Shown piece by piece: positions 1 to 56,443 of a DNA stretch of 56,443 bases. Origin of the DNA: Clostridiales bacterium (GTDB lineage Bacteria > Bacillota > Clostridia > Christensenellales > Pumilibacteraceae); NCBI GenBank assembly GCA_022508505.1, contig JAFLVC010000012.1, positions 1 to 56,443 on the forward strand, given 5' to 3'. Position 1 is the stretch's first letter; the number at the start of each line of letters is the position of its first letter. Position numbers and translations under genes: made by a program. A model generated the notes under the pieces. The model made no database searches, had not been told where the DNA came from, and saw only the letters and a list, made by a program, of their open reading frames with translations.

Positions 1-135
1 ACACCCGACCAAGCACAGCTTGGATTTCTGTCGTGTGTAGACTGCCGTCGGTGATTTTTCGTTACACCCGACCAAGCACAGCTTGGATTTTTGTCGTGTG
101 TAGACTGCCGTCGGTGATTTTTCGTTACACCCGAC
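1..135. repeat. Tandem 63-bp repeat, two full units plus 9 bp
   Basis: Units 1-63 and 64-126 are identical except for one base (tttctg against tttttg), and the first 9 bp of a third unit follow at 127-135. The unit is related to the interior of the MITE-like element at 36009-36177: both contain GCACAGC followed by TTTTTGTCGTGTGT and GACTGCCG. The window therefore opens inside a dispersed repeat. It ends just before the rqcH promoter. There is no variable spacer, so it is not a CRISPR array. Confidence 0.85.
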
Positions 136-149
136 GAATTGCAAAGGTC

Positions 150-178
150 TTGATTCTTTTGTTTAATAGTGGTATAAT
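150..178 (+). promoter_or_regulatory. rqcH promoter, leaderless type
   Basis: The -35 box TTGATT (150-155), a 17-nt spacer and a perfect -10 box TATAAT (173-178) with an extended TG at 170-171. The predicted transcription start, 7 nt after the last -10 base, is 185, the A of the rqcH ATG. No ribosome binding site can fit, so the mRNA is predicted to be leaderless. Confidence 0.7.
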
Positions 179-184
179 GCTTTT

Positions 185-1855
185 ATGCCTAAGGACGCAC
201 TTACAATCTACCGCGCCGCGTGCGAGCTCGATATGCTCGTCGGCGGGAAGGTCGACAAGGTCAACATGCCCGACCGCGACACGCTGCTCCTTCTCGTTCA
301 CACGCGCTCGGGAAATCACAGACTCATCGTGTCGTGCAATCCGTCTCTGCCGCGCGCGCACATCACGACGCGCAGATATACTAATCCCGACGCCGCGTCG
401 GGAACGCTCATGTATTTTCGAAAGCGGTTAGCGGGCGCGGTCATTACGGAAGTCAAAAAGGACAGGTGCGAACGAATGCTCACCCTCGCCTTTTCGGCGC
501 GCGACGAGCTGCTTCGCCCCGTCGAATACGAGCTCGCGGTGGAGCTTACCGGAAAGTGCGCTAATATAGTCTTTATCGAAAACGGCGTCATCGGCAACGC
601 ACTTCGCCGTGTGACGTCCGAGGCGCCCGGCAAGCGCGCCGTTCTTCCCGGGCTACCCTACACTCTACCAAACGCGACGGGACGGGTGTCGGTATTCGAC
701 CGCGACGAGCTTAAAAGCCGAATAAACGCTTTTGAAGGGCTCTCGCTGAGCGCCGCAATCAACAACTGCGTGGCGGGGCTTGCTAAATCGACGGTGGACG
801 AGCTTGTCCACAGGCTTCGCCTTGACGGCGCAAAGACGCCCGACGACGGCGCCGCGAACGCCTTTATTGCGGCGGCTGTCGAGCTTTACGACAGCCCCAT
901 GTCGCCCGTCGTCACCTTTGACGAGAGCGGAAAACCTATCGACTATTACGCAGAGCCGTTTGCTTCGTGCGGCGGGTCGGCGGTCAAGTTCGACACGCTC
1001 AACGCCGCCATGGACGCGTACTACTCGGCGCTGTTCGACGCCGCCGAGCACGCGATGTTTATAAAGCCGCTCAAAAACGCCGTGTCGGCGGCGGTCAAGA
1101 AAAACAAAAAGCGCCTCGAGCTCGCGCAGTCCACCCTAGCCGAGAGCGAGGGCGCAGAACAGGACAGAAAGCTCGGCGAGCTCATCACCGCCAATATCTA
1201 CAGAATAAAGCGCGGCGACAGCTCCGTAACAGTCGAGGATTTTTACAACGACAATGCGCTCGTTTCACTCAAGCTCGACATCGACAAGACGCCCGCCCAA
1301 AACGCCGCCAAGCACTTTAAGGCATACAACAAAAAGAAAAAGGCCGCAGTCTACGCAAAAGCCGCAGTAGAGGCCGCGACCGACGCGCTGTATCGGCTCG
1401 AAGGGATTATGGCCGAGCTCGAGCTCTGCACGACAAAGACGGAACTCGACGAGGTGCGCGCCGAGCTCGAGGGGCTGGGGCTCATTCGTCCCGATACAAA
1501 AAAGAAAAAAGCAAAGCCAATTCAGTCAGAGCCGTACTCATTCGACATAGACGGGGCGACGCTTTTGGTCGGCAAAAACCACGCGCAAAACGACAGAATA
1601 ACGCGCGGAGGGCAAAAGACCGACATTTGGCTACACGTAAAGGACGCACACGGCTGCCACGCCGTACTGAAAACCCCGTCCCCCACCGACGCGCAGTTGA
1701 CGCGCGCCGCCGAGCTTGCGGCGTACTATTCGAGCGCGCGCGGCGCCGACAACGTCGCAGTCGACTACACGCAGATAAAGTTCGTTTACCAAAAGGGCGG
1801 CGGCCACGTCGAATACAAGGAATACAAAACCTTATATGTAAAACCGAGAGCGTGA
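185..1855 (+). CDS. rqcH: Rqc2/NFACT homolog RqcH, ribosome-associated quality control
   Basis: RqcH binds 60S-like (50S) subunits carrying a stalled peptidyl-tRNA and adds C-terminal alanine tails that mark the peptide for proteolysis. The 556-residue length is normal. The N-terminal NFACT-N domain carries the conserved Asp-Arg pair (D93-R94), a charged coiled-coil middle follows (about 290-430), and the C-terminal NFACT-R domain has the DIWLHVKDAHG motif. The product is often annotated as a fibronectin-binding protein. The start at 185 aligns with family N-termini (LVGGKVDKV near residue 18). No Shine-Dalgarno sequence precedes it; the -10 box lies 6 nt upstream. The stop codon lies inside a terminator hairpin shared with the convergent methyltransferase gene. 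Confidence 0.93.
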   Translation: MPKDALTIYRAACELDMLVGGKVDKVNMPDRDTLLLLVHTRSGNHRLIVSCNPSLPRAHITTRRYTNPDAASGTLMYFRKRLAGAVITEVKKDRCERMLTLAFSARDELLRPVEYELAVELTGKCANIVFIENGVIGNALRRVTSEAPGKRAVLPGLPYTLPNATGRVSVFDRDELKSRINAFEGLSLSAAINNCVAGLAKSTVDELVHRLRLDGAKTPDDGAANAFIAAAVELYDSPMSPVVTFDESGKPIDYYAEPFASCGGSAVKFDTLNAAMDAYYSALFDAAEHAMFIKPLKNAVSAAVKKNKKRLELAQSTLAESEGAEQDRKLGELITANIYRIKRGDSSVTVEDFYNDNALVSLKLDIDKTPAQNAAKHFKAYNKKKKAAVYAKAAVEAATDALYRLEGIMAELELCTTKTELDEVRAELEGLGLIRPDTKKKKAKPIQSEPYSFDIDGATLLVGKNHAQNDRITRGGQKTDIWLHVKDAHGCHAVLKTPSPTDAQLTRAAELAAYYSSARGADNVAVDYTQIKFVYQKGGGHVEYKEYKTLYVKPRA

Positions 1856-1867
1856 GGCTCTCGGTTT
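1841..1867. terminator. Bidirectional terminator between rqcH and the RNA methyltransferase gene
   Basis: A perfect 11-bp inverted repeat (AAACCGAGAGC at 1841-1851, GCTCTCGGTTT at 1857-1867) with a 5-nt loop. The rqcH stop codon TGA is in the loop region. A-rich and T-rich flanks let it work on both strands. Confidence 0.85.
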
Positions 1868-1873
1868 TTATCG

Positions 1874-2572
1874 TTATACTACGCTCAGCTTATACATCGC
1901 TATCGACGCGGCGACGGAAAGGTTTAGGCTGTCCACCTTGTCGGACTGCTCGATTCTCACCGCGCCGTACTTTTCAAACTCTTTGGGAAGCCCCGTAGCC
2001 TCGTTGCCGAAAACAAGCGAATACCTCTTGTCGCGCGAAAAGCTCTTTTTGCCAAACGGCTCTCCGCTGAGCATAAACGGCACTATCACCCTATTCGGGA
2101 AGCTCTTTTCATAATCCTCGAAGCTGTCGAACATCATCACATTCACCGAGAACACAGCGCCCATGCTCGCACGCACCGTCTTTGGATCGAAATAGTCGAC
2201 TGCGGGACGGATTACCGCAATATTGCCGCAATCGAAAGCGAGCGCGGCGCGAATGACTGTTCCGAGGTTGCCGGCGTTGGACGGATTGACGAGCACGACG
2301 TGATTTTTGTCTTCGTCTAAACGTGTGTCGAACTTGTCGAACTCGCCGATTACAAAGCAATTCTCTTTGGGGCTCAAGATGTTGAACGCCTTGTCGCCCT
2401 CCACTATGTTTACTCCGAGCTCTCTCGCCTTTTTTGCGACGGCGTCGACGTCCGACTTCGGCGATATGTAAACCGTGCGAACGCATTCCGGCCTGTTGTT
2501 CAGCAGCTCCATCGCAACCGTCGCACCGAGCGCGTACGATATGTTATCTTCTTTTTTATATCTTTTTACCAT
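1874..2572 (-). CDS. TrmH/SpoU-family RNA 2'-O-methyltransferase
   Basis: A predicted SAM-dependent RNA ribose methyltransferase of the SPOUT superfamily, 232 residues. Its three motifs are visible: NPSNAGNLGTVIRAA (motif 1), LVFGNEATGLP (motif 2) and DSLNLSVAASIAMYKL (motif 3), which build the trefoil-knot SAM site. The short N-terminus resembles the substrate-binding part of RlmB-like proteins, but the target nucleotide, in rRNA or tRNA, cannot be told from sequence. The ATG at 2572 is preceded by ACATT with no Shine-Dalgarno, and a strong terminator ends only about 16 nt upstream, so its expression signal is unclear. Confidence 0.85.
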   Translation of the reverse strand: MVKRYKKEDNISYALGATVAMELLNNRPECVRTVYISPKSDVDAVAKKARELGVNIVEGDKAFNILSPKENCFVIGEFDKFDTRLDEDKNHVVLVNPSNAGNLGTVIRAALAFDCGNIAVIRPAVDYFDPKTVRASMGAVFSVNVMMFDSFEDYEKSFPNRVIVPFMLSGEPFGKKSFSRDKRYSLVFGNEATGLPKEFEKYGAVRIEQSDKVDSLNLSVAASIAMYKLSVV

Positions 2573-2588
2573 AATGTTTTACAAAAGT

Positions 2589-2613
2589 AAAAACCGCGCT
2601 AAATGCGCGGTTT
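2589..2613 (-). terminator. Terminator after the small membrane protein gene
   Basis: On the minus strand, a 9-bp stem (AAACCGCGC / GCGCGGTTT) with a 5-nt loop, followed by a short U run. It lies between the stop of the membrane protein gene and the start of the methyltransferase gene. Confidence 0.8.
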
Positions 2614-2627
2614 AAAGTTGTTGATAA

Positions 2628-2951
2628 TTATGCCGCAATCGTCCAGATCATTCCGAAAAGCGCGAGCGCGAACAGAATTCCCATAATCACGACGTTGATA
2701 ATCGCCGTTTTGAAAGCGGGATCGCGGTGATTTTCGGTCGTAAACAGCGTTATGCAGCAGCGCACCACCGCGCCGAGCGAGCCTACGAGGTAGAATATAA
2801 AGCCTACGAGCAGGACGCTTTCGTTGGTGCAAAGCCCGACTATAAGCAATACGAAGCCGATGAGCATGACAAAGTCGCAGACCTGCCTCAGCCCGAACGG
2901 CGTGAAGTACCGTACAAATACGTTTTGGTTTTTCCGTGATGAGCGTTCCAT
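2628..2951 (-). CDS. Small membrane protein of unknown function, three TM segments
   Basis: A 107-residue protein with a basic N-terminus (MERSSRKNQN) and three hydrophobic segments at roughly 27-45, 48-68 and 83-105. No family was recognised. The start at 2951 is supported by AAAGGA 8 nt upstream (about 2960-2965) and a TATAAA -10-like box a little further upstream. It follows pyrE at a distance of about 60 nt and is closed by its own terminator, so it may be a single-gene unit. It is probably an integral cytoplasmic-membrane protein. Confidence 0.65.
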   Translation of the reverse strand: MERSSRKNQNVFVRYFTPFGLRQVCDFVMLIGFVLLIVGLCTNESVLLVGFIFYLVGSLGAVVRCCITLFTTENHRDPAFKTAIINVVIMGILFALALFGMIWTIAA

Positions 2952-3014
2952 GATTGAATAATTCCTTTGGTAATTTTATACCGAATTGTTGCCTATTGCG
3001 ATTATTTTATACGA

Positions 3015-3587
3015 TTACTTAAGGCCTTTGCTTCCCGGCTTGACAGCCGCCGTGCCCGCCTTGCACATGGGGCATTCGTCGGGGCTGTAAGTCTTGACGT
3101 CGATTTGAAGCAAGCTCTCGTTGGGTACGCCGAAGTCGACCTTGCCGCCGCTCCGATCTACCACCTCCGCAACCGCCACGACCTCGCTGCCAAGGCCTTT
3201 AACGAGCTCGATAACCTCTTTGACCGAGCCGCCCGTCGTCACGACGTTTTCGGCGATTATAACCTTGCTGCCCTTCTTGAGTTCGAAGCCGCGACGGAGC
3301 GCAAAGTTGCCGTCCTTTTCGCGTTCTGCGAACATGTTGGGAATGCCGAGCTGTTTAGAAAGCTCATAGCCGAATATGATTGCGCCCACTGCGGGCGACA
3401 CGACGACGTCGGCATTGTACTTTTTGACCTTTTCCGCCGCCATCTTGCAAAGCTCTTCCGATATGTCGCCGAACTCGAAGAGCTTGGCGCACTGCATATA
3501 CGTATCGGAGTGAAGCCCGCTCGTCAAAATGAAGTGGCCTTTCAAGACGGCGCCCGAGCGTTCAAACAGTTGCATTACTTTATTCAC
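3015..3587 (-). CDS. pyrE: Orotate phosphoribosyltransferase
   Basis: Joins orotate and PRPP to form OMP, the fifth step of UMP synthesis. At 190 residues it is the short clostridial/Thermus type. The PRPP-binding loop is seen as VIIAENVVTTGGSVKE, and the C-terminus carries a CPMC pair. It starts with GTG at 3587; that GTG overlaps the pyrD stop by 4 nt (GTGA), and GGAGG lies upstream, so translation is probably coupled. It is the last gene of the pyr cluster (pyrB-C-F-K-D-E). No terminator was recognised directly after it. Confidence 0.93.
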   Translation of the reverse strand: MNKVMQLFERSGAVLKGHFILTSGLHSDTYMQCAKLFEFGDISEELCKMAAEKVKKYNADVVVSPAVGAIIFGYELSKQLGIPNMFAEREKDGNFALRRGFELKKGSKVIIAENVVTTGGSVKEVIELVKGLGSEVVAVAEVVDRSGGKVDFGVPNESLLQIDVKTYSPDECPMCKAGTAAVKPGSKGLK

Positions 3588-4495
3588 GCTTTAAGTCCTC
3601 CGACAAGCTCTGTTATGTTTGTAATTTTATCACTTTCGGCAAGGCTTGTCAACTCATTTAGTATCTTTATCGAGGCAAACGGGTCCAAAATATTCGCCGT
3701 ACCCACCTGCACCGCCGCCGCGCCGCACAGCATGAACTCCGCCGCGTCCTCGCCTGTCATTATGCCGCCCAGCCCGATAATCGGGATATGCACTTTTTTG
3801 TAGCACTCGTGCACCATGCGAAGAGCAATCGGCTTTACGCACGCGCCGCTAAGCCCGCCGCCGCCTACGCCCAAAACGGGCTTTCTCGTCTTGTAGTCTA
3901 CCGCCATAGCCGCAACGGTGTTTATAAGGCTTACAGCGTCCGCGCCGCCGCGCTCTGCCGCCAATGCGTTTTCGGATATGCTCGACACGTTTGGCGTCAG
4001 CTTTATTATGAGCGGTTTTTTGCACGCCTTGCGGACTGCTTTCGTGATATGCTCGACGCTCTCGGGATCGACGCCGAACGCCATGCCGCCGTTTTTGACG
4101 TTGGGACACGATATGTTCAGCTCTATCATGTCGACGTCGGTCTTGCTCAAAATATCAACTATCGACACGTAGTCGGATTCCGTCGCGCCCGCGGCGTTTG
4201 CAATCACCACCGTGCCGAGCGACTTCATAAACGGCAGTTCGTTTTCGATAAACGCCTCTACGCCGGGGTTTTGAAGCCCGACGCTGTTTATCATGCCGGA
4301 CGGCGTTTCGGCAATTCTGATCGGAGGATTGCCTTCCCTCGGCTTTAAGGTGAGGCCCTTGGAACTAATGCCGCCGAGAAGCCCTACGTTGTAAAAGTTG
4401 TTGTACTCGCGCCCGAACCCGAAGGTTCCCGACGCCGCTATTATCGGGTTTTTAAACTCGACGCCCGCCACCGTCGTTTTCATATTTACGCTCAT
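3584..4495 (-). CDS. pyrD: Dihydroorotate dehydrogenase B (NAD+), catalytic subunit
   Basis: Oxidises dihydroorotate to orotate; class 1B enzymes work with PyrK and use NAD+. The protein has 303 residues when started at MSVNMKTTVAGVEF. The FMN-barrel motif NISCPNVKNGG carries the catalytic Cys of class 1 enzymes, and GVGGGGLSG is near the flavin-binding end. The chosen start at 4495 overlaps the pyrK stop as ATGA; longer upstream readings run inside pyrK and are not protein-like. The downstream overlap with pyrE is also 4 nt, so pyrK-pyrD-pyrE look translationally coupled. Confidence 0.94.
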   Translation of the reverse strand: MSVNMKTTVAGVEFKNPIIAASGTFGFGREYNNFYNVGLLGGISSKGLTLKPREGNPPIRIAETPSGMINSVGLQNPGVEAFIENELPFMKSLGTVVIANAAGATESDYVSIVDILSKTDVDMIELNISCPNVKNGGMAFGVDPESVEHITKAVRKACKKPLIIKLTPNVSSISENALAAERGGADAVSLINTVAAMAVDYKTRKPVLGVGGGGLSGACVKPIALRMVHECYKKVHIPIIGLGGIMTGEDAAEFMLCGAAAVQVGTANILDPFASIKILNELTSLAESDKITNITELVGGLKA

Positions 4496-5250
4496 AGCAC
4501 AATCTCCTCTATGGGAAACACTGGCCCGTCGGCGCACGCGCGAAGCAGCCGCTCTTTGCCGTCGCGCACGATCTTGACCGAGCAAACGAGACACGCGCCT
4601 ACGCCGCAGCCCATGCGCTGTTCGGTGCTCGCAAAGCCGATGACGCCGCGATCCTTGCAAAACTTCTGCGCCGTCCTCATAAGTCCCGGTGCGCCGCATA
4701 CGTAGATGACTTCGGGCGCAATCTCGGTGAGAAGCTCCGTCGGGTAGCCGTGATAGCCGAGGCTGCCGTCGTCGGTGCAATAGCACACTTTTTTGCAGTA
4801 CTTGTCAAAATCGTCCTTATACACCGCGCGAGCGGAAGCGTCGGGAAAGCCCAATAGCGCGGTGCAGTTCAAAGACGGATTGTCCTTTGCTATTTTGAGT
4901 AGCGGAGCACAGCCCGTGCCGCCGCCGAGGAGCGCTATGTTCGTTCTGTCGGGAAGCACGGGAAAACCGTTGCCGAGCGGAAGCAAAGCGTCGAACCTCG
5001 CGCCCTTTTTCTGCGCGGTAAACGCCGCCGTCCCCGCGCCCACTTCGGCTATTATAAAGCTGACACCGTGCTCCTCGCTGTCGTAAATGCATATAGGACG
5101 GCGCAAATCCCTGTTCGGCACTTTTATATGCGCGAACTGCCCCGCCGCCATGTGCGGCAAAATCTCTTCCGACTCGCACTCGACGCGGTAGAGTTTATGC
5201 CCGTAGCTCTCGATATTTTTAATAGTAAGTTCCGCTTTTACGGCTTTCAT
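4492..5250 (-). CDS. pyrK: Dihydroorotate dehydrogenase B, electron-transfer subunit
   Basis: Carries FAD and a [2Fe-2S] cluster and passes electrons from PyrD to NAD+. The 252-residue protein has the ferredoxin-reductase fold: RRPICIY flavin motif, GGGTGCAPLL nucleotide loop, and the C-terminal cluster ligands in MGCGVGACLVCSV followed by RACADGPVF. The start at 5250 (MKAVKAEL) has AGAGGA upstream. A longer reading would begin inside pyrF and was not used. Its presence beside pyrD fixes the dehydrogenase as type 1B. Confidence 0.93.
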   Translation of the reverse strand: MKAVKAELTIKNIESYGHKLYRVECESEEILPHMAAGQFAHIKVPNRDLRRPICIYDSEEHGVSFIIAEVGAGTAAFTAQKKGARFDALLPLGNGFPVLPDRTNIALLGGGTGCAPLLKIAKDNPSLNCTALLGFPDASARAVYKDDFDKYCKKVCYCTDDGSLGYHGYPTELLTEIAPEVIYVCGAPGLMRTAQKFCKDRGVIGFASTEQRMGCGVGACLVCSVKIVRDGKERLLRACADGPVFPIEEIVL

Positions 5251-5270
5251 TTTATGTCCTCTGTAGTCGG

Positions 5271-6158
5271 TTATCTGTTGTCTTTCAGCGCGCGCATAAG
5301 ATCCTCTCTCATGTCGCACGCCGCGGCAGCCGCCGCTTCGTAATACGTCATGCCCTTGTACTTTTCGTTCTTGTACGCCGCAATGAGACCTCTCGAATTG
5401 TTGACAATCGCGCCGCCGCCTTTTTCGTCGAACGACGCCGCCGCGTCCGCGCCCTTTCCGCCCTGCGCGCCGTAGCCCGGCACGAGGAAGAACACAGTCT
5501 TAAACCTTTTCCTAAGCTCTTTCGCCTCGGTGGGATTCGTCGCGCCGACCACCGCGCCGACCGCGCTGTAGCCGTGCTTGCCGATAACGCTTGCCCCCCA
5601 CTTTTCTATGAGCGAGCCGACGCGCATATACAACGGCTCGCCGCCCACGTCGAGGTTTTGCAGCTCCGCCGCCGACGGATTGGACATGCGCGCAAGCACG
5701 AATATACCCTTGCCGTTTTTCTCGCCCGCGTCGACGAACGGCTTGATGCCGTCGTAGCCGGGATACGGATTGACCGTTATGTAGTCGTAATCGGAATCCT
5801 CGAGGTACGCCGCCGCGTAAGCTTCCGCAGTTGCGCCTATGTCGTTGCGCTTTACGTCCGCCATGACGACCATGCCGTTCTTTTTGGCGTACGCCGCCGT
5901 GTCGTTCATAGCCTTAACGCCGTAGTGCGCGTACATCTCGTAGTACGCCGACTGAATCTTGACTGACGGAACTATGCCTTTTAAAGCGTCGATCAGCTTA
6001 TAGTTGTACTCGGTTATCGCCTTCGCCTTGTCCTCGGCGCTTTTCGCGTTTTTGGTCATGGACTCCGGCAAAAAATCTATGCGCGTGTCAAGCCCCGCGA
6101 CCGTCGGGTTTTGCACTTCGTTTATCTTGTCTATGAGTATATCGGTTATGTTTTTCAT
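5271..6158 (-). CDS. pyrF: Orotidine 5'-phosphate decarboxylase
   Basis: Converts OMP to UMP, the final step of the de novo pathway. The 295-residue length is that of the longer type 2 PyrF subfamily. The catalytic Asp-x-Lys motif is in VMADVKRNDIG, and TVNPYPGYDGIKPF is the matching substrate loop. A strong Shine-Dalgarno AAGGAGAGG lies just before the ATG. It sits between pyrC (10 nt upstream) and pyrK (about 20 nt downstream). Confidence 0.94.
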   Translation of the reverse strand: MKNITDILIDKINEVQNPTVAGLDTRIDFLPESMTKNAKSAEDKAKAITEYNYKLIDALKGIVPSVKIQSAYYEMYAHYGVKAMNDTAAYAKKNGMVVMADVKRNDIGATAEAYAAAYLEDSDYDYITVNPYPGYDGIKPFVDAGEKNGKGIFVLARMSNPSAAELQNLDVGGEPLYMRVGSLIEKWGASVIGKHGYSAVGAVVGATNPTEAKELRKRFKTVFFLVPGYGAQGGKGADAAASFDEKGGGAIVNNSRGLIAAYKNEKYKGMTYYEAAAAAACDMREDLMRALKDNR

Positions 6159-6167
6159 ATCCTCTCC

Positions 6168-7430
6168 TTAAAACTTTACTTCGCCGCCGACTATCGTCTT
6201 TACGACTCGGCCCTTGAGCCGCCAACCGTCGAACACAGAGTTCTTGCCCTTCGATACGAAATCCTCGGCGTTTACGGTGTACTCCTCGTCGGGATCGACG
6301 ATTGCTATGTCGGCGCGCGCACCCTCTATTATGCGACCGCCGTCAAGCCCGAGAATTTCGGCGGGCTTTGCGCTCATGAGCCGACTGAGGTCGGTGAGCT
6401 TGATGTTTTCTGTCAGAACGAGGTGTGTGTACGCTACAGAGAACGCCGTCTCCAAGCCGACAGAGCCGAACGGCGCGTAGTCGAACTCGACGTTCTTCTC
6501 GTCGCGGCTGTGCGGCGCGTGGTCGGTTGCGATCACGTCTATAGTGCCGTCGACAAGCCCCGCAATCACCGCCTCTACGTCCGAACTGCTCCTCAGCGGC
6601 GGGTTTATCTTGGCGCTCGTATTGTAGGAAAGTATCTCGTCGTCGGTAGCCGCAACGTAGTGCGGGCAGGTTTCGCACGTGACCTTTACGCCGCGCGCTT
6701 TCGCGCTCCGTATAACTTCGATCGACTGCGCCGTCGAAACGTGCGCTATGTGAATGGGCGCGTCCGCCTCTTCTGCAAGAAGCACGTCGCGAGCTACCGC
6801 CACGCTCTCCGCCGCCTTGGGTATGCCGCGAAATCCGGCTACGGTGGCGTTCTCGCCTGCGTTGACTACGCCGTCGGCGCTTATCGTCTTGTCCTCGCTA
6901 TGCGAGATGAGCGGTATTCCGAAAGTTTTTGCGTACTTTAATGCGTTTAGCATGACCGCGCCGTTTTCGACGGGCTTGCCGTCGTCGGACACCGCTATCG
7001 CGCCCGCCGCCTTCATCTTTCCGAATTCACAGAGCTTTGCGCCCGCCTGTCCCTGAGTTATCGCGCCTATGGGGTACACCTCGGCGTTGCCCGCCACGCG
7101 CGACCGCTCTTTAACATAAGTGATCATAGCGGCGTTATCGAGGGGCGGCGTGGTGTTGGGCATGCAGCACACAGCGGTATAGCCACCCGCAAGCGCCGCA
7201 CGTGAGCCCGTCTCGATATCCTCCTTATGCGTCTGCCCGGGGTCGCGCAGATGGCAATGCATATCTATAAATCCCGGGAAAACGAGTTTTCCCGCGCAGT
7301 CGATTATCTCCGCTTCGAGCTCGTCGATGTCGCGTTCCATGCGCTTTACTATTCCGTCGCCGATAAGGACGTCGGTTATCATAGTGCCGTCGGCGTTTAC
7401 TACCGTCGCGTTCTTTAAAAGTAACATCAT
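6168..7430 (-). CDS. pyrC: Dihydroorotase
   Basis: A zinc hydrolase that closes carbamoyl aspartate to dihydroorotate. The 420-residue protein is of the class I type. Metal ligands are seen in GFIDMHCHLRDPG (His-x-His) and in the ATDHAPHSRDEK segment with the catalytic Asp. The start is placed at 7430 (MMLLLKNATVV) because AGGAG precedes it by 5 nt; the second ATG at 7427 is also possible. An upstream extension would run into pyrB and is not family-like. It lies 19 nt after pyrB. Confidence 0.94.
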   Translation of the reverse strand: MMLLLKNATVVNADGTMITDVLIGDGIVKRMERDIDELEAEIIDCAGKLVFPGFIDMHCHLRDPGQTHKEDIETGSRAALAGGYTAVCCMPNTTPPLDNAAMITYVKERSRVAGNAEVYPIGAITQGQAGAKLCEFGKMKAAGAIAVSDDGKPVENGAVMLNALKYAKTFGIPLISHSEDKTISADGVVNAGENATVAGFRGIPKAAESVAVARDVLLAEEADAPIHIAHVSTAQSIEVIRSAKARGVKVTCETCPHYVAATDDEILSYNTSAKINPPLRSSSDVEAVIAGLVDGTIDVIATDHAPHSRDEKNVEFDYAPFGSVGLETAFSVAYTHLVLTENIKLTDLSRLMSAKPAEILGLDGGRIIEGARADIAIVDPDEEYTVNAEDFVSKGKNSVFDGWRLKGRVVKTIVGGEVKF

Positions 7431-7449
7431 TTTTTCTCCTACTCGTGGA

Positions 7450-8358
7450 CTATTGCGCGCATAAATACTTGAGCATTGCCATTCGCATTGCAACGCCGTT
7501 TGTCACCTGCTCTTCTATGACGCTGTTGTAGCCGTCTGCGACGACGCCGTCTATCTCCGCGCCGCGGTTGATGGGCGCAGGGTGCATGACAATCGAGTCG
7601 GCGGCGGCGCGCTCAAGCCGCCTTTCGTTTACACCGTAGCACTCGTGGTATTCCTCGATCGTCGAAAAGTACGCGCCGTTCATTCGTTCTAACTGAATGC
7701 GAAGCGGCATTATTATATCCGCGTCGGCTATCGCCTTGTCAAAGTCGGGCTCGACCGTCGCGCCCATCTCCTCTATCGCCTCGGGAAGGAGTGTGTACGG
7801 CGCGCAAAGCGTTACGGACGCGCCCAGCTTTGTAAAAGCCAGCGTGTCGCTTCGCGCAACCCGAGAGTGTTTGATGTCGCCGACTATTACCACCTTGAGC
7901 CCCGCAAGGTCGTCGAAATGCCGCTTTGCGGTGAACACGTCGAGGAGAGCCTGCGACGGGTGTTCGCACTGACCGTCGCCGGCGTTTATAACGGACGCCG
8001 TGACGTTTTCGGCGAGAAGCCGCGGCGCGCCCGCCGCGCTGTGCCGTATCACTATCGCATTCACGCCGAGTGCGACGAGCGTTTTTCCGGTGTCAATCAG
8101 CGACTCGCCCTTTTGCACAGACGAAGTCGCAACCGATATTCCCATGGTCGACGCGCCGAGGTTTTTTGCCGCAGTGTCGAACGAATTGCGCGTGCGCGTC
8201 GAGTTCTCGTAAAACAGCGTCGCGACCGTCTTACCCGAAAGAATGCTCAGCCGCTCGCGCCTGTCGATGTGTCCGCGCATAACCTCGGCCTCGACGAGAA
8301 GCTCGTTGAGTTCCGCTTTGGATAGATCCTTTATTCCGAGAATGTCCTTTCTTTTCAT
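7450..8358 (-). CDS. pyrB: Aspartate carbamoyltransferase, catalytic subunit
   Basis: Condenses carbamoyl phosphate with aspartate, the committed pyrimidine step. The 302-residue protein carries the phosphate loop FYENSTRTRNSF (S53-T-R-T-R57), and HPSQALLDV and MHPAPINRG are the later active-site segments. No pyrI regulatory subunit gene is in the window, as in Bacillus. AAGGAG lies before the ATG. The gene follows rluD by 18 nt, leaving no room for a PyrR-type attenuator, so any control must come from upstream or act after transcription. Confidence 0.95.
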   Translation of the reverse strand: MKRKDILGIKDLSKAELNELLVEAEVMRGHIDRRERLSILSGKTVATLFYENSTRTRNSFDTAAKNLGASTMGISVATSSVQKGESLIDTGKTLVALGVNAIVIRHSAAGAPRLLAENVTASVINAGDGQCEHPSQALLDVFTAKRHFDDLAGLKVVIVGDIKHSRVARSDTLAFTKLGASVTLCAPYTLLPEAIEEMGATVEPDFDKAIADADIIMPLRIQLERMNGAYFSTIEEYHECYGVNERRLERAAADSIVMHPAPINRGAEIDGVVADGYNSVIEEQVTNGVAMRMAMLKYLCAQ

Positions 8359-8376
8359 GCGTTCTCCTTGTATCCG

Positions 8377-9282
8377 TCAAATAGCGCTTGTGCCGCGCAA
8401 CGCCGCAAGCGCCGCCGTAAAGTCTTTGGGCTCGCCTGCCGTAAAGCTCATTTCCCTGCCGTCTCGAGGGTGGCAAAACGTTATGCTCCGCGAGTGAAGA
8501 AGTTGTCCGCCCGCTCCGAGCCGCATGCTTCCGCCGTACAGCGCGTCGCACGACACGGGGTGGCCGAGGTATGCGCAGTGCACGCGGATTTGGTGCGTCC
8601 TGCCCGTCAAAAGCTCGAACTCGGCGTAGCAGTTGCCCTTGTACCGCTCGAGCACGTTATATCTCGTCGCGGCGTGTCTGCCGTCGGGGACGACCGCCAT
8701 TTTGAGCCTGTTATGCTTGTCCCGTCCGATATTGTTTTCCACAGTGCCGCTGTCGTCCTTGAAATTGCCGTCGACTATCGCGCGGTACAGCTTTTTTACC
8801 GTGCGCGCTGCGAACTGCTTGGATAGCTCGGCGTGCGAAAAATCGTTGCGCGCTACGACGATGAGCCCCGTCGTGTCCTTGTCCAGCCTGTGCACGATTC
8901 CCGCACGCACCGCGCCGTAAGCGGACGACAGCTTATCGCCGTAGCGGAACTTCAAGGCGTTTACGAGCGTGCCCGTGCGATTTCCCGCGCCCGGGTGCAC
9001 TACTAAGCCACGCTGTTTGTTAATAACTGCTACGTCGTCGTCCTCGTAAAGGACGTCGAGCGGTATATCTTCTTTTAGCACCTCTTCGGTTTCTTCGATA
9101 TCGTCAAACGCTACCTCGTCGCCCGTCTTGACGGTGCGCCCCGCCTTTGTCGCCGCCTCGCCGCCCACAAACACCTTTCCCGTGTCTATGAGCCGCTTTA
9201 TGTGCGAGCGCGTAAGCTCCGTTTCGTCGGCGAGGAACACGTCCAGCCGCGCGCCGCCTTCGGTGCAATATACCGTCGTCAA
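8377..9282 (-). CDS. rluD: RluA-family 23S rRNA pseudouridine synthase (RluD-like)
   Basis: Isomerises uridines in large-subunit rRNA. The 301-residue protein has an N-terminal S4 RNA-binding domain (about 12-75) and the catalytic motif HRLDKDTTGLIV, with the nucleophilic Asp. It starts with TTG at 9282, which overlaps the lspA stop (TTGA). The SD (GGAGG) lies in the codons for the terminal Gly residues of LspA. In B. subtilis the equivalent gene ylyB also sits between lspA and pyr genes. Confidence 0.9.
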   Translation of the reverse strand: MTTVYCTEGGARLDVFLADETELTRSHIKRLIDTGKVFVGGEAATKAGRTVKTGDEVAFDDIEETEEVLKEDIPLDVLYEDDDVAVINKQRGLVVHPGAGNRTGTLVNALKFRYGDKLSSAYGAVRAGIVHRLDKDTTGLIVVARNDFSHAELSKQFAARTVKKLYRAIVDGNFKDDSGTVENNIGRDKHNRLKMAVVPDGRHAATRYNVLERYKGNCYAEFELLTGRTHQIRVHCAYLGHPVSCDALYGGSMRLGAGGQLLHSRSITFCHPRDGREMSFTAGEPKDFTAALAALRGTSAI

Positions 9283-10154
9283 GCGCCACCTCCGCCGCCG
9301 TATTGCGTATCGGTTTCCTGCGTGTCGGTTGCGAGCATTTCGCTTTCGGGCGCTTCTTCGATTGTTTCCTCGGGCGTTTCACCGTCAAGAGCTGAATCGC
9401 TCTCTATCGCTTCGGCAGTCGCTTGCTCGCTCGCTTCGCCGTCTGTCGTATCGGCGCTTACCGCGGGCGAATCACTTTCAATAGAGACGTCGACGGCTAC
9501 TCCGCCTTCTTCGTCCTCGTCTTCGCTACCTAGCAAGAGCGATTGCTTTTTCTCGCTGCTCTTGTCCTTATAGACGAATATGAAGTATATTATTATGAGA
9601 ATGACGCCGATAACAAGCTCCGCGTCCGCTATATTGAATACGTAAAAGCTCTTTCTTCCGCCTATGGTCAGCCCGAAGTACACGAACTCCACGAAGTCCC
9701 TGACGTATGCGAGCGCCCAGCGGTCTATGCAGTTGCCCATTGCGCCGGCGACGAGCATGGCGAGCGACACGCGGAACAGCTTGCTCCCGCCCTTGTGCCG
9801 TATGAGAATCAGTATAAAAATCACAGACACGGCAACGGCGAACACGCAGAAAAATATGCGAGATCCCAAGGGTCCCAGCCAGCTCGTCATCCAGGACGAA
9901 CCGAACGCAGCATTGGAATTGTGCAGGTTTGTGAATTGCAGGACGTACGGAATGACGACGACGGTTTCGCCGACGTCGATCGTCGCGTTTATTATGGCCT
10001 TGGAAATCAAATCGAGCGCAAAAAGAGAGATCATGACGATATACTCCATTTTTGCGACCTTCAGATACGCCCACACGCGTTTTGCGTAACGCTTTACAAC
10101 GCCCCAAAATGCGCTAAGCTTATCTTTAAATGTTGATTTCTTTTCGTCAGCCAT
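9279..10154 (-). CDS. lspA: Prolipoprotein signal peptidase II with long acidic C-terminal tail
   Basis: A membrane aspartyl protease that removes lipoprotein signal peptides; two lipoprotein substrates are encoded in this window (33942 and 37319). Four hydrophobic segments are present. The two catalytic Asp are D144 in GNCIDRW and D177 in FNIADAELVIG. The usual length is 150-200 residues; here the 291-residue protein has an extra basic N-terminus (about 35 residues) and an acidic Glu/Asp/Ser/Thr-rich tail from about 205 that ends in five Gly and Ala. The tail should face the cytoplasm. It overlaps rluD by 4 nt and has GGAG before its ATG. Confidence 0.92.
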   Translation of the reverse strand: MADEKKSTFKDKLSAFWGVVKRYAKRVWAYLKVAKMEYIVMISLFALDLISKAIINATIDVGETVVVIPYVLQFTNLHNSNAAFGSSWMTSWLGPLGSRIFFCVFAVAVSVIFILILIRHKGGSKLFRVSLAMLVAGAMGNCIDRWALAYVRDFVEFVYFGLTIGGRKSFYVFNIADAELVIGVILIIIYFIFVYKDKSSEKKQSLLLGSEDEDEEGGVAVDVSIESDSPAVSADTTDGEASEQATAEAIESDSALDGETPEETIEEAPESEMLATDTQETDTQYGGGGGA

Positions 10155-10224
10155 TCGTTCTCCGAATTTTTTACAGCTTTTATTTTTATCTTTATGTCGG
10201 TTTTGTCGTCGATAGCCTTGAGTT

Positions 10225-10788
10225 TTACTCGGGCTTTGCGACCTCTATGCCCTCCGGAACTATGAGGAACATATTTGTCTTTATCGGTATTACCCTGCCG
10301 CCGAGCGCGTACACCGCGCCCGACGTGAAATCGAGAACGCGCTGAGCGTCGTCGGTTTCCGCTATCGGATCGAGGTCGACTATCGCCGGCTCTCTGCGGC
10401 GCATATAATCGATGAGCCGCTCGACGTCGGAAGCGTTGCGTGGCGTGTACAAAACGATGTTTTGATACAGGCGCGGCGAGATGAATTGGTCGACCTTGGG
10501 AAGAGGCGCCGCCTTCTTTTCGGGTGCGGGAACGTCGTAGTACTGAAACTTGGGCGGGGTTACGAGGTCGCGTTCCGTCTTTGCGACAGTATCCGGCTTG
10601 GGCGGAAATGTCGGTGCCTGCTGCGAAGAATAGCTCGGCTGAGTGTAGCCGAAAGCGTTCTGCTGCTTTTTCTTTTTGTCGCCGACGTAATTGTCGTTCT
10701 CGTCGTGCGTGTCCTCGTAAATCTCGGGCTGCCCGCCCTTGTAGTTGCTCGCACGCCACAGAAACGTATCGAAATCTTCGTTAGGCAT
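10225..10788 (-). CDS. sepF: Cell division protein SepF
   Basis: SepF anchors and bundles FtsZ at the division ring in Gram-positive bacteria. The 187-residue protein has a variable Pro/Gln/Lys-rich linker (about 20-100) and a C-terminal SepF domain (about 105-180), recognised by RLIDYMRRREPAIVDLD and the end segment NMFLIVPEGIEV. The N-terminus lacks an obvious long amphipathic helix, but MPNEDFDTFLWRAS could serve. AAGGAG precedes the ATG by 7 nt. It lies between yggS and lspA, the same neighbours as in Bacillus once the intervening ylmG-ileS genes are removed. Confidence 0.9.
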   Translation of the reverse strand: MPNEDFDTFLWRASNYKGGQPEIYEDTHDENDNYVGDKKKKQQNAFGYTQPSYSSQQAPTFPPKPDTVAKTERDLVTPPKFQYYDVPAPEKKAAPLPKVDQFISPRLYQNIVLYTPRNASDVERLIDYMRRREPAIVDLDPIAETDDAQRVLDFTSGAVYALGGRVIPIKTNMFLIVPEGIEVAKPE

Positions 10789-10852
10789 TTTTTATCTCCT
10801 TGCGTTGGTTTTCTGTCCGTCGTTACGGATATAAAACAGTAGCGGTAAATCT

Positions 10853-11521
10853 TTACTGTTGTCGAACGGCATTACGGCTTCCGAAAATCGCCGTACCTAT
10901 TCGTACCATGTTGCTGCCGAATTCGATCGCCCGCTCGTAGTCGCCGCTCATTCCCATTGACAGAATGTCGAACTTTCCGTCGCGGTACTTCTCGAACACC
11001 TTGTACGCGTCGCGGTAAACGCCGTCCTCCGCACCTATCGGCGGCACCGCCATCAGCCCGCGAAGCTCCAAGCTTTTCTTGCCGCGAACGAACTCGATAA
11101 GCTCGTCTATCTCGTCCGTCCTTGCGCCCGTCTTGCTCTCCTCGTTTCCCGCATTGAGTTCTACGAGCACGGGCTGTACCACTCCGCGCTTTTCCGCCAA
11201 AGTTGCAATCTGCTCGGCAAGAGCGGCATTCGACACCGACTGTATCAGCGCTATATTGCCGACAAGGTATTTTGCCTTGTTGCGCTGCAAAGTACCGATA
11301 AAGTGCCATTTAGCGCCGCTCACGCCGTCTTTCTTTGCAAGGTACTCTTGAACGCGGTTTTCGCCGACGTCTTTAAGCCCGAGCTCGATTACGTCCGAAA
11401 CCGTCTTTGCGTCCAGCGTTTTGGTCGCCGCAACAACGGTAACTTTGCTTCCCGTTCGCGCCGCGGCTCTATCCACCGCCGACAAAACGGAATATAGATT
11501 GCGTTTGAGCTCGTCCGACAT
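10853..11521 (-). CDS. yggS: YggS/YlmE-type pyridoxal phosphate homeostasis protein
   Basis: A single-domain PLP-binding protein (PLPBP family) involved in vitamin B6 and amino-acid homeostasis, 222 residues. The PLP lysine is in VTVVAATKTLDAKT, and GENRVQEYLAK, WHFIGTLQRNKAKYL and MSGDYERAIEFGSNMVRIG are family signatures. The start at 11521 (MSDELKRNL) fits homologs; a 42-residue upstream extension lacks family similarity. No clear SD: a TATTAT -10-like box lies exactly 6 nt before the ATG, and a stronger promoter lies further up. The gene opens the division/pyrimidine cluster. Confidence 0.9.
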   Translation of the reverse strand: MSDELKRNLYSVLSAVDRAAARTGSKVTVVAATKTLDAKTVSDVIELGLKDVGENRVQEYLAKKDGVSGAKWHFIGTLQRNKAKYLVGNIALIQSVSNAALAEQIATLAEKRGVVQPVLVELNAGNEESKTGARTDEIDELIEFVRGKKSLELRGLMAVPPIGAEDGVYRDAYKVFEKYRDGKFDILSMGMSGDYERAIEFGSNMVRIGTAIFGSRNAVRQQ

Positions 11522-11527
11522 CAAAGC

Positions 11528-11572
11528 ATAATACCCTGCGTACATTATACTACAACTGCGCCCATAAATCAA
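11528..11572 (-). promoter_or_regulatory. yggS promoter(s)
   Basis: On the minus strand TTGATT (11567-11572), 17 nt, TATAAT (11544-11549), which predicts a 16-nt leader. A second -10-like box TATTAT (11528-11533), with a weak -35 17 nt upstream, would start transcription exactly at the ATG (11521). Its context, TATTATGCTTTGATG, closely resembles rqcH (TATAATGCTTTTATG). Confidence 0.6.
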
Positions 11573-11647
11573 CTGTTTTCTCGAATTGCTTTTCGCCTTT
11601 CGATAAGCAATTTTGCCCGCAATATTTTGAGGAATACGGCACGGCAC

Positions 11648-11683
11648 AAAAAAAGAACCGCCATGCTTGACGGTTCTTTTTTT
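11648..11683. terminator. Terminator after hydA
   Basis: A stem AGAACCGCCA / TGACGGTTCT with one mismatch and a TGCT loop, flanked by seven A on one side and seven T on the other. It can end hydCBA transcription on the minus strand and could also act on the plus strand. Confidence 0.85.
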
Positions 11684-11691
11684 GCTGTATT

Positions 11692-11740
11692 AGGCTCCCC
11701 TTAATAAGGGGAGCTGTCGCCGTCAGGCGACTGAGGGGAT
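11692..11740. repeat. Dispersed palindromic repeat abutting the hydA stop
   Basis: Two adjacent palindromes, CTCCCCTTAATAAGGGGAG and GTCGCCGTCAGGCGAC, then TGAGGGGATG. A degenerate copy is at 33767-33808. Similar short palindromic elements are common between genes in gut clostridial genomes (general knowledge). It ends 2 bp from the hydA stop codon. Confidence 0.75.
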
Positions 11741-11741
11741 G

Positions 11742-13493
11742 TTAATATCTATCTCTTTTTACGTAGCTCGTGTGGAGCACTTCGTGAGCGACGTGGCTGT
11801 TGGGCTTTTCAAAGTACTCTTTGTAAAGCGTCTTGACGGCGGGGTTTTCGTGCGACTTACGGAGCGTGTCCTTTTTGTCCTTTTTGTACAGGACGCCCGC
11901 ACGGACCTTGGCGACGTCTACGACGTTGCGCGTCGAGCTGCTTACGATAGGCTGACCGCCGCCGTTTACACAGCCGCCCGGGCACGCCATGATCTCGATA
12001 AAGTGGTACTTGCTCTTGCCCGCTTTGACCTCGTCCATTATCTTACGCGCGTTGGAAAGTCCGCTCGCGACGCAGATGTTTATCGTCTTTCCGGCGAGGG
12101 TTATCGAAGCTTCCTTGATACCCTTGGTGCCGCGGACTGCCTTGAAGTCGATGTTTTCGAGCGTCTCGCCCGTAACGGTCTCCGCAACCGTGCGGAGCGC
12201 CGCTTCCATGACGCCGCCCGTCGCGCCGAATATGAGGCCTGCCGAGCTGCCCTTGCCTATCGGGTTGTCGAACTCCGCCTTGGGATCGAGCGCTTTGAAG
12301 TCGATGCCGTAGTTTCTTATCATGCGGGCAAGCTCGCGCGTCGTGATCGACTCGTCGACGTCGGGAATGCCCGCGCCCGCCGCGCTCTGATCGTCGCGAA
12401 GCAATTCGGACTTTTTGGCTATGCACGGCATGACGGTTACGACTGCGACGTTCTTGGGATCGAGCCCCATCTTTTTGGCGTAGTACGTCTTCATGATCGC
12501 GCCGAACATCTGCTGCGGCGATTTGCACGTAGAAAGGTGCGGCAACAGCTCGGGATAGTTGAACTCGATAAACCTTATCCAGCCCGCGCTGCACGAGGTG
12601 ATCATGGGGAGCACTGCGTTCTTGTCGTTGAGCCTTGCTATGAACTCCGCGCCCTCTTCCATTATCGTCATGTCCGCCGCCATGTCGACGTCGAACACCT
12701 TGTCAAACCCGATCGCCTTGAGCGCGGCGACCATTCTGCCCTCGGTGTCCGTGCCGATGGGATAGCCGAACTCCTCGCCGAGCGCGGCGCGTACCGACGG
12801 CGCGGTGCCGACGATAACGGTCTTTTCGGGGTCGTGCAACAGCTTGTCGACCGCCGCGACGCTGTCCTTTTCGCGGAGCGCACCCGTCGGGCAGACGTTG
12901 ATGCATTGACCGCACGCGACGCACGGAACTTCGCCGAGGTTCTTATCGAAGGGGCTGGCTATGCGCGTCGCAAAGCCGCGGTTGCCCGCGTCGATAACGC
13001 CGACGGACTGCACCTTGTTGCACGCCGCAACGCAGCGACGGCAGAGTATGCACTTGTTATTGTCGCGCACGAGATATTCGGTGGCGTCGTCGACGTCGTA
13101 GTTGTTCATCTCGCCGTCGTAACGCTTGTCGTCGCAACCGTACTCCTTGGAAAGAGTTTGGAGCTCGCAGTTGCCGCTTCTCACGCAGCTAAGACAATCC
13201 TTGTGGTGATTGCTCAAAAGGAGCTCGAGCGTCATTTTGCGCGCGGCGCGGACCTTCGGGGTGTTGGTCAAAACTTCCATGCCCTCGGATACGAGCGTCG
13301 AGCACGCCGTCATCAGCTTGCGGTTGCCCTTGAGCTCGACGACGCAAACGCGGCAGCTCGACTCGTTGCACAAGTCCTTCATATAGCACAGCGTAGGGAT
13401 CTTATAACCCGCTTTGAGCGCCGCATCGAGAATGCGCGTGCCCTCGGGAACGGTTACGTCAATGCCGTTTACTTTAAGATTCACGTTTTTCAT
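11742..13493 (-). CDS. hydA: [FeFe]-hydrogenase catalytic subunit HydA
   Basis: Produces or consumes H2 at the H-cluster; with HydB and HydC it would form an NADH/ferredoxin-dependent, electron-bifurcating type enzyme. The 583-residue protein has an N-terminal [2Fe-2S] domain (C36, C47, C50, C64), a His-Cys3 [4Fe-4S] site (C100, C103, C109), two ferredoxin clusters (C148-C158 and C191-C201) and the H domain. H-cluster motifs are L1 TSCSAGW (299-305), L2 MPCIAKKSE (355-363) and L3 EIMACPGGCVNGGGQP (500-515). L1 differs from the textbook TSCCPGW at two positions. A 70-residue C-terminal extension follows L3. AGGAG precedes the ATG. Confidence 0.93.
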   Translation of the reverse strand: MKNVNLKVNGIDVTVPEGTRILDAALKAGYKIPTLCYMKDLCNESSCRVCVVELKGNRKLMTACSTLVSEGMEVLTNTPKVRAARKMTLELLLSNHHKDCLSCVRSGNCELQTLSKEYGCDDKRYDGEMNNYDVDDATEYLVRDNNKCILCRRCVAACNKVQSVGVIDAGNRGFATRIASPFDKNLGEVPCVACGQCINVCPTGALREKDSVAAVDKLLHDPEKTVIVGTAPSVRAALGEEFGYPIGTDTEGRMVAALKAIGFDKVFDVDMAADMTIMEEGAEFIARLNDKNAVLPMITSCSAGWIRFIEFNYPELLPHLSTCKSPQQMFGAIMKTYYAKKMGLDPKNVAVVTVMPCIAKKSELLRDDQSAAGAGIPDVDESITTRELARMIRNYGIDFKALDPKAEFDNPIGKGSSAGLIFGATGGVMEAALRTVAETVTGETLENIDFKAVRGTKGIKEASITLAGKTINICVASGLSNARKIMDEVKAGKSKYHFIEIMACPGGCVNGGGQPIVSSSTRNVVDVAKVRAGVLYKKDKKDTLRKSHENPAVKTLYKEYFEKPNSHVAHEVLHTSYVKRDRY

Positions 13494-13515
13494 GTTTCTG
13501 TCTATCTCCTATTGC

Positions 13516-15405
13516 CTACTTGGAAATCGCTTTTACGGGGCACTGACCGGCGCAAGCACCGCACTTGATGCACTTAGCGGGTACAATCTCGTACGACGCG
13601 AGCTTGTGGCCGGGCGCTACGTAGTCGGTCTTATCGATAGCCGCAACGGGGCAGCCGCGCGCGCACTTGCCGCAGCCGATGCACTTTTCTTTATCTATTT
13701 TGTAGCTTACAAGCGCTTTGCATACGCCCGCGGGGCAGGTGCCGTTGCAGTGCGCCTCGTACTCGTCGCGGAAATACCTGAGCGTGGAAAGAACGGGGTT
13801 GGGCGCCGTCTGACCGAGACCGCACAACGAGTTGTCCTTTATGTAGTAGCACAGCTCTTCCATCTTGTCGAGGTCTTCGAGCGTCGCCTCGCCCTTCGTC
13901 ACCTTGTCGAGCATTTCGAGAAGGCGCTTGTTGCCGATACGGCAGGGCGTGCACTTTCCGCACGACTCTTCGACTGTGAACTCGAGGAAGAACTTTGCGA
14001 TGTCGACCATGCAGTTGTCCTCGTCCATGACGATAAGTCCGCCCGAACCCATCATCGAGCCGATTGCCATGAGGCTGTCGTAGTCGATTGCGGTGTCAAT
14101 GAGCGAAGCGGGAATGCAACCGCCGGACGGGCCGCCGGTCTGCGCCGCTTTAAACTTCTTGCCGTTGGGGCAGCCGCCGCCGATGTCCTCTACAATCGTG
14201 CGGAGCGTCGTGCCCATGGGAATTTCGACAAGTCCGACGTTTTCGAGCTTGCCGCCGAGCGCGAATACCTTGGTACCCTTGCTCTTCTCGGTGCCGAAGC
14301 TTGCAAACCAATCGGCGCCGTTCAAAATAATCTGAGTGATGTTGCCGTACGTCTCGACGTTGTTGATGAGCGTCGGCTTGCCGAACAGGCCCTTGACCGC
14401 AGGGAACGGCGGGCGCTGACGGGGCTCGCCGCGCTTGCCTTCCGCTGAATTAAGCAACGCCGTCTCCTCGCCGCAGACGAACGCGCCCGCGCCGAGACGG
14501 AGCTCGAGGTCGAAGTTTTTGCCGAGGCCCATGGCGTTGTTGCCGAGTATGCCGTACTCGTGCGCCTGCTTGATTGCGACTTCGAGACGGTTAACGGCAA
14601 TCGGGTACTCCGCGCGGACGTAAATGACGCCGTGCTCTGCGCCTACCGCATAGCCCGCTATCATCATCGCCTCGATTACGGCGTGAGGATCGCCCTCGAG
14701 AAGCGAACGGTCCATGAACGCGCCGGGGTCGCCCTCGTCGGCGTTACATGCGACGTACTTTTCGGTGCCGGGCGCGTCGTGGGTAAACTGCCACTTGAGA
14801 CCGGTAGAAAAGCCTGCGCCGCCGCGGCCACGCAAACCGCTCTTTTTGATCTCGTCGATTACCTGCTGCTGGGTCATGGTCGTAACGGCCTTTTCGTACG
14901 CCTTGTAGCCGTCGCGAGCGAGGTACTCGTCGATGTTTTCGGGATCTATCACGCCGCAGTTGCGAAGAACAACGCGGTACTGGCTCTTGTAGAAGTCGGT
15001 GTCGTTTATCGACTTCATCTGGCCGTTAGCGTCCTTTTCGGAATGGAGAAGGCGCTCGACGGGCTTGCCGCCGACGAGGTGCGCTTCGACTATCTCCGCG
15101 ACGTCCTCGGGCTTTACGTGAGTGTAGAACGAGCCGTCGGGATAAACGACGACGATCGGGCCCTTGGAGCAAAGTCCGAAGCAACCCGTCATTATGACGT
15201 TGACGTCGGTAACATTCTTTTCCGCAAGAAGCGACTTAAAGTTGTCGTAGATGATCTTGCTGTTGCCGGACGTGCAGCCCGTGCCGCCGCAGACCAAAAC
15301 ATGCGCGCGAGGCTCGCCTGCCGTAACAGTGGCACCCTCCTTGCGCTCCTCGACGTTCGCCTTCATGCGCTCGCGGATATCTTGCAATTGTTTTAAGGTT
15401 TTCAT
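13516..15405 (-). CDS. hydB: Hydrogenase NADH/FMN subunit HydB (NuoF-like)
   Basis: The NAD(H)- and FMN-binding subunit of the HydABC complex, 629 residues. Domains in order: thioredoxin-like [2Fe-2S] domain (VCGGTGCTSG, later TGCFGLCSKG); NuoF core with GRGGAGFSTGLKW and CNADEGDPGAFMDR; SLBB region; 4Fe-4S site ESCGKCTPCRIG; and two C-terminal ferredoxin motifs, CIGCGKCARGCPVAAI and CIKCGACAGQCPVKAI. The order is that of bifurcating hydrogenase subunits rather than complex I alone. GGAGAGG precedes the ATG. It lies 17 nt after hydC and 22 nt before hydA. Confidence 0.93.
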   Translation of the reverse strand: MKTLKQLQDIRERMKANVEERKEGATVTAGEPRAHVLVCGGTGCTSGNSKIIYDNFKSLLAEKNVTDVNVIMTGCFGLCSKGPIVVVYPDGSFYTHVKPEDVAEIVEAHLVGGKPVERLLHSEKDANGQMKSINDTDFYKSQYRVVLRNCGVIDPENIDEYLARDGYKAYEKAVTTMTQQQVIDEIKKSGLRGRGGAGFSTGLKWQFTHDAPGTEKYVACNADEGDPGAFMDRSLLEGDPHAVIEAMMIAGYAVGAEHGVIYVRAEYPIAVNRLEVAIKQAHEYGILGNNAMGLGKNFDLELRLGAGAFVCGEETALLNSAEGKRGEPRQRPPFPAVKGLFGKPTLINNVETYGNITQIILNGADWFASFGTEKSKGTKVFALGGKLENVGLVEIPMGTTLRTIVEDIGGGCPNGKKFKAAQTGGPSGGCIPASLIDTAIDYDSLMAIGSMMGSGGLIVMDEDNCMVDIAKFFLEFTVEESCGKCTPCRIGNKRLLEMLDKVTKGEATLEDLDKMEELCYYIKDNSLCGLGQTAPNPVLSTLRYFRDEYEAHCNGTCPAGVCKALVSYKIDKEKCIGCGKCARGCPVAAIDKTDYVAPGHKLASYEIVPAKCIKCGACAGQCPVKAISK

Positions 15406-15422
15406 ATATTTTCCTCTCCGTA

Positions 15423-15890
15423 TTACGCGTTGTTATATTTGGCCAAAATCTCGTCCACGCTCGCCTCGGTAACCTTGCCGTAAACCTCGCCGTTCACCGT
15501 GAGAACGGGCGCAAGGCCGCAGCAGCCGATGCAACGCGTAGCCTCGAGAGTAAACCTGCCGTCGGGCGTGGTGTGCCCCGGCTCAATGCCGAACGTGCGC
15601 GCGAACTTGTCTATTACGCCGCCGCTGCCCTTGACGTAGCAGGCCGTGCCGAGACAGACCGCTATCTTGATTTGACCGGGCCGCTCGAGGCGGAACTGCG
15701 AATAGAAAGTCGCAATGCCGTATACGTTGGCGAGCGGAACGCCGAAATAATCGGCAATGCGAAGCTGAACCTCCATCGGAAGATAGCCGTAGATGTCCTG
15801 CGCCTTTTGCATCGCCATCATTACAGGTCCCGGAACGTCTTTGAGACTTTCCAAAACCTCGCCGAACTCTTTGTCCTTTTCTTCGGTCAT
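15423..15890 (-). CDS. hydC: Hydrogenase [2Fe-2S] subunit HydC (NuoE-like)
   Basis: A 155-residue thioredoxin-fold ferredoxin that relays electrons inside HydABC. The ligands are C79 and C84 (AVCLGTACYVKG) and C120 and C124 (TRCIGCCGLAP), the NuoE spacing. The N-terminal helical part (YGYLPMEVQLRIAD, NVYGIATFYSQF) is typical. AAGGAG lies upstream of the ATG, and the 82-nt 5' leader comes from a promoter at 15979-16007. First gene of the hydCBA operon. Confidence 0.93.
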   Translation of the reverse strand: MTEEKDKEFGEVLESLKDVPGPVMMAMQKAQDIYGYLPMEVQLRIADYFGVPLANVYGIATFYSQFRLERPGQIKIAVCLGTACYVKGSGGVIDKFARTFGIEPGHTTPDGRFTLEATRCIGCCGLAPVLTVNGEVYGKVTEASVDEILAKYNNA

Positions 15891-15978
15891 GTTATGTATG
15901 CTCCTTAAATTTTATCGCGGTGCGCTCCGATTAAAAATCGTGTCGGCACTACAAACCGCGTTTATGCCGTACGGATTG

Positions 15979-16007
15979 ATTGTAACATATTTTTCAAACT
16001 ATGACAA
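15979..16007 (-). promoter_or_regulatory. hydCBA promoter
   Basis: On the minus strand TTGTCA (16002-16007), exactly 17 nt, TACAAT (15979-15984). The predicted start is near 15972, which gives an 82-nt leader before hydC. No further operator or riboswitch was recognised in the leader. Confidence 0.7.
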
Positions 16008-16053
16008 GTGTTCCCGCCTTTTTTAATCAAAAGTTAGCAGCCGCTAACCGCTT

Positions 16054-16758
16054 TTAAACGACGGCGGACGAAAGGGCGACGAGGTCGAGCGCGCGGACGG
16101 CGACGTATCTTATATACGACTGCAATGAGCGACCCGTCGGCGGCGAATACTCCCCCGCTTTTTGGAGCGCACGAACGAGCGATTTGCCGTTTGACTTGTC
16201 GGCATAACGCAGGAGTTTTAGGCATGCGGCACGGACTGTGCGGTCGGCCTCCGCGTCGGTGATGTTTCCGCGCTCTAAGCTGTCGGCGGCGTTAAACAGC
16301 GCGTCAAACCACTCGCCCGTCAGGTATTTGACCGCCGCGCGGTCTTTACTTTCTATCGAGCCGAACTTCAGCTCGAACTTAAAGTAGAATGCGCCGTCGT
16401 TGACTTCGGCGAGCGCTTTTGCGTCCCCCTCCTTTCTGTACGCCGCGGCAATTATCTTGTAGCTGCCGTCGTTGTAGATATAGCCCGCACCGCCGCGAGA
16501 AGACGCCGATAACGCGCCGTCGGAAGCCGCCTGTCTGTCGGTACATTCCTGCGTAGCGAGGAAGTAAAAAGTAGCGGCGGTTGTTTCCGCTTCCGAAGAT
16601 GCCTGTTCTGAGCCGAACGGAAAGAACACCGCGAGAATACAAATTCCGGCTGTCAGAAGCAGCAATACGACGATTAAAAACCCGACGCCGCGCCTGCCGC
16701 CGCTCGGTCCTCTACGCTTTTTCGATATGAAATACGCACCCGAAGAATATTGCGCCAT
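16054..16758 (-). CDS. Single-pass membrane protein of unknown function
   Basis: A 234-residue protein with a basic cytoplasmic N-terminus (SKKRRGPSGGRRG), one TM segment at about 27-49 and an extracytoplasmic C-terminal part. The stretch FYFLATQECTDRQAA directly after the membrane is reminiscent of clostridial SPOR-like proteins, but no family can be claimed. The region after about 95 is helical and Ala/Leu-rich. No strong SD is visible; AGGG lies about 10 nt before the ATG. It is divergent from the DUF6062 gene, sharing a 70-nt region that contains TATAAT for this strand. Confidence 0.6.
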   Translation of the reverse strand: MAQYSSGAYFISKKRRGPSGGRRGVGFLIVVLLLLTAGICILAVFFPFGSEQASSEAETTAATFYFLATQECTDRQAASDGALSASSRGGAGYIYNDGSYKIIAAAYRKEGDAKALAEVNDGAFYFKFELKFGSIESKDRAAVKYLTGEWFDALFNAADSLERGNITDAEADRTVRAACLKLLRYADKSNGKSLVRALQKAGEYSPPTGRSLQSYIRYVAVRALDLVALSSAVV

Positions 16759-16779
16759 GGTCTTGCCCTACCGCACGAA

Positions 16780-16808
16780 TTGTGATATATTATATTCAAG
16801 CGTATTCT
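16780..16808 (+). promoter_or_regulatory. Promoter for the DUF6062 gene
   Basis: TTGTGA (16780-16785), exactly 17 nt, TATTCT (16803-16808). The predicted start is near 16815, and AAAGGA precedes the ATG at 16829. The same region holds TATAAT on the other strand for the divergent gene. Confidence 0.55.
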
Positions 16809-16828
16809 ATTAGTGGGAAAAAGGAAAT

Positions 16829-17488
16829 ATGCAGTATCACATTCAGACAGCTCCGATATGGGAGGCGTACAGTGGCGACGGCTGTCCGCTGTGCCGCATT
16901 TACGAGAACAAAGAAAAGCGGCTCGTCAAGTCGTATCTCAACGAGAACGTGATGGACCCGCACTTTCGGGAACGGTCAAACTCCGTCGGATTTTGCGCCG
17001 AGCACGTAAAAATGCTGTACGCCGGAGAGAACAAGTTGGGGCTCGCGCTCCAGCTCGAAACGCGCGCCGCATATCTGTCCGACCTCGTCAAAAACCCGCC
17101 GAACGACAAAAAATCCGCCAAGCGTTTGGCGGAAAAGCTGACGGCTCACGACGGCTGTGTCATTTGCAACGAGCTCGACGAATTTATGCCGAGATATTAT
17201 ATGACGGTGGCGCAGATGTTCGCCGCCGAGCCCGAGTTCCCCCACTTGTTCACATCGGCAAGCCACTGCTACAAGCACGCCGTAGAACTGCTTCGCGCCG
17301 CCGAGTACGCAGGAAAGAGCCTTGGCGCGTTTGCCGCGGAAGTTTTGCGTGCGCTGAATGCCGACACGGAGCGCACCGCAAAAGAGCTTCGCGCCTTTGC
17401 CGACTGCTTCGACCACAACAGCACGGCAAAGCCCGACAAGGAAGCCATTCCCCGCGCCGTCTTGCGGCTTTTAGGCAAAAAGCTATAA
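16829..17488 (+). CDS. DUF6062-family protein, probable metal-binding
   Basis: A 219-residue soluble protein. I recognise the family from CPLCRIYENKEKRL near the N-terminus and GFCAEHVKMLY followed by LGLALQLETRAAYL. Two Cys-x-x-Cys / Cys-x-x-His sets are seen: C19-C22 with C56-H59, and C110-C113 with C147-H150. The repeated spacing suggests two zinc or iron sites in a duplicated fold. The function is not known. A promoter and AAAGGA support the start. The gene stands alone, with a 321-bp gap after it. Confidence 0.75.
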   Translation: MQYHIQTAPIWEAYSGDGCPLCRIYENKEKRLVKSYLNENVMDPHFRERSNSVGFCAEHVKMLYAGENKLGLALQLETRAAYLSDLVKNPPNDKKSAKRLAEKLTAHDGCVICNELDEFMPRYYMTVAQMFAAEPEFPHLFTSASHCYKHAVELLRAAEYAGKSLGAFAAEVLRALNADTERTAKELRAFADCFDHNSTAKPDKEAIPRAVLRLLGKKL

Positions 17489-17809
17489 GAATTTACCGCA
17501 AATCAAGCAACAAAAAATCCCGCCTGTGCCGCAGAATTAACCGTATTCAAACCCGCCTTATGGCAGGTGGGTCGGCTGACGGCGTTTTCTGTCTTCCCCT
17601 GCTTACCGAAGTAAAATTACTGAGGCCCGACATATTCCGCGCGTACGCGCCATCCCTTTTATGAATTGAGGTTATAAATAAGGCGTCATCTCGAACACCG
17701 CAGGATGTACCTTTATTATATACGGAACGGCCGAAAATAACAATACCGAACGAAAAAATTTTGTTCAACTTATTTTCGCAAAACCTATTGACATTTATTT
17801 TGTTTTATG
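17489..17809. other. Gene-free stretch between convergent genes
   Basis: The 321 bp have no convincing gene. A 73-codon minus-strand reading at 17547-17768 has no recognisable family and no good SD. The right end carries a perfect TTGACA (17788-17793) and, 17 nt on, TATGAC (17811-17816), a plus-strand promoter-like pair pointing into the 3' end of the DUF4241/TPR gene. No convincing terminator hairpin was seen. Confidence 0.5.
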
Positions 17810-19969
17810 CTATGACCTGCCGCCATTGCCGTCGGCGGCGGCGTTTTGAGCGGTAGCGTCGGGTTCGTCCTGCGTTTCGGGCTTGATTTGATCCCAATTG
17901 ACGCGGCGTATGGGAGCGCCCACAGAGCTTCGAAAGCGCTCGGAAATAACGCGCTTGTCGTCGTCGGTGACGTTTCCCGCAAAGTGCTCGACGTAGTAGT
18001 CGAACAGCCTGTCGAAAAGCTCGTCGTCGCCCAGCTTTGCCGCAATCCGCACCTGCTGCGCTACCACCTCGAACGACGGGTTGTCGCCCTTGAACACGAC
18101 GTCGAGTATATGCGTTGCAGGACGCACATTGTCCGTCCCCGCCAGATACACCGCAAGCTGCAACAGAAAATCGTCGTCCCTGTTCAGGTTGTAGACTATC
18201 TTGACGATTGCGAGCTTTCTTTTCCGATACTTGGATATGTGCGCAGCATAGGCGGCGGCGGCGTAGTAGCGGCTTCTTTTTCGGCGAAGCAATTTTAACA
18301 GCTTGTTGCGCCTGCTGTTGTCGCCCATTCTCGAAGCGGTTATTGCGGCGAGCGCGGCGTACTTGTCCGACTTGTTTATCGCTTTATAAAGATACCAATA
18401 GTTTTTGGCGCTCTCCGAAAAGTTGCCTAAGATTAGGTGCGCTTCGGCGCAAACGCTGTAGCCGTACTCCTTGTCCGGCCTGAGCTTTTTGTACTTTTCG
18501 GCATAAATCGCAACCGAGTGGTACTCCTGCATTATCGACAGCGTGTCTATGATGAGGTACAGCGCCGGCATGTATTCCTCGTCGATTGCGTGTGAGCGCT
18601 CGGCACTTTCGAGCGCGTCCGCATAGTTGCGCTTTTTGAACGCGATATACGCCTTGTAATACCAATACTGCTCGTTGTATTCCTTGGACGGATACCTTTC
18701 GAGCGCGCTGTCCGCGCCGTCGAGATCGCCGAGCTCAATCAGGCATGACGCCTCGTCGAAAAGATTGTCGTAAAGCTTGAACTCCGACGCCAATCTTTCG
18801 TACGCGGTTGCGGCGGCGGCATACTTCATTTCGGAAACGCACACCTCCGCAAACTTCATGTTTGCGACGGGGTCGTTGGGGCGATTTTTAAGCATGAGCT
18901 CGGCTATTTCCATAGCTTTGTCGTTGTGCTTTGTAAGTAGGTACAGGTCGATGAGCCGCACAAACGCGCCGGCGTAAAAGTGGTCGCCCACCCGAAGCGC
19001 CACCGTCATTATCGCTATCGCCGCTTCGTAATCGCTCTTTCGTATGTAGATATCGGCGGCGTTGTCGTAAACCGGCCAGGCGCGAAGAAGCGTGCCGCGG
19101 TCGGAAATGCCTGCGCACGTCTCGATCGCTTTCATGTAGTCGGCAAGCGCCTTTTCGGTTTCACCCTGCGAGTGATACGCGTAGCCGCGGCGGGCGTAAG
19201 CGGTGAACTTTCCTTCCTTGGTCGTCGCCGCTTCTATCTCCCTCGTCCATCTTTCGATATTGTTCTGCGGCTCGGACTTGTTGGGATCGGCAATATACAC
19301 ACCGCTCCCCTCAATCTCGACCTCGATTGTTTCGTCGCTTTCGGGAATGCGGTACTCTATCATGCCGAAGTCGACCATGATCGCCGCCACCGTGCCGTCC
19401 TCGGTGTACCCCGCATAGCACTTGTATCTGCCGTCACCCCAGCCCGTCGAAAAAACGGCGTACTTGTATCCGAAAAGCTCCACCTCGGAGTTTATCTGAC
19501 CGTCGAGCATGATGTGCCCGGACAGCGGTTGCTCCTCGTCTTTTAGGTGCGACCTGTACTCATTGTACGCCGCCTCGCTCGATATGCAGCACACGCCCGA
19601 GCTTATCGGGATTGCGCCCGCGTCGACGTCGACGGCGAGCCGCGCTTTTGCCGAGTCATTTATTATCGGCTTCCACGTGGCAATGCGCGATTCGGAAAAC
19701 CTCAGCCCGCAGTACGCTACACGCTCGCCCGAGTCGGTGTTGCAGCTCAAACGGAACGGAAAAGCAATAACGCCGCCCTTGACGTCGAGCGGCGAATAAT
19801 AGTGTGCGGCAGAGTACGCGTCGAAAACGACGACATTGCCGTCCGTCTGTATAAAATCGTACTCCTCATAAGCGAGCGCCACGCCGAGCGCTCGGCATGT
19901 CTTTAAGACTTCGCCGTAATCTATCGGCGCGGTCAGTCTGCTTTTGGGGATTTTTACGGTTGATTTCAA
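17810..19969 (-). CDS. DUF4241 domain protein with TPR repeats
   Basis: A 719-residue protein, probably cytoplasmic since no signal peptide is visible. The N-terminal third (about 1-225) fits DUF4241, with SSGVCCISSEAAYNEY, YAVFSTGWGDGRYKCY and VAAIMVDFGMIEY. From about 240 to 660 there are helical TPR-like repeats (YARRGYAYHSQGETEKALAD, YYKAYIAFKKRNYADALESA and others). The C-terminus is hydrophilic and disordered. TPR arrays bind proteins, but the partner is unknown. It starts 7 nt after dapL with only a weak ribosome binding site and may be the last gene of the pyrG-dapL run. Confidence 0.75.
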   Translation of the reverse strand: MKSTVKIPKSRLTAPIDYGEVLKTCRALGVALAYEEYDFIQTDGNVVVFDAYSAAHYYSPLDVKGGVIAFPFRLSCNTDSGERVAYCGLRFSESRIATWKPIINDSAKARLAVDVDAGAIPISSGVCCISSEAAYNEYRSHLKDEEQPLSGHIMLDGQINSEVELFGYKYAVFSTGWGDGRYKCYAGYTEDGTVAAIMVDFGMIEYRIPESDETIEVEIEGSGVYIADPNKSEPQNNIERWTREIEAATTKEGKFTAYARRGYAYHSQGETEKALADYMKAIETCAGISDRGTLLRAWPVYDNAADIYIRKSDYEAAIAIMTVALRVGDHFYAGAFVRLIDLYLLTKHNDKAMEIAELMLKNRPNDPVANMKFAEVCVSEMKYAAAATAYERLASEFKLYDNLFDEASCLIELGDLDGADSALERYPSKEYNEQYWYYKAYIAFKKRNYADALESAERSHAIDEEYMPALYLIIDTLSIMQEYHSVAIYAEKYKKLRPDKEYGYSVCAEAHLILGNFSESAKNYWYLYKAINKSDKYAALAAITASRMGDNSRRNKLLKLLRRKRSRYYAAAAYAAHISKYRKRKLAIVKIVYNLNRDDDFLLQLAVYLAGTDNVRPATHILDVVFKGDNPSFEVVAQQVRIAAKLGDDELFDRLFDYYVEHFAGNVTDDDKRVISERFRSSVGAPIRRVNWDQIKPETQDEPDATAQNAAADGNGGRS

Positions 19970-19976
19970 TTTAGCT

Positions 19977-21179
19977 TTACTTTATTACTTTGAACAGTTT
20001 TCCTTTGACTTCGACGTATTCCTTCCAAAACGCTTCGAACCGCTTCATCGCCTCTTGCGTGCGCTCGGGCGTGTTGAACGAGGTTATGCGCAGCCAGCCC
20101 TCGCCGTTCTTGCCGAAACCGCTGCCCGGCGTTACGACGACGCGCGCCTTTTTGAGGAGGTAGTCGAAAAACTCCCACGAGTCGATGCCGCAATAGAACC
20201 ACACGTACGGCGCGTTCTTGCCGCCGACGTACTCTATGCCGAGCGCGTCGAACTTGTCGGTTATTATCTTCGCGTTGCTCTTGTACACGGCTACCGACTT
20301 CATAGTTTCTTCAAGACCTGCGCCCGACAGCGCGCTCGCCGCCATGCGCTGAACGACGTAGCTCGTGCCGTTGAACTTGGTCGCCTGACGGCGCATGAAC
20401 ATTCTGTTCAGCGGCGACGCCATCGGTATAACCGTCCACCCGCAGCGAACGCCCGTAAATCCGGCGAGCTTAGACAGCGAGCAGAATTCGACGGCGCAGT
20501 CGCGCGCGCCCGTAACCTCGAATATGGAGCGCGCCGCTTTTTTGCCGTCCTCCACAAACGCCTCGTACGCCGCGTCGTACAATATGACCGCCTCGTTGTC
20601 CAAGGCGTATTGCACCCATTCGTTGAGCTGTTCCGCAGTGTACGCCGCGCCCGTCGGGTTGTTGGGCGAGCACAGATATATAATATCCGCTTTCGCTTTG
20701 GGCGGCATGGGCAAAAAGCCGTTTTCGCGCGTGCCGTCGACATAAATGATTTTGCGGCCGTCCATGACGTTGGCGTCGACGTACGCGGGATACACGGGAT
20801 CGGGAATCATGACGGTATTGCTCACGTCGAACAGATCGAGAAAGGCGCCGAGCGCGTCCTTTGCACCGTCTGTTACGAAAACCTCGTCGGGATTGATCTC
20901 TATCCCGCGCTTTTTGTAGTACGCGACAATCGCGTTTTTGAGGAAGGGATAGCCGTCGTACGGACCGTAGCCGTGAAAGCCTGTCTTTGTAGAAAGCTCC
21001 ATGCCCGCTTCCCTGCACGCTTCAGACACCTTGGCGGAAAGCGGCTGCGTGACGTCGCCTATGCCGAGGCTTATTATATCCGAATTGGGAAACTCCGATT
21101 TATAAGCTTCTACGCGCTTCGAGACCTCGGCAAAGAGGTAGTTTTCGCCCAGATGTTTATAATTCTTGTTGAGCTTCAT
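19977..21179 (-). CDS. dapL: LL-diaminopimelate aminotransferase
   Basis: Converts tetrahydrodipicolinate to LL-DAP in one PLP-dependent step, bypassing the succinyl or acetyl branches. The 400-residue protein has FHGYGPYDGYPFLKNAI, LCSPNNPTGAAY and the PLP lysine in FCSLSKLAGFTGVRCGW. The start ATG at 21179 overlaps the pyrG stop by one base (TGATG), with AGGAG upstream; the GTG at 21182 is less likely. Its product is the substrate of DapF, which is encoded nearby as the C-terminal part of the CarB fusion. Confidence 0.92.
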   Translation of the reverse strand: MKLNKNYKHLGENYLFAEVSKRVEAYKSEFPNSDIISLGIGDVTQPLSAKVSEACREAGMELSTKTGFHGYGPYDGYPFLKNAIVAYYKKRGIEINPDEVFVTDGAKDALGAFLDLFDVSNTVMIPDPVYPAYVDANVMDGRKIIYVDGTRENGFLPMPPKAKADIIYLCSPNNPTGAAYTAEQLNEWVQYALDNEAVILYDAAYEAFVEDGKKAARSIFEVTGARDCAVEFCSLSKLAGFTGVRCGWTVIPMASPLNRMFMRRQATKFNGTSYVVQRMAASALSGAGLEETMKSVAVYKSNAKIITDKFDALGIEYVGGKNAPYVWFYCGIDSWEFFDYLLKKARVVVTPGSGFGKNGEGWLRITSFNTPERTQEAMKRFEAFWKEYVEVKGKLFKVIK

Positions 21180-22819
21180 CACTTACTCCTTTTTTTGGTC
21201 GGTTGCGAGCCGCGGTTTGCCTTGTACGATTTTGCCGCGGCTATGAACTCGCGGAATATCGGCTGAGGCGCCGCCGGGCGCGACTTGAATTCGGGATGGT
21301 ATTGAACGCCGACGTGGAAGAGATTTTTGCTGACCTCGACCGCCTCTACGAGATTTCCGCTCGGCGATATGCCGCAGAGAGTGAGACCCGCCGCCTGCAT
21401 CGCTTCGCGCTCGGCGTTGTTGAACTCGTACCTGTGGCGGTGGCGTTCCATGACCGACTTGACGCCCTCGCCGTAGCAGCGCGAAAGAGTCGTGCCGGGG
21501 GTTATGACGCACTCGTAAGCGCCGAGGCGCATTGTGCCGCCCGTGTTTTCGTACCCTATCTGGTCCTCCATGATGTCGATGACCTTGTGCGTCGAAGCGG
21601 GGTTGAACTCGCGGCTTGTCGCGTCGGCGTACTTTAATACGTGCCGCGCAAACTCGATGACCGCTATCTGCATGCCGAGACAGATGCCGAAGTACGGCTT
21701 GTCGTTTTCGCGGCAGTACTTAGCCGCCGAGATCATGCCCTCTATTCCGCGGTCGCCGAACCCGCCGGGAACGATTACTCCGTCGGCGCTGCCGAGGTAC
21801 TCCGATACCGTCTTGTCGGTGAGTTTTTCGGCGTCCACCCATTTGAGGTCGATCTTTACGCCGTTATGTATGCCGCCGTGCGTCAAAGCCTCGGCGACCG
21901 ATATGTACGCGTCGAACATCTGAACGTATTTTCCGACGAGCGCAATCTCTACCGAGCCGTCGCGCGCTTTCGCCTTTTCCACCATGGCTCGCCAATCCGA
22001 AAGCTCGGGCGGCGTCGGCGGAAGGTTGAGCTCGCGCGACACTATCTCGTCTATGCCGCCGTTAAGTAGCATCAGCGGCACTTCGTACAGTAAATCTGCG
22101 TCAAGATTTTCTATTACGCAATCGGGCTCGACGTTACAGTACAGCGCAAGTTTTTTCTTGATTTTGTCGTCTATATGCTTGCTAGTGCGTAACACCACGA
22201 GATTGGGCGAAACGCCGAGCGAGCGGAGCGTTGCCACGGAGTGCTGCGTCGGTTTGGTCTTGACCTCGCCGCTCGGCAGGCACGGCGCGAGCGTGACGTG
22301 CACGAAAAGGCAGTTTTCGCGCCCAACGTCGTTGCTGACCTGACGAATGGCCTCGATAAACGGCAGGCTTTCGATGTCGCCCACCGTGCCGCCTATCTCC
22401 GTTATTACGACGTCGGCGGCGCTCTTTTTGCCCACCGAATATATAAACTTCTTTATCTCGTTGGTGACGTGCGGAATGACCTGAACGGTCTCACCGTTGT
22501 ACACGCCGCGGCGCTCGTTGTCGAGCACCGTTTCGTACACTCTGCCCGTAGTGAGGTTGGAAAACTTGTTGAGGTTTTCGTCGATAAACCTTTCGTAGTG
22601 CCCGAGGTCAAGGTCGGTTTCCGCGCCGTCCTCGGTGACGTACACCTCGCCGTGCTGATACGGGCTCATAGTGCCGGGATCGACGTTGATGTACGGATCG
22701 AGCTTTTGCGCGATGACCTTAAGCCCCTTGGCCTTCAATATGCGCCCGAGGCTTGCCGCCGTTATTCCCTTGCCGAGCCCCGATACGACTCCGCCTGTTA
22801 CGAATATGTACTTTTCCAT
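21179..22819 (-). CDS. pyrG: CTP synthase
   Basis: Aminates UTP to CTP using glutamine. The 546-residue protein has the synthetase P-loop [17 protein letters not shown] at the N-terminus and a glutaminase domain with the catalytic Cys in [17 protein letters not shown] and the His/Glu pair in QYHPEF. The basic C-terminal tail ends in KKRSK. GGAGTGAG precedes the ATG. It is separated from the carB-dapF stop by 116 nt containing short direct repeats. No CTP-dependent attenuator of the Bacillus pyrG kind (initial GGG transcript) was seen. Confidence 0.95.
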
Positions 22820-22852
22820 TTCTCACTCCGTATTTTTACTTCTTGTGTTACT

Positions 22853-22933
22853 TGTTTGATTTGGCGTTGCGGTGTTCCGTAGCCTGTTTGATTATTACGG
22901 TAATTCGCTGCCTGTTTGATTTGGCGTTGCGGT
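22853..22933. repeat. Short direct repeats between carB-dapF and pyrG
   Basis: The 21-bp string starting TGTTTGATTTGGCG occurs at 22853-22873 and again at 22913-22933. A third, partial copy (CCTGTTTGATT) lies between them at 22883-22893, so the unit period is about 30 bp. The last copy ends 2 bp before the dapF stop. Confidence 0.75.
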
Positions 22934-22935
22934 TT

Positions 22936-25900
22936 TTACAGGCGCACCGTGCCCCTGAACACCTCGTGCGCCTCGCCCGTCATGTACACCGTTTCGTCGG
23001 TGTAGCGGATCGTAAGCTCGCCGCCGGGGAGCCTTACAGAGATGTCGGTGTCCTTGTCGCAGTAGCCGTTTAATACCGCCGCGACCGCCGCCGCGCACGC
23101 GCCCGTGCCGCAGGCAAGCGTTTCGCCCGTGCCGCGCTCGTACACGCGGACCTTGAGGTGAGTGCGGTCTATGATCTGCATGAAGCCGACGTTTACGCCC
23201 TCGGGGAACAGCTTTTTGTCGCCTATCGCCTTCGCGGCGCTCTCGACGTCGTAGTTTTGAACGTCGGGAACTATCACAGTCGCGTGGGGGTTGCCCATGG
23301 ATGAGCAAGTTATCGCGTACTCGCCTTTTTCGGTCTTTATCGTGCGGTTGACGACGCTGTCGCCGTCGAGCTTGACGGGCACCTTTTTGGGATCGAGTAC
23401 CGCCGCGCCCATGTCGACCTTGACCGAATTGACCTTGCCGTCCTGGGCGAACAGCTTGAGCTTGTGCGCGCCCGAAATCGTGTCGACAACTATGTCGAGC
23501 TTATCCTTAGGAATCTTGCCGTTGTCGTACAGGTACTTGCCGACGCACCGTATGCCGTTGCCGCACATCTTGCCTTCGCTGCCGTCGGAGTTGAACATGC
23601 GCATGAGTGCGTCGCCTTTTTCGGACGGATAGATGAATATCACGCCGTCTCCGCCCACGCTGAACCGCCTGTCCGAAAGGTTGACCGCGACCGATTCCAT
23701 GTTGCTTATCGGCTTTGTCAGGCAGTCTACGTAGATGTAGTCGTTGCCGCAGCCCTGCATCTTGATAAAGTTGAGCCTCTGGCGCTCGGTGCGCATATCG
23801 TTGATGTCGACAAGCTCGGTGTTTGCCTGGCTGTAGCGGCTCTTGAGTGCGTAGCTTAACGCGTTTGCCGTGTCGATAGCGGTAAGGCACGGAATGTTGA
23901 GCATGACAGCGCGGCGCCTTAGCTTGACGTCGTCGCGCGTGGGGATTCTGCCCTTTGTCGATGTCGACACGAAGTAGTCGATCTTGCCCGAGTTGAGAAG
24001 GCTGATCGTCGTCTCGCCGTCCTTTGCCTCGCTTATCTTGTCGACAGCCGTAACCTGCATGCCGCTCTTTTCGATGACCTCTGCCGTGCCGCGCGTCGCG
24101 TACAGCTTGAAGCCGAGCTCGTAGTAGTTCTTTGCGACGTTGGCAATCTCCGGCTTGTCGGCGTTGCGGACGGAAAGCAGTATGCCGCCTGTGCGCTTCA
24201 TCTTGTAACCCGCCGCCACCAAGCCCTTGTACAGCGCTTCCTCGAGCGTTTTGCCGATTCCGAGCACCTCGCCCGTCGACTTCATTTCGGGACCGAGGTG
24301 TGTATCGAGGTCGGTAAGCTTTTCGAACGAGAAGATGGGCACTTTGACTGCGACGTACGGCGCGGACGGGTACAGTCCCGTGCCGTAGCCCAGCTTTTTG
24401 AGCTTTTTGCCGATCATGCACTGCGTCGCGAGTTTTATCATGGGAACGCCCGTAACCTTGCTTATGTACGGTATGGTGCGCGACGAGCGCGGGTTGACCT
24501 CTATGACGTAGATCTTGCCGTCCGATATTATATATTGTATATTGACAAGTCCCTTCGTGTCAAGCGACAATGCGAGCTTCCTCGTGTACTCGATTATCTC
24601 TTCCTTGTTCTTGTCCGAAATGTTTTGCGAGGGGTAGACCGCTATCGAGTCGCCGCTGTGTATGCCCGCGCGCTCGATGTGCTCCATAATGCCCGGAATG
24701 AGTATGTCCTCGCCGTCGCATATCGCGTCCACCTCTATCTCGGTGCCCATGACGTACTTGTCGATGAGAACGATGTTGTCGGGGTTCTCGTCGAGAATTA
24801 TCTTCATGTATTCCTTGACGTCCTCGTCCGAGAACGCAATTATCATGTTCTGACCGCCGAGAACGTACGACGGGCGGAGCAGTACGGGATAGCCGAGGTC
24901 GCTACCCGCCTTCAATGCCTCCTCAGTCGTCTTTACGGTATGTCCCTTGGGGCGCGCTATGCCGAGCTCTTCGAGAAGGGCGTCAAACCTTTCCCTATCC
25001 TCCGCGGCGTCGATTGAGTCCGCGGGAGTGCCGAGGATTTTTACGCCTTTTTCGGACAGGTGCTTAGTAAGCTTGATAGCCGTCTGACCGCCGAACGCGA
25101 CGACCACGCCGTACGGCTTTTCGGTCGCTATTACGTTGTCCACGTCCTCGTCGGTGAGCGGCTCGAAGTACAGCCTGTCCGCAGTGTCGAAGTCGGTGGA
25201 AACCGTTTCGGGATTGTTGTTGACTATGGCTACGTCAAAGCCGAGCTCTTTGAGCTCCCACACGCAGTGGACGGACGCGTAGTCGAACTCTATGCCCTGT
25301 CCGATTCGAATGGGGCCGGAGCCGAAAACTATTACTCGCTTTGCGTTGCTGTTCTTGCCGCCTATGTATTCCTTCGCCTCGTTCTCGTCGTCGTACGTCG
25401 AGTAGAAATACGGCGTTTCCGCCTTGAACTCTGCGGCGCAGGTGTCGACCGTTTTGAACACGGCGCGGCGGTGGTATTTGAGCGGGTGCCCCGACAGCTT
25501 TTCGAGCGCCTTGTCGGGATAGCCCAACTTTTTACCCTTTAAGTACTCGTCGGAAGAAAGCTCGTTCCCTCTTATCGAATTTTCGTAATTTACGAGGTTT
25601 TTGATCTTGTTCAAGAACCACGGATCGATGAGCGTCTTTTCGTATATCTTGTCGACCGACATTCCGCGCTTTATCGCCTCGTACAGCACGAACAGGCGGT
25701 AGTCGGTAGCAGGCATGAGCATATTTTCTATTTCTTCGTCGGTCAATTCGGCATAATGCGGGTGTTCCAACGTCGACATTCCGAGCGCGCCGCGCACAGC
25801 CTTGAGCAAAGCCGCCTCAAAGCCGGGCGCAATCGACATGACCTCGCCCGTCGCCTTCATCTGCGTACCGAGCGAGCGCTTTGCGTACACGAACTTGTCG

Positions 25901-26985
25901 AACGGCCACTTGGGAAGCTTGACCACGCAGTAGTCAATCGCGGGCTCGAAGCAAGCGCACGTCTTGCCCGTTACGGCGTTTTGAATCTCGTCGAGGGTGT
26001 AGCCGAGCGCGATGAGCGTCGCGACTTTTGCAATCGGATAGCCCGTCGCCTTACTCGCGAGCGCCGACGAGCGCGACACGCGCGGGTTGACCTCTATTAC
26101 GGCGTACTCAGACGATTCGGGATGGAGTGCAAATTGGCAGTTGCAGCCGCCCTCTATCTTCAAATGCGTTATTATATCGAGCGCCGCCGAGCGCAACATT
26201 TGGAAGTCCTTGTCCGAAAGCGTCATTGTCGGCGCTACGACTATGCTGTCGCCGGTGTGTATTCCGACGGGGTCGAGGTTTTCCATCGAGCAAACGCAAA
26301 TGACGTTGCCCACCGAGTCGCGCATGACCTCGAACTCTATCTCCTTCCAGCCGTAAATGCTCTTTTCGATGAGCGCCTGATGTATGGGCGAAAGCTCGAG
26401 ACCGCCGCGCACTATTTCGCGAAGCTCCGCCTCGTTTTCGGCGATGCCGCCGCCCGCGCCGCCGAGAGTGAATGCGGGGCGCACGATTACGGGATAGCCG
26501 ATAGAGCCCGCAAAGTCGACCGCCGCCTGCTCGTCCGTTACGACGTCGGACGGAACGCACGGCTGACCGATTTCGAGCATCGCTTCTTTAAACAGCTCGC
26601 GATCCTCCGCCTTGTCGATTGTCTCGGGGCGCACGCCGAGAAGCCTGACGCCGTGCTTTTCCAAAAAGCCCGACTTGGCAAGCTCCATGGAGAGCGTCAG
26701 TCCCGTCTGACCGCCGAGCCCCGGCAGTATGCTGTCAGGTTTTTCGAGCGCGATTATTCGCTCAAGCGTAGGCACGGTCAACGGCTCGATATAAATAGAA
26801 TCCGCCATGGCCTTGTCGGTCATTATCGTCGCGGGGTTGGAGTTGACGAGAACAACTTCTATCTTGCGGCTCTTGAGCGTCCTGCAAGCCTGCGTTCCGG
26901 CGTAGTCGAACTCCGCCGCCTGTCCTATCGTTATAGGGCCTGAGCCGATAACGAGTACTTTCTTGATGCTTTTATCCTTAGGCAT
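22936..26985 (-). CDS. carB-dapF: Carbamoyl-phosphate synthase large subunit fused to diaminopimelate epimerase
   Basis: A 1349-residue in-frame fusion. Residues 1-1071 are complete CarB: two ATP-grasp halves (GSGPITIGQAAEFDYAG near 14 and GSGPIRIGQGIEFDYASVH in the second half) and the MGS allosteric domain with NIPCLTAIDTANAL. Residues 1072-1349 are complete DapF, beginning FIKMQGCGNDYIYVD, with both catalytic cysteines in KMCGNGIRC (about C1141) and LACGTGACAA (about C1292). The linker is only about 15 residues. An internal ATG (23794-23796) has no Shine-Dalgarno, so a separate DapF is unlikely unless processed. CarB would make carbamoyl phosphate; DapF would make meso-DAP. The start overlaps carA by 8 nt, with GGAG in the carA end. 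Confidence 0.9.
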   Translation of the reverse strand: MPKDKSIKKVLVIGSGPITIGQAAEFDYAGTQACRTLKSRKIEVVLVNSNPATIMTDKAMADSIYIEPLTVPTLERIIALEKPDSILPGLGGQTGLTLSMELAKSGFLEKHGVRLLGVRPETIDKAEDRELFKEAMLEIGQPCVPSDVVTDEQAAVDFAGSIGYPVIVRPAFTLGGAGGGIAENEAELREIVRGGLELSPIHQALIEKSIYGWKEIEFEVMRDSVGNVICVCSMENLDPVGIHTGDSIVVAPTMTLSDKDFQMLRSAALDIITHLKIEGGCNCQFALHPESSEYAVIEVNPRVSRSSALASKATGYPIAKVATLIALGYTLDEIQNAVTGKTCACFEPAIDYCVVKLPKWPFDKFVYAKRSLGTQMKATGEVMSIAPGFEAALLKAVRGALGMSTLEHPHYAELTDEEIENMLMPATDYRLFVLYEAIKRGMSVDKIYEKTLIDPWFLNKIKNLVNYENSIRGNELSSDEYLKGKKLGYPDKALEKLSGHPLKYHRRAVFKTVDTCAAEFKAETPYFYSTYDDENEAKEYIGGKNSNAKRVIVFGSGPIRIGQGIEFDYASVHCVWELKELGFDVAIVNNNPETVSTDFDTADRLYFEPLTDEDVDNVIATEKPYGVVVAFGGQTAIKLTKHLSEKGVKILGTPADSIDAAEDRERFDALLEELGIARPKGHTVKTTEEALKAGSDLGYPVLLRPSYVLGGQNMIIAFSDEDVKEYMKIILDENPDNIVLIDKYVMGTEIEVDAICDGEDILIPGIMEHIERAGIHSGDSIAVYPSQNISDKNKEEIIEYTRKLALSLDTKGLVNIQYIISDGKIYVIEVNPRSSRTIPYISKVTGVPMIKLATQCMIGKKLKKLGYGTGLYPSAPYVAVKVPIFSFEKLTDLDTHLGPEMKSTGEVLGIGKTLEEALYKGLVAAGYKMKRTGGILLSVRNADKPEIANVAKNYYELGFKLYATRGTAEVIEKSGMQVTAVDKISEAKDGETTISLLNSGKIDYFVSTSTKGRIPTRDDVKLRRRAVMLNIPCLTAIDTANALSYALKSRYSQANTELVDINDMRTERQRLNFIKMQGCGNDYIYVDCLTKPISNMESVAVNLSDRRFSVGGDGVIFIYPSEKGDALMRMFNSDGSEGKMCGNGIRCVGKYLYDNGKIPKDKLDIVVDTISGAHKLKLFAQDGKVNSVKVDMGAAVLDPKKVPVKLDGDSVVNRTIKTEKGEYAITCSSMGNPHATVIVPDVQNYDVESAAKAIGDKKLFPEGVNVGFMQIIDRTHLKVRVYERGTGETLACGTGACAAAVAAVLNGYCDKDTDISVRLPGGELTIRYTDETVYMTGEAHEVFRGTVRL

Positions 26986-28054
26986 GATTGTTCTCCATTA
27001 AGTTGACGAAGCGACCGAAGATGTATTCGGTGTCCTTGGGTCCGCCGCACGCTTCCGGGTGGAACTGTACGGTGAATATGCGCTCGTTTTTGTAGTCTAT
27101 TCCCTCGACGGTCTTGTCGTTGGCGTTGGTGAAGCGAACTGTCGCGATTTCGGGATCAACGGTGTCGATTTTTACCGCATAGCCGTGGTTTTGGCTGGTG
27201 ATAAACGTCCTGCCGGTGACGACGTCCTTTACAGGCTGGTTTGCGCCGCGGTGGCCGTACTTGAGCTTGACGGTGCTAAACCCGTGCGCAAGCGCGAGAA
27301 GCTGATGCCCAAGGCATATGCCGAACATGGGTACTCCGCTCTTGATGAGCTTTTTGAGCTCCTCGATGACGCCCACGTTGTCGGCGGGATCGCCGCCGCC
27401 GTTGCTGAGCATTATTCCGTCCGGTTTGTAAGAAAGCACCTCTTCCGCCGTCGTATTGTACGGAACGCGAATTACGTTGCAGCCGTTCTTGATCAGCATG
27501 CGCTCGATATTTGATTTAGCGCCGAAGTCGTACAGAACGACGGTGTACTTGCCGTCCGAATTGAGCTTTTGCGGCTCGCTGCACGACGTGTTTTCGACGG
27601 CGCCCTTAATCTTGAACTTTTTGAGCTGAGCAATCTTTTCGGGCAAATCCTTGACGCTGTCCGTTATCATGGCGCTCATTACGCCCGACGAGCGAATCTT
27701 ACGCGTCAGCGCGCGCGTATCGATGCCCGCAATGCCGACGATGTTGTTCTTTTTGAGAAACTCGTCAAGCTCCTCCTGCTTGCGGTAGTTGGAGCCTATC
27801 TCGCACAGCTCGCGCACGATGTACCCCGAAAGGTACGGCTTTTCGCTCTCCGCGTCGTCGTCGATCGCACCGTAGTTGCCTATAAGCGGAAAGGTGTGCG
27901 CGACGAGCTGGCCGTAGTAGCTTGGATCGGTCAGCGTCATCATGTAGCCGCACATGGCGGTCGTAAACACCGCCTCGCCCATGACCGTGCCGTCGGCGCC
28001 TATCGCCTCTCCGGTGTAGACCGTCCCGTCTTTCATTATCAAGTATCTCTTCAT
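26978..28054 (-). CDS. carA: Carbamoyl-phosphate synthase small (glutaminase) subunit
   Basis: Hydrolyses glutamine and channels ammonia to CarB. The 358-residue protein has the N-terminal CarA fold (TGEAIGADGTVMGEAVF) and a class I glutaminase domain with the nucleophile in PMFGICLGHQLLALA and the His/Glu in VQFHPEACGGP. The start at 28054 (MKRYLIMKDG) is set by AAGAGG upstream and homology; a longer reading extends into purF. Its 3' end overlaps the carB start, which suggests coupled 1:1 synthesis of the subunits. Confidence 0.94.
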   Translation of the reverse strand: MKRYLIMKDGTVYTGEAIGADGTVMGEAVFTTAMCGYMMTLTDPSYYGQLVAHTFPLIGNYGAIDDDAESEKPYLSGYIVRELCEIGSNYRKQEELDEFLKKNNIVGIAGIDTRALTRKIRSSGVMSAMITDSVKDLPEKIAQLKKFKIKGAVENTSCSEPQKLNSDGKYTVVLYDFGAKSNIERMLIKNGCNVIRVPYNTTAEEVLSYKPDGIMLSNGGGDPADNVGVIEELKKLIKSGVPMFGICLGHQLLALAHGFSTVKLKYGHRGANQPVKDVVTGRTFITSQNHGYAVKIDTVDPEIATVRFTNANDKTVEGIDYKNERIFTVQFHPEACGGPKDTEYIFGRFVNLMENNHA

Positions 28055-28089
28055 AAAAACCTCTTGCCGTTTGTCTTTATAGTAATGCC

Positions 28090-29502
28090 TTATCGGCTCA
28101 TGTTGTCGTCGAACGAGTTTTTGAGCGTCGGGGACACCGGCGCAGGATAGTCGCCCGTAAAGCAACCCGTGCAAAACGACGTCGTCGGCGAAATTGCCCT
28201 AAGATTTTCGAGCGACAGGTATTCAAGGCTGTCCGCGCCGATTATCTTGCAAATGCCGTCCACGTCGTAGTGGTTTGCGACGAGCTTGTCGCGGCTGTCT
28301 ATGTCGACGCCGAAGTAGCACTCGTACTTAAACGGCGGCGCGCTTATCCGCATATGCACTTCCTTTGCGCCCGCACGCCGTAGCATTTTGATTATGCGCG
28401 TGCTCGTCGTAGAGCGCACGATCGAGTCGTCGATTAGGATTATGCGTTTGCCCTCGACAACCGCCTTTATGGGGTTTAGCTTGGTGTTGACCGCGTTCTC
28501 GCGCGAGAGCTGGTCGGGCAGAATGAAGCTTCTGCCGACGTACTTGTTTTTGACGAACGCGGGCGCCATCGGTATTCCCGATTCGAGCGAATACCCCATC
28601 GCCGCCTGCAAGCCCGAATCGGGCACGCCGCACACGAAGTCGGCGTCCGTCGGCTTTTGGCGGTACAGCGCACGCCCCATCTCGAGCCGAGCTTCGTACA
28701 CGCTTATGCCGTCTATTACCGAATCGGGGCGCGCGAAATATATAAACTCGAACGAGCACAGTCCGCTCTGCGACGCGCGGCTTAGCATGTATGTAGTCAT
28801 GTTGCCCTTGAGGTCGCAGCTTACGACTTCTCCCGGCTTTACGTCGCGCACGAACTCCGCGCCGAGCGCGTCGAGTGCGCAGCTTTCGGACGCAAAGAGT
28901 ATCGCGTCGCCGAGACGCCCTATGCAAAGCGGTCGGAAGCCGTTTCGGTCGCGCACGGCAATAAGCTTGTCCTTTGTCGCAATGACTATGGAAAACGCAC
29001 CTTCGACAAAGTTCATCGCGTCGACGATTGCCGTTTCGAGGTCGTTGGTCTTTATCATGTTGCGAACGATGAGGATATTCAATATCTCGCTGTCGTTGGT
29101 CGTGTGCATAACCATTCCCGACTGAACGAGCTCGTGACGTATCTGCGCCGAGTTGGTGAGGTTGCCGTTATGTACGAGCGCGAGCGACACCTTGCTGTGC
29201 ACCGTCTCGATCGGCTGTGCGTTTTCGAGGTTGCACGAACCCGTCGTCGAATATCTGACGTGCCCTACCGCAATTTTTGTGTTTGCGACAAAGCTCATGT
29301 AATCGTGCGTGAACACGTCCGTAACGAGCCCCATGCCTTTTTTGCATTTGAGCATGCCGTCCACAAACGTCGCAATGCCTGCGCTCTCCTGTCCGCGGTG
29401 CTGCAATGCGAGCAATGCGCTCGCCGCGAGCGGAACGGTCTGTACGGGCTTTGGCGATATTATTCCGAATACGCCGCATTCTTCGTGTAGTTTTTCGTTC
29501 AT
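28090..29502 (-). CDS. purF: Amidophosphoribosyltransferase
   Basis: The first committed step of purine synthesis: PRPP and glutamine to phosphoribosylamine. The 470-residue protein has a short N-terminal propeptide before the catalytic Cys (C9 in ECGVFGI), the glutaminase domain, the PRPP loop IILIDDSIVRSTT, and a C-terminal FCTGCFTGDYP with cysteines of the Bacillus-type [4Fe-4S] site. The start at 29502 is one base after the stop of the ANTAR gene. A purine gene between a nitrogen-type regulator and carA suggests co-control of glutamine-consuming steps. Confidence 0.94.
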   Translation of the reverse strand: MNEKLHEECGVFGIISPKPVQTVPLAASALLALQHRGQESAGIATFVDGMLKCKKGMGLVTDVFTHDYMSFVANTKIAVGHVRYSTTGSCNLENAQPIETVHSKVSLALVHNGNLTNSAQIRHELVQSGMVMHTTNDSEILNILIVRNMIKTNDLETAIVDAMNFVEGAFSIVIATKDKLIAVRDRNGFRPLCIGRLGDAILFASESCALDALGAEFVRDVKPGEVVSCDLKGNMTTYMLSRASQSGLCSFEFIYFARPDSVIDGISVYEARLEMGRALYRQKPTDADFVCGVPDSGLQAAMGYSLESGIPMAPAFVKNKYVGRSFILPDQLSRENAVNTKLNPIKAVVEGKRIILIDDSIVRSTTSTRIIKMLRRAGAKEVHMRISAPPFKYECYFGVDIDSRDKLVANHYDVDGICKIIGADSLEYLSLENLRAISPTTSFCTGCFTGDYPAPVSPTLKNSFDDNMSR

Positions 29503-29503
29503 G

Positions 29504-30070
29504 TCAGTATGCCTCATACGTTTTGAGAATGTCCATAGCGACTTTTCTTCTGGACAAGCGCAAGTCCATTGACTTCTTTTCGATATACTTGTGCGCCTGC
29601 TCCTCCGAGTAGCCGAGCGAGCGCATCAAAACTATTTTCGCGCGGGTGATAAACTTCATGTCCTCGATTTTTCCCATGAGCTCGTTGTTCTTTTCCTTGA
29701 GGGCACGAACGCGCGCGTTTGCGACCGATATGAGGTTTACCGCATCGGCGAGCGCAGTCTTCGTTATCGGCCGCACGAGCGTCACCACCCCGACGTTGCC
29801 GAGATCCTCGGCAAACATGTCCGCCGCCGCAAAGTCGTCTATATACACGCCGCCGCAGTCGCAGGTGTCCGCAATGAACCGCGCAAGCTCGTTGCCCTGT
29901 TCGTCGGGCAGCCCGCCGTTTACGACGAATATGTCAAAAGAGCGAGAAAGAGTCGCGCGCCTCGCCTCGGCGGCAGACGAACACACTACGCCGTCGATAT
30001 TTACGGCGTGCAACACCTCGGAAAGCGAGTGCTGTTGCTTTATTGTGCTTGCGACTATCAGTGCTTCCAA
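29504..30070 (-). CDS. ANTAR-domain antitermination regulator with pseudo-receiver
   Basis: A 188-residue protein. The N-terminal 115 residues resemble a response-regulator receiver, but the usual phosphorylated Asp is Asn in FVVNGGLPDEQG, so phosphorylation is doubtful. A short coiled coil (about 120-140) leads to an ANTAR RNA-binding domain (about 135-185: ITRAKIVLMRSLGYSEEQAH, then SMDLRLSRRKVAMDIL). ANTAR proteins bind paired hairpins in leader RNA and prevent termination. The start is TTG at 30070 with AAGGAG upstream. It lies 25 nt after a glutamine-synthetase-like gene, a pairing common in Clostridia. Confidence 0.85.
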   Translation of the reverse strand: MEALIVASTIKQQHSLSEVLHAVNIDGVVCSSAAEARRATLSRSFDIFVVNGGLPDEQGNELARFIADTCDCGGVYIDDFAAADMFAEDLGNVGVVTLVRPITKTALADAVNLISVANARVRALKEKNNELMGKIEDMKFITRAKIVLMRSLGYSEEQAHKYIEKKSMDLRLSRRKVAMDILKTYEAY

Positions 30071-30095
30071 AAACGCTCCTTATCTTATTGTACGA

Positions 30096-31298
30096 TTAAA
30101 TATCCGAGTAAAACTTGAAAAATTCAAGGTCGGTAGTCAGCTTGCTCGCCTCTTCGCAACGGTGCGACAGAGTGTCGAGAATGTTGTCGAGCTGCTCGGG
30201 GAAATGCCCGTGCAGCCACTCGCTTTCCCGCGCGAACTCAATCGCCTCGCCTATATTTTCAAACAGATGCTCGCCTTCTCCCGCCTCGCGGAGCTTAAAC
30301 TTACCCTCTATTCCCTCTCTGCCCGCCGCAAAGATAAGCGCGAGCACCGCAAATATATTGCACGACGAGTCGGGAGTGCGAAGCTGTATGATGCTGTCGT
30401 CGTCGCCGAATATGCGCATTGACATGCCGCGAAGGCTGTCATAAGATATCTTGCGCGATTTGATGCGTTTATAGCTGTTGACCGTCGGGTTTGCAAAGCA
30501 GGTTATCTCCTTGCAACGCCTTAAGACGCCCTCGGCGAAAGCGCGGGTAGCCGCCGCCTTGTTCTTGCCCGAAAGCGTTATCGAAAGGTGCAGTCCGCTC
30601 CCGGGCTGACCTGACATCGGCATAGGCTGGAAGGACGCATGCGCGCCGTTTATCGCGCACACGTTTTTTACAGCCGACTTGAACATGATAAAGTTGCGCG
30701 CTGCGGACAGCGGATCTGCGCTCTCGAAGTCGACCTCGTTCTGACCGGGGCCGCGCTCGTGATGTGACGAAATGGGCTTTAACCCCATGTCCTCGAGGCT
30801 GAGTATAACGTCGCGGCGCAAGCTCTCGCACTTGTCGAGCGGCGGACACGCGCAATAGTCGGCGTAGTCTATCGGCTCGAGCGCGTCTTCCACTTCCTTA
30901 AACACGTAAAACTCGCACTCGGTAGCGACCTCGGCAGTGAGCCCGAGCTCTTTGAGCTTGCTGACCTGCTTTTCGAGCATAACCATCGGATCGCAGGCGT
31001 ACGGCGTGCGGTCTATGTTCGCGAGCCGGCAAAACACGCTGACGACCTTGCCCGAATGCGGCCGCCACGGAAGGTCGGAAAGCAGCGACGACACCGGCAT
31101 AAGCTTTAAATCGATGCCGCCCACGCCCGTCACGGCAGAGCTGTCGATTGCCACACCGTTTTCGTAGGCGTCCTCGAGCTGAGAGCTCAATACCGAAATA
31201 TTGCGCTGTCTGCCGAGCATGTCGCAAAACGTAAGCTTGACAAATTTGACGTTGTTTTCTCTTACGTATTCCAAAACTTCGCTTTTAGAACTTGTCAT
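30096..31298 (-). CDS. Glutamine synthetase-like protein, catalytic flap missing
   Basis: A 400-residue member of the GlnA fold, short against the usual 440-470. Metal and substrate residues seen: E127 and E129 (ATECEFYVF), E181 and E188 (HHERGPGQNEVDF), H237 (GSGLHL) and R278 (NSYKR). The segment after NSYKR is about 6 residues short and lacks the flap Glu (E327 of the Salmonella enzyme), and the n2 metal ligand E357 aligns with Q305 (IIQLRTPD). It may therefore be a weak enzyme, act on another substrate, or sense nitrogen for the adjacent ANTAR protein; this is inference. Start at 31298, GGGAG upstream. Confidence 0.8.
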   Translation of the reverse strand: MTSSKSEVLEYVRENNVKFVKLTFCDMLGRQRNISVLSSQLEDAYENGVAIDSSAVTGVGGIDLKLMPVSSLLSDLPWRPHSGKVVSVFCRLANIDRTPYACDPMVMLEKQVSKLKELGLTAEVATECEFYVFKEVEDALEPIDYADYCACPPLDKCESLRRDVILSLEDMGLKPISSHHERGPGQNEVDFESADPLSAARNFIMFKSAVKNVCAINGAHASFQPMPMSGQPGSGLHLSITLSGKNKAAATRAFAEGVLRRCKEITCFANPTVNSYKRIKSRKISYDSLRGMSMRIFGDDDSIIQLRTPDSSCNIFAVLALIFAAGREGIEGKFKLREAGEGEHLFENIGEAIEFARESEWLHGHFPEQLDNILDTLSHRCEEASKLTTDLEFFKFYSDI

Positions 31299-31344
31299 GG
31301 TTAACTCCCGTATAAAAATGTCGGTCGGTGGCTATCGCCTTCCG

Positions 31345-32973
31345 TCAGTTCATGAATTTTTCGGCCTGTTTGAGTATCGCGTCGATTCGCGCCTCGCCGC
31401 CCTTTGCTGCGGTGATGTAAACCTTGATGAGCGGCTCGGTGCCCGACGGACGGATTATCAGCTTGCTTCCGTCCTCCGCCTTGAACGACAGCACGTCGGC
31501 CTTGGGCAGCTCGAACTGTTTTTGAGTGAGGTAGTCGATTGCAGTCGCGACCTTAGAACCGTCTATGTCGGCGGGCGGGTTTTTGCGAATGCCGGCAAGC
31601 ACTTCCTTCATCTTCTGCGCGCCCGCCGCTCCCTCGTAGGTGAACGACACAGTGCGGTGGTAGTATCTGCCGAATTTAGCATAAATACCGTCGAGAACGT
31701 CGGCAATCGTCTTGCCCTCCGCCTTGTAGTCGGCTGCCATTTCGGCGACCAACATCGTTGCGACGACGGCGTCCTTGTCGCGCACGTAGCTTCCCGATAG
31801 ATACCCGTAGCTCTCCTCGTAGCCGAACACGAAGCGGTCGCCCTCGCCCTTTTGCTCCAATTTCTTAATGGTCTCGCCGATGTACTTAAAGCCCGTCAAA
31901 ACCTCGCGCACCTCCGCGCCGTACGACTTGGCGACTTCTATCGCAAGGTCGGTCGTAACGATAGTCTTTACGATTACCGGACTTTTAGGCAAGCTCTTTC
32001 CGTGCGAGAAGATGTAGTCTATCAAAAGAACGCCCATCTCGTTGCCCGTTATCAGCCTGTAGCCGTCCGCCGTCTTTACAGCCGCGCCCAACCTATCCGC
32101 GTCGGGATCGGTGCCGATTACGATGTCGCAATCCTCTTTTTTGCCGAGCTCGACGGCGAGCTTAAGGGCTTCCGCCTTTTCGGGATTGGGGTACGAGCAC
32201 GTCGGGAACGCTCCGTCGGGACGCGCCTGTTCGGGCACGATTACAACCTTTTTAAATCCGCGCTCCTTGAGCATTTGCGGGACTATGTCGCAACCCGTGC
32301 CGTTTAGCGGCGTGTACGCTATCGAGACGTCGCGGTTTTTCCCAACCGAGCGCTTATACACCTCGTCGAGGTATTCGCGCGTGACGTCGATAAACTCGAT
32401 GTCGCCGCCCTTTACAGCCTTGTCGAAATCGGCCGCGCCCACACCGAAAATATCGACCTTTTGTATGTAGCCGAAAATCTCGTCCGCCGCCGCGTCGGTC
32501 ACCTGACAGCCGTCGCTGCCGTAGACCTTGTAGCCGTTGAACTTGGCGGGGTTGTGGCTCGCCGTAATCATTATGCCTGCGTCGCAGCCGAAGTGGCGCG
32601 TCATGAACGACAGGTACGGCGTGGGCTTGAGCTCCTTGGTTATGACCGACTTGACGCCGTTATAAGCGAGCACCGCCGCGGCGTGGCGCGCAAACTCCTC
32701 CGAAAAATGTCTGGAGTCGTAGCTTATCGCGACCTTGGGATTTTTTACGTGCGCCTTGAGGTAGTCGCAAAGCCCCTGCGTGACGCCACCTATCGTATAG
32801 ACGTTCAGGCGGTTGGTGCCGGCACCGATTATGCCGCGAAGCCCTGCCGTGCCAAACTCCAAATCCTTGTAGAACGCCTCGAAAACGTCGTCCTCGCTCA
32901 TCGCCTTGAGTTCTTTTTCGCAAGCGGTCGCTTTTTTCAGCCACTCGGCGTACTTTGTCTTAACATCGGTCAT
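31345..32973 (-). CDS. pgcA: Alpha-phosphoglucomutase / phosphomannomutase
   Basis: Interconverts glucose 1- and 6-phosphate (or the mannose forms), feeding UDP-glucose and wall polymer synthesis. The 542-residue length fits the Firmicutes PgcA type. The phosphoserine is S139 in MITASHNPAKFNGYK; the Mg site is GTDPDADRLG; the sugar loop is GYEESYGYL; and the phosphate-binding end is RPSGTEPLIKVY. AAGGAG lies 6 nt before the ATG. The leader contains a terminator-like hairpin placed just before this SD, so expression may be attenuated. Confidence 0.92.
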   Translation of the reverse strand: MTDVKTKYAEWLKKATACEKELKAMSEDDVFEAFYKDLEFGTAGLRGIIGAGTNRLNVYTIGGVTQGLCDYLKAHVKNPKVAISYDSRHFSEEFARHAAAVLAYNGVKSVITKELKPTPYLSFMTRHFGCDAGIMITASHNPAKFNGYKVYGSDGCQVTDAAADEIFGYIQKVDIFGVGAADFDKAVKGGDIEFIDVTREYLDEVYKRSVGKNRDVSIAYTPLNGTGCDIVPQMLKERGFKKVVIVPEQARPDGAFPTCSYPNPEKAEALKLAVELGKKEDCDIVIGTDPDADRLGAAVKTADGYRLITGNEMGVLLIDYIFSHGKSLPKSPVIVKTIVTTDLAIEVAKSYGAEVREVLTGFKYIGETIKKLEQKGEGDRFVFGYEESYGYLSGSYVRDKDAVVATMLVAEMAADYKAEGKTIADVLDGIYAKFGRYYHRTVSFTYEGAAGAQKMKEVLAGIRKNPPADIDGSKVATAIDYLTQKQFELPKADVLSFKAEDGSKLIIRPSGTEPLIKVYITAAKGGEARIDAILKQAEKFMN

Positions 32974-32985
32974 AATATACTCCTT

Positions 32986-33022
32986 AAAAAAAGAGAAATG
33001 TACACCTTAATATACACTTCTC
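32986..33022 (-). terminator. Terminator-like hairpin in the pgcA leader (possible attenuator)
   Basis: On the minus strand a 10-bp stem (GAGAAGTGTA, then TACATTTCTC with one G-U pair), a 10-nt loop with TTAAGG, then seven U. The U run ends directly at the AAGGAG of pgcA (32980-32985). It lies about 30 nt after the predicted transcript start, so it looks like leader termination rather than the end of the flavodoxin transcript, though that remains possible. Confidence 0.6.
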
Positions 33023-33059
33023 TCCGATTCGAATGTTGTGATAGTATTCATTAGATTTT

Positions 33060-33088
33060 ATTCTACCAAATTTTACTTGCCATGTCAA
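33060..33088 (-). promoter_or_regulatory. pgcA promoter
   Basis: Minus strand: consensus TTGACA (33083-33088), 17 nt, TAGAAT (33060-33065). The predicted start is near 33053, which gives an 80-nt leader to the pgcA ATG. Confidence 0.75.
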
Positions 33089-33134
33089 GCGTTATTGCGA
33101 CGCATAGACTTTTTATAACGCGGCGTTTTACTGC

Positions 33135-33611
33135 TTACTTGACGCAGGACTTTACCCACTCGGCAATGTCAGCGTCCGAAAGCTCGCCGAGCATTTTGCC
33201 GTCAAGCCACTTGGTGTCTTTCGCGCAGCGCGCCTTGAGCACGGCTTCCGCTTTGATGAGGTCGCTGCCGCCGCTCGTCGCAAACGGTATGACCGTCTTT
33301 CCCGAAAAGTCGTAGCTTTCGAGGAAGGTGTTTATTATCATCGGCGCCATGTACCACCAGATCGGAAACCCGACAAACACGGTGTCGTAGCTATTCATGT
33401 TGTGAACGCTCCCCTCTATCTCGGGGCGCGAAAGCACGCGCATCTCAACGGACGAGCGGCTGTCCTTATCCTTCCAATCGAGGTCGGCTTCGGTGTACGG
33501 AACCTTGGGCTTTATCTCGTAAATGTCGGCGCCCGCCGCTTTTGCAATAGCCTCTGCGCAGCGCTTAGTGTCGCCGCCGCATGAAAAATACGCAACAAGT
33601 ATATTGCTCAT
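33135..33611 (-). CDS. Flavodoxin
   Basis: A 158-residue FMN electron carrier of the Flavodoxin_4 type. The N-terminus [16 protein letters not shown] is the FMN phosphate loop, [16 protein letters not shown] carries the aromatic isoalloxazine contact, and [15 protein letters not shown] is the third loop. Flavodoxins often replace ferredoxin under iron limitation, but the partner here is not shown. AAAGGAGAG precedes the ATG and a good promoter lies upstream (33642-33670). Confidence 0.9.
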
Positions 33612-33641
33612 GTCAACTCTCCTTTGAATATCTTACGAGTC

Positions 33642-33670
33642 ATTGTAACATATAAAACGCTTTTAATCAA
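33642..33670 (-). promoter_or_regulatory. Flavodoxin promoter
   Basis: Minus strand TTGATT (33665-33670), 17 nt, TACAAT (33642-33647). The predicted start is near 33635, about 24 nt before the ATG, with AAAGGAGAG in between. Confidence 0.7.
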
Positions 33671-33766
33671 TCGTTTTGACGATAATTGTGCGCCGGTTTT
33701 AAAACCCTTTCCACCCGCTCCGCGGGTACTCCGCTAACGCGTCACCGCTTTGGCTGCGCCTCGCTC

Positions 33767-33808
33767 AAACTCCCCTTAATAAGTGGAACGGCTGACTGAG
33801 GGGATGTG
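33767..33808. repeat. Degenerate copy of the dispersed palindromic repeat
   Basis: AACTCCCCTTAATAAG, a changed centre, then GACTGAGGGGATG: the same ends as the copy at 11692-11740, but the inner palindromes have decayed. Confidence 0.7.
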
Positions 33809-33879
33809 AAATAAGCGTCCGAAATCGCAAGCGGCGCTCTCCCGCGCTTTCGCTTTACAACGATATCCCCTTAAATCTA

Positions 33880-33908
33880 TTGACAACATTTTTCGTATGT
33901 GCTAACAT
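33880..33908 (+). promoter_or_regulatory. Promoter of the Ig-like lipoprotein gene
   Basis: Consensus TTGACA (33880-33885), 17 nt, TAACAT (33903-33908). A very strong SD, AGGAGGAGG, lies just before the ATG at 33942. Confidence 0.75.
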
Positions 33909-33941
33909 TTATATACATATTTTCCAAAATAGGAGGAGGAA

Positions 33942-35873
33942 ATGAAGAAAAACAGACTGCTTGTTTTGTTGCTCTCGTTTGTCATGGCGTTCAGCGTGTT
34001 CGCTTTAGCGGCGTGCGGCGATGACAACGGCAACAAAGACGACAACAAAAAGCCGGACGGCACAACCGTCACGCTGACGGTGGCGAATGTTTCGGTTGCC
34101 AAGGGCGGCAGCGAGACGATTACCGTCACCTACACCGGCACCGGCACGCTCACCTACGACACCGGCGACCACGATGTCGCGACCGTAACCAAGGACGCAA
34201 CCGACCAAAAGAAAGCGACCGTCAACGGAATTTCCAAAGGTGCCACGACGCTCACCGTCACCGACGGCACAGTCACAAAGACTGCTGACATCACCGTCAC
34301 CGATGACCAAGTCGGCGTCACGATCACCATTTCCCCCGCGGCCATTGAGGTTGCAGAGGGCGAGGATGCGAACGTAACCGTCACCTACACCGGCGCTGGC
34401 AAGCTCACCTACTCCATTCCCAAGGCGGATCTCGAAACCGCCACCGTCGCAATGGACGAGGCAGACCAAACCAAGGCGACCGTTCACGGCGTCAAAGCGG
34501 GCACCACGACGCTTACCGTCACCGACGGCGCAGTGACTAAGACCGCAAACATCACCGTCACCGCAAAGGGCGAAGAACCTACGGTTACTATCACGATTAC
34601 TCCCGATAAACTCGAAATGGTCGAGGGCGATGAGGAAGAGGTTGAAGTTACATACAACGGAGAAGGCACGCTCACCTACTCGATACCCGAAACAGACAGC
34701 GGCATTGCCACCGTCGTAGCGAACGATGAAAACAACAAGAAGGCGACCGTCACAGCTGTCGGTGAAGGCACGACCACCCTCACCGTCACAGACGGTACCG
34801 TGTCTAAAACCTGCGAAATATCGGTTAGCGCAAAAGCTCCCGATGCCACCTCCGGCAAGATAACAATCGGCGGAGAAGAAGTTACGTTCACCGACGAGCA
34901 AGGCGTTTATCAGTTCACCGAGGGCGAAGGCGAGCTCACCGTTGCATACGAGGACATCTCGGGCAACGGCTACTCGCAGATGTTGTCAAGCGACATTACG
35001 AGCGTAATCGGCGAAAACAACATCCTCAATCTCACGATTAAGAACAACGGCGAAGAGACCGCAAAAGTGCGTATCGACGTCAACGGCAACGCCGGTTCCG
35101 TGTACGGCAACGACTACCCTTACGTCAACCTCAAGGCGGAATACACCGGTGCGGCCGAAGGCGATGTCGTAGGTAGCGGAAACGACTATATATACGGCGG
35201 AGCAGACTGGGTACAAATCAAAGCAGGCGGCACGGTTACCTGCAAGATTACGTTCAAGACAGGCGTCGGCGCAAACCTTCTTGCGCTGTATATCGACTCG
35301 TCCACATGGAATGACGAGGGCACTCACACCGGCAGCGTTACCCTTTCCGCCATTAGCTTCACCGCTGAAGAGGTAGTCGGTCCAGACGTTCCCGACGACA
35401 GCTGGACGGCAATTGACCTTTCGGGCTTTGCCGGATACAATGACGGCGGCGTTTATTCGTTCAACGCGTCTGCCAACAGCATAGATATTTCTCACGAGTC
35501 AAAGCCGACCGTTTCGTCCAACATAAACAAGTCCATGTCCTACGGCAACAACAACAAAATCCACATGAAGATTAAGAACAACCTCGATTCCGAATACAAA
35601 ATCAGAATCAACGTTCAAAACGCCGGCTGGGATTACAGGACTGTAATAAAGAGCGCAACGGTTGACGGCAATGCGATTGAAGTACCTACCTACGGCGAAA
35701 ACTGGGACGGCATAACGGTTACGCTGGCAGCCAATGCCGAGATAGTGTTGGAATTCATTATCGACCCGAACGGCGCGGTAAATCTCTGCTTCGGTGTAAA
35801 CAACATGGCTGACGGTGCAGAAGTCGGCAACGTTACGATAAGCGAAGTCTGCATGAAGTACGAAGCCGAATAA
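33942..35873 (+). CDS. Secreted lipoprotein with tandem Ig-like (BIG) repeats
   Basis: A 643-residue protein with a lipoprotein signal peptide; the lipobox is LAAC with Cys25. A charged Asn/Asp/Lys linker is followed by three similar Ig-like repeats (about 45-125, 128-212 and 215-297), each ending near TTLTVTDG and KTxxITV. Two beta-sandwich modules follow (about 305-485 and 490-643) that resemble each other and carbohydrate-binding folds. No catalytic motif is seen. It is presumably anchored to the outer face of the membrane by lipid; the ligand is unknown. A perfect terminator follows. Confidence 0.8.
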   Translation: MKKNRLLVLLLSFVMAFSVFALAACGDDNGNKDDNKKPDGTTVTLTVANVSVAKGGSETITVTYTGTGTLTYDTGDHDVATVTKDATDQKKATVNGISKGATTLTVTDGTVTKTADITVTDDQVGVTITISPAAIEVAEGEDANVTVTYTGAGKLTYSIPKADLETATVAMDEADQTKATVHGVKAGTTTLTVTDGAVTKTANITVTAKGEEPTVTITITPDKLEMVEGDEEEVEVTYNGEGTLTYSIPETDSGIATVVANDENNKKATVTAVGEGTTTLTVTDGTVSKTCEISVSAKAPDATSGKITIGGEEVTFTDEQGVYQFTEGEGELTVAYEDISGNGYSQMLSSDITSVIGENNILNLTIKNNGEETAKVRIDVNGNAGSVYGNDYPYVNLKAEYTGAAEGDVVGSGNDYIYGGADWVQIKAGGTVTCKITFKTGVGANLLALYIDSSTWNDEGTHTGSVTLSAISFTAEEVVGPDVPDDSWTAIDLSGFAGYNDGGVYSFNASANSIDISHESKPTVSSNINKSMSYGNNNKIHMKIKNNLDSEYKIRINVQNAGWDYRTVIKSATVDGNAIEVPTYGENWDGITVTLAANAEIVLEFIIDPNGAVNLCFGVNNMADGAEVGNVTISEVCMKYEAE

Positions 35874-35905
35874 TCCAAAACAATCAAACTGAATATCAAA
35901 ACACA

Positions 35906-35940
35906 AAAAATCCGCCTAAGCGTTGCTTAGGCGGATTTTT
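35906..35940 (+). terminator. Terminator of the lipoprotein gene
   Basis: A perfect 15-bp inverted repeat (core TCCGCCTAAG / CTTAGGCGGA) with a 5-nt loop CGTTG, flanked by A and T runs. Confidence 0.9.
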
Positions 35941-36008
35941 GTTGTCGATTTTTACGGCTCGCCTCGCCGTGTAAAACGACGAATTTGTTATATTTGCTTT
36001 GCGCGATT

Positions 36009-36177
36009 AGATTCTTCACTTCACGCTATCGCGTTTGCTCGGAATGACACATGCACAGCATGATTTTTGTCGTGTGTTGACTGCCGTTATTCATTTTTTG
36101 CTGCGCCCGAGAAATAGCTTGTCGTTAAGAAATGCACAGTTCTTACCTGTGTCATTCCGAGCGGCAGCGAGGAATCT
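36009..36177. repeat. MITE-like element with terminal inverted repeats
   Basis: The left end (36009-36051) begins AGATTC and ends CTCGGAATGACACA. The right end (36148-36177) is its reverse complement apart from an extra AT-rich insert on the left. The inside (36052-36112) matches the 63-bp unit at the window start (GCACAGC, TTTTTGTCGTGTGT, GACTGCCG, CGCCCGA). No transposase is present. It fills most of the 339-bp gap between the lipoprotein terminator and the phosphatase gene. Confidence 0.75.
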
Positions 36178-36178
36178 G

Positions 36179-36206
36179 AAAAGCGTCGGCATTCAATCCG
36201 ACGCTT
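36179..36206 (-). terminator. Terminator of the phosphatase gene
   Basis: A 9-bp stem AAGCGTCGG / CCGACGCTT with an 8-nt loop, 7 nt beyond the stop codon on the minus strand, followed by a short U run. The U run is weak. Confidence 0.65.
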
Positions 36207-36212
36207 CCCTAT

Positions 36213-37319
36213 TCAATTATCGCTCAGTATCTCGCACATCGCGTCGATATCGCTCTCGTCAACCCCGACGACCTCGACAAGGTAGTTGCGAATCTTATCT
36301 TTGAGCAATAAGCCCTTGTGCGCCTTTATCTTGGTGACGTAACCGTTCGCACCCGTTATGTTGGAAAGCGAGCGCTTGTCACCTATGTTCGCAAAGTTGG
36401 AGAACAGGTAGTCGCGGTACAGATCTTCTTCGGCAACGCCCATGAGTCCGTTGATGAGGAATGCGAACATTCCCGTTCTGTCCGTTCCGATATCGCAATG
36501 GAAGATGAGCGGATAGTTGTTTATGTCGGCGAGGATTTCGAACATACGCACAATCGACGCTTTTTCGTTTATAAGCTGTTCCCAATTCAACGGAACGACG
36601 AAGTATGTTACGCCGTCGCCGAGCGGGCTGGAGGTTATTCCGCCCGTTTCGGGCCCGTTCTTATCGGGAGTGCGCAAGTCGACTTCCGATTTGATGCCCA
36701 TTTCGCCGAGCATGGTCAAAACGCCGCGCTCGGTTATTTCTATCTCGATTTCGGGCTGTCTGCTCTTGTTGAGCCTGCCACAGCGGTAAATCATGCCCTG
36801 CTTAACCCTTTCGTCGGAGCCGTTTATCTTCCAACCGCCGAGGTCGCGCACGTTGGTTATGCCGTCGACGTACATATTGCGCGGCGCTGTTTCTTCGGTA
36901 TAGAAGAACGACGTGTCGGACGTGACGGTCTCACCGCCGCTGAACCTTGCCGTCACCCGCCAGCCGTAAACGGTGCCTACGTACAGATTGTAAACGTCGA
37001 GGTACGGCTTTTTCGTGCGGTAGGTTACGCAGTCGTCAAAGTCCGCGTCGCGCGCGAGCTCGACCGTAAAATCGGCGGAGCCTTCCGCATTCCAGCTAAG
37101 CCGTAGCGGCTGCGGGCGGCTGAGCTCCTCGACGCCATTTGCCGGAACGTTTTTATAATCGCCCGCGAGATACGCCGCCTGTGCGCTCGTGTGCACGTCG
37201 AAAAACCCGTCCACGTCGCGCAGCGTTATCGTGTTGTCCGCGCCGCACGCGACGAGCGGGAGTGAAAACATTGCCCCTACGAGCACCGCCGCAACCGACG
37301 CATTAAAACTTCTTCGCAT
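36213..37319 (-). CDS. Lipoprotein tyrosine-phosphatase-like protein
   Basis: A 368-residue exported protein. The signal peptide has lipobox LVAC (Cys25). A fibronectin-III-like beta domain (about 65-145) is followed by a tyrosine phosphatase domain of the bacterial Y_phosphatase3 type (about 150-340), with GITNVRDLGGW and the P-loop FHCDIGTDRTGMF (Cys-x5-Arg). The active-site Cys and Arg are both present, so it should be catalytic, acting outside the membrane on phosphopeptide, phosphoinositide or sugar phosphate; the substrate is unknown. AAGGAGAG and a good promoter (37357-37385) fix the start at 37319. Confidence 0.85.
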   Translation of the reverse strand: MRRSFNASVAAVLVGAMFSLPLVACGADNTITLRDVDGFFDVHTSAQAAYLAGDYKNVPANGVEELSRPQPLRLSWNAEGSADFTVELARDADFDDCVTYRTKKPYLDVYNLYVGTVYGWRVTARFSGGETVTSDTSFFYTEETAPRNMYVDGITNVRDLGGWKINGSDERVKQGMIYRCGRLNKSRQPEIEIEITERGVLTMLGEMGIKSEVDLRTPDKNGPETGGITSSPLGDGVTYFVVPLNWEQLINEKASIVRMFEILADINNYPLIFHCDIGTDRTGMFAFLINGLMGVAEEDLYRDYLFSNFANIGDKRSLSNITGANGYVTKIKAHKGLLLKDKIRNYLVEVVGVDESDIDAMCEILSDN

Positions 37320-37356
37320 AATCTCTCCTTTCGGTAAAGCTCTCGCCACCACAAGT

Positions 37357-37385
37357 ATTCTATCATGAAACCCACGCTTCGTCAA
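37357..37385 (-). promoter_or_regulatory. Promoter of the phosphatase gene
   Basis: Minus strand TTGACG (37380-37385), 17 nt, TAGAAT (37357-37362). The predicted start is about 30 nt before the ATG. Confidence 0.7.
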
Positions 37386-37421
37386 TAGCAAAAAGCAAAA
37401 TCAAAAAGTACGCGCAAACGG

Positions 37422-37450
37422 TTGACAACCGCGCTGATATTTGATATTAT
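37422..37450 (+). promoter_or_regulatory. Promoter of the tRNA cluster
   Basis: TTGACA (37422-37427), 17 nt, TATTAT (37445-37450). The predicted start near 37457 is 14 nt before tRNA-Ala. Confidence 0.75.
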
Positions 37451-37470
37451 TATCTACGGTGCGAGAGCAT

Positions 37471-37546
37471 GGGGGTATAGCTCAGTTGGTAGAGCGCCTG
37501 CTTTGCAAGCAGGATGTCAGCGGTTCGAGTCCGCTTATCTCCACCA
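37471..37546 (+). tRNA. tRNA-Ala (TGC)
   Basis: A 76-nt cloverleaf with encoded CCA. Acceptor GGGGGTA pairs with TATCTCC (two G-T pairs). The anticodon arm is CCTGC-TTTGCAA-GCAGG with anticodon TGC. The T arm contains GGTTCGAGTCC. It is preceded by a consensus promoter. Confidence 0.95.
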
Positions 37547-37575
37547 ATAGGGTGCACAAAGAGACATAGCCCTGC

Positions 37576-37640
37576 AATGAGCACCACCCTGCTACGAAGC
37601 AACCGCGAAGCGGTTATAAGGCGGGGGTCGTGGTTCGACA
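37576..37640 (+). pseudogene. Degenerate tRNA-Ile-derived copy with 24-nt anticodon insertion
   Basis: From GAGCACCACCCTG through GGGGTCGTGGTTCGA this is recognisably tRNA-Ile, but the acceptor and D regions are decayed and the 3' part is replaced by the hairpin GGCGC-GTAA-GCGCC. Between anticodon positions 34 and 35 it has a 24-nt insertion (37592-37615) identical to that in the copy at 37780-37879. Confidence 0.7.
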
Positions 37641-37674
37641 AGGCGCGTAAGCGCCGCCAATCAATTCAATATAT

Positions 37675-37751
37675 AGGAATGTAGCTCAGCAGGTTAGAGC
37701 ACCACCCTGATAAGGTGGGGGTCGGTGGTTCGAGTCCACTCATTCCTACCA
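37675..37751 (+). tRNA. tRNA-Ile (GAT)
   Basis: A 77-nt cloverleaf with encoded CCA. Acceptor AGGAATG pairs with CATTCCT; D stem GCTC/GAGC; anticodon arm CCACC-CTGATAA-GGTGG with anticodon GAT; T arm GGTGG/CCACT with one wobble pair. It is followed at once by a terminator hairpin. Confidence 0.95.
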
Positions 37752-37773
37752 AACGCCCCGCAAGGGGCGTTTT
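37752..37773 (+). terminator. Terminator after tRNA-Ile
   Basis: AACGCCCC-GCAA-GGGGCGTT, a perfect 8-bp stem, then TT and a T-rich tail. The same hairpin is repeated after the next tRNA copy. Confidence 0.85.
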
Positions 37774-37779
37774 GATTTT

Positions 37780-37879
37780 GGGAATGTAGCTCGGCAGGTT
37801 AGGCACCACCCTGCTACGAAGCAACCGCGAAGCGGTTATAAGGTGGGGGTCGGTGGTTCGAGTCCACTCATTCCTACCA
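37780..37879 (+). pseudogene. tRNA-Ile-like gene interrupted in the anticodon by 24 nt
   Basis: A near-identical tandem duplicate of tRNA-Ile(GAT) with its own CCA, but with a 24-nt insertion at 37814-37837, between anticodon G34 and A35, and one deleted base in the D arm (GAGC becomes GGC). Position 1 is G, so the first acceptor pair is G-T. The insert ends in the perfect hairpin AACCGC-GAA-GCGGTT. Without removal of the insert it could not decode isoleucine. It may be a pseudogene, a tRNA with a small intron-like insert, or a tRNA-derived RNA. Confidence 0.75.
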
Positions 37880-37901
37880 AACGCCCCGCAAGGGGCGTTT
37901 T
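37880..37901 (+). terminator. Terminator after the interrupted tRNA-Ile copy
   Basis: Identical hairpin to 37752-37773, which shows that the duplicated unit was tRNA plus terminator. Confidence 0.85.
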
Positions 37902-37939
37902 GATTTTGGGTAAAACCAAATGTATATGCTCGAACACTA

Positions 37940-37968
37940 TTGACAGTGCGCCTTATATAAGCTATATT
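37940..37968 (+). promoter_or_regulatory. Promoter of the DUF5714 gene
   Basis: TTGACA (37940-37945), 17 nt, TATATT (37963-37968). The palindrome-like ATTATTGTCATAATAAT covers the predicted start and could be an operator. Confidence 0.7.
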
Positions 37969-38008
37969 ATTGTCATAATAATATTGCCTATATGGTTTAG
38001 GAAATCAC

Positions 38009-38581
38009 ATGGAATACACATTAAACGAAAAATACGATCTGCTTATCGGCGAGATAGTAAAGTCCAAGTCAAAAAATCCCGTTCAAATAGCAAAGGACTT
38101 CATGCACAAGGACTACGTCAACATTCACGGTCCTGAGCATCACTTTTTGGACGGCGCGGCTTTTTTGGTGGCGTACAGCAACGCAGGCGGTCAAATCGAT
38201 CTCAACAATGCCCTATCCGCACTTCGCGAGCGGACGATAAAGATGCCGGGCGCAATGTGCGGGCTGTGGGGCGTTTGCGGCTCGACGACGTCAATCGGCG
38301 CGGCGCTTTCCGTCATACACGGAACCGGCCCGCTGTCGGGCGACGATTTTTACAAAGAACACATGCAATACACCTCGTCGTGCATAAACAAGATGAGCGA
38401 AATCGGCGGGCCGAGGTGCTGCAAGCGCAACGCCTTCCTTGCACTCGGCGCGGCGATAAAGTTTGTAGAAGAAAAATACGGCGTCAAAATGGAAAGCGAA
38501 GACATAACGTGCGAGTTCACCGATTGGAACAAGCAGTGCATCAAAGCCCGCTGCCCTTTTTACTCGCCGCATCATAACTGA
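38009..38581 (+). CDS. DUF5714 cysteine-rich protein
   Basis: A 190-residue soluble protein recognised as DUF5714 by HHFLDGAAFLVAYSNAGG, MPGAMCGLWGVCGSTTSIGAAL and the late Cys-rich part. Eight cysteines are seen (C84, C90, C125, C137, C138, C168, C177, C182), enough for an iron-sulfur or zinc site. The family is known in anaerobes, often near radical-SAM enzymes; no such gene is adjacent here. The biochemical role is unknown. TTTAGGA precedes the ATG. Confidence 0.75.
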   Translation: MEYTLNEKYDLLIGEIVKSKSKNPVQIAKDFMHKDYVNIHGPEHHFLDGAAFLVAYSNAGGQIDLNNALSALRERTIKMPGAMCGLWGVCGSTTSIGAALSVIHGTGPLSGDDFYKEHMQYTSSCINKMSEIGGPRCCKRNAFLALGAAIKFVEEKYGVKMESEDITCEFTDWNKQCIKARCPFYSPHHN

Positions 38582-38611
38582 CCGACACCATTAGCTAAAT
38601 GCGAGGCGGAA

Positions 38612-39292
38612 ATGGAAGTATTATTGGAGATACTTTTGCGAATCGTCTTAGAGCCGGTGCTCACATTATTTGCCGAGCCCGTTGCAGAAGACATAGAAAC
38701 AAACGGCAGAATACCTAAGTGGGCAAGAGTGCTGCTTCTAATATTATTCTTCCTTGTGTTTGCGTCGATGCTCCTCTTGATAATTATCGGGAGTGTGGTG
38801 CTCGCTATTGGACCGAGCGACGAAAAAAACCTCGGGCTGATATTGCTGTTGACAGGAATAGGCTTGTTTGTCGCTTACATAATTTTTATTATCGTGCGCG
38901 TGAACCGCAAAAATGCGCGCGTTAAACGCATAATGGCAAGCCCGTCCAAATACTCGTCGGCTCGTGTAGCGCTCCGCAGGATTGTGCACGTTGTAATCGA
39001 CAGACCGCTCGGCTCCGCCCACCCCGAGCATTCCGACATCGTGTACGAGCTGAACTACGGCTTTGTGCCGGACGTTATGGGCGGTGACGGCGAAGCGCAA
39101 GACGCCTACGTGCTCGGCGTCGACGAGCCGATATCCGAGTTTGACGGAGTTGTAATCGCAGTAATCCACAGGCTTGACGACAACGAGGACAAATGGGTTG
39201 TCGCGCCAAGCGGCTACCAAGCTACCGACGAAGAGATCATCGAAAAGACAATGTTTCAAGAAAAATACTTTAAGACCGAACTGATAAGATAG
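38612..39292 (+). CDS. Membrane-anchored inorganic pyrophosphatase-like protein
   Basis: A 226-residue fusion. The N-terminal half has two TM segments (about 40-65 and 73-95) linked by a short loop. The C-terminal half (about 118-226) matches the small clostridial inorganic-pyrophosphatase-like proteins: VHVVIDRPLGSAHPEH, YELNYGFVPDVM and DGEAQDAYVLGVDEP, the last fitting the acidic metal-binding motif of family I. The catalytic domain probably faces the cytoplasm. The related proteins are usually free, about 115 residues long. GAGGCGG precedes the ATG. Confidence 0.75.
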   Translation: MEVLLEILLRIVLEPVLTLFAEPVAEDIETNGRIPKWARVLLLILFFLVFASMLLLIIIGSVVLAIGPSDEKNLGLILLLTGIGLFVAYIIFIIVRVNRKNARVKRIMASPSKYSSARVALRRIVHVVIDRPLGSAHPEHSDIVYELNYGFVPDVMGGDGEAQDAYVLGVDEPISEFDGVVIAVIHRLDDNEDKWVVAPSGYQATDEEIIEKTMFQEKYFKTELIR

Positions 39293-39309
39293 CCTTTAAA
39301 GCATTTTAA

Positions 39310-39337
39310 AACGGCCGCGCAAAGCAGCCGTTTTTGT
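39310..39337. terminator. Terminator between convergent genes
   Basis: AACGGC (39310-39315) pairs with GCCGTT (39327-39332) around an 11-nt loop, followed by a T run and preceded by an A run. It can serve the pyrophosphatase-like gene and the HTH gene. Confidence 0.65.
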
Positions 39338-39340
39338 TAT

Positions 39341-39586
39341 CTATTCCGAAGCCTGGGCGGTATGGTCGTAATAACATCCCCCGCCCTTTATCTTGACGAC
39401 GGGCAGCCCAAACTCGATTATGTAGTCGACGTTGCGGCTAACCGTTCGGCGGTCGCAAGCAATTTCCATGGAATTTAAAACCTTGGTCATGTTGGTTATT
39501 GTGATCGGCTTGTCCTTAGACGAGCCCTTATACAGCATTTTCAATACGTAAAGTATAAGCGTCTTTTTCGCAATGTTTTTCTTCAT
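39341..39586 (-). CDS. Small HTH protein (WYL-type regulator N-terminus only)
   Basis: An 81-residue winged-helix DNA-binding protein. It matches the N-terminal HTH of Firmicutes WYL/DeoR-type regulators (LILYVLKMLYKGS, ITNMTKVLNSMEIACDRRTV, RNVDYIIEFGLPVV) but stops where the WYL sensor domain would begin. It may be a complete minimal regulator or a truncated one. GAGGTG precedes the ATG. Its promoter has the same 12-bp motif at the same distance from the -10 as the divergent sigma-factor promoter, so it may regulate both. Confidence 0.75.
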   Translation of the reverse strand: MKKNIAKKTLILYVLKMLYKGSSKDKPITITNMTKVLNSMEIACDRRTVSRNVDYIIEFGLPVVKIKGGGCYYDHTAQASE

Positions 39587-39602
39587 GCGGCACCTCAGCT
39601 AT

Positions 39603-39718
39603 ATTGTAGCACAAATGTACGGACAAAACTATTACATATCATAAAAAATAATTTTTTTCGACAAAATTTTTAAAATCGCAAGCTTGTCATAGTTTTGTCC
39701 ATTTTTAATTGGTATAAT
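39603..39718. promoter_or_regulatory. Divergent promoters with a shared 12-bp inverted motif
   Basis: ATAGTTTTGTCC occurs at 39689-39700 (+) and, inverted, at 39621-39632 (-). In each direction exactly 12 nt separate it from the -10 box: TATAAT (39713-39718, with TG at 39710-39711) toward the sigma gene, and TACAAT (39603-39608 on the minus strand) toward the HTH gene. The motif covers the place of a -35 box, and neither promoter has a good TTGACA. It could be an operator or the recognition element of another sigma factor. Confidence 0.7.
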
Positions 39719-39747
39719 GGTATAGAATATTTTTTAAGGAGCTATGA

Positions 39748-40617
39748 ATGGCGCAAAAAACTACAGTACGCGAAGAAGAAGCTTTTTACACCGACTTTAC
39801 GGGGCTTGACACGATGAAGATTTACCTGTCCGATATCGGAAGCGTCAAGCTTTTGACCGCAGAGGAGGAGCTTGAGCTCGCGAAAAGGTCTGCCGAGGGC
39901 GACACCGAAGCGCGCAAAATGCTTGTCGAGAGCAATCTGCGGCTGGTCGTCGCAATCGCAAAACGCTACACAAATAGCGGAATGAAGCTCGCCGACCTCG
40001 TTCAAGAAGGCAGTCTCGGACTGATGAAGGCGGTCGAAAAGTTTGACTACACCATGGGCTGCAAGCTGTCTACATACGCGACTTGGTGGATCAGGCAATC
40101 AATCACACGCGCCATTGCCGACTGCGGCAGAACCATTCGCCTGCCCGTTCACCTCGTGGAGTCGCTCAACAAGCTGAAAAACGCGTCGCGCCTGCTCGAG
40201 CAAGAGCTCGGGCGCGAGCCGACGGCTTTGGAGCTTGCCGACTCTATGGGCACGACGGAGGAATGGGTGCTGTACATGCAAAGGTCGACGCAGGCGCCCA
40301 TCTCCTTGGATACACCCGTAGGCGACGATCACGACGTCGAGCTCATAGATTTGCTCTTCGACGACGACGCGACGCTACCCGAGGACTCGGCGTTTCGTGC
40401 AGACAGGCAAAAGACAATAACCAAGGTTCTATCCACACTCAGCCCGCGCGAGGAAATAATCATTCGCTCGCGGTACGGCTTGGACGACGGCATACCGAAA
40501 ACACTCGAGGACGTCGGACAGACGTTTAACGTCACGCGCGAGCGCATAAGGCAGATCGAAGCCAAGGCACTCAGAAAGCTTCGCCACCCCACCCGAGCAA
40601 AGACGCTTATGAATTGA
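39748..40617 (+). CDS. RNA polymerase sigma factor, RpoD type, short
   Basis: A 289-residue sigma-70 protein. Region 1.2 ([17 protein letters not shown]), region 2 ([48 protein letters not shown]), region 3 and region 4.2 ([20 protein letters not shown]) are all present. Region 1.1 and the non-conserved insert are absent. The close match of regions 2.4 and 4.2 to primary sigma factors suggests it reads normal TTGACA/TATAAT promoters. It could be the housekeeping factor or a group 2 relative. AAGGAG precedes the ATG at 39748. It is followed 15 nt later by a small membrane protein gene. Confidence 0.9.
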
Positions 40618-40632
40618 CAGCCTAGGAGAACT

Positions 40633-40968
40633 TTGGAAGACGACAACGGCAAGAAGGTAATACGAATATTGTGGCCTATTTGCGTTATTCCTCTGATAAT
40701 AGGAATCATCCTTTTAATAACGCAATCGGAAACCACAAGCTATTCTACTGACGAATATTGGGTAGCGCAGGATTATCACCACGTCTACGACAGATTTTCG
40801 GGCGAAATCGTAGACTATATCGAAGACGACGAGAGCTGCGAAATCGACGGCGACAAAATCATAGTTACCAAAAGAAGTGCCGGCTTTGTAGTAGGCGGAG
40901 TTCTTGTCGGCACGTTCGGGTTGGCCACTGCCGGCCTTGTATGGGGCATTATTGAAAACCGCGATTAA
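40633..40968 (+). CDS. Small membrane protein, unknown function
   Basis: A 111-residue protein that starts with TTG at 40633 with TAGGAG upstream. TM segments lie at about 11-29 and 84-106; the acidic region between them (EIVDYIEDDESCEIDGD) should be outside the membrane. No family was recognised. It probably shares the sigma-factor transcript. A degenerate terminator-like hairpin follows at 41020-41046. Confidence 0.6.
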   Translation: MEDDNGKKVIRILWPICVIPLIIGIILLITQSETTSYSTDEYWVAQDYHHVYDRFSGEIVDYIEDDESCEIDGDKIIVTKRSAGFVVGGVLVGTFGLATAGLVWGIIENRD

Positions 40969-41019
40969 CGACCCTACATCTTTACATAAAACAATTTTCA
41001 AGCCGTATATCGGCCATAG

Positions 41020-41046
41020 AACGCCCCACACGGACGTTTTGATTTT
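41020..41046 (+). terminator. Degenerate relative of the tRNA terminator
   Basis: AACGCCCCACACGGACGTT followed by TTGATTTT resembles the tRNA terminators at 37752 and 37880 (AACGCCCCGCAAGGGGCGTT then TTGATTTT), but its inner stem is broken, so termination may be weak. Confidence 0.45.
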
Positions 41047-41074
41047 GTTTGTGCTTTATTATTGATTAAATGCC

Positions 41075-41103
41075 TTGTAATCCGTGCCGAAATGGTGTAT
41101 AAT
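41075..41103 (+). promoter_or_regulatory. polA promoter, leaderless type
   Basis: TTGTAA (41075-41080), 17 nt, TATAAT (41098-41103). The predicted +1 is 41110, the A of the polA ATG. The 16-nt string TATAATTACGGTATGG recurs exactly at 44250-44265 before the transglycosylase. Confidence 0.7.
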
Positions 41104-41109
41104 TACGGT

Positions 41110-43593
41110 ATGGAAAAAGACAGTCTTATTATCATAGATTCCAACTCGCTTTTAAACCGCGCGTTCTACGCCATGACGGGACTTGTGACGTCGCGCGGCG
41201 AGCCTGTCGGCGCGATATACGGCTTTACGGTCATGCTGATAAAGCTTATCGAGGAGTACCGCCCGAAGTATCTTGCCGCAACCTTCGACGTACACGCGCC
41301 CACCTTTCGACACAAGATGTCCGACGCGTACAAGGCGACGCGAAAGCCCATGCCGGAGGCGCTCGGCGAGCAGATAGACCGCATGAAGGAGTTTCTCGAC
41401 CTTCTCGGCGTCAAGCGCTTTGAGCTTGCGGGCTACGAGGCGGACGACCTCATAGGCACGATGGCAAAGCGCTCCTCCGCTTTCACCTACATTGTTACAA
41501 GCGACCGCGACAGCCTTCAGCTCGTCGACGACAAGACGCACGTGCTGCTCACCAAGCGCGGCATAACCGAGCTCGACGACGTTTCTGTCAATGACGTCCC
41601 GAGCGTTTTCGGTGTGCCCGCAGACCGCGTAGTGGACTTTAAAGCGCTCGCGGGCGACAGCTCGGACAACATCTTAGGCGTACCCGGGATCGGCGACAAG
41701 TCCGCCGTCGACCTCATCACTGAGTTCGGCTCGCTCGACGGCATTTACAACCGCATTGACGAAATCAAGGGCGCGCGCCGCGACAAGCTCCTAAGCGGAA
41801 AGGACAGCGCGTACCTGTCATACAAGCTTGCGACTATCGACAGGGACGTTCCTATCGACTTCGACCTCGAAGAGTGCCGCCTGCACTTTCCGTTCCCTGC
41901 CGCCGCGCGCGACATAATCGACAAATACGAGTTCAAGTCGCTGTCCCGCCGCACGGATATTTTCGAATCCACTGCCGCGACACCCGTCAAACACGAAACC
42001 AAAACCGAAAAAATAACGCTCAAAAGTCAAGGCGAGCTCGCCGCGCTCGTTGATAAGGCGGATGGCGACGTCGCTATTCGCCTGTCGCAGGACGGCCTGC
42101 ACCTCGCTTTTGACGCTTCTACCGACTACTTCGCGCCCATAACCGACGACCTACTCTCGGTATTCACGGTAGGCTCGTGCATTGATACAATTTCGCCGCT
42201 TTTTAAAAAGCACGTGATAGCGCACGACCTCAAAGCGCTGCTCCACGAAGTCGCGCCGCGCGAGATTAAAAATGCCGACGACGTTGCGCTCATGAGTTAT
42301 CTTCTCGAATACAGGCTTTCGCCCGTCGGCGCCGCCGAGCTATATTCCGACTATTCCGAGTGCAAGAAGGCGCTCGACGAGAAAGGCATGACGGCGCTGT
42401 ACTCGGATATCGAGCTGCCGCTATTGCGCGTTCTTTACGACATGGAGACAATCGGGTTCACAGTAGACCGCGACAAGCTCGACGAGATAGACGTGCAGTT
42501 TTCCAAGCTCGAGGCGGAGAGCGCGGCGCGCATTCGCGAAATCTACGGCAAGGACATAAACCTCAACTCACCCAAGCAGCTCGGCACGGCACTGTTCGAG
42601 GACCTTAAAATCCCGTACCCCGGAAAGCCGCCATACTCGACAAAGGCGGAAATCCTGCAACAGCTCGCGGGCGAGTACGAGATCGTCGACGAGATACTCA
42701 AGCACCGCTTCAACTCCAAAATCAAGTCGACCTTTATCGACGGCATAAGAAAGGCCATGCGCAAAGACTGCACCGTGCACACGTCGTTCAATCAGATGTC
42801 GACTGCGACGGGGCGGCTCTCCTCCACCGAGCCCAACCTACAAAACATACCGACGCGCTCGGACGAGGGGCGCACGCTGCGCTCGATGTTCGTGCCGCGC
42901 GACGGCAATGTTCTCGTCGACGCCGATTACAGCCAGATAGAACTCAAGCTGCTCGCCCACTTTTCGGGCGATCCCAAGATGACGGAGGCATTTAACACCG
43001 GCGCGGATATTCACCGCTCGACTGCCGCCGAAGTGTTCGGCGTGCCTATTGACGAAGTAACCGCCGCGATGCGCCGCGACGCGAAGGCTGTCAACTTCGG
43101 CATTGTTTACGGCATAAGTAATTTCGGACTGAGCAGAAACATCAACATATCCGCACGCAAGGCCGACGAGTACATCAAGCGCTACTTCGAGCGCTTCCCC
43201 GCCGTAAAGCGCTATCTCGACGGGCTTATCGAGCTCGCAAAGAGCCGCGGCTACGCCGAGACTGCGTTCGGCAGACGGCGCGCAATACCCGAGCTGACGT
43301 CGGCGCGGTTTCAGCTACGCAAGTTCGGCGAGCGCGTCGCGATGAACACTCCGCTTCAGGGCACCGCCGCCGACATAATCAAGATTGCCATGGTCAACGT
43401 GCAAAAGCGGCTGTCCGGCATGAAATCAAAGCTCATTCTTCAAGTCCACGACGAGCTGGTGGTCGACGCGGCAGCCGATGAACTCGAACAAGTCAAGACT
43501 ATACTGAAAACCGAAATGGAAAACGCAGTGTCGCTCTCCGTTCCGCTCGACGTCGACATATCGGTCGGCAAAAATTGGATGGAGTGCAAGTAG
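41110..43593 (+). CDS. polA: DNA polymerase I
   Basis: Repair and Okazaki-fragment polymerase, 827 residues. The N-terminal 5'-nuclease domain (about 1-280) has DSNSLLNRAFYA and AGYEADDLIGTMA. The middle 3'-exonuclease fold lacks the acidic catalytic motifs, as in many Firmicutes, so there is no proofreading. The polymerase domain has motif A (VDADYSQIELKLLAHFSGD), motif B (RRDAKAVNFGIVYGIS) and motif C (LQVHDELVVD). The start at 41110 (MEKDSLIIID) agrees with family N-termini; an in-frame ATG at 41062 would add 16 unrelated residues lying across the promoter. No SD is visible. Confidence 0.95.
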   Translation: MEKDSLIIIDSNSLLNRAFYAMTGLVTSRGEPVGAIYGFTVMLIKLIEEYRPKYLAATFDVHAPTFRHKMSDAYKATRKPMPEALGEQIDRMKEFLDLLGVKRFELAGYEADDLIGTMAKRSSAFTYIVTSDRDSLQLVDDKTHVLLTKRGITELDDVSVNDVPSVFGVPADRVVDFKALAGDSSDNILGVPGIGDKSAVDLITEFGSLDGIYNRIDEIKGARRDKLLSGKDSAYLSYKLATIDRDVPIDFDLEECRLHFPFPAAARDIIDKYEFKSLSRRTDIFESTAATPVKHETKTEKITLKSQGELAALVDKADGDVAIRLSQDGLHLAFDASTDYFAPITDDLLSVFTVGSCIDTISPLFKKHVIAHDLKALLHEVAPREIKNADDVALMSYLLEYRLSPVGAAELYSDYSECKKALDEKGMTALYSDIELPLLRVLYDMETIGFTVDRDKLDEIDVQFSKLEAESAARIREIYGKDINLNSPKQLGTALFEDLKIPYPGKPPYSTKAEILQQLAGEYEIVDEILKHRFNSKIKSTFIDGIRKAMRKDCTVHTSFNQMSTATGRLSSTEPNLQNIPTRSDEGRTLRSMFVPRDGNVLVDADYSQIELKLLAHFSGDPKMTEAFNTGADIHRSTAAEVFGVPIDEVTAAMRRDAKAVNFGIVYGISNFGLSRNINISARKADEYIKRYFERFPAVKRYLDGLIELAKSRGYAETAFGRRRAIPELTSARFQLRKFGERVAMNTPLQGTAADIIKIAMVNVQKRLSGMKSKLILQVHDELVVDAAADELEQVKTILKTEMENAVSLSVPLDVDISVGKNWMECK

Positions 43594-43596
43594 CCC

Positions 43597-44232
43597 ATGC
43601 GGTTTAAACGAAACGAACGCACCATATCCGAATTTAACCGCGACGTTCGCGTAGTCGGTCTTACGGGCGGCATTGCTTCCGGCAAGACCGTTGCAGCCGC
43701 GGCGCTCCGAAATGCGGGCTACGTCGTAATCGATGCCGACGAAATATCGCGCGCGCTCACCGCGGCGGGCTCCGACGCCGAAAAGTCTCTTGCCGCCATG
43801 TTCGGCACGGTGACGGCGGGCGGCAAGCTCGACAGAGCGGCACTCCGCAAGCTCATTGCTCAAGACGGCGAGGCGCGAAAAAAGCTCGACGCATTCACTC
43901 ACCCGCTCATCATCGAAAAAATCAAGACGGCCGTCGCCGCCGCAACGCCGCCGATAATCATTTCAGCGCCGCTGCTGTTCGAAACGGCACTCTCTTCGCT
44001 TTGCGACGCCGTAGTGTGCATAGTCTGTCCGAGGCGAATTCGAATAGAGCGCATTATGAGCCGCGACGGACTGTCCCACGGAGACGCCGAGCGCATGGTT
44101 GACATGCAGTTGCCAGACAGCGTACGCGCGACGCTTTCCGAATTCTGCGTGCCGTCCGACGTCGGCATTTCCGACTTTCAAGCCGAGATTGTCGAGCTGT
44201 TCGACACGCTTTTCAAGCGCACGAAAGTATGA
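43597..44232 (+). CDS. coaE: Dephospho-CoA kinase
   Basis: Last step of coenzyme A synthesis, an ATP-dependent kinase of 211 residues. The P-loop is GLTGGIASGKT, with DADEISRAL and later HPLIIEKI and ISAPLLFETAL as CoaE signatures. The first 15 residues (MRFKRNERTISEFNR) are a basic extension before the usual start. It begins 3 nt after the polA stop, the common polA-coaE arrangement of Firmicutes, so it should ride on the polA transcript. Confidence 0.92.
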   Translation: MRFKRNERTISEFNRDVRVVGLTGGIASGKTVAAAALRNAGYVVIDADEISRALTAAGSDAEKSLAAMFGTVTAGGKLDRAALRKLIAQDGEARKKLDAFTHPLIIEKIKTAVAAATPPIIISAPLLFETALSSLCDAVVCIVCPRRIRIERIMSRDGLSHGDAERMVDMQLPDSVRATLSEFCVPSDVGISDFQAEIVELFDTLFKRTKV

Positions 44233-44249
44233 AAAATGCGCCCCGTACA

Positions 44250-44262
44250 TATAATTACGGTA
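44250..44262 (+). promoter_or_regulatory. -10 box 6 nt before the transglycosylase ATG
   Basis: TATAAT (44250-44255) with TACGGT then ATG at 44262, identical to the polA start context. No good -35 is visible; its position falls on the coaE stop codon. Confidence 0.5.
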
Positions 44263-44780
44263 TGGCGCGGGCTCAAAAAAGTAATACAAAAACAGCTACC
44301 GTAATCGCCGCCGTCGTCGCGGCGATTATTATTATCGGCGCGGTTACGCTGTGCATGATTTTCCCCAACAAGTACGCCACAGAGGTAAATGATGCCGCCG
44401 ATGAATTCGGGCTCGATAGGACGCTCGTACGCGCCGTCGTATGGGCGGAGAGCAAGTTCGACAGCCGCGCCATATCCGACAAGGGCGCCAAGGGACTCAT
44501 GCAGCTCATGCCCGAAACATTTGATTCGTGTGCGACCGCGCTTTACATTCAAAACGCCAATCCGTACTCGCCGCGCGACAATCTGCGATGCGGCTGCTAT
44601 TACCTTTCGCTCCTAATAGAGCGCTTTGACGGCAACAGCCGTGCGGCACTCATGGCATACAATGCCGGCGAAATCAATGCGCGGAAGTTTTTGAGTGGCG
44701 AAGAAGCAGTCTTCCCCGAAACGGCTAAGTATCTCGACGACATAGCCACAGCGCGCAAAGTATACGGCTTATTCGATTAG
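44262..44780 (+). CDS. Membrane-anchored SLT-type lytic transglycosylase
   Basis: Cleaves peptidoglycan glycan strands to form anhydro ends. The 172-residue protein has a basic N-terminus, one TM segment (about 12-34) and a compact SLT domain: VVWAESKFDSRAIS with the catalytic Glu, GAKGLMQLMPETFDS and LMAYNAGE. The domain lies outside the membrane. The start at 44262 is chosen from the match to the polA start; an in-frame ATG at 44229, overlapping the coaE stop as ATGA, would add 11 residues and is also possible. Neither has an SD. It is followed by a strong terminator. Confidence 0.88.
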   Translation: MARAQKSNTKTATVIAAVVAAIIIIGAVTLCMIFPNKYATEVNDAADEFGLDRTLVRAVVWAESKFDSRAISDKGAKGLMQLMPETFDSCATALYIQNANPYSPRDNLRCGCYYLSLLIERFDGNSRAALMAYNAGEINARKFLSGEEAVFPETAKYLDDIATARKVYGLFD

Positions 44781-44815
44781 CCGATATTCGGCGTAACCAC
44801 GATATTTTGCAAAGA

Positions 44816-44845
44816 AAAACGGAGAGCTTTCGCTCTCCGTTTTTT
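44816..44845. terminator. Bidirectional terminator between the transglycosylase and giant protein genes
   Basis: ACGGAGAGC-TTTC-GCTCTCCGT, a perfect 9-bp stem flanked by A and T runs, between convergent genes. Confidence 0.9.
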
Positions 44846-44856
44846 ACTTTTGGGTA

Positions 44857-47800
44857 TTAGAAGTTGTTGGGATCGAACCCGTCGTTACGAGGGGGCATTC
44901 CCTGCTGATAGGGGTTCTGCTGGCCCTGTTGCTGATAGGGATTCTGACCTTGCTGCTGATACGGGTTCTGCGGAGCCTGCTGATACGGGTTAGGCGCCTG
45001 CTGCTGGTACGGGTTCTGCGGAGCCTGTTGATACGGGTTAGGCGCCTGCTGATACGGGTTCTGCGGAGGCACACCCTGTTGAGGCGGCACGCCCGGTCTG
45101 TACGCAGGATTCTGCTGCGGCATTCCCTGCTGAGGAGGCATGTTGCCCGCATACGGGTTGGTGGGCTGTACCGGCGGAGGCGGAGACGCGGGCTGTACCG
45201 GCGGAGGCGGCGTAGGCTGCGCTACCGGAGGCGGAGTCTGCATGGTCGGTGCAGCGGCCGGCTGTTCGATACCGGCGCTCTCACCTGTGCCTGCGCCAAG
45301 CTGCAAGGTGTTGGGTGCAGGAGCTGCTGCGCCGCTGCCGAGCATCAAGCCCGGATCGTTGAACGTAGGATTGGTAGGCGGCAGATAGCCGAACGAGTTG
45401 AACATTCCCGCACCTGCTCCGGCGCTGAGCTGCATCATTTCTTCGTTGAGCTCTGCTTCGGAGTTGAGGAGCATCTCAATCTCGCGGCGCATCTTTCTAC
45501 GCTTGTGGAGTATGACGAGAAGCACGATGAGGAAGATGATGAACAGCAGTATTCCGCCGAAGATCAAGCCCCACATCAGAGGATTGGATTCGATGTTGCC
45601 GAGGAATGACGTGAACCAGCTCGGCTCGGGCATATCCGTACAAGAGACGGTTAGCTCGTATGTGTAGAGTCTGTTGGAAGCGTCGGACAGCGTGATCGTC
45701 ACCTGCGTCTCGCCTCTGTACTTGAACTTGAGGTCTATCTGGTTGTCGCCTTCTTTCAAGAATACTTCCGCATACTGCGACGACGCGACCTTGACCGGCG
45801 AAACGAACCGCATGACGTCATCTTCGTCGATGTCTATGAACCACGTCTCGGGCTTAATCGAAATGAGGTTGCCTTCTCCGAGCATGTTCTTTGTGAACTC
45901 GAACGACTTCTTAATGAGCTCGGGTTTGTGGTTTTCGGTTACGAGAATATTGAAGTTGTTGACGCGAGTGATTCCGCCGACGTCAAACGTTACCGTGATC
46001 TTGTCGGAGATGCCGCCGCGGCGCAACGCCTTTACGCGCCACATCTCGTCGTCACTCAAAGCAACAGCATTCGTAGAGGACGCTCTCGCAACTGCCGTAG
46101 GCGCGATTACCTCGAGGTTGCCCGCCGATTCGACGCTGACAATCTTGTAGCCGGCGGACCTAAGCTCTTCCTCGGTGTCGAGCAGCATTTCGGGACTGAT
46201 CTTGCGCGAAACGCCTTCCGCAATCTTGATGGGCTCTGTCAAGTCCTTGTCCTCTACAGGGCAAGCGACGGTGACTATGAGCTCGACGATGACACGCTGG
46301 TCGTCGGATATCCTCGCGGTCGAGCCGTCGATAAAGCCGCCGTCACGACATACGAGGTTGATGCGCTGCGTGCCGTACACGCCGGGCAGAACGGTTATTG
46401 CAAACGTCTGATGCGTGAATTCATCCGCCCAAGTGATGCTGCAAACCGCCGTCGCTTCTTCTATGTAGGTCTCGCCCGTTCCGGAGTCGACTATCGTCTT
46501 TGTCACGCCGGGGCCGTAAAGAATAGGCCTGTCAGCCGGATTTGCGGCATCGACGTCGAGCACGTCAAAGCTGTCGATATAGACGTAGGTGACGGACTTC
46601 TTGATGAGCGCGGTCGGGTCGTAGTCGGTCGCTACGTCGATAGCGTCGTTGGGGTTCTCGTCCGTTACATAGTAGACGATGTTGCTCTTTTCGGGCGGAA
46701 CGAATGCCGTCGTGGATTCGGAGTCGAGCGGCAATCCCATGACCGTTATCGTGCGCACATCGGCGGACTTTTGCTTAGGCGCCAAGTTGCCGACGGTCAG
46801 GTAGATCGTGAGCATGCTCGTTCTCGCTTCAGATGTGTCTTCTAACATCATGTGGCAAACGGCAATCTCGCCGCGCGCTACCGACGTGCACCTGAACGTT
46901 ATGCTCTTTAATGTGGGGAAGTTGTAGTCGTTGTTGCCGTTTGTGGCGTAGTACTCAAACAGCTCCGTTCTGTTGTCGGCAGCGTAGAGCTTGCCGGGTT
47001 CGTCGGACGGCCTGTCGGTCAAGTACGGCGCGTCGGTGCTGACGAGTTTGTACTTGTCGAAGTCAAAGTCAGCGTCGGCAACAATGGTGCCGAGCCCTAC
47101 CGTCAACGCGTCGCCCTTAGCGAGAGACAGATACATCTCGTAGCCGTACTGCGCGTCGTAAGAGAGCGTGAAGCGGTTGGTGACGATGTCGTCGACCTCT
47201 TTGAACTTGGGATTGCTGTTCAGAACAGTTACCATAATGGTCGTCTTGGAGCAATCGTTGAGGGTCACGGCCTTGTCGTCGTACAGCTTTTTGGTGTACA
47301 TATCGGCGACATAAATGTCGACGGGAATAACCATCCTCGCAATACTGCCGTCTTTGACCTTGCGGTTGATCCTGATAGTCAACGTGCCTTGCTCAACATT
47401 GCTAGACACCGTCAAAACGGGATCGTTTGGTTTGGTGTTGTCCTCGAGAATGTTCTCGGTGTTGGGTATACCGGACGCGCCGCTTCCCAGCTTTGCCGCC
47501 ACGAACACAAGTTTCTCGTTGCCTGTCCTGTTCTTCTGCAAATCGTAATCGCGGAACAGTCCGAGCGTCTCGTCCTTGGGATTGCACAACATCCAGGTGA
47601 GCGAATCACCCGCATAGCCGCTGAATTCAAGGAAGTTCTCGGAGCGCAGCTCTTCCCCATTCTTTAACGGATAGCCGAAGTTGAGACCGTCGCTCTTTAT
47701 AGCTTCGGGCGCTGAGTTCTCGACGGTGACGTTGGTCTGAACGATGCCCTTGGTGGGCATGACGTTCGCATTGCCGTCCTTGAAGCGCTTGCCGACCTCG

Positions 47801-50800
47801 ATGTACAGCGAGATGGAGGAAAGCGTGCCGTTGGGATTGATGTTGGCGGCATTGGGGACGAACGTAAGCGTCTTGCCGTCGTCAGACACGGTCAGCTCGA
47901 AGAAGTTTCTCACATAATTGTAGACTTCGCCGTTGAGATTGTCCGAAGGTCCGTCCTCGGTAACCGTAATGAGCTTGGTCGCCTCTTTTACTGCGTCGGA
48001 ATTCTCACCTTCGAACTGCGTGAATCTTACAGGCTCCATAACGCCGTTCTCATTCTTCATGATCATGGCGTACACGGTGACGTAATACCTTGCGGAAGGA
48101 GCGCTCGCGTCTTGGTCGTAGATATGCGTTGCGTTCTTATTTGCAGATACGAGCTCTATCACCTGCTTGGTGGGGGTCTGAGAGTACTTGAGATAGCTCT
48201 GAACGGTTATCGCCGCAGGCTTGGAAATGGACGATATGACCTCCATTTCGGACGGCGCAATGTAAACCCTGAGCGTGATTTCTTCGGACTGCACGCCGTG
48301 AGCGTCGGCAACCTTGAACACGACCTCTGTGTACTCACCCTTTACGGGAATGTAGTCGGCAGCCTCGATGCGGATCTTGTTGCCGCGGTCGAGCCCGCTC
48401 GTCGTCGTGACGTTGAGCGGCGAAATAGTCAGATCTTGCAGACCGGTGGAATTGGTCACCCTGTAAGTGAGACCGTCATAGATGGCCGGCGCGATGAATC
48501 CGTCCTTATCGCCGTTGTCGTCGTCGTCCATGAACTGCTCGAACTCGTACTCAAACGGAGCGCCGCCGTACTTGAGATTTACTTCGTATATCGTCTTGGT
48601 GTCGCCGCCTACCTGCACTTCCTTCTTGGTCATGTTTGCAGGGAGCTTATCCTTGACGTACGGAGCGGACGATTCGACGGTGATATACACCTTGAGATAT
48701 GTCAAGTGGTCGGTACCTTCGCTGTCCACAATGGCGATGATAAGCTCGGCATTGGTAACAACGCCCCTCGCTGTAACGGTGACGGTGACGGGGTTGGAAC
48801 CGAGACCCTCGTTCTGAATCTTGTTGGAGAAAGAGAGGTTGATCAAGCTTCTCAGGTTTTCGTCGGCCATCTTGGTGCCGCTGTCCAAAATTCTGAGCGT
48901 GCTCGGAGCGTCGTCGCCCGCGATTATGAGAGCGCCGAGCTCGTGGTTGCGTTCTTTTGCCACATCCTCGTCATAGCCGCCGATGAAGGGCTCAAACTCT
49001 TTGCGAAGTTCTGCGGCGGACTTTTGAGGATAGTAGTCGCGAATGCCGTTGAAATGCGAGGGGGACGTGAACTTACCCTTTACGTCCGCGTCGAAGTTGG
49101 TGACGTCGGCGGAGTTGATGGTAAAGCTGTCGCCCGTGCGCATCGTTATGTTGAGCGACGCGCCCTTGTAGGTGTCATCGTTTTCGGTAGGCGCCTCGTT
49201 TGAGTACGCAAACGTGATGGTAACGGAATCCTGCGTGGGCGTAGGCAATGCCGAATCCTTAAATGTCAGCGTTATCTTGTACTTGGTCTTGAACGCACTC
49301 GTCGCCGTAAAGACGAGCGTCGTCTTGGACTCGGCGTCGACCTCGACGGTTATCGGCAAGTCTGTCTTGTTCACGGCATTGTTTTCGATATCCGTCGCTG
49401 TAAACACGACGTTTCCGCCCGTAACGGGCATGACCAACACGTCGCGGATAAGCGCCGAATTCTCGGACGCCTTTTTGCTGTTCGAATCGTGAGGCAGAGT
49501 GTCGGGTATTTCGGTGACGTATCTGCCGTCGATCATGACGATGTCGTTATCGCTTATGAGCGTCGAAACGTCGAGCGTGGACGGAACGCCCTTGGTAAGC
49601 TTGGTCTCGTTGACCGGCTTTGCCAAAATCTCGCTGTTGGAAATGTGCACCTTGACAACTACAAGCACCCACTTGCCTTCCGTAAAGCCGGAGCCGTTGC
49701 AGCTGTCGTAAGCGAGCACTCTGAACGGATAGTAAATTCCGTGCGTATCCTTCATGAGATGGTTCGCTTTGAGGTACTCTTCTTCGCTCTGTCCCGAAGG
49801 AATGTTGAGCGCGGTCTTGGCGTTGGGTATTATTTGAAGCGTTCGCGTCGAGCCCTTGATCGTCGCTACCGAGAAGAATGTCTCGTAGCCGGGGTTAGGC
49901 TCGTATTCGGCCATGAACTCGGGAGTAATATCACTCGACTCGTTCTTGCCGAAGTACGCCGTAAGACTACCCGTGGAAACGGAGTTGTCCAAGAGGTACG
50001 TACGTTCTTGCGCGGTGAGACCGCCGTCGCCGCTGAGCTTGCCGCTCGTAGCGGTGGGCATGTAGAACATCATTTCGTCGGTGGCGTCGGCGTCGCTGAA
50101 CTGCAACGAGTACTTGTACGCCGCGCCCACAGGGAACGTAGCATTGCCCGAGCGAGCAAAGCCGATATATGCGCCGGGAGCGCTGCCCTCGGCATTCGCC
50201 ATCGTCAAGCCCCTGTCGCCGCCTGCCCCCGGACCGGTATCAACGTCGATGTAGTTGTCGCTGTTGTAGTTGAAGTTCTGGGGCGTGGAGTTCTGAAGCT
50301 GAATGTCCACAAACGCCGTTTCGACCTTGGCGCCGTCGCCGCTCGTCTTGACCTCTACAGTGAGGCGGAGCGAGCCCGTATACCGCGGGCTGTTGCCTTT
50401 GCGCGTGACTCTGAAACCGTACCTGTCCTCTAGATAAGGGCTGACAGCCGTGCTCGAGTTGAAGCCGGAGTGCGTGGAGAAGTTCTTGGAGTAAGTGCCG
50501 TCGCCGGAAGAAGTGAGCACACCGCGCTGATAGTTGATATATCTGCTGTTGAGCTTGCTTTGGTGGGCGGTGTATTCAATCGTAATGTAGTCGTTGTTGT
50601 TGAGCGTGCCGTCCGAACCGCGCCATACGTGACCGTCGTCGTCGGTGAGCGTTACGTTTTGAAGAATTGCCGCCCTGATAGCGACGTCGTTGGCGGTGTT
50701 GCCCGTCGCCCACGATACGTAAGGAGGGGTGCCGGCGTTAGCCGTGAACGACGCATCTGTGTAACCAGAAAGTCCCGCGGTGCCGACGTTTGCGAACAAT

Positions 50801-53800
50801 ACGTGCGTCTCGTTCTCGGACGCCGTGCCCTTCGTTATGTCGAACGTTTTGGGCATTGCTATATAGCTCATCGGGATTATCGCCGCCGCCTCTGCGGTGA
50901 GCTCGACCGGCTCGTAGTAGAACGCGCTGGCCGCCGTATCCTGATAGCGCTTACCTACCTCTTTGCTCTCCTCGTTGTCGCCGCCCGTGATGTTGACGAA
51001 ATAGCGGTATCTGAACCTCGAGGTGAAGCTTGACGTCCTGAGCGCTTCCTGACTGCTCGGAAGCTCATTGGTTGTGAACATGTCGGCGTCGAGATATTCG
51101 AGCTGGATCTTGCGATCGCCGGACTGCGTAGCGGAGTCAGCCCAAATGGTGGACTCTGTCTGACCGTCGGTACGGTAGTACTCGTGCATCGCCGTTATAC
51201 CGGGCGACAGATACTGATAGTAGAAATTGACGACCGTATCGCCGGAAACGGTGTTCTTAGACGACGTCCATTCCTTGGTGTCCCTATCGTAGCCGTAGAC
51301 GTCCTTGTTGAGGTGGTCGTCTTTGTATCTTATAGCTATCTGCGTGTCAAGCGCGCCCGTAGTGGTGGCCGCTTTGTCCTTAATCTTGATAGCCCAGTAC
51401 TTGAGCTGATCGAGATTGGTGAGTTGGCTCGGATCTTTGATCTGCGTGAACGTGTAGCCCGTTTCGACAGAGCCCGATCTATCAAAGAACAGCACCTCGA
51501 CATCGAGGAACTTTTCGGAAATGCCCGTACTGTCGGCATACGTCTGCGTGTACATAATCGCCGTGCCGGTGCCGAATGCGTCCTTGGTGATCATGTTGTT
51601 GGACTTCATGACGAGCTTGCCGGGATCGTTCACGTTCTTGTCTTCGCCCGTATCGAGAAGTGCGGTCTGCTCCGAGTCGGCGTCGGCAAACAGAAGCATC
51701 TTGTTTGCGGCAGACGCCTGTATGACCGTCGAGTCGTACAGAGCTTTGCTGTTGATTATGTAGCGGTCCGCAGCTTTCTGTGAAATGGTGTCATACTGCA
51801 TGTACCAGGTGTACTTGTTGCCATTGTCGACCTCGGTGAGCGAACCTTTTTCGAACGTCGGGTTGCTGTTGATAACCTCAACGCCTATGCGCAGCGTAGC
51901 GTAGCCGGGTTGAGCTCTCCAGCCGTCGACGACGCTGAACTCTACATATATAGGTATATTGAACAGCTGCGTGGACGACTTTGCTTGGACCAAAAGCACC
52001 TGCTGACCGATGTAGTTGCCCGTACCGCTCGTAATCGACGCGCCGACATAATCGGAGAGGTGTATGCTGCCGTTTGCGACCGGCGTATACGTGCCGTCGC
52101 CGTTGAGCCTGAGGGTGTCGAAATAATTGCCGTTGCTGTCCATGGCGACGACTCTGACGAGGTCGCCGTTAAAGAATACGGAGTCATCGTCAATGTCGTA
52201 CGCAAGACCGTCGGCAGAGCCCTCGCTCGTGCTCCAAGCGGTGAACTGAACGGAGTTTATTCCGCCCGCAACCTTGCCCGCGGTGAGAGACACGCGGGTG
52301 TCGGGATTCCTCAAAATCGGCGCGGCGTTTTCGACCGTTACCGAAATGGCAAACTCGATTGTCGAAATGCCGTCCGTTATCCACACTGTGAGCAGCGGGT
52401 TGTTCGCTGTAGTACGAGTCTCGCCGTGGAGCTTGATGCACGAAATCGCATAGTGGTCGTCGCCTACGTAGAAGCCATCCTCTACCGTAGCGGTTACATA
52501 CGTGCTGTAATCGGACGCCGCTAATTCAAATCTGTCCTTATTGGTGAAGCTGAGTGCGCCGCGGCTGACCTTGGCGGGCTTTGCGGCGACGCTCGGCGTT
52601 GCGGTGCTCTTGACGTCATACTTGGGAAGTATTTTGTTCCTTGCGACATCGGCAAAGCCTTCGTCGAGCGGGTTGGTGTTATAGATATAGTTGCCGTTGC
52701 TCTGCTTTTGGTTGAGACCGCTTACGGAGTCGAAGTCGTACGCCAAGTCGTAAGGCGTGATGATGAGCTCCTGCTTGGCAATCAGCTTGTAGTTAATCGA
52801 AGCTACGCGAGCACCCGCCCTCGGAACGTAAGTGCCGTACTTCGTGGTGTTGAAAGGATACGAAGTGCGCGCCTGCCCTTCCAATTGCATTTCCGCCTCG
52901 CGGCGAACTGCGGGAGCGCGGTTGTTAACCTTGACGTAAATGCGGACATAACCCGTACCGTCTATTCCGTCGATTTTTTCGGGAACGGTGCCGTGGGAGT
53001 CCTTGACCTTTACGTCAAACTCATAATACTCGTTGTTGGTCGAGGCATTTGCGGTGATTCTCAAGCCCCAGAAGCCTCTTATGTTCTCGCGCGCAATGCC
53101 CGTCGCTTGCCCCGCTTCCTCGTCTGTTATGGGAGTTATGCCGAATGACGCGTGCTTATTGGGATCGACGTTGCTGAACACCGATGCGTGCGCGAACAGC
53201 CTTACGAGCGAAACGCTGAAGAACTCGCCCGCTCCGCAAAGGTTTACTATGCTCTCAATACTGTCGCCTGCGAGCAACACTATTTCGTTAAACTCGCTCG
53301 TCCTCGAAGCGGTTGAACCGATCGAGAATATGTCGTTATCTGTCACAAACGGCAACGCTTGCTCTGCGTCGGCGCTTGTGATTGTCCGTATATCCGAGAC
53401 GCCTATGCCGTGCATATTACCGCTGGTGTCGGTATAGCTTAGCGGCGTGAGGATTACGCTCTGAGCCGTGCCCGGCTTTCCGTCGACGTCTTCCGTGCCT
53501 GTCGTAACGTCGTCAAAGCCGAGCGTGAAGCTTGAAGTGACCGACGGCTCGCGCGGCGCCGACGACGTAACCTGTATTGCAATCGGGAACCAAATTCCGT
53601 CGTCGGACGTGTCGCCCGGATCGAGCACGCGTACCAATACGTAGAAGTCTCCGCTCCTTCCTGCGTCTGCGTACATGTACTGAGACGCCGCACGCGGAGT
53701 AAAGCGTATCGTCGATGTTCCGACGTAGCTGTAAGTCAACCACGCCTTGCCCGCATCGGCGCTACCCGTCTGCGCTATTACGCGGTGAATTCTTTCGAAT

Positions 53801-56340
53801 TGATCATTGCTCGCATACGACGTAGGAGTCGTGTATAGGTCGGCACGCCAGGCTCTTGTCGCGCCCTCGCCCGTCGAATACGTGGTGGCAGCAGAACCGC
53901 CTCTGTTGTAGTTTGTTCCCGCTTTGAGATCTATGAGCGTGTTCTCGCGTGTGACCGAAACGTACTCATTGGTGGGAACCTTGAGCGAGCCCGCCTTCGT
54001 GTCGAACGTGGGAATCGTGCCGTCGGGATCGTAGACGAATTTGGTGAGATCCAAGTCAACCGAGTCTCCGCCCGCTTTGAGCGTGATGAGCGGCTCGGTC
54101 TGACCTTGGTTGTTGCTCGTAGCCGATGCGTACAGCGGGCGCGTGTTGGCTATCTTGAACACCAGCGTTACCGCGGTGTTGTTTGCAAACGCGAGCTTGC
54201 CGTTTTGCTCGCAGCTCGCCGCCGTGATGGTGAGCGCGACGTATATCGACTTGGACGGCCTCAGCGCCGTCGGCACTATCGTTATAGACTCGTACAGACC
54301 TGTCGAGCCGTAGAGCGTGCTGTTTGCGTTATACAGAATGCTGTAATAAGGCGTCTCGGTCGCGGCGCCCGCAGCAACTGATCGTATGCCGACTATGTCG
54401 TTCATATTGGCAACGGTGTCGTTATCGAAATAGACGTCCGTCGCCTTGATCGTAAAGCCGTCCTTTGCTGCGACGGGGCTCGCCGCGTTAGCCACCCTGT
54501 TAGGTGTAAGCGGCTGCGGTATAAACACCGTAGGTTTATTCGAGCCGAGCTTGTTGTATATATGCCCGCCGCCGATGTAGTCGAGCGCGTCGTCGCCGGC
54601 CGCCGATTTGTCCGAATTACCTACACGGTAGTTGTACGCTCCGCCCGTGCCGGAATATGAATACTCTATGTAAGAACCCTTGTCTGTTACAGTCTTTCCG
54701 CCCGTATTGGGATTTGACGCGGCGCGCATTCCAATCCCGTTGTCGGTAACTGTAACCAGGAAGGTGACGTCACCGTATCCACGCGTCGTATTTGTGCCGA
54801 ACGCGTCGCGCACCTTTGTAGTAAGCTTAAGTGTTCCGTCTGCCTGCGTCGATCCGTCCACACCCTTTCGCGGGTACTTCTTGACGCCGGTTATCGTAAT
54901 CGTATTTTGATCTATATTCCAATCGAGATAAGTACTCGCCGAGGCGCCGTTCTCCAGCCTCAAGTTGGTAGTGCTCTTAGACACCGTATCGAGGTTGGAA
55001 GTCGTGCCGTTCGTGAAATAAACGTTTGTTATTTTGCCGCCAGAGTAGTTGGCATAGTCGGTATCCTGTGCTATCGCGGAAGCAGCGATAGGTACGCTTT
55101 TGCCTGTCGTACCGCGCGCACCGAGAGAGAACGAAACGCCCGCCTTTGCCGTAGGCGGTTGGTTGACCTGTATAGCGGTGATCTTGGCATAGCCGTTGCC
55201 GCTGTGTCCGGTCTCGTTGCCTGACGAAGGCGCAGGCATCGATGCGTTGCCCGCTATGAGGTTCTTGGTTACGGTGATGCCGTTTACCGTCGTCGTGATG
55301 ACGCCGCCGTTCCAGCCCGAGCCGCCGCTGCCGCCCATGCCGTAAGGACCCGAACCAGAGCCGCCCCAATAGCCGGAGCCGCCACCGCCGCCGCCGCCCG
55401 CAGAACTGCCGGAAGGAGTCGTCGTAAGCGCCGCGCCGCCCGCAAGCGTCGTGGGGTTGCCGTTGTTGCCGACAACAGTGCCGTAGCCGGCGCCTCCGTA
55501 AAGGCGTCCGCCTGCCTTGCCGCTACCTTTTGCGGCTCCCGCAGCAGACTGCGTTGCGCCGCCTGCCGCGTTGCCCGATGATTTATGGGATACAGATGCG
55601 CCCTGCGAAAGGTTGTACTGCGACGCGCCGCCCGTGGTGCCGCCGCCCCAGCCGCCGTCGGTGCCCGCGTTGTGCTGGCTGCCGCTCGAGTATGCCGAAC
55701 CGCCGCCGCCGCCGCCTGCGCCCGCAATGAGTATCTCATTGTTTAAGTATGTAGTGGATTTGAAAAATCCCGATAGTCCGCCGCCGCCTGCGCCGCCCGA
55801 CGAGTTGCCGCTGCCCCAAGGGTGCGCGCCGCCGCCGCCTGCGCCGAAGCCGCCCGCCGCGCCGTGCTTTACTGTCGAGCCGTACGAATATCCCTGCTGA
55901 CCGACAATTACGTAGACCGTAGCGCTGTCCGCCGTTATGGTGTACGCGCCGACGGCATAACCGCCTTTGCCGCCCCAGCCGCCTTTGTACGCGTTGTTAG
56001 CTGCGTTGCCGCCCTGTGCGCCCCAAACCTCGAACTTATACGTTCCCTTGGGGAGCTTTATTGTATAGAGACCCCCGCAGTACTGCATGTTGATGACGTC
56101 GTTGTTGATAATCGCGCCCGAAGCCGTATAGGTGTACGTGCCCGCAGACGTCAACGTCTTGGTCGCAGACCTGCTGACGTCGCCGCCTTCCACTCCGCTC
56201 GTCGTGCCCGTTGTGCTCGACGTTCCGAAGCAAAGTCCGCACGTCAATCCCAGCGCTATCGCAATGATACCGCTGACAATCAAGATCAAAAGTCTTTTGG
56301 ACTTCGATATGACTGTTGAATTTTCGGCTCTTTTTTTCAT
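44857..56340 (-). CDS. Giant surface protein: glycine-rich head, cadherin-like repeats, C-terminal TM and prion-like tail
   Basis: A 3827-residue protein. An N-terminal hydrophobic segment (about 17-40) acts as signal peptide or anchor. Residues about 80-390 are a Gly-rich domain (KLPKGTYKFEVWGAQGG, VYVIVGQQGYSYG, many GGGGG runs) like the Gly_rich domain of ALK-type receptors. From about 395 to 3580 there are many beta-sandwich modules marked by links such as VNNRAP, VENAAP, VINSNP, VESSAP, VENSAP and VLNSNP and by Asp-rich loops, in the manner of cadherin-like or PKD-like repeats. A TM segment lies at about 3587-3611, followed by a basic stop-transfer HKRRKMRR and a 216-residue cytoplasmic tail rich in Pro, Gln and Asn. 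No LPXTG motif is present. GGAAGG precedes the ATG. Function unknown; adhesion or cell-surface sensing is a guess. Confidence 0.85.
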   Translation of the reverse strand: MKKRAENSTVISKSKRLLILIVSGIIAIALGLTCGLCFGTSSTTGTTSGVEGGDVSRSATKTLTSAGTYTYTASGAIINNDVINMQYCGGLYTIKLPKGTYKFEVWGAQGGNAANNAYKGGWGGKGGYAVGAYTITADSATVYVIVGQQGYSYGSTVKHGAAGGFGAGGGGAHPWGSGNSSGGAGGGGLSGFFKSTTYLNNEILIAGAGGGGGGSAYSSGSQHNAGTDGGWGGGTTGGASQYNLSQGASVSHKSSGNAAGGATQSAAGAAKGSGKAGGRLYGGAGYGTVVGNNGNPTTLAGGAALTTTPSGSSAGGGGGGGSGYWGGSGSGPYGMGGSGGSGWNGGVITTTVNGITVTKNLIAGNASMPAPSSGNETGHSGNGYAKITAIQVNQPPTAKAGVSFSLGARGTTGKSVPIAASAIAQDTDYANYSGGKITNVYFTNGTTSNLDTVSKSTTNLRLENGASASTYLDWNIDQNTITITGVKKYPRKGVDGSTQADGTLKLTTKVRDAFGTNTTRGYGDVTFLVTVTDNGIGMRAASNPNTGGKTVTDKGSYIEYSYSGTGGAYNYRVGNSDKSAAGDDALDYIGGGHIYNKLGSNKPTVFIPQPLTPNRVANAASPVAAKDGFTIKATDVYFDNDTVANMNDIVGIRSVAAGAATETPYYSILYNANSTLYGSTGLYESITIVPTALRPSKSIYVALTITAASCEQNGKLAFANNTAVTLVFKIANTRPLYASATSNNQGQTEPLITLKAGGDSVDLDLTKFVYDPDGTIPTFDTKAGSLKVPTNEYVSVTRENTLIDLKAGTNYNRGGSAATTYSTGEGATRAWRADLYTTPTSYASNDQFERIHRVIAQTGSADAGKAWLTYSYVGTSTIRFTPRAASQYMYADAGRSGDFYVLVRVLDPGDTSDDGIWFPIAIQVTSSAPREPSVTSSFTLGFDDVTTGTEDVDGKPGTAQSVILTPLSYTDTSGNMHGIGVSDIRTITSADAEQALPFVTDNDIFSIGSTASRTSEFNEIVLLAGDSIESIVNLCGAGEFFSVSLVRLFAHASVFSNVDPNKHASFGITPITDEEAGQATGIARENIRGFWGLRITANASTNNEYYEFDVKVKDSHGTVPEKIDGIDGTGYVRIYVKVNNRAPAVRREAEMQLEGQARTSYPFNTTKYGTYVPRAGARVASINYKLIAKQELIITPYDLAYDFDSVSGLNQKQSNGNYIYNTNPLDEGFADVARNKILPKYDVKSTATPSVAAKPAKVSRGALSFTNKDRFELAASDYSTYVTATVEDGFYVGDDHYAISCIKLHGETRTTANNPLLTVWITDGISTIEFAISVTVENAAPILRNPDTRVSLTAGKVAGGINSVQFTAWSTSEGSADGLAYDIDDDSVFFNGDLVRVVAMDSNGNYFDTLRLNGDGTYTPVANGSIHLSDYVGASITSGTGNYIGQQVLLVQAKSSTQLFNIPIYVEFSVVDGWRAQPGYATLRIGVEVINSNPTFEKGSLTEVDNGNKYTWYMQYDTISQKAADRYIINSKALYDSTVIQASAANKMLLFADADSEQTALLDTGEDKNVNDPGKLVMKSNNMITKDAFGTGTAIMYTQTYADSTGISEKFLDVEVLFFDRSGSVETGYTFTQIKDPSQLTNLDQLKYWAIKIKDKAATTTGALDTQIAIRYKDDHLNKDVYGYDRDTKEWTSSKNTVSGDTVVNFYYQYLSPGITAMHEYYRTDGQTESTIWADSATQSGDRKIQLEYLDADMFTTNELPSSQEALRTSSFTSRFRYRYFVNITGGDNEESKEVGKRYQDTAASAFYYEPVELTAEAAAIIPMSYIAMPKTFDITKGTASENETHVLFANVGTAGLSGYTDASFTANAGTPPYVSWATGNTANDVAIRAAILQNVTLTDDDGHVWRGSDGTLNNNDYITIEYTAHQSKLNSRYINYQRGVLTSSGDGTYSKNFSTHSGFNSSTAVSPYLEDRYGFRVTRKGNSPRYTGSLRLTVEVKTSGDGAKVETAFVDIQLQNSTPQNFNYNSDNYIDVDTGPGAGGDRGLTMANAEGSAPGAYIGFARSGNATFPVGAAYKYSLQFSDADATDEMMFYMPTATSGKLSGDGGLTAQERTYLLDNSVSTGSLTAYFGKNESSDITPEFMAEYEPNPGYETFFSVATIKGSTRTLQIIPNAKTALNIPSGQSEEEYLKANHLMKDTHGIYYPFRVLAYDSCNGSGFTEGKWVLVVVKVHISNSEILAKPVNETKLTKGVPSTLDVSTLISDNDIVMIDGRYVTEIPDTLPHDSNSKKASENSALIRDVLVMPVTGGNVVFTATDIENNAVNKTDLPITVEVDAESKTTLVFTATSAFKTKYKITLTFKDSALPTPTQDSVTITFAYSNEAPTENDDTYKGASLNITMRTGDSFTINSADVTNFDADVKGKFTSPSHFNGIRDYYPQKSAAELRKEFEPFIGGYDEDVAKERNHELGALIIAGDDAPSTLRILDSGTKMADENLRSLINLSFSNKIQNEGLGSNPVTVTVTARGVVTNAELIIAIVDSEGTDHLTYLKVYITVESSAPYVKDKLPANMTKKEVQVGGDTKTIYEVNLKYGGAPFEYEFEQFMDDDDNGDKDGFIAPAIYDGLTYRVTNSTGLQDLTISPLNVTTTSGLDRGNKIRIEAADYIPVKGEYTEVVFKVADAHGVQSEEITLRVYIAPSEMEVISSISKPAAITVQSYLKYSQTPTKQVIELVSANKNATHIYDQDASAPSARYYVTVYAMIMKNENGVMEPVRFTQFEGENSDAVKEATKLITVTEDGPSDNLNGEVYNYVRNFFELTVSDDGKTLTFVPNAANINPNGTLSSISLYIEVGKRFKDGNANVMPTKGIVQTNVTVENSAPEAIKSDGLNFGYPLKNGEELRSENFLEFSGYAGDSLTWMLCNPKDETLGLFRDYDLQKNRTGNEKLVFVAAKLGSGASGIPNTENILEDNTKPNDPVLTVSSNVEQGTLTIRINRKVKDGSIARMVIPVDIYVADMYTKKLYDDKAVTLNDCSKTTIMVTVLNSNPKFKEVDDIVTNRFTLSYDAQYGYEMYLSLAKGDALTVGLGTIVADADFDFDKYKLVSTDAPYLTDRPSDEPGKLYAADNRTELFEYYATNGNNDYNFPTLKSITFRCTSVARGEIAVCHMMLEDTSEARTSMLTIYLTVGNLAPKQKSADVRTITVMGLPLDSESTTAFVPPEKSNIVYYVTDENPNDAIDVATDYDPTALIKKSVTYVYIDSFDVLDVDAANPADRPILYGPGVTKTIVDSGTGETYIEEATAVCSITWADEFTHQTFAITVLPGVYGTQRINLVCRDGGFIDGSTARISDDQRVIVELIVTVACPVEDKDLTEPIKIAEGVSRKISPEMLLDTEEELRSAGYKIVSVESAGNLEVIAPTAVARASSTNAVALSDDEMWRVKALRRGGISDKITVTFDVGGITRVNNFNILVTENHKPELIKKSFEFTKNMLGEGNLISIKPETWFIDIDEDDVMRFVSPVKVASSQYAEVFLKEGDNQIDLKFKYRGETQVTITLSDASNRLYTYELTVSCTDMPEPSWFTSFLGNIESNPLMWGLIFGGILLFIIFLIVLLVILHKRRKMRREIEMLLNSEAELNEEMMQLSAGAGAGMFNSFGYLPPTNPTFNDPGLMLGSGAAAPAPNTLQLGAGTGESAGIEQPAAAPTMQTPPPVAQPTPPPPVQPASPPPPVQPTNPYAGNMPPQQGMPQQNPAYRPGVPPQQGVPPQNPYQQAPNPYQQAPQNPYQQQAPNPYQQAPQNPYQQQGQNPYQQQGQQNPYQQGMPPRNDGFDPNNF
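44899..45060 (-). repeat. Tandem coding repeats for Asn-Pro-Tyr-Gln-Gln units
   Basis: Seven NPYQQ units separated by AP, APQ, QAP, QGQ and similar links in the tail of the giant protein. The DNA is also repetitive (GGGTTCTGCGG and GGGTTAGGCGCC blocks), with a longer period of about 54 bp visible at 44980-45060. Such repeats can change copy number. Confidence 0.85.
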
Positions 56341-56402
56341 ATAGCCACCTTCCTCGCGCTCTTCGCGCTCGTAGTATGTTTGTAAGTGTTTGTTAACAAT
56401 TT

Positions 56403-56437
56403 GTTCATAATTATATACCTACACACGTAAATGTTAA
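56403..56437 (-). promoter_or_regulatory. Promoter of the giant surface protein gene
   Basis: Minus strand TTAACA (56432-56437), 16 nt, TATAAT (56410-56415). The predicted start near 56403 gives a 63-nt leader, which contains TTGTTAACAA and the hairpin CGCG-AAGAG-CGCG just before the SD. Confidence 0.6.
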
Positions 56438-56443
56438 CACATT

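Follow-up and report, generated by a model that had tools for sequence, protein, structure and literature searches.

Background

Small dispersed repeats (SDRs) of cyanobacteria, reportedly described by Elhai et al., are very small mobile repeated elements. The typical SDR is a unit of about 20-27 nt that stands at several unrelated loci, with many dispersed copies per genome. The 24-nt insert that we describe here, from broken tRNA-Ile copies of a Clostridiales bacterium, resembles SDRs in its length of about 20-25 nt, in being non-coding, in its apparently recurrent insertion and in showing no visible target duplication; it differs in that copies are few, that the short form lies mostly in broken tRNA copies, that entry is before AT and that the host belongs to another bacterial group. 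The 24-26-nt form of the element does stand at unrelated loci, namely in copies of tRNA-Ile, tRNA-Thr(CGT) and tRNA-Met whose intact genes carry the empty site, but we did not find many dispersed copies: our genome has three, and the dispersed ones, for example in genome G037, are longer forms. SDRs are mentioned in passages of PMC2884548 and PMC3116915.

Several other systems invite comparison. The GTAG/CGTC REP elements and the REPINs, which passages of PMC3733652 and PMC3116915 associate with RAYT transposases, are likewise short and palindrome-like, and 8 of the 14 variants of our element start with CTAC, so that the opposite strand ends in GTAG. However, the tag is missing in the other 6 variants, the 30 Y1 loci that we searched hold no strong copy of the element and 9 of 18 carrier genomes have no Y1 match; thus we found neither a general GTAG/CGTC end nor a Y1 gene that tracks the element. 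The repetitive and double hairpin elements of fungal and sponge mitochondria, as outlined in part of PMC2800124, share with the variant studied here (variant A) two consecutive small hairpins and the absence of a target duplication, whereas our element is bacterial, lies in tRNA copies and in its commonest variant lacks two stable hairpins, so that the double hairpin is not conserved across copies. The Rickettsia palindromic elements are small palindromic inserts that also occur inside genes, although those described within genes, in the passages of PMC2694212 and PMC3733652 that concern them, lie in protein genes, and the likeness is one of description only. Finally, group I introns of bacterial tRNA genes occupy the anticodon, according to part of PMC4090602, as our element does in tRNA-Ile and tRNA-Met; in contrast, the insert has 24 nt, no ribozyme match (no group I catalytic core reaches the gathering score in the DNA analysed) and relatives at other sites and on the antisense strand. 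The same part of that paper gives the bulge-helix-bulge splice motif as the mark of the archaeal-type tRNA intron, a type that also has its own endonuclease. Among the titles and abstract openings covered, we found no account of such an insert in tRNA copies, and we do not claim its absence from print.

Results

A 24-nt insert in two broken tRNA-Ile copies

The window, by which we mean the whole stretch of 56,443 nt analysed, contains a tRNA-Ala/tRNA-Ile locus (Table 1) in which an earlier note had reported two tRNA-Ile-derived copies whose G34 and A35 are separated by an identical stretch of 24 nt. We confirm this: the two inserts are identical at 24/24 positions, and 100 dinucleotide shuffles of the window gave no match to the insert.

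Table 1. Features of the tRNA-Ala/tRNA-Ile locus (window positions; ^ marks the insertion junction)
Feature	Position	Strand	Basis
Promoter-like TTGACA-17-TATTAT upstream of tRNA-Ala	37422..37450	+	Consensus scan, 11/12; predicted only
tRNA-Ala(TGC), intact	37471..37546	+	ARAGORN; Rfam 72.6 bits
Broken tRNA-Ile copy 1, within the Ala-Ile spacer	37576..37640	+	Sequence; repeat match to copy 2
24-nt insert in copy 1, variant A, CTG^AT, G34/A35	37592..37615	+	Sequence
Small hairpin GGCGC-GTAA-GCGCC 3' of copy 1	37642..37655	+	By eye; G017 has a similar one
tRNA-Ile(GAT), intact, empty site CTGAT	37675..37751	+	ARAGORN; Rfam 71.3 bits
Terminator-like hairpin 3' of tRNA-Ile	37751..37772	+	Scan
Broken tRNA-Ile copy 2, CCA kept, D arm damaged	37780..37879	+	Rfam 40.9 bits
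24-nt insert in copy 2, variant A, CTG^AT, G34/A35	37814..37837	+	Sequence
Terminator-like hairpin, same sequence as that after tRNA-Ile	37879..37900	+	Repeat comparison, scan

Copy 1 retains its anticodon arm, its T arm has become GTCG-TGGTT-CGAC (37627-37639) and its 3' acceptor strand is missing, a layout resembled in G013, G010, G006 and G016. Positions 37581-37630 of copy 1 match 37803-37852 of copy 2 at 98%, and 37838-37910 in the region of copy 2 repeat 37710-37782 of the tRNA-Ile region at 100%. Copy 2 had been described as having an intact CCA and terminator; both are confirmed, the terminator being identical to that of tRNA-Ile, but the copy is damaged beyond its insert: the D arm carries a 2-nt deletion (TTAGGCACC replacing TTAGAGCACC) and one non-standard stem pair in the Rfam alignment, and the tRNA score falls to 40.9 bits from the 71.3 bits of the intact gene. 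Run on the window, ARAGORN called neither broken copy, and the consensus scan found no promoter-like match on the + strand between the terminator-like hairpin of tRNA-Ile and copy 2. Elsewhere the window holds a 6S RNA (17513-17709, - strand, Rfam 50.7 bits) and, at 44857-56340 (-), a 3827-aa open frame. The product of this frame begins hydrophobically, has a single membrane-like segment close to the end and a tail rich in Pro/Gln, and by eye resembles a giant surface protein.

Across our 1.89-Mb genome (G000), a search that allowed 3 mismatches found nothing beyond the two window inserts; a related variant inside a tRNA-Thr(CGT) copy on contig C12 brings the total to three copies.

Distribution among relatives

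We built a family model from 14 variants and searched it in 74 genomes of the host family, with E<1e-3 taken as strong and with stricter filters because more than 40 genomes were searched. By hand count, there are 34 strong matches in 18 of the 74 genomes and 7 of 18 genera, many of them hit by construction since they are the model's own training sequences. Judged by eye, 32 of the 34 sit in broken copies of tRNA-Ile, tRNA-Thr(CGT), tRNA-Thr(GGT) or initiator tRNA-Met; in this assignment BLAST with the flanks only gave 'none' on both sides for several loci (L066, L115, L167), and two matches on contig C48 of G030, with no intact gene on their stretch, were given to Thr(GGT) by likeness to G052. 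The remaining two, both in G044, lie in another repeat outside tRNA copies. Part of the weaker matches was inspected, and the sample comprises one genome per species.

Among 151 genomes, G014 is the one further species with the exact 24-mer, and G018 has a near-exact, truncated form. BLAST with copy 2 against 20 genomes of the genus yielded a second Ile variant, CTACGAAGCACGAGCGAAGCGAGT, in G013 (twice), G010 and G006, and with one change in G016. Remnants at the tRNA-Ile locus are a shortened insert in G017 and the 3' part in G011; the remaining genomes of the genus have broken copies or arrays without an insert there, or none, the insert being absent from this locus in G002, G008, G009, G012 and G015. 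In the copies of the Ala-Ile spacer the normal T arm and the 3' acceptor strand are gone, and what remains is the 5' side of the tRNA with the anticodon arm; those downstream of tRNA-Ile (G000, G014) retain the 3' end and CCA.

Other tRNAs are also occupied. Broken tRNA-Thr(CGT) copies hold the element antisense to the tRNA in G000, G001, G010 and G017, and initiator tRNA-Met copies hold it in G046, G065, G062, G029, G034 and G037; by eye, G046 has four tandem Met copies, spaced at 113-114 nt, downstream of one promoter-like stretch. It is found as well in tRNA-Ile copies of genus g2 (G037, G020, G049) and, in genus g12, in copies of tRNA-Thr(CGT) and tRNA-Thr(GGT). For tRNA-Met the evidence is the insert sequence and not the number of matches, because a gapped Met pattern gave 12 matches, 8 with the element and 4 with unrelated sequence (G005, G026, G057, G050), and a backward control pattern also gave 12. 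Near-pattern matches in G115, G072 and on contig C42 of G001 were dismissed as chance.

Beside the short form of 24-26 nt there are longer forms of about 41-46 nt with the same CACGAGC...GCGAGT ending (end sequence of the element, CACGAGCGNAGCGAGT). These occur in copies of Ile, Thr and Arg tRNAs in g8, of Thr in g2 (G020), of Arg in g5 and of Ala(CGC) in g12 (G043), the Arg copies being Arg(CCT), and also outside tRNAs in genera g2 and g18; we inspected 4 of the 9 weak matches of G037, and each of these is a dispersed longer form away from tRNAs. Within our genus, 0 of 12 strong matches fall outside tRNA-derived sequence and the 4 weak matches in 20 genomes are about what chance would give, so no dispersed source is visible there now. 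Most tRNA-located copies have an intact gene of the same tRNA on the same fetched stretch, and the exceptions seen (G029, G030 C48, G049, G069) lie at contig ends.

Order-wide, the commonest variant (up to 3 mismatches) was found in 8 of 395 genomes, all 8 from the host family, to which 33 of the 395 belong by hand count, and it had no match outside that family. The earlier suggestion of a tRNA-associated repeat family, with relatives of the insert to be sought in tRNA-Ile and in other tRNAs of related genomes, is therefore borne out on both counts. Gene conversion within this genome, a process offered there as another explanation, cannot be the full story, because other species have the insert and the genome's own Thr(CGT) copy carries a different variant.

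A phage source was rejected: viral contigs gave no exact match to our insert, nor to a single degenerate pattern that covers the commonest variants, and by BLAST the locus matched 813 phage records, none over more than 80% of the query. Among the phage matches listed (5 of 813), 4 are annotated as tRNA-Ile and tRNA-Ala and 1 is unannotated. A resident Y1/RAYT gene as mobiliser is not supported either, since the presence of Y1 does not track the element: PF01797 matches half of the carriers (9/18) and 22 of the 56 non-carriers, the carriers with no match being G000, G010, G001, G013, G006, G065, G062, G046 and G020, and at 30 Y1 loci the element model gave just two weak matches (18.4 and 11.4 bits).

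The junctions share a short target

Reading the empty site from intact neighbouring genes, we distinguish ten tRNA junctions on both strands, and AT follows the junction in 10/10. The junction lies at 34/35 in Ile (CTG^AT) and in Met (CTC^AT); at 39/40 antisense, 30/31 sense and antisense in the acceptor in Thr(CGT), with CTG^AT on both strands and GTG^AT in G020; antisense in the acceptor (CTG^AT) and in the 5' part (GCC^AT, G071) in Thr(GGT); in the T loop, sense (TCG^AT), and in the 5' part, antisense (GTT^AT, G023), in Arg(CCT); and antisense in the 5' part in Ala(CGC) (GCT^AT). CTG is the commonest triplet before AT, and at 7 of the 10 junctions most copies seen have G or C there. A rule that G or C always precedes AT was dropped, the 5'-part junctions of Arg(CCT) and Ala(CGC) being T^AT. 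Dispersed copies are less strict, a few showing AC after the insert, and no target duplication is visible at the junctions.

In our genome, CTGAT is present in 5 of the 41 distinct tRNAs called by ARAGORN, namely Ile, Thr(CGT), Thr(TGT), Arg(CCG) and Ser(CGA). Among these, only Ile and Thr(CGT) are known to have copies with an insert, and no insert is known from copies of the tRNAs that have CTCAT or TCGAT alone.

Conservation of the insert relative to its hosts

Identity at polA fourfold sites is 45% for G000-G014, 50% for G013-G006 and 57% for G013-G016, and the inserts of the same pairs are identical at 24/24, 24/24 and 23/24 positions. In the polA tree, which is one gene tree, G000 groups with G002 and G017, and a grouping of G000 with G014 and G018, the holders of variant A, is rejected (p-AU 3.6e-7). 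Variant A thus needs transfer, parallel insertion or loss elsewhere. Between successive copies of ten arrays, 11 of 444 insert sites have changed against 167 of 1168 flank sites (p 6e-14), the flank count running too high wherever a first copy has a left flank that is not part of the repeat; the Thr array of G020 is the reverse, with 2/43 changes in the insert and 0/79 in the flanks. The identity of the inserts and the low rate of change in the arrays indicate that the insert is young, re-supplied or constrained, and selection on a tRNA-derived RNA or a DNA site is possible. The claim that the insert is preserved while the surrounding tRNA decays, from which selection on the insert had been proposed as one possibility, is thus upheld by its fewer changes and by its identity across diverged hosts, but not in full, for the anticodon arm of copy 1 has been kept as well.

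Folding

The fold first noticed in the window, of two hairpins with one of them very stable, belongs to variant A (as DNA, -7.4 kcal/mol, z -3.2) and not to the family: for the commonest relative it fails by standard rules (z 0.15), and two stable hairpins as a conserved family feature were dropped. Folded as RNA with the anticodon arm, variant A has z -2.3, the commonest relative z -2.8 with another fold, a Thr copy z -1.1 and a Met copy z -1.9. In 13 of 14 rows the stem of the commonest variant, ACGAGC/GCGAGT, includes two G.A positions, and double changes are seen in 2 of 8 pairs. Tandem G.A can be stable.

Five tRNA-Thr(CGT) copies (L103, L107, L121, L126, L127) contain a second insert, between the variable loop and the T arm, that forms two hairpins. 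Its sequence differs in each of the five species, 96.7% of cells are paired and 6 of 12 pairs have changed on both sides, i.e. in a compensatory manner. Shuffles reached the covariation score in 0/500 cases, the number of both-side pairs in 21/500 and the number of pair types in 280/500, the test being based on five hand-picked rows, with the partial G014, G016 and G007 omitted and the structure read from the same rows. This second insert is the best hint of structural constraint in the broken copies.

Other repeats linked to tRNA genes

A second element of about 200 nt, with core ACGGTTCGCTAGGCGCTTGCGC, is present in 15 of 20 genomes of the genus, our own having no match. At 18 of 20 loci fetched from those listed (two of the 20 overlap) it stands about 100-160 nt 3' of an intact tRNA gene on the same strand, its neighbours being Glu, Thr, Met, Ile, Tyr, Leu or Pro genes (L257, L259, L260, L269, L270 and others). 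The tRNA 3' end is repeated after the element at 16-17/17 positions in one Thr, one Ile, the Leu and one Pro case, and more weakly elsewhere; the element is tandem in G013, G006, G016, G017 and G009. The Ala-Ile spacers of G001, G002, G003, G009, G012 and G017 (L037, L038, L039, L044, L048, L053) contain up to 3 units of about 75-80 nt made of the 5' half of tRNA-Ile, which are near-identical within G002 and within G009 and differ in their 3' part between most species. Of the 42 tRNA genes that ARAGORN calls in our genome, 8 are accompanied, at a distance of up to 500 nt, by an incomplete copy of the tRNA concerned, in some cases of no more than 18-24 nt. Broken 5' copies at Arg(ACG) (L247) and Arg(CCG) (L092) have a D loop shortened from GGATAGA to GTCA, like the Ile copies, and two degraded copies lie 3' of tRNA-Thr(GGT) (L071, C1:194907-195182), the first with a hairpin GTGGCCC-ATGCA-GGGCCAC in place of the D arm.

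Discussion

The insert recurs with fixed junctions, on both strands and in several tRNAs, and it has dispersed longer relatives. From these observations we consider it probable, though by a modest measure, that the insert represents a mobile element, very small, non-coding and non-autonomous, that survives in spare tRNA copies. The main ground is that a short target common to sense and antisense strands and to varied positions in the tRNA is a property of DNA. Indeed, given the antisense Thr inserts of G000, G010, G001 and G017, the tRNA would be merely a place, and the T^AT junctions leave the odds as they were since they are further independent sites. The occurrence of variant A in G000 together with G014 and G018, a grouping that polA rejects, also speaks for mobility. 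We envisage that an enzyme would insert the element into DNA before AT, mostly at CTG^AT, on either strand and with no visible target duplication; genes such as those of tRNA-Ile and tRNA-Thr(CGT) have the pentamer CTGAT in the anticodon arm. Spare copies would arise by tandem or partial duplication, probably before insertion; survivors would be confined to them because insertion into a sole gene would presumably be lethal. Spare copies with an insert would lose tRNA function and then be copied along with it. Against mobility, near-zero change across strongly diverged hosts suits selection more than a relic, the Ile site common to g1, g2 and g8 could have been passed down vertically from an early ancestor, no mobiliser was found in our searches, no close strains that differ in presence of the insert were seen, our genus shows no dispersed source now and two G044 matches lie outside tRNA copies.

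A doubtful but serious alternative is that the broken copies are functional and kept by purifying selection. They would then yield tRNA-derived RNAs that act as decoys, serve as processing signals or regulate the adjoining tRNA, or else the insert would be a DNA site to which a protein binds. This alternative would account for the 24/24 identity between G000 and G014 despite their divergence in polA and for the low change in arrays, although the left flanks of first copies inflate the contrast; for the broken copies in the Ala-Ile spacer of many genomes of the genus; for the four Met copies of G046 behind one promoter-like stretch; and for the compensatory changes in the second Thr insert, which palindrome-directed repair could also yield. 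However, insert lengths and loops vary, five genomes of the genus lack the insert at the Ile locus, and copy 2 follows a terminator-like hairpin with no promoter-like match between. The opposite orientation in Thr copies weakens the functional alternative further, because the RNA made would differ. Many broken copies have the D loop, T loop and 3' end disabled but the anticodon arm and 5' part preserved, and we would put forward, tentatively and as unlikely, that in this family they make up a permanent set of RNAs derived from tRNA, or of DNA sites, next to particular tRNA genes, marked by a mobile 24-nt insert that selection later held nearly fixed, for example as a decoy, processing or dosage device for the adjoining tRNA.

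That the copies are simple pseudogenes, with a single chance insertion whose identity tandem duplication and local gene conversion have maintained, agrees with the tandem copies, their common terminator and the likeness of array members, but we judge it improbable, as the element in other tRNAs, other genera and both strands contradicts it. Least credible apart from an assembly error is a tRNA intron removed from the transcript. The position 34/35 had been called unusual for one, mistakenly, as bacterial group I introns occur in the anticodon region according to part of PMC4090602; yet the insert has only 24 nt, its host copy is damaged elsewhere, no Rfam intron family reaches the gathering score in the window, and relatives elsewhere in the tRNA (acceptor stem, T loop, 5' part), some of them antisense, speak against it, so that we give this reading very little weight. 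Assembly artefact is scarcely conceivable, for although these are draft genomes of many contigs, some ending at tRNA-Ile, separate assemblies of many species give the same junctions.

If selection holds the insert, sets of tRNA-derived RNAs would have been overlooked; ARAGORN, for example, skips both window copies. If the insert is mobile, as we favour, the element would be, to our knowledge, among the smallest recurrent bacterial insertion units, with a short target and with tRNA genes as its visible niche; because the adjoining intact genes show the empty site, both its mobility and the enzyme become testable.
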